A DNA stretch of 30,109 bases from a virus: the IMG/VR virus record IMGVR_UViG_3300034061_000870, positions 1-30,109 of that record. The stretch is one strand, 5' to 3'. The notes under the pieces were generated by a model, which was not told the origin of the DNA, ran no database searches, and worked only from the letters and a program-made list of their open reading frames with translations. The stretch's first letter is position 1. Every line of letters starts with the position of its first letter. Both the position numbers and the translations under genes were made by a program. Of the stretch, positions 1-30,109 are shown one piece after another.

Positions 1-66
1 GTACAACTGCGCCTGTGTGTGCGAGTTTTTTACCCACCCCCCTTCTATACGGTAGGGGGTATCGGA
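1..66. other. Noncoding left edge with C-rich/G-rich dyad
   Basis: This is the sequence downstream of the last minus-strand gene. It holds a short dyad, accccc at 36-41 and gggggt at 55-60, with a run of six T at 26-31 on the plus strand. No T-run follows the dyad on the minus strand, so it does not look like a standard terminator for the HNH gene. A G-rich stretch next to an HNH gene can mark a packaging or cos region in actinophages, but nothing here proves that. Confidence 0.3.
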
Positions 67-369
67 TTACTGTGGTGGTTTGTTTCCTCTGCGACTGTTG
101 CACGATCTATGAGCTGCAATAAGAGGGCTAGAGGGGTCACCGGGGTAGTAGTGGTCAGCCGTAAAGGGGTCACCCAACCTACGCCCCTGCCCACATAGCC
201 AACACACAGTTGCAGTGTCTCTAACTATCTTTGCTTGTTTTGCGTAGTTTCCTTTGTAATGAGGTCTAGTAGCGTTCCTAGTAGCATCCGCAAGGCGTTG
301 GCAGTCATTGCATAGTGACGGATTACGGTGCAGTGCCTTGCACTTTAGACAAGGTTTATTAAATCCCAT
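67..369 (-). CDS. HNH endonuclease
   Basis: A 100-residue protein with a zinc-binding HNH fold. Two N-terminal CxxC pairs (CLKC at 8-11 and CNDC at about 20-23) precede the nuclease core: CWLC at about 56-59, ADHYYPGD (the DH of the HNH motif) and AHRSCNSRRGNKP, the usual histidine, last zinc cysteine and asparagine. Small HNH proteins of this type are commonly encoded beside terminase in phages with the HK97-type head and are thought to help packaging cleavage. Here it is the last gene of the minus-strand series and overlaps the gene before it by 11 bases. Terminase itself is not seen, so the packaging role is inferred. Confidence 0.85.
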   Translation of the reverse strand: MGFNKPCLKCKALHRNPSLCNDCQRLADATRNATRPHYKGNYAKQAKIVRDTATVCWLCGQGRRLGDPFTADHYYPGDPSSPLIAAHRSCNSRRGNKPPQ

Positions 370-922
370 TTGCTTTAACGATTACTTTGCCATTCGTATA
401 GGAGCGATACTGGTCTACCGTACCCCTAGTGTTGGGGTCATGCATACTCGCACTTTCAATTGCTCTTAATGCTGAAAAATCGTGGTTTCTATGCCAGCCC
501 GGTGCGTATTGTTTTTCAGCTAATGAACCTAGTGCTAGCTCTGCACCTGATCCAATAGCCCAATAAGGGCTGGCTGTTAGTACGCTCAAGTTCTCGCTGA
601 TGAGGAATGCTTTGCCATGCGTGACAAGTAAGGCTTCTGCATCCATCTCTGAATCTTTTATCTTGTTATCTATCAACGGCATAACCTTAACGACCATCCA
701 CTTAATCCAGTTGCCTGACTTAACAACGTCTATTGGTGGCTTGGGGTATTCGATTGAATACTGCAACTGATCGCACACTCTTGCGCTTCCGGCTACTCCG
801 ATAAGCCATGTGTCTTGCTGAACGATCTTGTGCATGTCAGGGTGAATAAGGTTTGACGTTATGCCTTGGTCTGCCGTTAGCGTGGCAAAGTTGTTGCCTG
901 TTGTTGTGATGATCGTGGTCAT
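359..922 (-). CDS. HslV/proteasome-beta-like Ntn-hydrolase
   Basis: A 187-residue protein that reads like the proteolytic subunit HslV (family T1). After removal of Met1 it begins TTIITTTG, giving an N-terminal threonine nucleophile as in HslV (TTIVSV). Asp18 in TADQG falls at mature position 17, exactly where HslV and proteasome beta subunits have the catalytic aspartate. Lys32 in MHKI is near the family lysine 33. WLIGVAGSA and WAIGSGAELALGSL match the HslV AGFAGG and AIGSGG blocks (Ser125). No HslU/ClpX-type ATPase is visible nearby. Likely a threonine peptidase or a repurposed Ntn-hydrolase; substrate unknown. It overlaps its upstream neighbour by ATGA. Confidence 0.75.
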   Translation of the reverse strand: MTTIITTTGNNFATLTADQGITSNLIHPDMHKIVQQDTWLIGVAGSARVCDQLQYSIEYPKPPIDVVKSGNWIKWMVVKVMPLIDNKIKDSEMDAEALLVTHGKAFLISENLSVLTASPYWAIGSGAELALGSLAEKQYAPGWHRNHDFSALRAIESASMHDPNTRGTVDQYRSYTNGKVIVKANGI

Positions 923-1215
923 AGCTTTAGTCCGTCTGTTAGGTGTACGCCGTATCTAACTAGGTCAGCTGCTGATTGCATCCCGGCTAAGTATTCATTG
1001 GTAATAGATGAGTCACCCAGTACGCGATAGGCAGCCATTGCTTCTATCTCTGCATCTAAGACGGATGCTATCGCCATGCGTGTAATCCCTACGCTTAGGC
1101 TCATACGCTTGATGCTGGCTTCTAGCTTGTCAATGTCTGCTTCTGGCTTGTTCTTTAATGCTGACCGCACTAGGTCGTTGTGAATCGTCACGCCAACAGT
1201 ATCTGTCCAGTTCAT
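919..1215 (-). CDS. Hypothetical protein, 98 residues
   Basis: I do not recognise this protein. It is soluble-looking and mostly alpha-helical, with charged and alanine-rich helices (for example EADIDKLEASIKRM and DAEIEAMAAYRVL). It has no cysteines, signal peptide or membrane segment. Its stop overlaps the start of the HslV-like gene (ATGA), so the two are probably translationally coupled and may act together, but that is only context. Confidence 0.7.
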   Translation of the reverse strand: MNWTDTVGVTIHNDLVRSALKNKPEADIDKLEASIKRMSLSVGITRMAIASVLDAEIEAMAAYRVLGDSSITNEYLAGMQSAADLVRYGVHLTDGLKL

Positions 1216-1227
1216 GCGCTTAGTCTA

Positions 1228-1344
1228 TTAAGGTCTAAGACTTGATTTGTCTATTGACACGTTGGCTGCTTGTAAGCATTCCCAGTAACTCTCGTGGTCT
1301 TGTGTATCACAACCAGCGCGACAGATGCCATTAGGTTCAGTCAT
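1228..1344 (-). CDS. Small conserved-looking Cys protein, 38 residues
   Basis: A short reading frame found in the gap between two longer genes. It starts MTEPNGICRAGCDTQDHESY and ends SSLRP. The ATG overlaps the stop of the upstream HNH gene as TAATG. The pattern CRxGCxTQDHxSYxxC is one I associate with tiny proteins of many actinophages, usually unnamed; three cysteines and a histidine suggest a metal site or redox knuckle. Function unknown. Confidence 0.6.
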   Translation of the reverse strand: MTEPNGICRAGCDTQDHESYWECLQAANVSIDKSSLRP

Positions 1345-1625
1345 TAGTCATCCCAACTATTCTTTAGCCAGCCCTCAGCCTTACCTTGTGCCGGGTTCTG
1401 AGTTATGTAAGTGTGGCAAGGTCTGCACAACAGCGCAAGGTTATCTTTGTCCACAATGCTTCCACCTCTAGCGCGTGTCTTGATCTCATGTACGTCTGTT
1501 GCATAAGCAATAGCGCAACGCTGACAAGCAGGGAAGTCCCGTAGCAACTCTTGGACTAACTTACGCCGTTGAGTTGCGTACAGGCTTTCCATCTTTTTAG
1601 AGCGTGGTCTTATTGGCTTAGTCAT
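1344..1625 (-). CDS. HNH endonuclease (McrA/Cas9-like HNH fold)
   Basis: A 93-residue HNH nuclease of the compact zinc type. The core is CQRC at about 34-37, DVHEIKTRARGGS (histidine of the beta hairpin), DKDNLALLCRPCH (asparagine, second CxxC and last histidine) and ITQNP. The basic N-terminus (KPIRPRSKK) probably contacts DNA. It overlaps the zinc protein upstream by 8 bases and the 38-residue frame downstream by TAATG. It could be a free-standing homing-type nuclease or a processing nuclease; it lacks any extra DNA-binding domain. The family call is firm, the role is not. Confidence 0.85.
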   Translation of the reverse strand: MTKPIRPRSKKMESLYATQRRKLVQELLRDFPACQRCAIAYATDVHEIKTRARGGSIVDKDNLALLCRPCHTYITQNPAQGKAEGWLKNSWDD

Positions 1626-1887
1626 TAAACGGTAAGTCCCTAACCTTGCCTATGCAGTGTTGTTTCATTACCTGCATTGCAACGTGAAGCGCAGGTTCTT
1701 GATCAGTAATCTTTATGGCTTCAAGAGCTTCAATGATTGTTTCTCTGTAAGCAATAAGGCTCTTGTTGCGATAACAACTTGGGCATTGGTGCAACACGGT
1801 TGGTGGATCAGTTTTGTAGTCGTGGACTTGCCACCAGCCATCCCCAATCGAGGATGACCGGGGGCAGTAGCCACACTTATTTGTCAT
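1618..1887 (-). CDS. Small zinc-finger-like protein
   Basis: An 89-residue protein with two CxxC pairs, CGYC near residue 5 and CPSC near 35, which would form one zinc knuckle or ribbon. The remainder is helical (RETIIEALEAIKI). It sits between a membrane protein and an HNH gene with overlaps at both ends. A DNA- or protein-binding accessory role is possible; I do not recognise the family. Confidence 0.65.
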   Translation of the reverse strand: MTNKCGYCPRSSSIGDGWWQVHDYKTDPPTVLHQCPSCYRNKSLIAYRETIIEALEAIKITDQEPALHVAMQVMKQHCIGKVRDLPFND

Positions 1888-2080
1888 CAGTGAACGGCTT
1901 ACTTAGTTCATCTGTGTATGCGTATTCACGGTCTAGCTTTGCAAAGATTGGCTCTAATGAGTCACCCTCATCGTTAAGGTGTACAAACTCCATCTTGCTG
2001 TGGTGCAATGCTAGGCGATAGCCTGCGAGAAACGTCACTATTGTCACTGTCACTACTGATAAAACTAAGGCGATAATCAT
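1877..2080 (-). CDS. Single-pass membrane protein
   Basis: I place the start at the ATG at 2080, which overlaps the SSB stop as ATGA, rather than at an upstream TTG at 2086. The 67-residue product begins MIIALVLSVVTVTIVTFLAG, a clear transmembrane segment, followed by a charged, acidic cytoplasmic-type tail (SLEPIFAKLDREYAYTDELS). Such small membrane proteins are common phage accessory factors, for instance in superinfection exclusion, but nothing specific identifies this one. Confidence 0.6.
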   Translation of the reverse strand: MIIALVLSVVTVTIVTFLAGYRLALHHSKMEFVHLNDEGDSLEPIFAKLDREYAYTDELSKPFTDDK

Positions 2081-2451
2081 AACCAAGGGTCACTTTCTGG
2101 TGCTGTTGCTTTTGCTTTGGATGCCTTGACCACTGCTGCAATTTCATCAGCTGTAATCTCAACGGTTGTACGCTCAACGCCGTTCTTGTCCTCGTACTTT
2201 ACTACTTTGCACTTACCTACAACTAGGATCGGCTGACCCTTTTTGAATGTGTCTACTGCTGACTCAGCTAATCCACGCCATAAAACAATGTCGAAGTAGC
2301 TTGTGTCACCGTCTGACCATGTGCCGTCTTGTGCTTTCTTGCGCTCATTACAAGCAATGCGCATCTTGCAACGGCTTACGCCTGATGCAGTTACTTGGAA
2401 GTCTGGCTCAAAGACCAGATTTCCAGATGCTGTGATTGTTGGTAGTGCCAT
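2077..2451 (-). CDS. ssb: Single-stranded DNA-binding protein
   Basis: A 124-residue OB-fold SSB that coats single-stranded DNA in replication and recombination. Family signs are the N-terminal ITASGNLVFEPDFQVT strand, the region SYFDIVLWRGLAESAVDTFKKGQ and the strand pair ILVVGKCKVVKYEDKNG. The tail is short and ends in DPWL, an acidic-hydrophobic tip comparable to the DDIPF tip with which bacterial SSBs recruit partners. It is smaller than the typical bacterial protein (about 150-180 residues) because the linker is short. Its start overlaps the WhiB stop (TAATG), placing it in the recombination operon with RusA and the Rad52-like protein. Confidence 0.92.
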   Translation of the reverse strand: MALPTITASGNLVFEPDFQVTASGVSRCKMRIACNERKKAQDGTWSDGDTSYFDIVLWRGLAESAVDTFKKGQPILVVGKCKVVKYEDKNGVERTTVEITADEIAAVVKASKAKATAPESDPWL

Positions 2452-2783
2452 TAGATTGCTCCTGCTTCTCTTAATCGCTCACGGTATGTGCGCGAATTCT
2501 TTGCTTGATTTGTTTCTTGTTGGAAGTGATGTTTGTATTCCTCATCTATCCGTATTGGTGTGATGCCAAAGAACCTGCGTAAAGCTACACGTTCCTTGTC
2601 TGATGTTCCTGCCCACCAACCCTCGACCTTTACCTTTAACGAATAGTCAAGGCAAGCATCAAAGATTGGACACCGTAGGCAAGTCTTTTTAAGTAAGTCC
2701 TCGATCTTGGGACTTATGTTGTTAGTTGGAAAAAATAGTTCTGGGTCTAACCCAATACAAGCTGCGCCCTCTGTGTTAAACAT
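2451..2783 (-). CDS. WhiB-family transcription factor (first copy)
   Basis: An iron-sulfur-type WhiB-like regulator of about 110 residues. The four conserved cysteines are visible: one in EGAACIG near the N-terminus, then CLRCPIFDAC (CxxCxxxxxC), followed by the hallmark turn EGWWAGTSDKER and a basic C-terminal region. Phage WhiB proteins usually act on the host sigma factor or on host WhiB targets. I prefer the ATG at 2783 because GAGG lies just upstream of it, while an ATG at 2801 would add six residues. It overlaps the end of rusA by 8 bases. The C-terminal extension after residue 70 is rich in charged residues. Confidence 0.9.
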   Translation of the reverse strand: MFNTEGAACIGLDPELFFPTNNISPKIEDLLKKTCLRCPIFDACLDYSLKVKVEGWWAGTSDKERVALRRFFGITPIRIDEEYKHHFQQETNQAKNSRTYRERLREAGAI

Positions 2784-3195
2784 CCTGCACCTCGCTTGCA
2801 ATGATCTGGCAACCTATTCTGTCTGTGGCGTATTGCTTAGATGCGCTCACAGCTATAACCAAGGCATCGTCTGTGTATAGTCCACCAGTTGTGAGTCCGT
2901 CAAAGGTTGAGCGAATCAACTTATCTAAATCAGGCTTAACACTTGGCCACTTACGATTGACGGTCTTAGGTCTAGGCAAGTGAAACACCAGTGCGATCTC
3001 TACCGGGGTAGTCAATGTCCACTGTTCTGCATTGGGCCATTTACTAGCTCGATACTCTTGGGTTTGCGTTGCTACGGCTTCGCGCCAAGGCTTAACCTTT
3101 TTGCTTGACTCAACCATAACCACGCGACCATTCTTTACAAAGCCATTCTTAGAACCTTGCGGTGCTGGCTCGCCTTCAACGAAATAACTAATCAT
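2776..3195 (-). CDS. rusA: RusA-family Holliday junction resolvase
   Basis: A 139-residue RusA-like endodeoxyribonuclease that would cut branched DNA before packaging. It starts with FVEGEPAPQGSKNGFV, the typical RusA opening, and carries the metal-binding stretch KPDLDKLIRSTFDGL with GGLYTDDALV, which supplies the catalytic aspartates. Length is normal for the family (about 120-140). It lies between a PD-(D/E)XK-like gene and WhiB/SSB in one overlapping operon, consistent with recombination-dependent replication. Confidence 0.92.
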   Translation of the reverse strand: MISYFVEGEPAPQGSKNGFVKNGRVVMVESSKKVKPWREAVATQTQEYRASKWPNAEQWTLTTPVEIALVFHLPRPKTVNRKWPSVKPDLDKLIRSTFDGLTTGGLYTDDALVIAVSASKQYATDRIGCQIIASEVQDV

Positions 3196-3679
3196 TCCAA
3201 GTCACCTTAGTTGCGCCGTTCATGCTGATAAATGCGTTCTCACGTTCTACAAGTCCACCGTTAATCGTTGCCTGAGTAGCTGTAACTTCATATCTGATAT
3301 CTGGCACATACGTTCCGTCTTTTGTAGTAATGAATTGCATTAGTAAAACATCATCTGGAATTAAATACAGAAACCCTATGAAAGGAACTCCTAAAGCTAG
3401 TGCTGCCGATCTTCCGCTTTCTACTTTGCTTCTAGTTATTAGCCACTCTTTATTCCAGTTGCAGAGTTGCCGGTATGTCATGTTGCGCGACTTCTGCTCA
3501 ACTACTCCAACAATGTCGCGCCCATTGACAATGACTGCATCTACGGCTGCGCTTGAATCTTTAGGTGTCTGGGCATAAGTCATCTGAGGATACTTGTTCT
3601 CAAACAACCAGACTGCTCGCTGTTCGTACTCTAAAGACTTTTGACCACGTTTTGTATTTACATCTAAGTTAGTCATCAT
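3188..3679 (-). CDS. PD-(D/E)XK-like nuclease
   Basis: A 163-residue protein with the outline of a restriction-endonuclease fold: an N-terminal helix containing EYEQRAVWLFE, then AAVDAVIV (catalytic aspartate), and after a short gap VGVVEQKSR, giving ExK. The following helix carries YRQLCNW and a second helix KVESGRSAALALG. This is the PD-(D/E)XK arrangement used by phage exonucleases and resolvases. Next to a Rad52-like annealing protein it could be the exonuclease partner of a recombination pair, though it is shorter than YqaJ/Exo enzymes. The start may be either of two consecutive ATGs; GAGG lies about 10 bases upstream. Confidence 0.55.
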   Translation of the reverse strand: MMTNLDVNTKRGQKSLEYEQRAVWLFENKYPQMTYAQTPKDSSAAVDAVIVNGRDIVGVVEQKSRNMTYRQLCNWNKEWLITRSKVESGRSAALALGVPFIGFLYLIPDDVLLMQFITTKDGTYVPDIRYEVTATQATINGGLVERENAFISMNGATKVTWND

Positions 3680-3818
3680 CTACTACTAACCTCAACTTAG
3701 CTACTAAAGCATCTTGTTGCTCTTGTAATTGGCGCGGTAAGGATTGCGCGAAAGCCATGATCAGCATTCCAAAGAATCCACCTAGCAGGAATAACACTGC
3801 TCCTAATACAAAGCTCAT
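3669..3818 (-). CDS. Small membrane protein, 49 residues
   Basis: A short frame in the gap between the Rad52-like and nuclease genes. It begins MSFVLGAVLFLLGGFFGMLI, one hydrophobic segment, followed by an amphipathic tail rich in Gln (PRQLQEQQDALVAKLRL) ending in three aspartates. Its ATG overlaps the upstream stop (ATGA) and its end overlaps the next start. Coding status rests on these overlaps and the clean membrane pattern. Function unknown. Confidence 0.6.
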   Translation of the reverse strand: MSFVLGAVLFLLGGFFGMLIMAFAQSLPRQLQEQQDALVAKLRLVVDDD

Positions 3819-4378
3819 GCGCCTAACTCAACTTTCTTGTTGTCAAAGATCAGCCGTAGATTGCGCTTCTCTGCATCGGTGAATGCGCCACCCTGAATAA
3901 GCGGTACGACCTCAGTTAGTTCAATTAGTGATCCAGCGTTACCGATTCGTTCAATCATCTTCTGAGTAGTTGTGCTTAGTTCTTTAGTGGCTTTAGGTGC
4001 TGGCTTACTTTCACCGGGTGCTTCCTTTGCCCAAAGATCAAGTGCAACACCAAAGCGCATTGCTGCATTCCTGATTGCGTTACCGATTGCGCCCTTAGTC
4101 ATGTCAAACTTGTCGCGCCCCTGTGGTTCACCGTAGCCATAGCGAGTGACACCGCAGATAGTTAGTTCAATCCATAGACCGCCGTTCGAGTCAAACGCTG
4201 GTAGTCCTGCATCTGTAAACGCTAAAGGCTTCCAAGTCCACAACGGGTCTACTTGTAGCAAACGATCTGTAACCCATGCGTGACTGACGTAATCTAATTG
4301 CAAACCGCCAGTTGGTAGCTTTTGAATCTGCTCTTTAGGAAACGGTGCGCGTAACGCATCCTGTTGTTCTTGTTTCAT
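3815..4378 (-). CDS. Rad52/DdrA-like single-strand annealing protein
   Basis: A 187-residue protein whose first ~120 residues look like the Rad52-type annealing domain found in many phages (Sak/DdrA group). Key blocks are APFPKEQIQKLP, GLQLDYVSHAWVTDRLLQVD, a strand ICGVTRYGYGEP, and the helix FDMTKGAIGNAIRNAAMRFG followed by VALDLW. A flexible proline/alanine linker (about 120-132) leads to a small helical C-terminal domain. It would anneal complementary single strands in recombination-dependent replication; the neighbouring nuclease, RusA and SSB fit this. RecT/Erf alternatives fit less well. Confidence 0.78.
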   Translation of the reverse strand: MKQEQQDALRAPFPKEQIQKLPTGGLQLDYVSHAWVTDRLLQVDPLWTWKPLAFTDAGLPAFDSNGGLWIELTICGVTRYGYGEPQGRDKFDMTKGAIGNAIRNAAMRFGVALDLWAKEAPGESKPAPKATKELSTTTQKMIERIGNAGSLIELTEVVPLIQGGAFTDAEKRNLRLIFDNKKVELGA

Positions 4379-4596
4379 GCTTTGTTCCTGTTCTCTTGTA
4401 TGTTTTGAAGTTTGCTTACGAGTGTGTAGAAGTCTTGACGGCTCATCTTGGTCGTGTCAAAAGGTCTATCAAGAAGGGCTGACATAAACTCAACCTGATG
4501 CGCTGGATGTGTGATGCCTAGGTATTCAAGCATCTTTCTGATCTTGTGCTTCTCATCTAGTGATGCGCGTTCCATTGAGAAAGGTACGAAACTCAT
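4375..4596 (-). CDS. Hypothetical protein, 73 residues
   Basis: I do not recognise this protein. It is soluble and helical, with EKHKIRKMLEYLGI and a second helix RQDFYTLVSKLQNIQ. It overlaps both neighbours: TAATG at its start and ATGA into the Rad52-like gene, so it is firmly part of the operon and may be an accessory of the recombinase. Confidence 0.7.
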   Translation of the reverse strand: MSFVPFSMERASLDEKHKIRKMLEYLGITHPAHQVEFMSALLDRPFDTTKMSRQDFYTLVSKLQNIQENRNKA

Positions 4597-4718
4597 TAGT
4601 TACCACCTAACGCAAACCAAGTGCCAACGAATAGAACCCAACCTGCACCTACTACGGCTATTGCAGCTAGTAGGTTGCCAATAAGTCTTGCGCGTGGTGT
4701 CCAGTTCCAATTACGCAT
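4596..4718 (-). CDS. Small membrane protein, 40 residues
   Basis: A short frame starting MRNWNWTPRARLIGNLLAAI and ending WFALGGN. It has a positively charged N-terminus and one long hydrophobic stretch (about 13-37), so it should insert in the membrane. Both ends use TAATG overlaps with the adjacent genes, which is the main evidence that it is translated. Role unknown. Confidence 0.6.
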   Translation of the reverse strand: MRNWNWTPRARLIGNLLAAIAVVGAGWVLFVGTWFALGGN

Positions 4719-4879
4719 TATGCGCTCACCTCGTAGCACTCGTTGCAAAAGTCCTTAGTAGCAAGAGTTAAAAGTTCTTTTCTTGTTTGAGCTTCTACCA
4801 AAAAGCCATGCTCTGTACAAACGGCCATGTACTTCCAGCTTGTATTGCTTTTATGTGCCTTGATAATTTCTGGTTTCAT
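4718..4879 (-). CDS. Small zinc-ribbon-like protein, 53 residues
   Basis: I choose the ATG at 4879, which follows GAAGGA by a few bases; a longer frame from a TTG at 4957 would run through the promoter elements. The product has CTEHGF near its middle and FCNECYE at its end, giving a plausible C-x2-H/CxxC metal site. It is the first gene after the promoter region at 4929-5000 and so leads the recombination operon. Function unknown; a regulatory or adaptor role is possible. Confidence 0.6.
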   Translation of the reverse strand: MKPEIIKAHKSNTSWKYMAVCTEHGFLVEAQTRKELLTLATKDFCNECYEVSA

Positions 4880-4928
4880 TGCTTTGTTTCCTTCGCTTCT
4901 CTTAGAACCTTTTGGGTTCTTCCTTATG

Positions 4929-5000
4929 TGTATAACGTTAGCGTATGTGCCAGACAATTTCTACCATTTAAGCTATTTATTTATAACGTTTCTATAACGT
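4929..5000 (-). promoter_or_regulatory. Promoter with TATAACGTT repeats before the recombination operon
   Basis: In the 139-base gap between the WhiB gene and the next start, the minus strand reads TTGTCT (4957-4952), a 17-base spacer, then TATACA (4934-4929), a good sigma70-type promoter. The word AACGTTATA (tataacgtt on the plus strand) occurs at 4931-4939 and 4982-4990, with a near copy at 4993-5000; the last two are 11 bp apart, one helical turn, as in an operator. The first copy overlaps the -10 box. It probably controls the operon running left from 4879. Confidence 0.5.
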
Positions 5001-5018
5001 GTCGTTCGTACACTTGTT

Positions 5019-5357
5019 CTAATTTGTGTAGGCAAAAACCCTTAGAAACCGCCGTTTTTCTAGTTTGTCCTTTGGAACCTTGCCAGACTTGCTTAGTTTG
5101 TAACGCTCATCAGGTGTCATCCCACCCCACATACCCCATTTCTCGTCTAGCCCGATCTCTAGGCAGAAGCCCACAACTGGGCATTCTTCACATAGACGTT
5201 TAGCTGTGGCGTATAGGTGGGGTTCGTCATTCTCTGGAAAGCAAGTATCCGGGTGTGAATCTCTACAAGCTGCGGAGTACATCCATGAATCTGGAGCAGT
5301 ACAAATCAGGCACATTCCTGAATCTAGCCACGCTTCATGGTCGCAATCTTTGAGCAT
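5019..5357 (-). CDS. WhiB-family transcription factor (second copy)
   Basis: A 112-residue WhiB-like protein with the full signature: SAACRDSHPDTCFPEN (first cluster cysteine and the D-x-C-FP motif), CEECPVVGFC (CxxCxxxxxC), and WGMWGGMTPDER, the glycine-tryptophan turn, followed by a basic C-terminus (KLEKRRF). An N-terminal extension of about 25 residues adds its own CDHEAW and CLIC cysteines/histidine, perhaps a second metal site. It lies just upstream of the promoter region at 4929-5000, so it may regulate that promoter or its host counterparts. Seven bases separate it from the helicase loader gene. Confidence 0.93.
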   Translation of the reverse strand: MLKDCDHEAWLDSGMCLICTAPDSWMYSAACRDSHPDTCFPENDEPHLYATAKRLCEECPVVGFCLEIGLDEKWGMWGGMTPDERYKLSKSGKVPKDKLEKRRFLRVFAYTN

Positions 5358-5364
5358 CCATCTA

Positions 5365-5706
5365 TTATGGTCGCTTCAGTCCTAATTCCACGAGTTTGGC
5401 TCGCACATCATCTGGCATACCTTGCGACTTAGGGCTTGTGCCAATAGCTCGCACGTTGTCTATTTCGTGTTCGCGTGATCTATGACTTGTCCACATTGCG
5501 TTTAAGTGTGCCGGCATAAGTGAATCAGTTGAGTTCTTGTAGTGCTTGCCAACTGCATCACGCGCAAACTCAAAGTCCATAGTTTCGCTCAGTGCTAATG
5601 ACCAGCCTTCAACCTTTGCCCTAAATCCTGCTTCATCAGCTGCACCGAGTCGGGCATCTATCGCCATTGCAACGGCTAACACTTTGCCTACATCTGCTTT
5701 GTTCAT
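5365..5706 (-). CDS. G39P-like helicase loader (replication accessory)
   Basis: A 113-residue helical protein directly downstream of the replication initiator (TAATG overlap). Its layout, an N-terminal helix (NKADVGKVLAVAMAIDARLG), an acidic middle (EGWSLALSETMDFEFARDAV), then HYKNSTDSLMPAHLNAMW, resembles the phage helicase loader/inhibitor G39P and its many actinophage relatives, where a short helical domain precedes a flexible tail. It would bring a replicative helicase, probably the host DnaB because none is encoded here, to the origin. The assignment rests on pattern and position. Confidence 0.55.
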   Translation of the reverse strand: MNKADVGKVLAVAMAIDARLGAADEAGFRAKVEGWSLALSETMDFEFARDAVGKHYKNSTDSLMPAHLNAMWTSHRSREHEIDNVRAIGTSPKSQGMPDDVRAKLVELGLKRP

Positions 5707-6479
5707 TATTCGAGTTCCTTTGTTTCGTTTTCTAGGTTCTTAAGCCAGTCCATTGTCTTAGTGAACTTGCTTTGCTTGGTGTTGCGCTGTGCTGCAAGTC
5801 GTAACTGGTCGTATTGCTTACGCAGTTTGCCGGGACTCATAATGTTGCCACGCCAGAAGTCATCTGCCTGACACCACTCAATCGCTTTGGTGATCTGTTC
5901 CCATGAGCGTTGATCTATTCGGTGCAGTCGTTCCATGTCACTTAGCCATTTGTCATTGACAGTTGGTCTGCGTGAACCATTGGCTTCGATCAAGTCAGCT
6001 AGCAAATTGCAAGCCTGAATAACCTCGTTGTCGTAGACACGAGTATTTAAGGATGGTTCTAAGGATGGTTCATGGATGGTTAGGGTGAACCCTGCTTCAC
6101 CCCGTTGCGTAGTGGGCTTCACCCCGTCAGTGCGCTGTGCTTCACCCCGTTCTGCATCCCGCTTCACCCGGTGCTTAGTTGAGCCGTCACATTGTTTAGG
6201 GCAACGCACAAGAATTTCGTAACGGTTAGGTCTGCGATCACTACGAGTTTCAGCATTGCCACCTTTATTAACGTGGCACACAATTTCACCCATGTTGATT
6301 AGTTTTTGAATGCACGTTTGAACTGAACGCTCACTAATGTTGGCGTATTTTGCAAGCGTTGTTATTGACGGCCACGCTCCACCATCGCCTTCATGGTTTG
6401 CGATACCAAGTAGAACTAATTTGTCCGAGCCACTAGCTCGTGAATGATGCAGACATGCTGCAATGGATTCGATACTCAA
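5706..6479 (-). CDS. Winged-helix replication initiator
   Basis: A 257-residue protein with a replication-initiator layout. Residues 15-95 form a winged helix: SDKLVLLGIANHEGDGGAW, PSITTLAKYANISERSVQTC (recognition helix) and a wing, as in phage and plasmid initiators of the DnaD/RepA/O type. A low-complexity linker follows (about 100-150), encoded by the iteron-like repeats, then a helical C-terminal domain probably contacting the helicase loader. The start is unusual: an in-frame TGA at 6488-6486 lies just upstream, so translation must begin at TTG 6479 or later, and no ribosome site precedes it; coupling from a 9-codon leader is likely. Confidence 0.8.
   Translation of the reverse strand: MSIESIAACLHHSRASGSDKLVLLGIANHEGDGGAWPSITTLAKYANISERSVQTCIQKLINMGEIVCHVNKGGNAETRSDRRPNRYEILVRCPKQCDGSTKHRVKRDAERGEAQRTDGVKPTTQRGEAGFTLTIHEPSLEPSLNTRVYDNEVIQACNLLADLIEANGSRRPTVNDKWLSDMERLHRIDQRSWEQITKAIEWCQADDFWRGNIMSPGKLRKQYDQLRLAAQRNTKQSKFTKTMDWLKNLENETKELE
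6049..6172. repeat. Iteron-like repeat cluster, candidate replication origin
   Basis: Inside the initiator gene, gcttcaccccgt occurs exactly at 6094-6105, 6116-6127 and 6139-6150, with a one-mismatch copy at 6161-6172; starts are 22, 23 and 22 bp apart, about two helical turns. A second family, ggatggtt, occurs at 6051-6058, 6063-6070 and 6074-6081. A perfect dyad, gggtgaa/ttcaccc, lies at 6083-6089 and 6096-6102. The copies fall in different reading frames (RGEA versus GVKP), so the DNA rather than the protein is conserved. Lambdoid phages place their iterons in the O gene in the same way. Confidence 0.7.
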
Positions 6480-6505
6480 GGGGTATCAAAGATAGACTTG
6501 TGCAT
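6476..6505 (-). CDS. Leader peptide upstream of the initiator
   Basis: A 9-residue frame, MHKSIFDTP, preceded by the strong ribosome site GGAGGTG. Its TGA stop (6478-6476) overlaps the TTG start of the initiator (6479-6477) in a different frame. The initiator has no ribosome site of its own, so reinitiation after this leader probably sets its rate. GGAGGTG also lies in a small stem (cacct/aggtg, 6511-6515 and 6521-6525) that could hide it. Confidence 0.45.
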   Translation of the reverse strand: MHKSIFDTP

Positions 6506-6529
6506 TAAGCACCTCCAACTAGGTGTTTG

Positions 6530-6565
6530 AATAGGCTCACGTTGTCGAAATGGCGTGAGCCTATT
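6530..6565. promoter_or_regulatory. 12-bp stem-loop upstream of the initiator
   Basis: A perfect dyad, aataggctcacg at 6530-6541 and cgtgagcctatt at 6554-6565, with a 12-base loop, in the gap between a hypothetical gene and the leader peptide. No T-run follows on either strand. It could be an actinobacterial I-shaped terminator, which lacks the U-trail, or an operator controlling the initiator. Confidence 0.5.
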
Positions 6566-6577
6566 CCTATTCTACTA

Positions 6578-6883
6578 CTAAAGGTTTTCTTGGAACTCGA
6601 CTTTAGACCATTTGAGGCGCAAGGCTTCTGCTACTGCTTGACGTTCTATCTCTGGCAGGTTGGCGATCTCGTCAAGGCTAACTTCTACCATTTCAGAACC
6701 GCACAGGAACTCTAGAACTGCAACTATTACAAGCTGGTGTTCGTCAAACTCTGGCTCATCTATGTTGTCAATAACTTCCCAAACCTTAGCCCAATCAACC
6801 GGGGTAACTGCATCGTGATTTGCAAATAGTTTGTGGTCTGCCATCCAAGTTGTTTGAACTAACTGTTCGCTTGGTGTTCTCAT
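6578..6883 (-). CDS. Hypothetical acidic protein, 101 residues
   Basis: I do not recognise this protein. It is soluble and acidic, with a hydrophobic patch (EHQLVIVAVLEFLCGSEMVEV) and a helical C-terminus (EIERQAVAEALRLKW). It overlaps the ribbon-helix-helix gene by ATGA, so the two are probably made together; an antitoxin-like or co-regulator relation is possible but unsupported beyond that. Confidence 0.7.
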   Translation of the reverse strand: MRTPSEQLVQTTWMADHKLFANHDAVTPVDWAKVWEVIDNIDEPEFDEHQLVIVAVLEFLCGSEMVEVSLDEIANLPEIERQAVAEALRLKWSKVEFQENL

Positions 6884-7038
6884 TGCTTTGCTCCTGTCAT
6901 TAGTTCTATTGCTGATCTGATCACTTGACTTACATTGGCGTTATGTTGATGCGCCCATTGTCTAACTGCAAGCATCTGCTCATTGTTAAGCCGCAATGCA
7001 ATTAGATTCTCTTTCGTTTCTTTCTGTTCGTCAGCCAT
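6880..7038 (-). CDS. Ribbon-helix-helix DNA-binding protein, 52 residues
   Basis: A short frame with the MetJ/Arc/CopG pattern: a basic start, the strand NLIALRLNNE, helix A QMLAVRQWAHQHN, the turn ANVSQ and helix B VIRSAIELM. Such proteins bind short operators as dimers, usually as repressors. It overlaps the methyltransferase C-part gene at its start (by 8 bases) and the downstream gene by ATGA. It is the only small classical repressor-type protein seen besides the HTH protein at 9944 and the WhiBs, so it is a candidate for the 19-bp element near 8371 and 18845; that link is inference. Confidence 0.7.
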   Translation of the reverse strand: MADEQKETKENLIALRLNNEQMLAVRQWAHQHNANVSQVIRSAIELMTGAKQ

Positions 7039-7576
7039 TGCTAACCCTTCCTAGTTGTTGTCCTATTGACTCAATTACGTTTACTGTTACTGCGTTGCCC
7101 ATTTGCCGGTAACGCTGCGAGTCTGATTGTGTATCAGTCCATCCATCAGGGAAGCCCTGTAAGCGTTCACATTCCATAGGAGTCAAACGGCGTACTTGCA
7201 ATGGTTCAGCTATAAAAGTTTGTGCGTGATGTGACTGCACACTTGGTTGTAATGCTTGCAATGCTCTCGCCTGTTCTATTTCTGTTGCGCTGAAATTGTT
7301 TGCTGTCGCATCTTCACGAATTGAGTAAGCGATAGCAGGCACATTGCCGCCACCAGTTCCCCAACGCTGAATAACTGTCTGCATAGTTTCTTGATCTGTC
7401 ACGCGCACGTCACCTACTCTTGTTCCGTCAATAATTAACACCGTTGCTCTACTCTCTCCACCATTATCAAAAGCATTTAGGGTAGTAGTTACCCCCCCCC
7501 GCTTCCATGTTTCGTCATCGTGTTCGTTTTGCGCTCTACGAGCTTTAACAAACCACAATTTTGTTATCCCCGACAT
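7031..7576 (-). CDS. Cytosine-C5 DNA methyltransferase, C-terminal part
   Basis: A 181-residue frame with the second half of a C5 methyltransferase: the target-recognition region (KARRAQNEHDDETW, TLNAFDNGGESRATV), motif IX (VRRLTPMECERLQGFPDGWT) and motif X (RYRQMGNAVTVNVIESIG). It has its own ATG and a weak AAAGGG upstream, so it could be made separately, as the beta subunit is in M.AquI. It contains a run of nine G (7492-7500 on the plus strand as C). It is in the same frame as the N-part, but two stops lie between them. Split subunit, phase-variable or broken gene are all possible. Confidence 0.8.
   Translation of the reverse strand: MSGITKLWFVKARRAQNEHDDETWKRGGVTTTLNAFDNGGESRATVLIIDGTRVGDVRVTDQETMQTVIQRWGTGGGNVPAIAYSIREDATANNFSATEIEQARALQALQPSVQSHHAQTFIAEPLQVRRLTPMECERLQGFPDGWTDTQSDSQRYRQMGNAVTVNVIESIGQQLGRVSNG
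7492..7500. repeat. Poly-C/G tract of 9 in the methyltransferase
   Basis: Nine consecutive C on the plus strand (G on the coding strand), in the target-recognition region, encoding RGGV. The reading frame is intact across it as given. Such tracts slip readily in replication and in sequencing. Confidence 0.8.
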
Positions 7577-7660
7577 ACTGATTGCTTATCCCTTTTGAGT
7601 CACTAGCGCATAAAGTCCCAACAATTTCTGAACCTAAGACTGGACTAGCAGTGAGTCGCT
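7545..7660 (-). pseudogene. Out-of-frame methyltransferase segment between the two parts
   Basis: Between the poly-G tract and 7545 a third frame reads VLGSEIVGTLCASDSK and GISNQYVGDNKIVV before a TAA at 7547-7545. This resembles the segment after motif VIII of many phage C5 methyltransferases (GTLxARDYKGVGNQYV type). It therefore belongs between the N- and C-parts: one shift at the G10 tract enters this frame, and a compensating shift near 7545-7560 (for example in the AAAA run) would leave it. The gene thus appears whole apart from two indels. Confidence 0.6.
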
Positions 7661-8362
7661 CCCCCCCCCCAATGCTCCGCCAGAAACGGTTAAAGTTGCA
7701 ACTCTTCCTTCTTTGTATCCTGCAAAGCTAGATTCGCCGTAGATTCCAACGCTTGCTGAAGCGGTTCTGGAAGTGTCTTGCCCCTCTTGTTGGCTCGCCT
7801 GAGTATTCCTTGTGCTGCTTTCGCACTTAGAAAGTATTTCTCTAAAGGGTTTTGTTCCAACACTTGCGATAACAAAGACTCTTCTACGGCGTTGGGGGAC
7901 TCCGAAGAATTGCGAATCAAGCAAACGCCATTCGATGTTGCTATACCCTGAGTCGGCCAATGCAGAGAGGACTGCTCCGAAGTCGCGACCTTGATTGCTT
8001 GAAAGAAGTCCCGGCACATTTTCCAAGAGGATAGTTTCTGCTTTGGTATGCGTTGCGAAACGCAAAGCGTCATAGAAAAGTCCACTTCGTTTGCCAGATA
8101 AGCCAGCCCGCTTTCCTGCAACAGAGAGGTCTTGGCAGGGGAATCCGCCACAAACAAGGTCAATGTTTCCTGTGAGTCCAATTTCATCAGCCCAATCTAT
8201 TGCTGTTGTTACGTCATCGTGCTTTGGCACGTTAGGGAACTGCAACTTAAGCACAGATCTAGCGTGTTTATCTATTTCAACTTGACCAACGCAAGTGTGA
8301 CCTGAGCGTTCAAGCCCTAAGTCGAATCCACCTACGCCAGCGAACAAGGATACAAACTTCAT
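7634..8362 (-). CDS. Cytosine-C5 DNA methyltransferase, N-terminal part
   Basis: A 242-residue frame with the catalytic half of a Dcm-like enzyme that transfers methyl from S-adenosylmethionine to cytosine C5. Motif I is FAGVGGFDLGL (7-17), motif IV GGFPCQDLS with the nucleophile Cys76, motif VI LLENVPG (114-116 ENV), motif VIII VPQRRRRVFVIA. After motif VIII the frame runs into the G10 tract and stops 8 residues later, so motifs IX and X are missing here and lie at 7031-7576. It would protect phage DNA from host restriction or mark it. The ATG has no ribosome site and lies just after a promoter-like element, suggesting leaderless translation. Confidence 0.88.
   Translation of the reverse strand: MKFVSLFAGVGGFDLGLERSGHTCVGQVEIDKHARSVLKLQFPNVPKHDDVTTAIDWADEIGLTGNIDLVCGGFPCQDLSVAGKRAGLSGKRSGLFYDALRFATHTKAETILLENVPGLLSSNQGRDFGAVLSALADSGYSNIEWRLLDSQFFGVPQRRRRVFVIASVGTKPFREILSKCESSTRNTQASQQEGQDTSRTASASVGIYGESSFAGYKEGRVATLTVSGGALGGGSDSLLVQS
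7661..7670. repeat. Poly-C/G tract of 10 at the methyltransferase frameshift
   Basis: Ten consecutive C on the plus strand. With ten G the catalytic frame ends at once in LLVQS; with eight or eleven it continues into the conserved-looking segment at 7545-7660. The tract is thus at the point where the frame is lost. Confidence 0.85.
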
Positions 8363-8370
8363 AAGCTGAG

Positions 8371-8389
8371 GTTATACATAATGTCTAAC
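8371..8389 (-). promoter_or_regulatory. Promoter/operator before the methyltransferase
   Basis: The minus strand reads GTTAGACATTATGTATAAC, an imperfect palindrome whose 9-base arms agree at 8 positions. TATAAC could be a -10 box, with TTGGCG 16 bases upstream as -35; transcription would then start almost at the methyltransferase ATG. The same element, 16 of 19 bases, precedes the primase-like gene at 18845-18863. Confidence 0.5.
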
Positions 8390-8415
8390 AAACGCCAACA
8401 GGCGCGCCGACAAAT

Positions 8416-8455
8416 GTAAATGCCACCCGACAAAGCATAAGCAGGTGGCATTTAC
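8416..8455. terminator. 12-bp stem-loop, possible terminator
   Basis: Perfect dyad gtaaatgccacc at 8416-8427 and ggtggcatttac at 8444-8455 with a 16-base loop, in the 107-base gap between a hypothetical gene and the methyltransferase. It follows the stop of the gene at 8470 by 14 bases. There is no strong T-run, so if a terminator it is of the I-shaped actinobacterial type. It would separate the upstream operon from the methyltransferase promoter. Confidence 0.5.
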
Positions 8456-8469
8456 GGTTTAGGGATTAC

Positions 8470-8691
8470 CTAAAGCTGCGCAAGTTTCCCTAACCTAGCA
8501 CGAAGATGTGCCAAATACACAATCGCATCATCTAGTTCTTCAAGCGTTTCTAGCACGATCTGCTCGCCTGATTTCGTTTCAATACTTTGTTCTGTGCCGC
8601 GTGAGTATTGCTCGTCACCTGTACCCATGATGCGTGATCGTAAAGACTCAACGCACCGCGTAACTTGTTCAGCTAGTTCTTCACTTGTCAT
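8470..8691 (-). CDS. Hypothetical helical protein, 73 residues
   Basis: A small charged helical protein (TSEELAEQVTRCVESLRSRI, then LETLEELDDAIVYLAHLRARLG). The closing helix is reminiscent of small actinophage proteins loosely compared with MazG-type helices, but the EExxE/ExxD metal set is not clear, so I leave it unnamed. It overlaps the small cysteine protein upstream and is followed by a stem-loop. Confidence 0.7.
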   Translation of the reverse strand: MTSEELAEQVTRCVESLRSRIMGTGDEQYSRGTEQSIETKSGEQIVLETLEELDDAIVYLAHLRARLGKLAQL

Positions 8692-8788
8692 GGACTAACC
8701 GCACTTCACTACACAAGCGACAAGTTTCATAATCGCCTTCTGTTGATTTAACGTAGAGCCAATCGTGGCTACAAGATTTTGGCATCAT
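8681..8788 (-). CDS. Small zinc-knuckle-like protein, 35 residues
   Basis: A short frame beginning MMPKSCSHDWLYVKSTEGDY with TCRLCSEVR later: a C-x-H and CxxC set able to bind one metal ion. AGGTGG lies directly upstream of the paired ATGs. It overlaps the metallophosphoesterase end and the next gene start, filling an otherwise empty gap. Tiny proteins of this kind are frequent in actinophages; function unknown. Confidence 0.55.
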   Translation of the reverse strand: MMPKSCSHDWLYVKSTEGDYETCRLCSEVRLVHDK

Positions 8789-9953
8789 CCCACCTACCTT
8801 GTCCGACTGTTAGCGTAAGCATTCCTGCTGGTGCTGCTTGACCTGATGAGTTCTCAAACCAAGTTGAGCCACCGTCAAGTGCTGGTGCTTGAATCCAAGT
8901 CTTGCGCCCTGACTGCTCAATTCGCAAGTGGTGATAATGGCCTGTAAGAAGCAACGTAGCTTCACCAATGTCTTGTTGTCCGTGTGCCATGTTCTTCCAC
9001 CACTCAACTGCCTTACCCCGGCATTGGTGACCATGAGCTAGTCCAACAACTGTGCCAGCCATATCCAGAGTCACCGTCAAGGTGTCGTATTTAGGGAACA
9101 CAAAACTAACGTGCTTGTAGTCGGGATGATCTGCCAGCGCATCAGCTACGGCTGAAGCTGCATCTAGAGCAAACGAATCGGTGTATGTCGTAGCCATTGA
9201 GTTTCCAACGCGCACCGCTTCATCGTGATTACCGGGAACGCAAGGCACAATCACGCGATCAGCTAGTGGCGCGAAGGTCTTGACCATGTGCAACAGCAAC
9301 CTGCGATAGACACGAATCTGCGCAGTTAGGTCTAGATCAGTTCGCCAGATGTGCTTGCCGCCTTGCGAGTTCATGCCTTCAATGCAGTCACCTAGCTGCG
9401 GTAGGTAGATCGTTCCAATGTCCCGCCCTGCCTTGCGCAGTTCTTTGAGTCTGGCAACGGCTAAGTCTGTCTTGTGTAATACGTTTTTAATAATGCCTTC
9501 AGAACCCTCACCGTCAATCTTTCCTACTTGGGTGTCACTAAGTACCACAACATAGGCAATCGAGCCTGTGCGTGGCTCTGTGGGCTTCCTAGAGGTACTG
9601 CTGGGCTTCCACTTCGCAACTATTGCAAGTAGATCGTCAACTGGAACGTAATGTGTACCACCATGTGGAACGAACGTGGCTCTAAATGACTCAAGCCATT
9701 CGCCATCCCAACGCTGCCACTTGCTACGGCGTAAACCTGTGATGCGCCACTTAGCAGGGTCAAGCTCGAACTCAGCTAGTAGTTCAGCGTGATCAGGCTC
9801 ATCACCTGCTGGTCTTGGGACTGAGCGCAGAACGCCACCGCTTGAGTCGTACTCAATGCCGGGTTCAAAGCCTGCTGGAATAGATTTAGCAACGCGCTTG
9901 CGCTGTTCGTCATCACCTAACTTTGATAGATCATCTGTAAGGCTCATGGGCAT
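8769..9953 (-). CDS. Calcineurin-like metallophosphoesterase
   Basis: A 394-residue protein with a two-metal phosphoesterase core in the C-terminal two thirds. In order: VVVLSDTQVGK (DxQ in place of the usual DxH), YLPQLGDCIEG (GD), VPCVPGNHDE (GNHD/E), GLAHGHQCRG and LLTGHYHHLRI (GHxHH). These define the calcineurin-like/Mre11-SbcD group, and phages use such enzymes on DNA ends or nucleotides. The N-terminal 100 residues (WRITGLRRSKWQRWDGEW) look like an extra substrate-binding region seen in actinophage versions. The first ATG has AAGGA five bases upstream; a second ATG at 9947 overlaps the upstream stop. The substrate is not predictable. Confidence 0.88.
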   Translation of the reverse strand: MPMSLTDDLSKLGDDEQRKRVAKSIPAGFEPGIEYDSSGGVLRSVPRPAGDEPDHAELLAEFELDPAKWRITGLRRSKWQRWDGEWLESFRATFVPHGGTHYVPVDDLLAIVAKWKPSSTSRKPTEPRTGSIAYVVVLSDTQVGKIDGEGSEGIIKNVLHKTDLAVARLKELRKAGRDIGTIYLPQLGDCIEGMNSQGGKHIWRTDLDLTAQIRVYRRLLLHMVKTFAPLADRVIVPCVPGNHDEAVRVGNSMATTYTDSFALDAASAVADALADHPDYKHVSFVFPKYDTLTVTLDMAGTVVGLAHGHQCRGKAVEWWKNMAHGQQDIGEATLLLTGHYHHLRIEQSGRKTWIQAPALDGGSTWFENSSGQAAPAGMLTLTVGQGRWDDAKIL

Positions 9954-10186
9954 TTACATCCTTCCGCATTTGTGTTGCGGTTGCGGTGTCTGTTTATTGT
10001 TTGTCGGCTTATCTTGTAGCCGTTCTTGTTTAGAATCATTGCTAGATTCGTTGGACTTGAATCAGGGTCATCTAGTGCTTTGTTTAGTGCTTTGGCTTCT
10101 GGTGCATTAAGGGTCTTGATTATTTCAGCAATGCTGCAATTAACTTTCTTATGTCTTACGTTTTCTAGATCGTCAAGTAAGGCCAT
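9944..10186 (-). CDS. Small helix-turn-helix protein
   Basis: An 80-residue protein, started at the ATG at 10186, which is preceded by AAAGGTGG at good spacing; a GTG at 10195 is the alternative. It begins MALLDDLENV and has a C-terminal HTH-like stretch, NLAMILNKNGYKISRQTINRHR, with basic and cysteine residues at the end. Proteins of this form occur widely in actinophages and may be DNA-binding regulators or terminase-small-subunit-like. Far from any terminase here, a regulatory role is more likely. Confidence 0.65.
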   Translation of the reverse strand: MALLDDLENVRHKKVNCSIAEIIKTLNAPEAKALNKALDDPDSSPTNLAMILNKNGYKISRQTINRHRNRNTNAEGCKCP

Positions 10187-10201
10187 TGTGACCACCTTTC
10201 G

Positions 10202-10217
10202 TCTAGATAAGTCTAGA
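10202..10217. promoter_or_regulatory. Paired TCTAGA dyads before the HTH gene
   Basis: TCTAGA occurs at 10202-10207 and 10212-10217, ten bp apart centre to centre, so two palindromic sites face the same side of the helix just upstream of the small HTH gene. This could be an autoregulatory operator. It is short and could be chance. Confidence 0.25.
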
Positions 10218-10228
10218 GCGCAAGTACG

Positions 10229-10507
10229 TCAGTTTGTTGCTTTCTTGGTGCGTGTCGGTTTAGTAACCATTTCTTCTATGGCATTTAAGCGATAGTCAAG
10301 GTCACCAATGCGCGACTCAATACGGTTTACTGTGTTTGCTATATCTGGGAGCGCACGACCACCATTACTATCTGGGTGAATTGGATAAGTAGCCGTATCT
10401 ATGTAAGCCTTAATAGGTTTAACAATGCCCCACTTGATACTCATACCAAATAGGACAGCGATAGCAGTTAAGGCTGCTGCGTATTGACCTAGTTCTATAA
10501 GTCCCAT
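10229..10507 (-). CDS. Membrane protein with coiled tail, DUF2746-like
   Basis: A 92-residue protein with one N-terminal membrane segment (about 10-30, AAALTAIAVLFGMSIKWGIV) and a soluble tail containing SNGGRALPDIANTVNRIESR followed by a coiled-coil-like IGDLDYRLNAIEEMV. This layout matches the small phage membrane proteins annotated DUF2746, found next to lysins in mycobacteriophages and thought to assist lysis. It lies 6 bases downstream of the M23 peptidase. Confidence 0.65.
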   Translation of the reverse strand: MGLIELGQYAAALTAIAVLFGMSIKWGIVKPIKAYIDTATYPIHPDSNGGRALPDIANTVNRIESRIGDLDYRLNAIEEMVTKPTRTKKATN

Positions 10508-10513
10508 GACAAC

Positions 10514-10969
10514 TTACTTTTTCTTTTTGACAACAGGTGCAACAACTTTAGCTGTGACCTTTTTTGTAACTGATACTTTCTTTGCGCCAATTAGAGCTGC
10601 TGGGTCAAGGTCTGTGCCTGAACTCCAATGAGCCTTCGAGCGAAGCTCTGCGTGAAGATGTGGGCCTGTGCTGTTGCCAGTGTTACCAGACTTAGCAATG
10701 ACTTGACCTTCTTTAACTTTGTCACCGGGCTTAACAAGGGTGCTAGAAAGATGCGCATAGATGAACCAACCGCCGTCTAATTTTTGAACTAACTGTGTGC
10801 CGTAGGACTTGCCCCATGTAGCAGGGTCAATAACGCCGTCAGCTACTGCAAGAACATCAGTGCCAACTGGAACTGCGTAATCTACTCCTGTGTGGTAACC
10901 CTTAGACCACCACTTCCCAAGCTTCTTATATGGTGTGCTTGGTGTCTTGCCTGCGATTGGTGAACCCAT
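10514..10969 (-). CDS. M23-family peptidase (endolysin)
   Basis: A 151-residue LytM/M23-type zinc metallopeptidase that would cleave peptide cross-links of host peptidoglycan. The zinc ligands are in HTGVDYAVP (HxxxD) and TGPHLHAEL (HxH), with the typical GTDVLAVADG and GNTGNSTGPHLH blocks between. No signal peptide, so it needs a holin to cross the membrane. The C-terminal 25 residues are lysine/valine-rich (VTKKVTAKVVAPVVKKKK), probably a wall- or membrane-binding tail in place of a cell-wall-binding domain. The enzyme is small for an endolysin, and no second catalytic domain or lipase is seen nearby. Confidence 0.88.
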   Translation of the reverse strand: MGSPIAGKTPSTPYKKLGKWWSKGYHTGVDYAVPVGTDVLAVADGVIDPATWGKSYGTQLVQKLDGGWFIYAHLSSTLVKPGDKVKEGQVIAKSGNTGNSTGPHLHAELRSKAHWSSGTDLDPAALIGAKKVSVTKKVTAKVVAPVVKKKK

Positions 10970-10971
10970 TG

Positions 10972-11154
10972 TTAATCCTTATCGTCATCTTGTCGTAAGG
11001 GTAATGTTACCAGCCAGACGAATGCACCGATAACAATGATGTACCCCGTAACTGTACGAGCTGAACCAGTCAATGTTGCATAGGCAATAAGTAAACCTAC
11101 GAACGTATAAGTTTCACCAGTAATCTCACGCAGGTATCTCTTTAACCACTTCAT
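10972..11154 (-). CDS. Small two-helix membrane protein, holin candidate
   Basis: A 60-residue protein with a basic start (MKWLKRYLREITG), two hydrophobic segments (about 16-31 and 36-53) and a charged end (RQDDDKD). That is the size and topology of a class II holin. It lies directly upstream of the endolysin gene (2-base gap) and overlaps the proline-rich gene by ATGA, supporting a lysis function. Confidence 0.6.
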   Translation of the reverse strand: MKWLKRYLREITGETYTFVGLLIAYATLTGSARTVTGYIIVIGAFVWLVTLPLRQDDDKD

Positions 11155-12578
11155 TTTATTTTCCTAACTTGCGCTACCTGTGTCACAACGACTGCTGCAA
11201 CTACTGTGTTCTGTGATGTTTCGCGTTCCTCTGGTGTCATGTCTGCACCTACGTTCACGAATGCTTTAAGTGCTTTTGCAGGATCGTTGAGAATTGCACC
11301 TATAACTTCTGCGCCTGACTCAAAGATTTCTATTGCATCTGCTATCTCAGCAGTTAAGACAACGCCGTTCTCTAAAGTTACTGGTTGATCTGGTGGCAAG
11401 TCCTCATAATCAAGCCCGGCTTCCTGCAAGGCTTCAAAGGTAATTGGCTCACCAGCAAACTCAGTAACCAGCGCATCAGCTACAAGTTCACGTTCTGCGT
11501 CTGTAAGCACACCGTCAGCTAAAGCATCTTCTATAACTACCTGCGTTACTTCCTCAACCGTTGGCTCAGAAGTTGGCTCTAAATTTGGCACTAAATCTGA
11601 TGCTGTTGGTGTCGGCTCTACGACAGGCACAGGAGCAATCTCAGACACGCTAGGGGTAGGTGTTGGCGTTGGCTCAGGTGTTGGCTCTAATGTTGGTTCT
11701 AGAGGTGATTGAGATGAGTCATTGGGTTGTTCAGGCTCTACTGTTGATTGAACTGGCGGTGCTGGTGGTTGTGATGGCAGTGCTGGTAGTTGTGTCTGCG
11801 TTGTGGTTGGTGTGGGTTCTGGGGTCGGCTCTTGTGGAATTACTGGTGCAGGTTCTTGCGTAGGTTCAGGCACTGGCGTTGGCTCTGGGTTCAGGCTTGG
11901 TACAACGCTTGGGACTGGCTCAGGTTCTACGCTTGGAGTTGGCTCAGGGGTCGGTTCTAAACTTGGCTCTGGTGTTGGTACAACTGGCGGTTCAGTAAAG
12001 CTGCTAGGAGTTGGTGCAGGTGTTACTTCAACAGGAACGCCACCGTCACCAACATCAAATGCCCCAGCAATCGTTACAACTGGTGTGCCTTGCTCATAAC
12101 GAATGCCACGCCTTAGATCAGCAGGCAACCAGCCAAAGGTAGTAACTTCACCATGCCAAGTTCCATTGGGGTACTTGTTAATCACTAGACGTATCTGTGT
12201 TAGGTCACCTTGCGACTGTGGGTATGGGCGCAGACTCCACTCAACGCATAACGTGTTAGCAGTTGAGCCAAATGAAACATAAGCACCCTGCCCAAATGTC
12301 ACCCAGTCGTAACCTGCAACTGAAACACTTGGGGTCTGTGGGTAATCGTTAAACGTAGCATCAGGCTGACCAAAGGTAAGAGTGCCGTTAGTGGTCACAA
12401 AGACGTTCTCGTATTCCGTAAGCCCTAGCTTTAGCGTGAATGGCAAGTTGGCAGGATAAGCCGTGTCATCGTGACCGGTGTAGCTGTAAGTATTACAAAC
12501 AACATCTGCCTTAGCAGGTGTCGCATACATAAATGCTCCGACAAGTAGCGCAGTTAGGGCAACCCTGATGCGCTTCAT
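11151..12578 (-). CDS. Secreted, membrane-anchored proline-rich protein
   Basis: A 475-residue protein with four parts. Residues 1-24 are a signal peptide (MKRIRVALTALLVGAFMYA, cleavage near AKAD). Residues 25-190 form a beta-rich domain with NVFVTTNGTLTFG and two cysteines, resembling nidogen-type (NIDO) sandwiches. Residues 190-345 are low-complexity PEPTP-type repeats, a typical wall-spanning stalk. The rest is acidic and helical (ADGVLTDAERELVADAL), ending in a hydrophobic stretch (NTVVAAVVVTQVAQV) and RKIK, like a membrane anchor. It is probably exported by the infected cell. Superinfection exclusion, lysis or a virion role are possible; I do not recognise the family. Confidence 0.7.
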   Translation of the reverse strand: MKRIRVALTALLVGAFMYATPAKADVVCNTYSYTGHDDTAYPANLPFTLKLGLTEYENVFVTTNGTLTFGQPDATFNDYPQTPSVSVAGYDWVTFGQGAYVSFGSTANTLCVEWSLRPYPQSQGDLTQIRLVINKYPNGTWHGEVTTFGWLPADLRRGIRYEQGTPVVTIAGAFDVGDGGVPVEVTPAPTPSSFTEPPVVPTPEPSLEPTPEPTPSVEPEPVPSVVPSLNPEPTPVPEPTQEPAPVIPQEPTPEPTPTTTQTQLPALPSQPPAPPVQSTVEPEQPNDSSQSPLEPTLEPTPEPTPTPTPSVSEIAPVPVVEPTPTASDLVPNLEPTSEPTVEEVTQVVIEDALADGVLTDAERELVADALVTEFAGEPITFEALQEAGLDYEDLPPDQPVTLENGVVLTAEIADAIEIFESGAEVIGAILNDPAKALKAFVNVGADMTPEERETSQNTVVAAVVVTQVAQVRKIK

Positions 12579-12821
12579 TTACTTTTTGCCGTTGGCCTTA
12601 CCAAAAGATTCGTTGATCTCATCTTCATCAAGTTTGCCGTCTGCAATGTAGGCACGAGCTAGACCCTCAAGCACAATAGCCACGCCAAGGATTGCAGCCA
12701 TGCTTGCTGACTTCCACAACTCAACACCGATGATCGAACCAGCACCGATTGTTCCCATAACGGATGCAACTACTACTGCAACCATGCGAGTAATTATATC
12801 TTTGACTTGCTTGCGCTTCAA
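12579..12821 (-). CDS. Holin-like membrane protein
   Basis: An 80-residue protein with a basic N-terminus (MKRKQVKDIITR), two hydrophobic segments (about 13-32 and 38-57) and a charged tail with KLDEDEINESFG. It matches the common actinophage holin pattern. The start is TTG at 12821, well placed after GGAG; the next methionine lies at the edge of the first membrane helix. It opens the lysis module, ending one base before the proline-rich gene. Confidence 0.7.
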   Translation of the reverse strand: MKRKQVKDIITRMVAVVVASVMGTIGAGSIIGVELWKSASMAAILGVAIVLEGLARAYIADGKLDEDEINESFGKANGKK

Positions 12822-12868
12822 TGTAACTCCAAAAGATTTAAGCGCAGGGTGTTAGAACAAGTTTACTA

Positions 12869-13027
12869 TTAGAAAGAAACTTCGGGAACTTCTGGATCAG
12901 GTCGAAGGTCATTGCCAATCAGAATTGTTTTGCATCCACCGCACATAGCAATTTTGGTATTGCCTAAAAAGTTGTATTCAACGTCTTTGTTGTCGCAGTC
13001 ATTAGAATCGCATTTGAAAGTGACCAT
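12869..13027 (-). CDS. Small zinc-ribbon protein, 52 residues
   Basis: Started at the ATG at 13027 just after the fibre gene; a longer frame would run back into that gene. It reads MVTFKCDSNDCDNKDVEYNF, then MCGGCKTIL and DLRPDPEVPEVSF. Four cysteines in two pairs indicate a zinc ribbon. Small ribbons of this design, ending in a PDPEVP-like tail, follow the tail genes in several actinophages. Function unknown. Confidence 0.7.
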   Translation of the reverse strand: MVTFKCDSNDCDNKDVEYNFLGNTKIAMCGGCKTILIGNDLRPDPEVPEVSF

Positions 13028-13028
13028 G

Positions 13029-13655
13029 TTACACCGACTGATAAGTAAACTGGCAAGCAAAAAACTTGCCTGATGGGGATGACCAAGCAAATGGAACAGT
13101 TGAGCTAACGTCTGTTCCAGCTAAATAAGTTCCAGCCGCGTTTGCAGCTTGTAGTCTAAATTCTGTCGCAACATTAAGACTTACGACTAAACCGTAATTG
13201 TAAACTGAACCGCTGTAAAAAGATACTGCTCCTACTGGTTGCTGTCCGACTGTATTGTAACCAGACCAATTAAAAGGTACAGAAACCGCTAAAGGCCCAG
13301 TCATTGTTGAAGTGCTACCCAAAATACACAAACCTTTAACATGAACAGTCTTACCTATTTGAGAATAAACAAAATCCACCGAGGCGTTTCCAAGTGTTAC
13401 ACCAGAAATTGTTGGCGTATACGCTTTCCACGCGCCAACAGGCAATGCAGAAACCCACGCTGAACCGTTGTAGTAATCAAGTTCATCATCATCAGTAGTA
13501 ACTGCAAACATACCCTCAGACGGAGTAGGAATTGCAGATGAACGTGCAGCCGTACCACCAAAGACCATAACGGATTGCTCCATTAGGTACGAATTCACGT
13601 CAGAGGCCGTTAAGGTCTCCCCTGCGGTAAAAGTTTTCTTGCCAGCACCAGCCAT
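13029..13655 (-). CDS. Tail fibre / receptor-binding-like minor tail protein
   Basis: A 208-residue protein. The N-terminus (AGKKTFTAGETLTASDVNSY) is the standard attachment segment of actinophage minor tail proteins, followed by GMFAVTTDDDELDYYNGSAW. The C-terminal half (GAWKAYTPTISGVTLGN onward) has serine/threonine/glycine-rich beta strands like carbohydrate-binding fibre heads. It is probably a receptor-binding tip protein; GGAG precedes its ATG. Confidence 0.7.
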   Translation of the reverse strand: MAGAGKKTFTAGETLTASDVNSYLMEQSVMVFGGTAARSSAIPTPSEGMFAVTTDDDELDYYNGSAWVSALPVGAWKAYTPTISGVTLGNASVDFVYSQIGKTVHVKGLCILGSTSTMTGPLAVSVPFNWSGYNTVGQQPVGAVSFYSGSVYNYGLVVSLNVATEFRLQAANAAGTYLAGTDVSSTVPFAWSSPSGKFFACQFTYQSV

Positions 13656-13689
13656 TGTTTTACTCCTGTGTTTTTTCTAGTTTACTTGC

Positions 13690-14241
13690 TTAAACAAGAC
13701 CAATATCTTTGATAATGATGCAGCCGTCATAGACACCATTGGATGCGGTAAGACCATTTGTTGTTGCTTCAACGGATAAAAAAGGAACAAATGCCGTACT
13801 TCCTAAATTAGCAACTTGTGTCTTGGTAAATGAGCCACCAATACCAGCAGTTACTGTACTGAAAAGACCTGAGGAAACAACTGCACCAGCAAGACTATCT
13901 TTCCTTAATCTTATGATTATGTTTCCAGCCGTTGTTGTTTTTATCAACGAACCGATTGAATAAGTAATTTCGTATAAACGACCTGTAATAGGAGTGAATG
14001 ATGCAGCAGTAAAAAATCCAGTTTCAGCAGTTGTTGTTAAATTAAGTGCAGCACTTGTATTGACTACATATCGCACAACACCTCTCGGTGCAGGACCATT
14101 AGATGCAATTAGATAACTCTCAATTGCTTCAATCGCATCGTTAGCGTTTGTATGTTGGGTTGAGTGACTAGGCAGGTTGAGAGAATCGTTAGCCGTTGGA
14201 TTAGTAAAGTTGTCCACGCTAGTTGGAAAGTTAGTAGCCAA
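13690..14241 (-). CDS. Minor tail protein
   Basis: A 183-residue beta-rich protein. It opens with the common phage tail motif FPTSVDNFTNPTANDSLNLP and SHSTQHTNANDAIEAIESYL, a short trimer-forming helix, and then a beta-sandwich (TGRLYEITYSIGSLI, NIIIRLRKDSLAGAVV). This architecture fits a collar or fibre component attached to the tail tip. The start is 10 bases downstream of the large minor tail gene. Confidence 0.7.
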   Translation of the reverse strand: MATNFPTSVDNFTNPTANDSLNLPSHSTQHTNANDAIEAIESYLIASNGPAPRGVVRYVVNTSAALNLTTTAETGFFTAASFTPITGRLYEITYSIGSLIKTTTAGNIIIRLRKDSLAGAVVSSGLFSTVTAGIGGSFTKTQVANLGSTAFVPFLSVEATTNGLTASNGVYDGCIIIKDIGLV

Positions 14242-14251
14242 TTTAATTCCT

Positions 14252-15559
14252 TTAGAACGCTAGTATGTAGCCGAATTCCTCTGTACCATCGTATCGTACA
14301 AGGTCATCATCGTAGGAAGTGCCAATGTCATCGTATAACGGCAACGCTCCACCAAGTCTGCCATAGATAGGATCATCAAGAATAAGTGGGAAGTCCTGCA
14401 CAGAACCAAAGTCGAAGGTGACTGTATGAGTGTCAATCCCAATCGTGTGCTTAATGCCTGTGACTAAGCCGTATCTGTCAATGGCATCGCCTATGCCGTT
14501 AGGGGTAAAGATAATTTTGAGTACGTCTTGGATTTCAACGGCTAGAAGTTCTGATTGGTCTGATGTGTTTTTGTCGTGCAGGTTTACGCGCAAGCTACTA
14601 AAACGCAGCTCTGGCTGATCGTAGCGACCTAGAAGATAGTTGGCTAGAAGTAGAGAATCGTCATCATTGGTAAGTAGTAGCCCGTCTAAGGATAAAGTCT
14701 GCACACCATAGATTGCTTGTGATGCTGGGTTATCTACTGCCTGTGGACTTCCACCTTCACGAGTTATGATCACGCGGTTGTAAAGGTTCTCTGAGCCGTA
14801 GACAACTTCAATGTCTGAGTAGCCAACCGACTCTGCGCGTTCATCGTCAGCAAAGATCAGGGTATCTACTAGCGGTGGAATTGTAATACGGTCACGGAAT
14901 GTAAGCGCACCAGACTTAGACATAAACAATGCGCCGGGTTCTGTGGACTCGATGAGTTGTAGGTATTGCAGAACATTGGTGTTCTCTGCCACTGTGTCGG
15001 CTTGCAGTGTTTCTTGTCCTGCATCTATGTCGCGCTCACCAGCAGGCCAAGCTACTTCTGGTCGGTTAATAATAGCTTCAATACGCGAACCAGATAACTG
15101 TGACACGTTTGTAAACTCTGGTAACTGAGTAGCTGACAACTGCAAGAAACCATCTATGCAACTGATTGAAGCAAATGACTTACCGCCTAGCTCGTAGGTT
15201 AAATCCCAATCATCTATGTAACCAGTGAACTGACGTATGCCGTTGGTTTCAATAACCACTTGCTTACGGGGAAGAATCTGTGAAAAGAATGGACTGTCAG
15301 AGTAGAACGGGTCAAAGGTTCTATCGTCATTGTGCAGGGTCACGGATGCGTTGCCTGCGGTGAAGCGGTCTAGTTCCCTAGACTTGCCACGAGAAATAGA
15401 TACAGAAGCCACATAGTTAGTGACATCAACCAGAACATCGCCACCAAGAACAAACTCGGAATCAAGAACGCCACGAACTGGATCGTTAAGTACGAAGTAC
15501 GAACCACCTGATGCAGTGAGGTCAAACGCAATAAATACTCGTGTATCTGGATTAGCCAT
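14252..15559 (-). CDS. Minor tail (tail-tip baseplate) protein
   Basis: A 435-residue protein immediately downstream of the tape measure. It contains VTNYVASVSISRGKSREL and FTAGNASVTLHNDDRTFDP, which are typical of actinophage minor tail proteins, and FTGYIDDWDLTYELGG, matching the Dit/Tal-like tip proteins that form the hub below the tube. The repeated word DDxIYG/DDPVRG-like near both ends is a small oddity. No peptidase domain is visible. Confidence 0.8.
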   Translation of the reverse strand: MANPDTRVFIAFDLTASGGSYFVLNDPVRGVLDSEFVLGGDVLVDVTNYVASVSISRGKSRELDRFTAGNASVTLHNDDRTFDPFYSDSPFFSQILPRKQVVIETNGIRQFTGYIDDWDLTYELGGKSFASISCIDGFLQLSATQLPEFTNVSQLSGSRIEAIINRPEVAWPAGERDIDAGQETLQADTVAENTNVLQYLQLIESTEPGALFMSKSGALTFRDRITIPPLVDTLIFADDERAESVGYSDIEVVYGSENLYNRVIITREGGSPQAVDNPASQAIYGVQTLSLDGLLLTNDDDSLLLANYLLGRYDQPELRFSSLRVNLHDKNTSDQSELLAVEIQDVLKIIFTPNGIGDAIDRYGLVTGIKHTIGIDTHTVTFDFGSVQDFPLILDDPIYGRLGGALPLYDDIGTSYDDDLVRYDGTEEFGYILAF

Positions 15560-18091
15560 TTACGCGCTCGCAAAGACCGGGCCACTTGTGCGCTCATATC
15601 TCTTAATAGCATCCACAATGTCACGACCTATTTGATTTCCGTCTGCTCCCATACCTGCGTTTACGTTGATCGTAATGTTGTTACTCATGCCAGCATTGCG
15701 ACCTGATAAAGGTATGACTGCTTCTGGGCCTGCTTCACCAATCATGGCAAGGGTTGGCTTGTTTACAATTCCACCCTTGGCTAACTTAGGAACACCCTTG
15801 AGTAGCGCATTAAGTTCTTTAACCTGATCTGGTGTTAATTTGCCTTTGTTCAGAGCTTGTTGCAACTTGGCTGGCAAAGCAATCGCACCACCGGTCAAGC
15901 GGAATCCAGCTTTTTCGACAGCAGCAATAATTCCATTAACTAATGCTTGTCCCTGCGTGATACCTGCTTGATAGAAAGAATTTGCAGCATCAGTGCCTAA
16001 TGCAGTAGCAGCACCTTTCACGCTGTTTAACAGAGTGTTGGTTTCTGTTATAGCAGAAGAACCACCAGCAATAAGTTCATCGGCAATTGCAGTTCCAGCC
16101 TCTGCTCCAGCTGCTAAGACTTGATCTATACCAGATTGTGATAGACCCATAGAAATAAGTTTTTGAACTTTGCTAGCAAAGCTAACTGCTTGTGCAGCTT
16201 GATCTCTCATAACCTGCAAAAATGTTTTTTTGTTTGCGGTAGCCTTTGCATTTTCTTCTTGTGCAGCAGTTAATCCTTTTAAGGCATCAGCAATCTTTTC
16301 TACATCTTTAGGGTCTTTCAAAGCATCATCGTATTTAAGTTGCGCTTCAGCCAATTTTTCAGCAGCATCTTTGGCGTTCTTTTGAGTATCGGTAAAACCA
16401 TTCAATGCAGACGTAAAAGAAAACTGGCTAATGATTGCATCTTTAACGCTGTTTTTGTAATCGGCATATGCTTGTCTAGCTGCTAGTAATTTTTCACGGG
16501 CAGCCTCTAATTTTTTATTCATTCCGTCTAGTGCTTTAGTTGCAGCAGCAGAAGATTTTGTAACAAGTTTTAACATTGCATCAGCAGCTTTCTTAGCAGC
16601 TTCAGCAGCTTTCTTAGCAGCAGCAGTGTTAGCCTTTTCAACAGCCTTAGCAGCAGCCTCAGCAGCCTTTTGAGCAGCAGAGATACCAGTACCACTACCA
16701 CTGGAACTAGAAGTTGCAGTTGCTCCCGGAACTGCTACTGGTGCGTAGACAGGAATATTCCCTCTTTTAACATCTAAGATGCCAGCATTATCTAAAGAAT
16801 CAGCAACCCTAGTTGCAGCCAACTGCATGGCATTGAGCGTGACAATGTTGCCTTTTATTTTTTCGTTTGTTAGTTCAGCGACCTGACCAAATCTAGTCAT
16901 GGCTTTAACGCCATTAGATTCCATGAAGGTTATTGTTTTATCGGTTGCTTCAGCTGCAATCCGCATGTCAATAAATTTGCCTACTAAGAAACCAGCTGCA
17001 ACGATTAGCGCACCAATACCAGTGCTAATAAGTGCGCGTTTCATAACACCGGCAGCAATTTGTGTAGCCGTTGCAGTTGCTCCAATGGAAGCTGTAACTG
17101 CAACCCAAGATGCTTGTAATCCAAGAACAATAGGAATAACAATCCTGATGCCAATAAATACAAGAATCAAATCTTTAACAGCTTTGGCCGTTCCATTTAG
17201 ATTAGTTATTACGTTTGCAATCTCTGTGGCTATTGCCTTTAATCCACCCTCAGCACCTTGTAATTGAATTGCTTTAACAACACGCTCAATAGCAGGTAAA
17301 AGTTTTTCATTAAAAGCACTAACTACTGACAAAACTGCTGGTAGTAATGCTTGACCAAATCCAGCCTTGGCATCCTCTAAACCTGCTTGCAAGAATTTAA
17401 GTTGGTTAGCAAGTCCGTCAGATGTACGAGCTACGTCACCCTGCGCAAGTGCGCTATCTTTTAAGATCAACGCATAAGCAGCCTGAGTCTTGATCGCTTG
17501 AGGTAACACGCCCTTTGTGGTTGTAATAAGACCATCTGCCAGAGCCTGCTCTTTTAATCTTGCTTCATTGAGTGCAATACCAAAACGCTTTAGCGGTTCT
17601 GTTTCCCCGGATAAACCTGAGCGCAAAGCAAGCAAAGCATCTTCAATAGGTACGTTGTTAAACGATGCAAGATCAGCAGCAAGGGTTACGAGTGCTTGTG
17701 ACATTTTCGCAGACTCTTGTTCGCTGATACCAAAAGCGCGGAACAAGTTGCCGTAAGTGCCAGCAGCTTCTAGTGCAGCTTGTTGGCTTACGCCTAAAGC
17801 CCTAGCAGTTGTTTCAGACCACTGTTGAATCTGTTGAGCATTCTTACCAAAAACTGTATTTGATTTAGCAATAGATTCAGAAAGATTAGATGCAGACATA
17901 ACCGCAGACTGCAAGCCACGAGTAAAGGCAACAACAGAAACACCGGCAAGGGCATTACGCATCAAGTTAGAGCTACTTGATACAGACTTTCCTAATGCGC
18001 CAGCATCATTCCGTAATTTTTGAAATGATCTAGAGAGGTCAGTAGTGTTGCCCGTAAATTTTACTTCATAGGACTTACTCGCCTGTGCCAC
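15560..18091 (-). CDS. Tape measure protein
   Basis: An 843-residue tail-length ruler. It starts at a GTG after AGGAG and opens with the usual amphipathic KSYEVKFTGNTTDLSRSF and QKLRNDAGALGKSVSS. Residues about 300-375 form several hydrophobic segments (LILVFIGIRIVIPIVLGL, LISTGIGALIVAAGFLVG) likely to enter the host membrane. Residues about 470-640 are alanine/lysine coiled coil. The C-terminus has GGIVNKPTLAMIGEAGPEAV, a common tape-measure ending. The length implies a tail of roughly 125 nm using about 0.15 nm per residue. It is separated from the frameshifted chaperone by two genes, which is unusual. Confidence 0.92.
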   Translation of the reverse strand: MAQASKSYEVKFTGNTTDLSRSFQKLRNDAGALGKSVSSSSNLMRNALAGVSVVAFTRGLQSAVMSASNLSESIAKSNTVFGKNAQQIQQWSETTARALGVSQQAALEAAGTYGNLFRAFGISEQESAKMSQALVTLAADLASFNNVPIEDALLALRSGLSGETEPLKRFGIALNEARLKEQALADGLITTTKGVLPQAIKTQAAYALILKDSALAQGDVARTSDGLANQLKFLQAGLEDAKAGFGQALLPAVLSVVSAFNEKLLPAIERVVKAIQLQGAEGGLKAIATEIANVITNLNGTAKAVKDLILVFIGIRIVIPIVLGLQASWVAVTASIGATATATQIAAGVMKRALISTGIGALIVAAGFLVGKFIDMRIAAEATDKTITFMESNGVKAMTRFGQVAELTNEKIKGNIVTLNAMQLAATRVADSLDNAGILDVKRGNIPVYAPVAVPGATATSSSSGSGTGISAAQKAAEAAAKAVEKANTAAAKKAAEAAKKAADAMLKLVTKSSAAATKALDGMNKKLEAAREKLLAARQAYADYKNSVKDAIISQFSFTSALNGFTDTQKNAKDAAEKLAEAQLKYDDALKDPKDVEKIADALKGLTAAQEENAKATANKKTFLQVMRDQAAQAVSFASKVQKLISMGLSQSGIDQVLAAGAEAGTAIADELIAGGSSAITETNTLLNSVKGAATALGTDAANSFYQAGITQGQALVNGIIAAVEKAGFRLTGGAIALPAKLQQALNKGKLTPDQVKELNALLKGVPKLAKGGIVNKPTLAMIGEAGPEAVIPLSGRNAGMSNNITINVNAGMGADGNQIGRDIVDAIKRYERTSGPVFASA
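16581..16621. repeat. Two-copy 21-bp repeat in the tape measure
   Basis: tcagcagctttcttagcagc occurs at 16581-16600 and again at 16602-16621, giving a 7-residue period (KKAAEAA) in the coiled coil. It looks like a recent tandem duplication that could change tail length. Confidence 0.7.
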
Positions 18092-18099
18092 TAAGACTC

Positions 18100-18825
18100 C
18101 TAAGTGGCAGAAGCACCTGCCATTAACTCTAGAAACTCACGGCGAATGTCTAGCCGTATTTCCTTTTGACTCATTCCATTGTACCTAGAAACGTCAATGT
18201 CCTTAAATTCTATTTCACACTTGGTGCATACCTTTGTGAGTGTGCATCTGCATTCCCACTTGTCTACTGGTCTTTGTGTTTCACGCTTAGTGATAGTTAC
18301 AGGTGGTCGGTCTGTATAGCGATGCTCAGGTGCTTGCATAATCTCGCCGTTGCCACGAATAGTCTGATGCTCTGAATTAGGTGCGTGTTGTGGTGCAAAG
18401 AAGATACGGGCTGGGTCGCTAGTCTGTGGATCGCCAACAATGTCTAGGAACTCGTGCATCTGTTTCCAGACTGAATACCATTCATGGCTAGGCACAGGTT
18501 CACTAAACGGGATAACAATGTGCCAGTGCTGGTCATCAGGTGAGTGGCTGTAAGTCGTATAAGCGATGTACTCAAACCCTTGCAGTTTGTCTAACGTATT
18601 GTTTAAGGCTTCGCCGTCTAGGTCAGCAACGAATGCGTTGATAGCAATTACGTTCTTGTTACCTCTAAAGCCGTTCTCAACGTAGGTAACAGGGCTGTAT
18701 AGATGCCCCTTGTATTTGTCCTCACGCTGGGCATGATGTGAGAGCAGGCTTACAAAGCTAGACCAATCATCTGCGTATGGCTTGGGTCTGTTGTCCTTGA
18801 CTGACCACCATTTAACTGCGTACAT
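18100..18825 (-). CDS. AEP primase-like protein
   Basis: A 241-residue protein resembling the archaeo-eukaryotic primase core found in plasmid and phage primase/polymerases. Motif I is AFVADLDGE (Asp68, Asp70), motif II is DDQHWHIVIPF (sxH type, His102), motif III is DPQTSDPARIFFAPQ (Asp137). The C-terminus carries WECRC and KVCTKCEIEF, a likely zinc knuckle. It would make primers or short DNA. It lies out of place between tail genes and has its own upstream element (18845-18863), so it may be an inserted cargo gene. It could also be a non-catalytic AEP relative. Confidence 0.6.
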   Translation of the reverse strand: MYAVKWWSVKDNRPKPYADDWSSFVSLLSHHAQREDKYKGHLYSPVTYVENGFRGNKNVIAINAFVADLDGEALNNTLDKLQGFEYIAYTTYSHSPDDQHWHIVIPFSEPVPSHEWYSVWKQMHEFLDIVGDPQTSDPARIFFAPQHAPNSEHQTIRGNGEIMQAPEHRYTDRPPVTITKRETQRPVDKWECRCTLTKVCTKCEIEFKDIDVSRYNGMSQKEIRLDIRREFLELMAGASAT

Positions 18826-18844
18826 AGGTCAGACCATAGCACTT

Positions 18845-18863
18845 GTTATACGGAATGTCTAGC
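18845..18863 (-). promoter_or_regulatory. Shared promoter/operator before the primase-like gene
   Basis: The minus strand reads GCTAGACATTCCGTATAAC, identical at 16 of 19 positions to the element before the methyltransferase (8371-8389). TATAAC may be a -10 box; alternatively TAGACA and TATGGT, 17 bases apart, would form a promoter. It overlaps the stop of the gp10-like gene. Confidence 0.5.
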
Positions 18864-19380
18864 CTAATCTGGTTAGATTTGCCGTGATTCTATCTAGGGC
18901 TTTCCTGTATTCTGCGTTGATTTTAGGGGACATTGCTTCAATAGTAGGCCAGAAGTAATAACCTTGATTGCCTGCGCCTAGCTTTGGCGAGCGATTAGGG
19001 AACTGCTTTAATCTGTTGGAACCAAATTCAGAGCCAAAGAATACGTCACCCCTAGTGACCTTGCGCTTGCGCCTGCGGTTAGGGCGAGATTGAGATACAA
19101 AGGCAGCAGACCCGGCAAGACGGATTACTGGCACACGGTCAGGTCTAGCCCTGAAGCCCTTAGCTGACTCCATTGCTTGTCTAGGGTTAGGTGCGTAACT
19201 AGCATGAGATTGAACCTCAGTAACAACTTGACCAATCAACTGAACTGAAGCTGCGCGAATCTCTTTATTAAACATTGGGTCAGCTTTAGCCCATCGAGCT
19301 AGTGCAGGGTATAAACCCTCTATCTCGATTTGAACAGATGCGCTCCCGGCGCGACCTGATAACAACTTACTGATTGCCAC
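18859..19380 (-). CDS. HK97 gp10-like tail/neck protein
   Basis: A 173-residue protein with the pattern of gp10-type tail-completion proteins: an N-terminal helical part (IEGLYPALARWAKAD, AASVQLIGQVVTEVQSHA), and a C-terminal FGSEFGSNRLKQFPNRSP, GYYFWPTIE and EYRKALDRI. It starts with GTG at 19380, overlapping the stop of the frameshifted chaperone (TAGTG). Members of this family usually sit before the major tail gene; here it follows the chaperone. Confidence 0.65.
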   Translation of the reverse strand: MAISKLLSGRAGSASVQIEIEGLYPALARWAKADPMFNKEIRAASVQLIGQVVTEVQSHASYAPNPRQAMESAKGFRARPDRVPVIRLAGSAAFVSQSRPNRRRKRKVTRGDVFFGSEFGSNRLKQFPNRSPKLGAGNQGYYFWPTIEAMSPKINAEYRKALDRITANLTRLG

Positions 19381-19780
19381 TATGTCCCCTGACTATTACG
19401 CCAGCGCAAGTACATACTCATAGTAAAAAGCATACGCTCAGATTCTTCCATTAAAACTGACGGAGCAATGCCAGTTTCACAGGATAGATAAGCCAAATAC
19501 CAATGTTGGGATGAGTCACCCAACCCAGTTATTTTGGGCTTTCTTCACTCGCTTCAATAGTTTCGACTTCATCGCACCATTCTTCAAACGTAAGTTTTGT
19601 CTTACCCTTACGTTGTAGCCAGTGCCATGCAAGCCACAGTAAGTCAGTGATTCTAAAATCTGATTCTAGAGAGGCAACGCTTTTAGTGAACTTGTCCTCA
19701 AATGCAACAAGGTCACGAGCAGTAGCTGATACCTCTTCGACTGACTCATCGTTAAAAGTTACGCGCAGGTTGATTTTCAT
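19380..19780 (-). CDS. Tail assembly chaperone, -1 frameshift product (GT type)
   Basis: The 133-residue product made when ribosomes slip back one base on CCCAAAA at 19538-19532, just before the stop of the short form. The extension is 50 residues (ITGLGDSSQHWYLAYLSCET and on to ESERMLFTMSMYLRWRN), ends with TAG at 19382-19380 and has the usual acidic/methionine-rich character. It fills a gap that otherwise has no gene. In lambda the GT form recruits tape measure and tube subunits; the same is expected here. Confidence 0.8.
19505..19538 (-). other. Programmed -1 frameshift site
   Basis: The heptamer CCCAAAA (X XXY YYZ) lies in the zero frame as C CCA AAA directly before TAA. About seven bases downstream the minus strand forms a stem GTTGGG/CCCAAC with an 8-base loop, a fitting stimulator. 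Both frames encode tail-chaperone-like sequence on their own side of the site. Confidence 0.8.
19529..19780 (-). CDS. Tail assembly chaperone, short form (G type)
   Basis: An 83-residue protein started at the ATG at 19780, two bases after the major tail gene stop; a GTG at 19822 would only extend it back through that gene. It reads MKINLRVTFNDESVEEVSAT with a helical middle (RITDLLWLAWHWLQRKG) and an acidic end (EEWCDEVETIEASEES). This is the chaperone fold usual between major tail and tape measure genes. It ends in ESPK at the slippery site. Confidence 0.82.
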   Translation of the reverse strand: MKINLRVTFNDESVEEVSATARDLVAFEDKFTKSVASLESDFRITDLLWLAWHWLQRKGKTKLTFEEWCDEVETIEASEESPK

Positions 19781-19782
19781 GC

Positions 19783-20190
19783 TTAGACAGTCCCGCGCAG
19801 AATAGTTCCTGAGGTTGGCCACGATACCGAAAGCGTAGCTATATCGCCCACTGAGCTTGAAAATGGACTATATGAATTTACCAAGCAAATTGCGGTATAT
19901 GCCGGATTTGTAGAATTGACAGTTCCAGAAGTTGGAGCAATCACAACAGTAGCCAAAGTGTTAAGCAATGGGAACAGTGTTGCATCTACTGATGCTGCAC
20001 CAAAGTCTTGCATGAATTGAAGTGTTAGAGAACCAGACTTTAGACCACCAACACGGGTGCGGAATTCGCCACCAAATGCAGTTGTTTCTAGATCATCTGA
20101 TTCAATAGCGAGTTCAACGCTGTTTAAGTTTGTAGAAAAGTTTGTGCCGTTGATTGTTACCTTGTAATCGGTGGCTGCGAATTTCGCCAT
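19783..20190 (-). CDS. Major tail protein (tube subunit)
   Basis: A 135-residue tail tube protein. It begins AKFAATDYKVTINGTNFS and has LETTAFGGEFRTRVGGLKSG with SGSLTLQFMQDFG, the beta-sandwich signature of siphovirus tube subunits, followed by a hairpin-rich C-terminus (VGDIATLSVSWPTSG). Position directly before the frameshifted chaperone supports it. It is at the short end of the family, with no C-terminal Ig-like domain. Confidence 0.85.
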   Translation of the reverse strand: MAKFAATDYKVTINGTNFSTNLNSVELAIESDDLETTAFGGEFRTRVGGLKSGSLTLQFMQDFGAASVDATLFPLLNTLATVVIAPTSGTVNSTNPAYTAICLVNSYSPFSSSVGDIATLSVSWPTSGTILRGTV

Positions 20191-20204
20191 TGTGTGTTGC
20201 TCCC

Positions 20205-20612
20205 TTAGTCTGCGTAGCAGAGAACTAGGAACTCTGCTGCTAAATAGTTTACTTCACCGACTGAGATTGTGGCATACGCTCTCATATCGGTAACTCTTAA
20301 ATCATACACTTTCCCACCGAGTGTTTTATCTCGCTCAATAGCCAACTTGATACTGGATGTACCTGTGCTGGAACAGAAAGCATCTATGGCATTTTGGGCT
20401 GATCTCTCAGCTACGCGACCAACTAGAACTACGACTGTAAACGTGTAGGTCTGCATTCCTCTGTTAAACGTGTCATCAAAGGAAATAGAGTCAGGCTGAA
20501 CTATGGCAATCGGTGGACTTGGGTTATCAGGCATGACGGCTGCTGTGCGTAGCCCGGTAATGCTGGCAAGGTTAGTAGCAATCCCTGTGCGGATTTCAGA
20601 TAGTAGAGCCAT
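20205..20612 (-). CDS. Tail terminator / head-tail joining protein
   Basis: A 135-residue protein in the tail-terminator position, between the connector and the tube subunit. It opens ALLSEIRTGIATNLASITGL, an amphipathic helix, then strands including QTYTFTVVVLVGRVAERSAQ (gpU/tail-terminator-like hairpin) and a helix NAIDAFCSSTGTSS. It overlaps the connector gene by one base. The name comes from layout and pattern, not a signature motif. Confidence 0.65.
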   Translation of the reverse strand: MALLSEIRTGIATNLASITGLRTAAVMPDNPSPPIAIVQPDSISFDDTFNRGMQTYTFTVVVLVGRVAERSAQNAIDAFCSSTGTSSIKLAIERDKTLGGKVYDLRVTDMRAYATISVGEVNYLAAEFLVLCYAD

Positions 20613-21217
20613 TAGGCAAAGTTTCTGACACGGCGATACGGAGCTACTAACTGCGCAACGTCTGGGTCAATGTCACGGGTTACCGAGATGGCTCCTAAAT
20701 CTCCAAAGCCTGCAACGCCCAAAGGACTGTCAAGCCGTTTGAAAATTCTGCTGGCTTGAATAATGCAAGCCTGAGTAATTGCAATAGGCACAGATGCCCA
20801 GCCAAAGACTGCGGTTACTTTAACAAGTGCCTGCTCAACTTCTACTGGGAACAAGTAATTTTCAACAGCGCGAATGCGTGTGTATGGCACAGCCAGTCCA
20901 TCTACGTTGCCGTTAAGTGGTTCTAGCTGATAGTCAATAGGTGACCAAGTTGTGTCAAAGACACCATCGCCGGCAGATGAGGTTTGCAGAACTATGGCAG
21001 TTCCTGAAATGTCATCAGTCTGAACAATGAAAGAATCATCAGCTGCGTATAATCGCGTAGCAGTTCCAGATGAGTAGAAGTATCGGGCAGCGTGTCCATC
21101 TATTGCCCGTGATGCTGATTCAACTGCCATCTCTAGCAGGCTGTCATCTACGCTATCTGAAATGCGTAATGCTGCTTTAACCTGTGTGAGGGTGGCGTAG
21201 CCATTTGTGATTGCCAT
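20612..21217 (-). CDS. Head-tail connector (gp6-like adaptor)
   Basis: A 201-residue head-tail adaptor. The start (YATLTQVKAALRISDSVDDS and LLEMAVESASRAIDGHAARYF) is the typical helical core of HK97 gp6-type connectors that bind beneath the portal. The C-terminal helix (AITQACIIQASRIFKRLDSP) carries the usual FKRxxSP ending followed by a flexible loop. It immediately follows the three glycosyltransferase genes. Confidence 0.85.
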   Translation of the reverse strand: MAITNGYATLTQVKAALRISDSVDDSLLEMAVESASRAIDGHAARYFYSSGTATRLYAADDSFIVQTDDISGTAIVLQTSSAGDGVFDTTWSPIDYQLEPLNGNVDGLAVPYTRIRAVENYLFPVEVEQALVKVTAVFGWASVPIAITQACIIQASRIFKRLDSPLGVAGFGDLGAISVTRDIDPDVAQLVAPYRRVRNFA

Positions 21218-21224
21218 GTAACTC

Positions 21225-21890
21225 CTAAGTCTTGTCTATTCTACTTGCTTGTAGAAGCAATACATCTTGAAGATACTGAGCAATGGTAGACCTTGCCTTT
21301 ACATCACAAGGAACGAAGTGACCAGCGTAGGCATAATCAACGTCAATGCTTAGAGTGCAGTCATAGGTTGCCCCAGCTACTGCGGTTCCAATCCAGAAAC
21401 ACCAATCTTCATAAGGTGAAATTCTTTGATCAAAAGTATTCTCATTCCAGACCCACCGCCTAACAGGTGAACCACAAGGAATCATGTTTGCTTGCAGACT
21501 CAGTATCTGTTCAGCCGTGACATTAGCTGGTGTCCAGATTTGCCCGGTGTCGTACTGGAAACCTAAAGCCAAAACGTCAGCCTCACAAGTATCTAACTTG
21601 TCTAAAGCATGTGGTCGGTATCTATCGTCAATCCCAATCCAAGCAATCCATTCTGTGTCACAGTATTCAAAGCCAAGATTTAACATGTCGCTAAAAGCAA
21701 AATCATCAAACCAAGGAACTACGGTAACTCCGTCTAAGTCATAGTCAGATTGTTTTATATCAACATAAAGAACTAGAACTATTTTGTCTGGCTTTCTCTT
21801 AAGCGATCTAACAGAATCAAGCCAGCCCTTTATGTGTTCAGGGTAACTATGGCAAACACCAACTACACCTACTGTTGTACTAGTTTCCAA
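21225..21890 (-). CDS. Glycosyltransferase, GT-A (GT2-like)
   Basis: A 221-residue GT-A-fold transferase. Signs are the N-terminal VGVVGVCHSYPEHIKGWLDS, DKIVLVLYVD (first strand), EWIAWIGIDDRYRP with the metal-binding aspartate pair, and ISPYEDWCFWIG (acceptor ED-W motif). It starts with TTG at 21890, overlapping the preceding glycosyltransferase by 22 bases, with no clear ribosome site. Placed beside the capsid gene, it could glycosylate virion proteins or modify host surface sugars. Confidence 0.75.
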   Translation of the reverse strand: METSTTVGVVGVCHSYPEHIKGWLDSVRSLKRKPDKIVLVLYVDIKQSDYDLDGVTVVPWFDDFAFSDMLNLGFEYCDTEWIAWIGIDDRYRPHALDKLDTCEADVLALGFQYDTGQIWTPANVTAEQILSLQANMIPCGSPVRRWVWNENTFDQRISPYEDWCFWIGTAVAGATYDCTLSIDVDYAYAGHFVPCDVKARSTIAQYLQDVLLLQASRIDKT

Positions 21891-22672
21891 AATGTATCGC
21901 CTGCCTTATCTATCATGTGGCGCAGTGCATCAGCATCGTGCCAATCTTCAACGCTAGTAATTCCTACGTTCTCGTTAGTGTGAATCCTGCAACCTGAAAG
22001 CACCGCTTCCATAACTGCGCGACACTCTGACTCAAATGCTAAAGGCAAATGAACAAACCACTCGCACCTAGCCATTGCATCAAGGACTTGTTCACGCGGT
22101 ACATCTGTCAGAGCTTTGAACTCGTAGCCTGCCTGAGCTGCCCAAGCATGAGCGCGTAGCTGACCTTTTAACGGGTGACTCCTAGCAGCCCATAAAGCAA
22201 ACGGTTGCTTATCCATGTGATCGTGACACTTGTTGGTGTCGAAGTAACTTAGAACCTGCGCTGTCTTGCGTGGCTTACTCCAAGATAATTCTTTGCGCAT
22301 GTGTGCCGGGGTATGAGTTACGAATAAGCGAGAGCCACGAATCAAAGCGTTAAGTCCAGCGCGTGGGGTTTGTAAGTGATGCACAAATACGAACGGGTCA
22401 TACTCAGCCAGTCTGTATAACTGCTCATCTGTGAACGCATCTGTGCCTGTGACAATGACTGAATCGAATTGGTGTATGTCATGTGTATCGAATGTGTATG
22501 GCGTGACAATCTCGATCTCATAACCCAGAGGTGCTTGCATACGGTATTCGTAGTCTGACATTTCAGCCCCACCTGCAAACTGCCCCGTGAATAGTCCTGT
22601 GGGACTCACAGAGCCATTCTCAGCCACGTTAGGCGCATTCTCTATGTGATGCGTGTACCAGCCGATTTTCAT
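21869..22672 (-). CDS. Glycosyltransferase, GT-B (GT4-like)
   Basis: A 267-residue protein with a GT-B outline. Its C-terminal half carries EWFVHLPLAFESECRAVMEA and VLSGCRIHTNENVG, the E-x7-E type sugar-nucleotide site of GT4 enzymes (FESECRAVMEAVLSG). The N-terminal domain has VIVTGTDAFTDEQLYRL and FVFVHHLQTPRAG. It is shorter than typical GT4 enzymes (about 350-400), so the N-terminal domain is minimal. It follows the longer GT4 gene by two bases. Confidence 0.72.
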   Translation of the reverse strand: MKIGWYTHHIENAPNVAENGSVSPTGLFTGQFAGGAEMSDYEYRMQAPLGYEIEIVTPYTFDTHDIHQFDSVIVTGTDAFTDEQLYRLAEYDPFVFVHHLQTPRAGLNALIRGSRLFVTHTPAHMRKELSWSKPRKTAQVLSYFDTNKCHDHMDKQPFALWAARSHPLKGQLRAHAWAAQAGYEFKALTDVPREQVLDAMARCEWFVHLPLAFESECRAVMEAVLSGCRIHTNENVGITSVEDWHDADALRHMIDKAGDTFWKLVQQ

Positions 22673-22674
22673 GC

Positions 22675-23850
22675 TTAGAGTCGCTCGTAGGCTTTAGTAT
22701 CTAACACGGCTAGAACAGGCTTCCAGTGTTCCTCAAAGACGGTATCCGCGTTATACGCCTTAGCAAACTCTTGAGCCTTTTCTGATCTGCCCCTGCCACG
22801 CTGATAAGCCTGCTCTAGTGCATCCACGATTGCTGGAACGCTAGGCATGTGGAACCAAGAGGACTGCGGTGCATCCCATAGCGGTTGCCCGTCAATAAGC
22901 CAGCCGTCACCTAGTAGCTCGGTTGAAGCTGCAAAGTCGCTAATGATTACAGGTGTGCCACAGGCTTGCGCTTCAATAGTCGGAATACCAAAACCCTCAC
23001 CGTATGAGGTGGCAAGCAGAACATCCATCGCCGTGTAGATCGTGGATAGGGTCTGCTGGTCTATGCCGGTGCGGTAGACGTAAGGATCAACAAACTTAAA
23101 CTTGTCCTCTGGTACTCCACAGGATTGAAGCAACTGCAATAACTTGATGCCACCTAATGCGCCCATCTGATCTGTGTGTAGATAAAGAACAACGTCATCG
23201 TGCTTCTGGGCAAACATAGAGAACGCAAGAATGTTCTCACCAAATGCCTTGCGATTAGGACTCACGCCTTTGTTGGCTGCGTTCATACCAACAACAAACT
23301 TGTCCTCGCTGATACCTATGTAATCTCTGCCAGTAGTTCCCTTGTGTCGCTTCATTGGCTTAAAGACTGACTCAATGCCGTGTGGCACATAAAGAGATTC
23401 GATACCTACGTTCTCAATCATTGCCTGACCGTATTGGCTCATGGCAATAGGTGTTACAAAGTCTTGACGTAACCACTTAGTTACTTCTGGCGGTGCAGGG
23501 ATGTGATCTATTGGAACCCAGCTAGCAACATTCCAGTCAGCCCATCTAGGGCCTTTGAATACCCATACGTCATAGAGAGTGAAAAGAATGTGACCTTGCT
23601 TAGGGTGGCGTGAACTCCAGTCGTGCATGTGTGCAGGAACTACATCGTTTGAATACATGTCTGCGCCACGTTGATAGACGGGCATCCCGTTCCAGTCTGT
23701 GTTGCTTCCCTCTAATCCGTAGTTGCTAAAGATTGCAACATCGTGACCAATTTGTTTTAGTCGCTGAGTGACTTGCGCTGTTTGAGTTCCATAACCAGTT
23801 GCAGCCCAAGGTGCATTGCTGTTCCATCCGATTGCTAAGGGTTTTGACAC
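22675..23850 (-). CDS. Glycosyltransferase family 4
   Basis: A 391-residue retaining GT-B enzyme. The donor site is clear: SYGEGFGIPTIEAQACGTPV (E-x7-E) followed by IISDFAASTELLGDGWLI. The N-terminal domain shows the acceptor-side GYGTQTAQVTQRLKQIGHDV glycine-rich loop. Start is GTG at 23850 after AAGGAA. It lies just after the terminator downstream of the capsid gene, so the cluster is probably transcribed by read-through or its own promoter. Phage GT4 enzymes have been linked to decoration of virion proteins. Confidence 0.85.
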   Translation of the reverse strand: MSKPLAIGWNSNAPWAATGYGTQTAQVTQRLKQIGHDVAIFSNYGLEGSNTDWNGMPVYQRGADMYSNDVVPAHMHDWSSRHPKQGHILFTLYDVWVFKGPRWADWNVASWVPIDHIPAPPEVTKWLRQDFVTPIAMSQYGQAMIENVGIESLYVPHGIESVFKPMKRHKGTTGRDYIGISEDKFVVGMNAANKGVSPNRKAFGENILAFSMFAQKHDDVVLYLHTDQMGALGGIKLLQLLQSCGVPEDKFKFVDPYVYRTGIDQQTLSTIYTAMDVLLATSYGEGFGIPTIEAQACGTPVIISDFAASTELLGDGWLIDGQPLWDAPQSSWFHMPSVPAIVDALEQAYQRGRGRSEKAQEFAKAYNADTVFEEHWKPVLAVLDTKAYERL

Positions 23851-23910
23851 AGGCAGTTCCTTTATTCGCAGGTGCTTTGACTTTACATTAAAACACGGTT
23901 AAACAAAAGC

Positions 23911-23946
23911 AGAACCCCACCAAGCCTGCGCTCCCGGTGGGGTTCT
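23911..23946 (-). terminator. Rho-independent terminator after the capsid gene
   Basis: On the minus strand an 11-bp perfect stem, AGAACCCCACC and GGTGGGGTTCT, with a 14-base loop, followed by GCTTTTGTTT. It lies 20 bases past the major capsid stop. It would cap the abundant capsid transcript before the glycosyltransferases. Confidence 0.85.
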
Positions 23947-23965
23947 ACGTTTTTGGGTTTCCTAA

Positions 23966-25159
23966 TTAGGAAGCTGCACCAGCAAAATACTTCACATGTG
24001 AAGTCTGGATTAGGTTTCCATCTACGCGCATTGTGGCGCGGAATGTAATTAGGTCGTTCTGGAATGCGTAATCGTCTGAACGATCTAGGCGCAATCCACC
24101 AACGGTGCGAGCAAAGTAACTTGGCAAGTGACCAAAGATTACTGACTTCGCGCTTGTTGCTGGAGCTGCCATTGCTGGGTTCTCAAAGATTGGGTAACCA
24201 AGCAATAGATCACGAGCATCAGCAGATAGGGATGGGCTGAACAGGTACTGTCCGGCTGAATCCTTTAGCTTACGAACAGCAGCGATTGCCTGAGCATTCA
24301 TTTGCCATCCTGTACCCGGTAGGGTGCGACCTGCGGTATCAACGCTGTAAACAAGATCAATCATGTTGTCAGCAGTGAATGCGCCAGATACGCCAGTTCC
24401 ACCAGTGATGCCCGAACCAGCAGCAGTAACGATACCTGTTGGCTGAGTTGTACCTGTTCCAGTTGTTAGTGCGCCATTGACTGCATAGCCAAGTGCGTTA
24501 CCGGTCTGAGTTGCAAGGAATCCAAGAATGTCCACGCCTGCATCTTCAACCATTTCACGGCTGATCTGAGTTAGGAATGAATACTTGTATGCACCAAGTG
24601 TCTTGAATGCGTTGAATGTTGGATCGCTCTCACCGATTAGTGCAGCTTCAGAAGAAACTGTACCTGTGCTGTAAGCACTTAGTGACGGAATCTGCAAGTT
24701 CTCTCCACCGGCGGTGTTAAGAATTGTTGAAGTTTCCAGCATTGGGCCAACGTGACGAGCAAGCAGAATTACCTGATCGTAGAAAGAGGTCGGTACTGGT
24801 GCGCCAGTTGAACCCTTGGTTACATCGCGCTTCTCGAACGAGTGGGAACGAATCTCACCACGAGCTAGGGAACGGATTAGTTCAGCTTCGTTTACTTCTG
24901 GAACAGAAACAACGGCTGGCTTAACTTGTGCTTCAAAACCCTTCATGGCTTCAGCAGCGCGGTTTTCGCGTTCTGCCTGAGCGTTCATAGTTTCGATTAC
25001 TAATGAACGTGAATCAAGGTCTGCCATGATGCGGTCATAAGTTTGGTTTTCTTCTGCGGATAGATCGCGCTTTTCAGCTGCTGCTGAGTCAAGAAGAGCC
25101 TTTGCTTCTTCCCAAGCCTTTGCACGAGCTTCTGCTTGCTGACGGATGTAGTCAGACAT
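23966..25159 (-). CDS. Major capsid protein (HK97 fold)
   Basis: A 397-residue HK97-type capsid subunit. Residues 1-90 form a charged coiled coil (EARAKAWEEAKALLDSAAAE), the delta domain that serves as scaffold and is removed by the protease. The mature part shows GAPVPTSFYDQVILLARHVG (N-arm/E-loop region), SREMVEDAGVDILGFLATQ (spine helix) and LLGYPIFENPAMAAP with SVIFGHLPSYFARTVGGLRL (A-domain and P-domain ending). AGGAG precedes the ATG. It lies between two terminators, so it can be expressed alone at high level. Confidence 0.93.
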   Translation of the reverse strand: MSDYIRQQAEARAKAWEEAKALLDSAAAEKRDLSAEENQTYDRIMADLDSRSLVIETMNAQAERENRAAEAMKGFEAQVKPAVVSVPEVNEAELIRSLARGEIRSHSFEKRDVTKGSTGAPVPTSFYDQVILLARHVGPMLETSTILNTAGGENLQIPSLSAYSTGTVSSEAALIGESDPTFNAFKTLGAYKYSFLTQISREMVEDAGVDILGFLATQTGNALGYAVNGALTTGTGTTQPTGIVTAAGSGITGGTGVSGAFTADNMIDLVYSVDTAGRTLPGTGWQMNAQAIAAVRKLKDSAGQYLFSPSLSADARDLLLGYPIFENPAMAAPATSAKSVIFGHLPSYFARTVGGLRLDRSDDYAFQNDLITFRATMRVDGNLIQTSHVKYFAGAAS

Positions 25160-25272
25160 AGTGAACTCCTAAAGTGTTTGATTGGATTGGTCTTACGGTT
25201 TCTGCGTGGCTCCACGACAGTTGCAACAACGGCGGCTCCGCACAATGCTTATCTAATTATGGCACAAATAAA
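25160..25272 (-). promoter_or_regulatory. Structured leader and likely promoter of the capsid gene
   Basis: The gap upstream of the capsid gene follows a terminator, so a promoter is expected here. CATAAT (25261-25256, minus strand) is a fair -10, without a convincing -35. The leader holds three tight dyads: GCGGAGCCGC (25241-25232), GTTGCAAC (25227-25220) and CGTGGAGCCACG (25216-25205). Two share GGAGCC. They could stabilise the transcript. Confidence 0.4.
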
Positions 25273-25308
25273 AACAGACCCAGATGCTTCCCCACATCTG
25301 AGCCTGTT
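25273..25308 (-). terminator. Rho-independent terminator upstream of the capsid gene
   Basis: A 14-bp stem on the minus strand, AACAGGCTCAGATG and CATCTGGGTCTGTT, with two G-U pairs and an 8-base loop, followed by TTTATTT. It ends the portal-protease transcript 13 bases after the 60-residue gene. Confidence 0.88.
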
Positions 25309-25321
25309 CTTTGAAATCATG

Positions 25322-25504
25322 TTAGCGAGTTTCCTCTGGCTTAACAAGTCGAATCTCTTTAACTGGTTCAACAGTCTTTTGTTCTTCTGGGCAACAATCA
25401 TTAACAATCGCTTCTGCAATTACATCTGCATAATCTACAAATGCGCCAGACTCAGGATTACCAACTGCGTTCAGTAGGGACTTCTTTACATCATTAACAT
25501 TCAT
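25322..25504 (-). CDS. Small head-module protein, 60 residues
   Basis: A small acidic protein between protease and capsid genes. It reads NVNDVKKSLLNAVGNPESG, then DVIAEAIVND and a lysine/glutamate tail ending IRLVKPEETR. Proteins of this shape, with VKxxETR ends, are found at the same place in many actinophages; no function is established. It overlaps the protease stop (TAATG) and is followed at once by a terminator. Confidence 0.7.
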   Translation of the reverse strand: MNVNDVKKSLLNAVGNPESGAFVDYADVIAEAIVNDCCPEEQKTVEPVKEIRLVKPEETR

Positions 25505-27042
25505 TAGAAAGCCTTTAACATTAGGTCTAGTTGCTTGCGCTTAATCTCTAGCATGTCCACTTCACTTGGTTTGTCTGCGCGTAACTTCTGCACAACTTCT
25601 GAGATTAGATCAGCGTGTGAATCGTCTAGAGTTTCGCCGGCTTCTAGCTTTAGGATCGCATCGCTAAGAGCATCAACATCAACGGCTGTGCGCTGTGCCA
25701 AAATGTCTAACGAACGAACGGTTGCAGTTGTTGCTTCATAGGCTGGGAAGCCAGTCACGATAGAAACCTCATGCAGTCTTACCTGATGCAGTTCACGAGT
25801 TGCGCCATCTTGACTCCAAGCATCACCCTTTGGTGGAACGCTGAACCCAAATGACATGCTGGATACATCGCCACGCTTCATAAGAACCGACAAGTCGCGC
25901 CCTGCGGTTGTGTCTGGCAGTTCAGCCTGAGCTAGTAGACCGCGTGAATCCTCAGTTAGTTTCAAAGTTCCTGCACGAGTTGAGCCTAGAACTACGTCTG
26001 TGTTGTGGTTCATAAATAGCTTGATTTCGTTGCGCGACTTTAGAGAACGCTTGAATGCACCCTCACGGATTACCTCTGTAAACGGTAGCGGTTCTGACGG
26101 GCTATTGAACACGGCTGCATAACCAGTGAAACTCATGCCATCGCTAGATGCTTCCCCGTTACGAACATCAAACTCAACGGTATTAACTCGGCGTTCTACA
26201 TTGGTGGTCATTGACTGCCTTTCATCCTTGTTTAAGTTTAACGCTATTGTGCGCCACTTCTCATTCTGTAAATCGTTAGCGGTACGTTCCTCAGCGCGGA
26301 TACGTTCTACTACGCCTTGTGCGTATTCCAAAGCGCGTTGCGCCTGTCGTTTGCTTGGGCCTGATCCCCAAAGTAAATGAGCAACCACGCCTGCGCTTGG
26401 GTAGTTATCAGAGTCAGGGTTTGCATCTGGTGAATCAAGATCGCCTAAGTGACGAGCAATCCACGCAGCAATCCGAATCCACTTATCATCTGAAACTTGA
26501 CCATCTGCCATAAGCCGGGCTTCACGAATAGTGCGCTCAACTAAGCCATCGCCACCAAAGCCCTCAGCATTAAGTTCTAAGCCACGCCTTGCAGCTGACC
26601 GCATGTAGGCAGGTGCATCTTGATTTATAGCGCGTGAATCATCCTCATCGGCATCCATGTCATCATCTGACTGCCAAGCGTTGCAGTAGTAACCGCCATC
26701 AACAAAGTCATCCCACTTCTCGCACCATGCTTTGTCACCTGCTTCATTCACGCGATCTTCGTCATAGAACATGCAGTTGCCACAAGCGCGACCCTCTGGG
26801 ACATCCTCGGCTAGTGCTGGTCTGTAATTATCAGGAAGTTCGCGGTACATGGTTTTCATAGGTTTTGCTTTCTTGTGTTTCTTTCGCTCACCGCCGGGTT
26901 CCATGTCCTCAGCTAATGACACGGCAATCATCTGATCTATCGCATCCTGCTTGGTTGTATGGCATCCAATAACTTCGCCATCGTCTTTAATAGTTGCCCA
27001 TCCTGAACAACCTTCTGCGCTATCTGTTATGAAATATGGCAT
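25504..27042 (-). CDS. Prohead protease with long N-terminal extension
   Basis: A 512-residue protein, started at the ATG at 27042 that overlaps the upstream stop (TAATG); a TTG at 27066 would add 8 residues. Residues about 280-440 are an HK97-type (S78) prohead protease: VNTVEFDVRN, SFTGYAAVFNSPSEP, FMNHNTDVVLG (catalytic His) and GDVSSMSFGFSV (catalytic Ser). Ahead of it lie a small domain (GWATIKDDGEVIGCHTTKQD), a four-cysteine patch (CGNC, WCEKW, YYCNAW) and an alpha-helical domain (DKWIRIAAWIARHLGDLDSP). An internal ATG at 26211 after AAAGG could give a protease of ordinary size. Confidence 0.85.
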   Translation of the reverse strand: MPYFITDSAEGCSGWATIKDDGEVIGCHTTKQDAIDQMIAVSLAEDMEPGGERKKHKKAKPMKTMYRELPDNYRPALAEDVPEGRACGNCMFYDEDRVNEAGDKAWCEKWDDFVDGGYYCNAWQSDDDMDADEDDSRAINQDAPAYMRSAARRGLELNAEGFGGDGLVERTIREARLMADGQVSDDKWIRIAAWIARHLGDLDSPDANPDSDNYPSAGVVAHLLWGSGPSKRQAQRALEYAQGVVERIRAEERTANDLQNEKWRTIALNLNKDERQSMTTNVERRVNTVEFDVRNGEASSDGMSFTGYAAVFNSPSEPLPFTEVIREGAFKRSLKSRNEIKLFMNHNTDVVLGSTRAGTLKLTEDSRGLLAQAELPDTTAGRDLSVLMKRGDVSSMSFGFSVPPKGDAWSQDGATRELHQVRLHEVSIVTGFPAYEATTATVRSLDILAQRTAVDVDALSDAILKLEAGETLDDSHADLISEVVQKLRADKPSEVDMLEIKRKQLDLMLKAF

Positions 27043-27308
27043 TAGTAAAGTGTCTGCCTTAACCAAGAGATTGAATGAGAACCTGAAGAAGAAATTGCAT
27101 AAAGTGATTCACCCGGGTTCATAGTTAATTCAATGCTATCCAATTTCAACAATTGCAAACCATTGGCACTTGTAACACCTTCATTGCCCAAGTAAATGCT
27201 GTTCGTATTATCCATGTTATGAATGTGCAGGCGTGATGGATTTGGTGAAATGCCATCTACCAATTGACGAGTAGTCCCAATTGTTTGTTGCCCAGATGTA
27301 ATCGCCAT
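27042..27308 (-). CDS. Small beta-rich structural-type protein
   Basis: An 88-residue protein started at the ATG at 27308 after AAGGA; a TTG just before adds one residue. It has repeated short strands: RLHIHNMDNTNSIYLGNEGV, LDSIELTMNPGESLYAIS and SHSISWLRQTLY. This pattern recurs in small phage proteins next to head genes and resembles a compact beta-barrel, perhaps a capsid decoration. Function not established. Confidence 0.6.
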   Translation of the reverse strand: MAITSGQQTIGTTRQLVDGISPNPSRLHIHNMDNTNSIYLGNEGVTSANGLQLLKLDSIELTMNPGESLYAISSSGSHSISWLRQTLY

Positions 27309-27316
27309 CAAAATCC

Positions 27317-28138
27317 TTAGAGCATTAGAAGCAAGTCTGCTTCATCTTCTAGTATTGACCATTCTACTTGCGCTTCAACGCTAACAAAGAATGCTGGACT
27401 TAGTGCAGAAGTTGTAGCCGTAATTGTTGCAGGCATTCTTACAGGTCGCGCTGGTGGTGTTTCTACAATTACAGGCGTTGGTGGTTGCGGTGCAGGCTCA
27501 ACCTTTGGTTGGCGTAACGGTGGCGCAGGGTAAGGGCGATTAGAACCGTAGCCCGGTATCTCTGGCTCTGGCGGTGTTGGCGGTATAACAGTTGCAGTTG
27601 CTGTTGCATCTAGCGATCCAAGAGAACCCATAAATACGGGTTTGATTGTAGGCAAGCTGTTTGCAGTTGCGTTTATTGCACCTAGTTCAGATGCAGCCGT
27701 TGCAATGTGCGTGACTGTTGCGCTGACAGAGTTAGCAAGATCACCAAGCGGAGCATCTAAAAGAGGAAGTATTTGTGGAATAGTTGTAGCTGTGGAATTT
27801 ATAGCCCCAAGTGATGCAGTAGATGAAGCGGTGTGGCTTACCTCTGAAATGCTTGAACTGGTCAATGCGCCTAAAGAACTTGATGCAGATGAAACCTTTA
27901 CAACGGTTGATTCAATGCTTGCGCTTAGACCATTAAGACTTGCAGAACTTCTGGCTAACTGAGTAAACGTGCCGTCATAAGTAGATACGGCTGAGTCATA
28001 AACTAAGTCACCTACGTTATAGACAGAGTTGCCACCAACGGCAGATGCATCTAAAGCGCGTTGATCTAAGACCATCTGCGCAAGTCGCGCTAAACGGTCA
28101 AGGTCTAATACAAAGTCACTGAGTTCTGATGAACTCAT
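27317..28138 (-). CDS. Repeat- and proline-rich structural protein
   Basis: A 273-residue protein I do not recognise. After a helical start (FVLDLDRLARLAQMVLDQR) and NVGDLVYDSAVSTYDGT, six degenerate repeats of 21-22 residues run from about 67 to 190, each opening SLGAxxS/T-like (SLGALTSSS, SLGAINSTAT, ELGAINATAN, SLGSLDATAT). A proline-rich segment follows (PPTPPEPEIPGYGSNRPYPA), then a short beta C-terminus. The periodicity suggests a fibrous or solenoid stalk, for instance a head fibre. It lies in the head gene block. Confidence 0.6.
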   Translation of the reverse strand: MSSSELSDFVLDLDRLARLAQMVLDQRALDASAVGGNSVYNVGDLVYDSAVSTYDGTFTQLARSSASLNGLSASIESTVVKVSSASSSLGALTSSSISEVSHTASSTASLGAINSTATTIPQILPLLDAPLGDLANSVSATVTHIATAASELGAINATANSLPTIKPVFMGSLGSLDATATATVIPPTPPEPEIPGYGSNRPYPAPPLRQPKVEPAPQPPTPVIVETPPARPVRMPATITATTSALSPAFFVSVEAQVEWSILEDEADLLLML

Positions 28139-28141
28139 GTC

Positions 28142-28525
28142 TTAGCTCGCTAGTGTAAGCGAAGTTGTGAACGCGCCTGAAGTAATCGTGTAGGTATCGC
28201 CTGCGGTGTATGGGTTACCTGTGATCGTTCCAGAGAACAAGAAACTGCCAGCAGTTAATGCATCCCAGCAACTGAAGTGAGTTGCATCTTGTGAACCGCT
28301 AATGTTTGTCCACGATACGTCAGCATCAGAAGCAATAGAACCAGCAGAAGCACCAGCGAAAGAAACGGCCTTGCGCGTTGTTTCTGTTGCAGGGTCAGCT
28401 GTGCCAGCAGTGCCGGGATCGCCAATGTGTAATTGCACATAAACATTTGTTACGGCGTAGGCGGTGTTATTTCCTAAAGCATTCAGCAAACTATTTGCTA
28501 AGTGTGCGCTCATTCCAGTAGCCAT
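28142..28525 (-). CDS. Putative head/fibre structural protein, 127 residues
   Basis: A beta-rich protein directly after portal. Blocks VYVQLHIGDPGTAGTADPAT, TRKAVSFAGASAG, THFSCWDALTAGSFLFSG and AGDTYTITSGAFTTSL are shared by a widespread group of small phage virion proteins with a jelly-roll-like fold. Either of two ATGs (first residue or residue 5) could start it. It overlaps the portal stop by TAATG. Role is probably decoration or fibre-related. Confidence 0.65.
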   Translation of the reverse strand: MATGMSAHLANSLLNALGNNTAYAVTNVYVQLHIGDPGTAGTADPATETTRKAVSFAGASAGSIASDADVSWTNISGSQDATHFSCWDALTAGSFLFSGTITGNPYTAGDTYTITSGAFTTSLTLAS

Positions 28526-30060
28526 TAGCCCTCAACTCTTTCAGTAACAGTAACAATTTTGCCATCGTCATCACGTTCAACGGTTCTAATAGTTGTGCGC
28601 TGTTGTGGTGCTTCAACAGTGATGTTAGGCGGTGCAACATTTATCACGGCTGGCGGTACATTGACAATAGTTTCTGGCATCTGCACGTTTACATCGTGTG
28701 TACGTTGAACGTCATAAACAGACTCTGGTGCTACTGGGTCAATCTGTGCTACTTGTTGCAACTGTGTAGACGGAACGCCTGTGTGATCTATTGCAGGCAG
28801 ACTTAGAGCAGCCAGAACGCCAGCAGGATCGAACCCAGAATAAATAAGTTTCTGAGCCATCGTGACACGCTTGTCGGTTTCAACGAGTGAAGCAGCACCC
28901 AAATCCACGTTAGCCAAAGGAACACGATAAACGTCACCACCTGTAACAGGTCGCAAATCCTCGAATCTTCTAATGTCATTGACTGAAAGGAATCCTGCCT
29001 GTGAACCTATTGAGTAGCCATTCATTCTTGTAGCAAAGTCACCGCGCAGTAGACCATCTACATTAAAACGAATAAACGCGCTGTCTGGAAGCAGTGCGCT
29101 GTAAGCATCTTCAATCTTAGCGACATAAGGGCGCAAGGTATGAGTTACGAAGTTAATGTTGTTCTGCTCGACAGATGCATAAGACATTGCACCGGGAGTA
29201 GTAATACCGATCATGTGTGGTGGAACTCTAAAGATACGAGCTACTTCTTCAATCGCTAACTTGCGACTGTCTAGCATCTGGGCTTCATCTGGGTTAATGC
29301 CAGTCTTTACAAACTTTGCGCCACCTGTAAGTAGTCCAGTCTTATGCGCTTTCTTGTAACCCTTGTGGCGTTGGTCGAATCCGTCAATCAGTTGCTTAGC
29401 TTGATCGCTGTTAAGTCCCATTGGCGTTTCAATGATGCCCTGAGTAGTTGCACCCTGACCAAAGAATCTGGCAGCGAATGACTGCAAGGCACTAGATAGA
29501 CCTAGATTGTCTTTTAGTTCAGTAACTCTTGACATACCGCGCAACTCGCCAGCCTTGCGCATTTCAGTAATCTGAATCATGTCGCGCTTGCTTACTGGTT
29601 CTTCTTGGTACTCGTCAATGATGTATTCGATTTCACGAGTCAGTTTGTTTCGTGTAACTCTTACGCGGTAAGGGTCAACAACAACTAGATTCACAACATC
29701 GCCACGATTATCACGGAATACACGAACGAAAGCGTTGCCGTCTAGCAATAGGGAAATAAGAACTTGCTGGTAATGCTCAGAGCGCAACAGGTCTACGTCT
29801 GGTCGCTGTACCCAACTAGGCTGTGGGCGATAAGGAACGCGGTCACCATCACGTCGAATAAAAGAATCAACTGGAAGCGTTGAGATAGTGTCAGAGATTA
29901 AAAGTACACAAGCATAGAAAGCATTTATCTTCATAGCTTGGAACTGATCTATGTTTGCACCAGATTCAGTTGTGAAAGCAAATGAATCACCTGCGCCCCA
30001 GATTGACTGGAAACTAATTGCGCGTTCCTCTTTATTACCGCCGGTCAAATTTCCAAGCAT
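28525..30060 (-). CDS. Portal protein (HK97 family)
   Basis: A 511-residue portal, the dodecameric channel at one capsid vertex. Family blocks in order: MKINAFYACVLLISDTISTL (start of the clip/wing region), SEHYQQVLISLLLDGNAFVR, VVNLVVVDPYRVRVTRNKLT, FFGQGATTQGIIETPMGL, LAIEEVARIFRVPPHMIGIT (stem helix) and ASVEQNNINFVTHTLRPYVA with EDAYSALLP. The C-terminal 90 residues are a proline/valine-rich tail (PETIVNVPPAVINVAPPNIT). The start overlaps the stop of an unidentified gene (TAATG). Confidence 0.93.
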   Translation of the reverse strand: MLGNLTGGNKEERAISFQSIWGAGDSFAFTTESGANIDQFQAMKINAFYACVLLISDTISTLPVDSFIRRDGDRVPYRPQPSWVQRPDVDLLRSEHYQQVLISLLLDGNAFVRVFRDNRGDVVNLVVVDPYRVRVTRNKLTREIEYIIDEYQEEPVSKRDMIQITEMRKAGELRGMSRVTELKDNLGLSSALQSFAARFFGQGATTQGIIETPMGLNSDQAKQLIDGFDQRHKGYKKAHKTGLLTGGAKFVKTGINPDEAQMLDSRKLAIEEVARIFRVPPHMIGITTPGAMSYASVEQNNINFVTHTLRPYVAKIEDAYSALLPDSAFIRFNVDGLLRGDFATRMNGYSIGSQAGFLSVNDIRRFEDLRPVTGGDVYRVPLANVDLGAASLVETDKRVTMAQKLIYSGFDPAGVLAALSLPAIDHTGVPSTQLQQVAQIDPVAPESVYDVQRTHDVNVQMPETIVNVPPAVINVAPPNITVEAPQQRTTIRTVERDDDGKIVTVTERVEG

Positions 30061-30109
30061 TACTTGCCTTTCTCAAATGCGATACCGACAAGCAAAATAC
30101 TTACGCCAG
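30060..30109 (-). CDS. C-terminal end of an unidentified gene
   Basis: The last 15 codons of a gene that continues beyond the right edge, ending GVSILLVGIAFEKGK and TAA, with TAATG overlap into portal. The hydrophobic segment followed by lysines suggests the end of a small membrane protein rather than of a terminase large subunit. Too short to identify. Confidence 0.5.
   Translation of the reverse strand, partial: GVSILLVGIAFEKGK

Follow-up and report, generated by a model that had tools for sequence, protein, structure and literature searches.

A conserved proteasome/HslV-like threonine peptidase encoded without an AAA unfoldase in a small, probably actinobacterial phage

Proteasome-type peptidases are usually fed by an ATP-driven unfolding partner, and what such an enzyme might do in a phage genome that encodes none is the question raised by a 30,109-nucleotide stretch of viral DNA (IMG/VR record IMGVR_UViG_3300034061_000870). 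This stretch, hereafter the window, is a 30.1-kb fragment without terminase genes, in which an earlier note made from the sequence had described an HslV/proteasome-like peptidase without an ATPase. The open reading frame lies exactly where it had been placed, on the minus strand and encoding 187 residues, and the neighboring genes shown here are all found on the same strand:

67-369, minus: HNH endonuclease (phrog_338, 9e-8), starting within the end of the peptidase gene with an 11-bp overlap
359-922, minus: proteasome/HslV-like threonine peptidase, 187 aa (PHROG, AlphaFold2, alignments)
919-1215, minus: 98-aa protein, function not assigned, its stop overlapping the peptidase start (ATGA)
1344-1625, minus: second HNH endonuclease, upstream of the peptidase (phrog_144, 1e-12)
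2077-2451, minus: single-strand DNA binding protein (phrog_44, 1.6e-26)
2451-2801, minus: WhiB-like regulator (phrog_472, 2.8e-13)
25504-27066, minus: canonical head maturation protease (phrog_80, 1e-89)

The translated protein begins MTTIITTTGNNFATLTADQG, opening with M-T-T-I, so that its first threonine becomes residue 1 once the methionine is removed. In ORF numbering the predicted catalytic set comprises Thr2, Asp18, Lys32 (the Lys33 equivalent), Gly45 of the oxyanion hole and Ser125; counted without the methionine, these are Thr1, Asp17, Lys31, Gly44 (within AGSA) and Ser124 (within IGSGA). Lys31 corresponds to Lys33 in E. coli HslV (the sequence used is identical to PDB 5JI3), the offset coming from a preceding loop that is shorter by two residues; the window protein features the N-terminal Thr/Ser nucleophile, Asp17, Lys33 and the oxyanion glycine alike. 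All the motifs singled out in the earlier note are borne out by the translation: the threonine after the methionine, the aspartate at mature position 17, the lysine near position 31, and the AGSA and IGSGA blocks in HslV order. As judged from aligned residues, with the chemistry taken from the family, the active site appears intact.

An AlphaFold2 model built from 33 diverse sequences (mean pLDDT 90, pTM 0.88) predicts an Ntn-hydrolase alpha-beta-beta-alpha fold around a beta-sheet core, with strands and helices in proteasome order and helices at residues 47-56, 64-69 and 72-87; an earlier model from 21 close sequences reached a pLDDT of only 60 and was set aside. Foldseek comparison with the PDB recovered beta subunits of the 20S proteasome, BPH of Thiobacillus and HslV of Staphylococcus, at E-values of roughly 1e-8 to 1e-10 (TM about 0.65-0.73, identity 13-19%), whereas among predicted viral structures it matched an uncultured Caudovirales protein, 45% identical and with a TM of 0.93, as well as phage proteins annotated as HslV or proteasome. 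The predicted fold is thus that of an Ntn-hydrolase, and the different fold that the earlier note had named as evidence against its claim did not appear.

Profile searches likewise place the protein in the proteasome/HslV superfamily, of MEROPS T1 type. PHROG 1040, 'peptidase HslV family', matches residues 1-173 with an E-value of 5e-20 and also matches ten diverse relatives, and a profile of the 33 sequences searched against solved structures finds BPH 5OVU as the best hit, aligned along almost its full extent with an E-value of 3.9e-8, followed by archaeal beta subunits and HslV. The Pfam family PF00227 scores 20.5 against a curated cut-off of 22.4 bits (E 4e-4), just under threshold, and the NCBIfam scan of the peptidase matched no HslV model and gave nothing beyond a weak match to archaeal proteasome beta; the Pfam shortfall reflects a score threshold and no biological feature, and it is the fold and family-profile searches that decide. 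The earlier description consequently stands as to a phage-encoded Ntn-hydrolase of the proteasome/HslV superfamily; the protein resembles HslV without being HslV proper, since BPH is the nearest solved structure by profile and no HslU accompanies the gene.

IMG/VR contigs yielded 32, then 39 and finally 79 kept loci with relatives, at identities of 31-88%. Thr1 is retained in 62 of 62 phage homologues as well as in E. coli HslV, so the loss of the threonine in close homologues, which the earlier note had named as evidence against its claim, did not occur. Lys33 is likewise retained in all 62, its correspondence to HslV resting on a separate alignment because HslV is misaligned at the lysine in the combined set, and the oxyanion glycine is kept in all but three. 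Position 17 is an aspartate in 51 of the homologues and a glutamate in the remaining 11, the glutamate carriers forming one supported clade; this sister clade (L072, L075-L078, L080, L082, L086, L089, L092 and L093) features a SESGIT motif, and 11 of 11 members keep Thr1 and Lys33. In ORF numbering, Thr2, Thr3, Asp18, Lys32 and Gly45 are invariant not only across 21 close sequences but also in a broader set of eight with identity down to 28%. The window peptidase falls in a clade with a fork support of 100/100, although the deep branches of the tree are long and their order unsure, and within it the median of pairwise dN/dS values is about 0.1, indicative of purifying selection. Together, the relatives, the residue conservation and the dN/dS argue that the gene is functional and its active site selected for; a chance ORF or a decayed gene is ruled out by the relatives, the dN/dS and the fold.

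In five homologues (L006, L080, L082, L086 and L118) an in-frame stop immediately precedes the start codon, so that a propeptide is impossible there. As a separate observation on start sites, the 'peptidase HslV family' gene of Moorella phage MTATph1 (L117:3001-3043) has its start annotated 14 codons late, losing the catalytic threonine, and an upstream TTG start restores the expected M-T-C-I beginning.

How does the protein relate to systems already described? Fuchs, Alva and Lupas in 2021 described 22 new proteasome homologues, among which PPH was called the first true viral member and AAH was reported in many phages, with none in Actinobacteria-specific phages (PMC8665760), and HslV without HslU was also noted in a jumbo Salmonella phage (PMC7823757). 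Annotated relatives are further found in GenBank actinophages, namely Actinomycetia phage DSL-LC01 ('ATP-dependent protease subunit'), Arthrobacter phage Pitbull ('protease', gp77) and Microbacterium phage Pumpernickel ('protease', gp135), which belong to the same family and have actinobacterial hosts but are of different phage types; their homologues share no more than about 26-36% identity with the clades described in this work, that of DSL-LC01 reaching 43% with one locus (L108). Given both the 2021 survey and these annotations, proteasome-type peptidases in phages are an already known kind, to which the window gene adds a member. A search of the open literature brought up no experiments on HslV-like proteins of phages, and the earlier remark that they are little studied is fair as to function, less so as to recognition, such phage proteins having been named in 2021 (PMC8665760).

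Sampled members of PHROG 1040, a very diverse family in which the window peptidase has its own clade, show the same Thr1/Asp17/Lys33 pattern. PPH and AAH share with it the character of phage-encoded group I proteasome homologues with no propeptide and no known unfoldase; PPH is, however, about 140 aa long and without helix H2, whereas the window peptidase has 187 aa and, in the model, retains H2, and by this length and predicted helix it is not a PPH. It may instead belong to AAH, sequences of which come from alphaproteobacteria and actinobacteria (for example WP_035979212), to CPH or to a further subgroup. The beta-proteobacterial BPH (PDB 5OVU/5OVS), which in bacteria forms a double ring of heptamers whose pore carries a long acidic loop (PMC8665760), superposes on the model with a TM of about 0.66-0.68 at about 16% identity. 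With HslV (ClpQ) the protein has in common the order of the MTTI start, Asp17, Lys33, AG(G/S) and IGSGG/A, but the profile match is weak, HslU is missing, the C-terminal part is longer and, unlike in HslV, a conserved YPxPP stretch follows helix H1. The window peptidase is nearer in kind to BPH and HslV than to true proteasome subunits.

Searches with the AAA and AAA_2 families (PF00004, PF07724) found no unfoldase in the 30.1-kb window and no match in 18 of 20 related phage records. These 18 include a 33,208-bp record (G014) that is a complete circular genome, as deduced from its 123-bp terminal overlap, and HslU is encoded neither there nor in the window; as far as the AAA and AAA_2 families go, the description 'without an ATPase' is accordingly correct for both. 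In the other two records (G019 and G020) the AAA matches correspond to a ~260-aa ATPase seen in the genome of phage ct2KA10, whose length and N-terminal sequence suggest a RecA-like ATPase, and they are ruled out as an unfoldase. The absence of an AAA unfoldase from the phages would fit a proteolytic chamber that docks on a host ATPase (Clp, HslU or actinobacterial Mpa/ARC) and steers it toward selected proteins, and all characterized energy-dependent relatives work in this manner. Fuchs et al., however, found a co-occurring AAA+ partner for none of their new homologues (PMC8665760), and we regard such docking as possible but doubtful. With no phage unfoldase at hand, the likeliest work of the enzyme is the degradation of peptides or of already unfolded proteins.

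A conserved active site is in itself no proof of proteolysis, since connectase has the same fold yet is a ligase (PMC8665760). That precedent, together with nearly invariant extra residues (Arg48, YPxPP and PYWAIGSG) that could mark a specific substrate, would be compatible with a non-proteolytic Ntn-hydrolase, an amidase or connectase-like protein ligase whose target would be a single protein of the host or the phage. The model, however, has both helix pairs and no S3/S4 insertion, unlike connectase, and the closest relatives by profile are peptidases, which makes this alternative quite unlikely.

The genomic setting offers clues to both host and timing. In the minus direction the window-type order runs from an annealing protein through RusA, WhiB, SSB, small genes, HNH and the 98-aa protein to the peptidase, and continues with HNH, a ParB-like/methyltransferase gene and the small and large terminases; the terminase lies beyond the window edge and is placed from relatives, TerS and TerL being named there by sequence and position rather than by family search. 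The peptidase overlaps both of its neighbors by a few bases, which suggests one transcript. The HNH endonuclease (family F4) is its commonest downstream neighbor, in 34 of 42 records, and the order protease, one gene, HNH recurs at the genome end of Pitbull, with the terminase at the other end. The 98-aa upstream protein is present in 31 of 42 records and in some is absent or split off by an inserted methyltransferase; missing or displaced in several relatives, it is ruled out as an obligate partner. Elsewhere in the window, all on the minus strand, we observed an apparently split cytosine DNA methyltransferase (7031-7576 and 7634-8362, the catalytic and C-terminal parts), a 475-aa secreted-looking protein with long Pro-Glu-Pro-Thr repeats (11151-12578), a primase/replication-protein-like ORF inside the tail gene region beside the tape measure gene (18100-18825), and three glycosyltransferase-like ORFs (21225-23850) with the major head protein on one side and the downstream head-tail genes on the other.

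Two WhiB-like genes in the window phage and the actinobacterial hosts of the annotated relatives point to an actinobacterial host, and the phages of the window peptidase's clade, which are small (about 33-35 kb) and seen here only as uncultured phages, are probably actinobacterial as a whole. Scans of 84,980 bacterial and archaeal species genomes with clade patterns found no bacterial copy; these used exact short patterns and therefore show only the absence of close copies. Proteasomes are frequent in actinobacteria, and the fold is that of beta subunits, both of which could suit an inactive relic or a dominant-negative mimic that poisons the assembly of the host proteasome or HslV. Yet the catalytic residues are conserved and purifying selection is strong over very diverse phages, rendering this highly improbable; co-assembly with a host proteasome is moreover unlikely at an identity to proteasome subunits of about 15%, and the competition with its assembly entertained in the earlier note finds no support. 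The other proposals of that note, work with a host unfoldase and breakdown of a host factor, are conjectural.

The adjacency of the window-type peptidase to HNH-TerS-TerL raises the further prospect of a role in virion morphogenesis, where the enzyme would trim or destroy a scaffold or packaging protein. A second setting is suggestive in this regard: in the ct2KA10-type phages, of about 39 kb, every one of the 14 loci in which a portal gene was matched (L121:7500-8036, L096-L107 and L112) has the 178-aa homologue starting 15-17 bp past the portal stop. Small genes come next, then large internal proteins, and after these a scaffold-like gene and the major head protein. The slot right after the portal is the usual place of the capsid protease, and the eight ct2KA10-type head-region proteins tested gave no match to a PHROG head maturation protease. 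Against this, the homologue in ct2KA10 shows no more than about 27-30% identity, the window-type gene is found on the side of the terminase that faces the replication genes, and the window phage, like Pitbull, has a head maturation protease of its own, so that the HslV-like peptidase is not needed for head maturation here. We consider the morphogenesis role unlikely overall; the portal-adjacent placement is a lead only, for the ct2KA10-type phages, and does not extend to the window phage with its canonical protease. Broader recruitment of a proteasome-fold peptidase into head assembly and packaging, as a capsid-region protease in ct2KA10-type phages and as a means to tune the HNH-TerS-TerL packaging module in the window's phages, is improbable, but if true would bring a novel catalytic type to the proteases of phage morphogenesis.

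In light of these results we propose, as a reasonably probable though by no means certain reading, that the protein is a working threonine peptidase, probably organized as a ring, and that in infected cells it cuts peptides or unfolded proteins, either unaided or together with host factors. With no propeptide to process, the start methionine would be removed by host methionine aminopeptidase, exposing Thr1 as the nucleophile, which Asp17 and Lys33 would assist with Gly45 (ORF numbering) in the oxyanion hole, as in the family at large. Ring or double-ring assembly of the subunits would probably follow, since the active forms of the proteasome, HslV and BPH, which share this fold, are rings of this kind. 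Degradation may fall in mid-infection, at about the time of replication and of packaging onset, a timing suggested by gene order only, with the peptidase acting by itself or with a host chaperone or unfoldase.

Phage relatives of the proteasome were named in 2021 without a function; here they gain a well-sampled clade in small, probably actinobacterial phages. The strictly kept active site and two fixed genomic settings, before HNH-terminase and directly after the portal, make that function testable, and the finding bears on how a proteasome-type chamber may work in the absence of an unfoldase; it may also touch on the way phages control proteins of the host or the virion.
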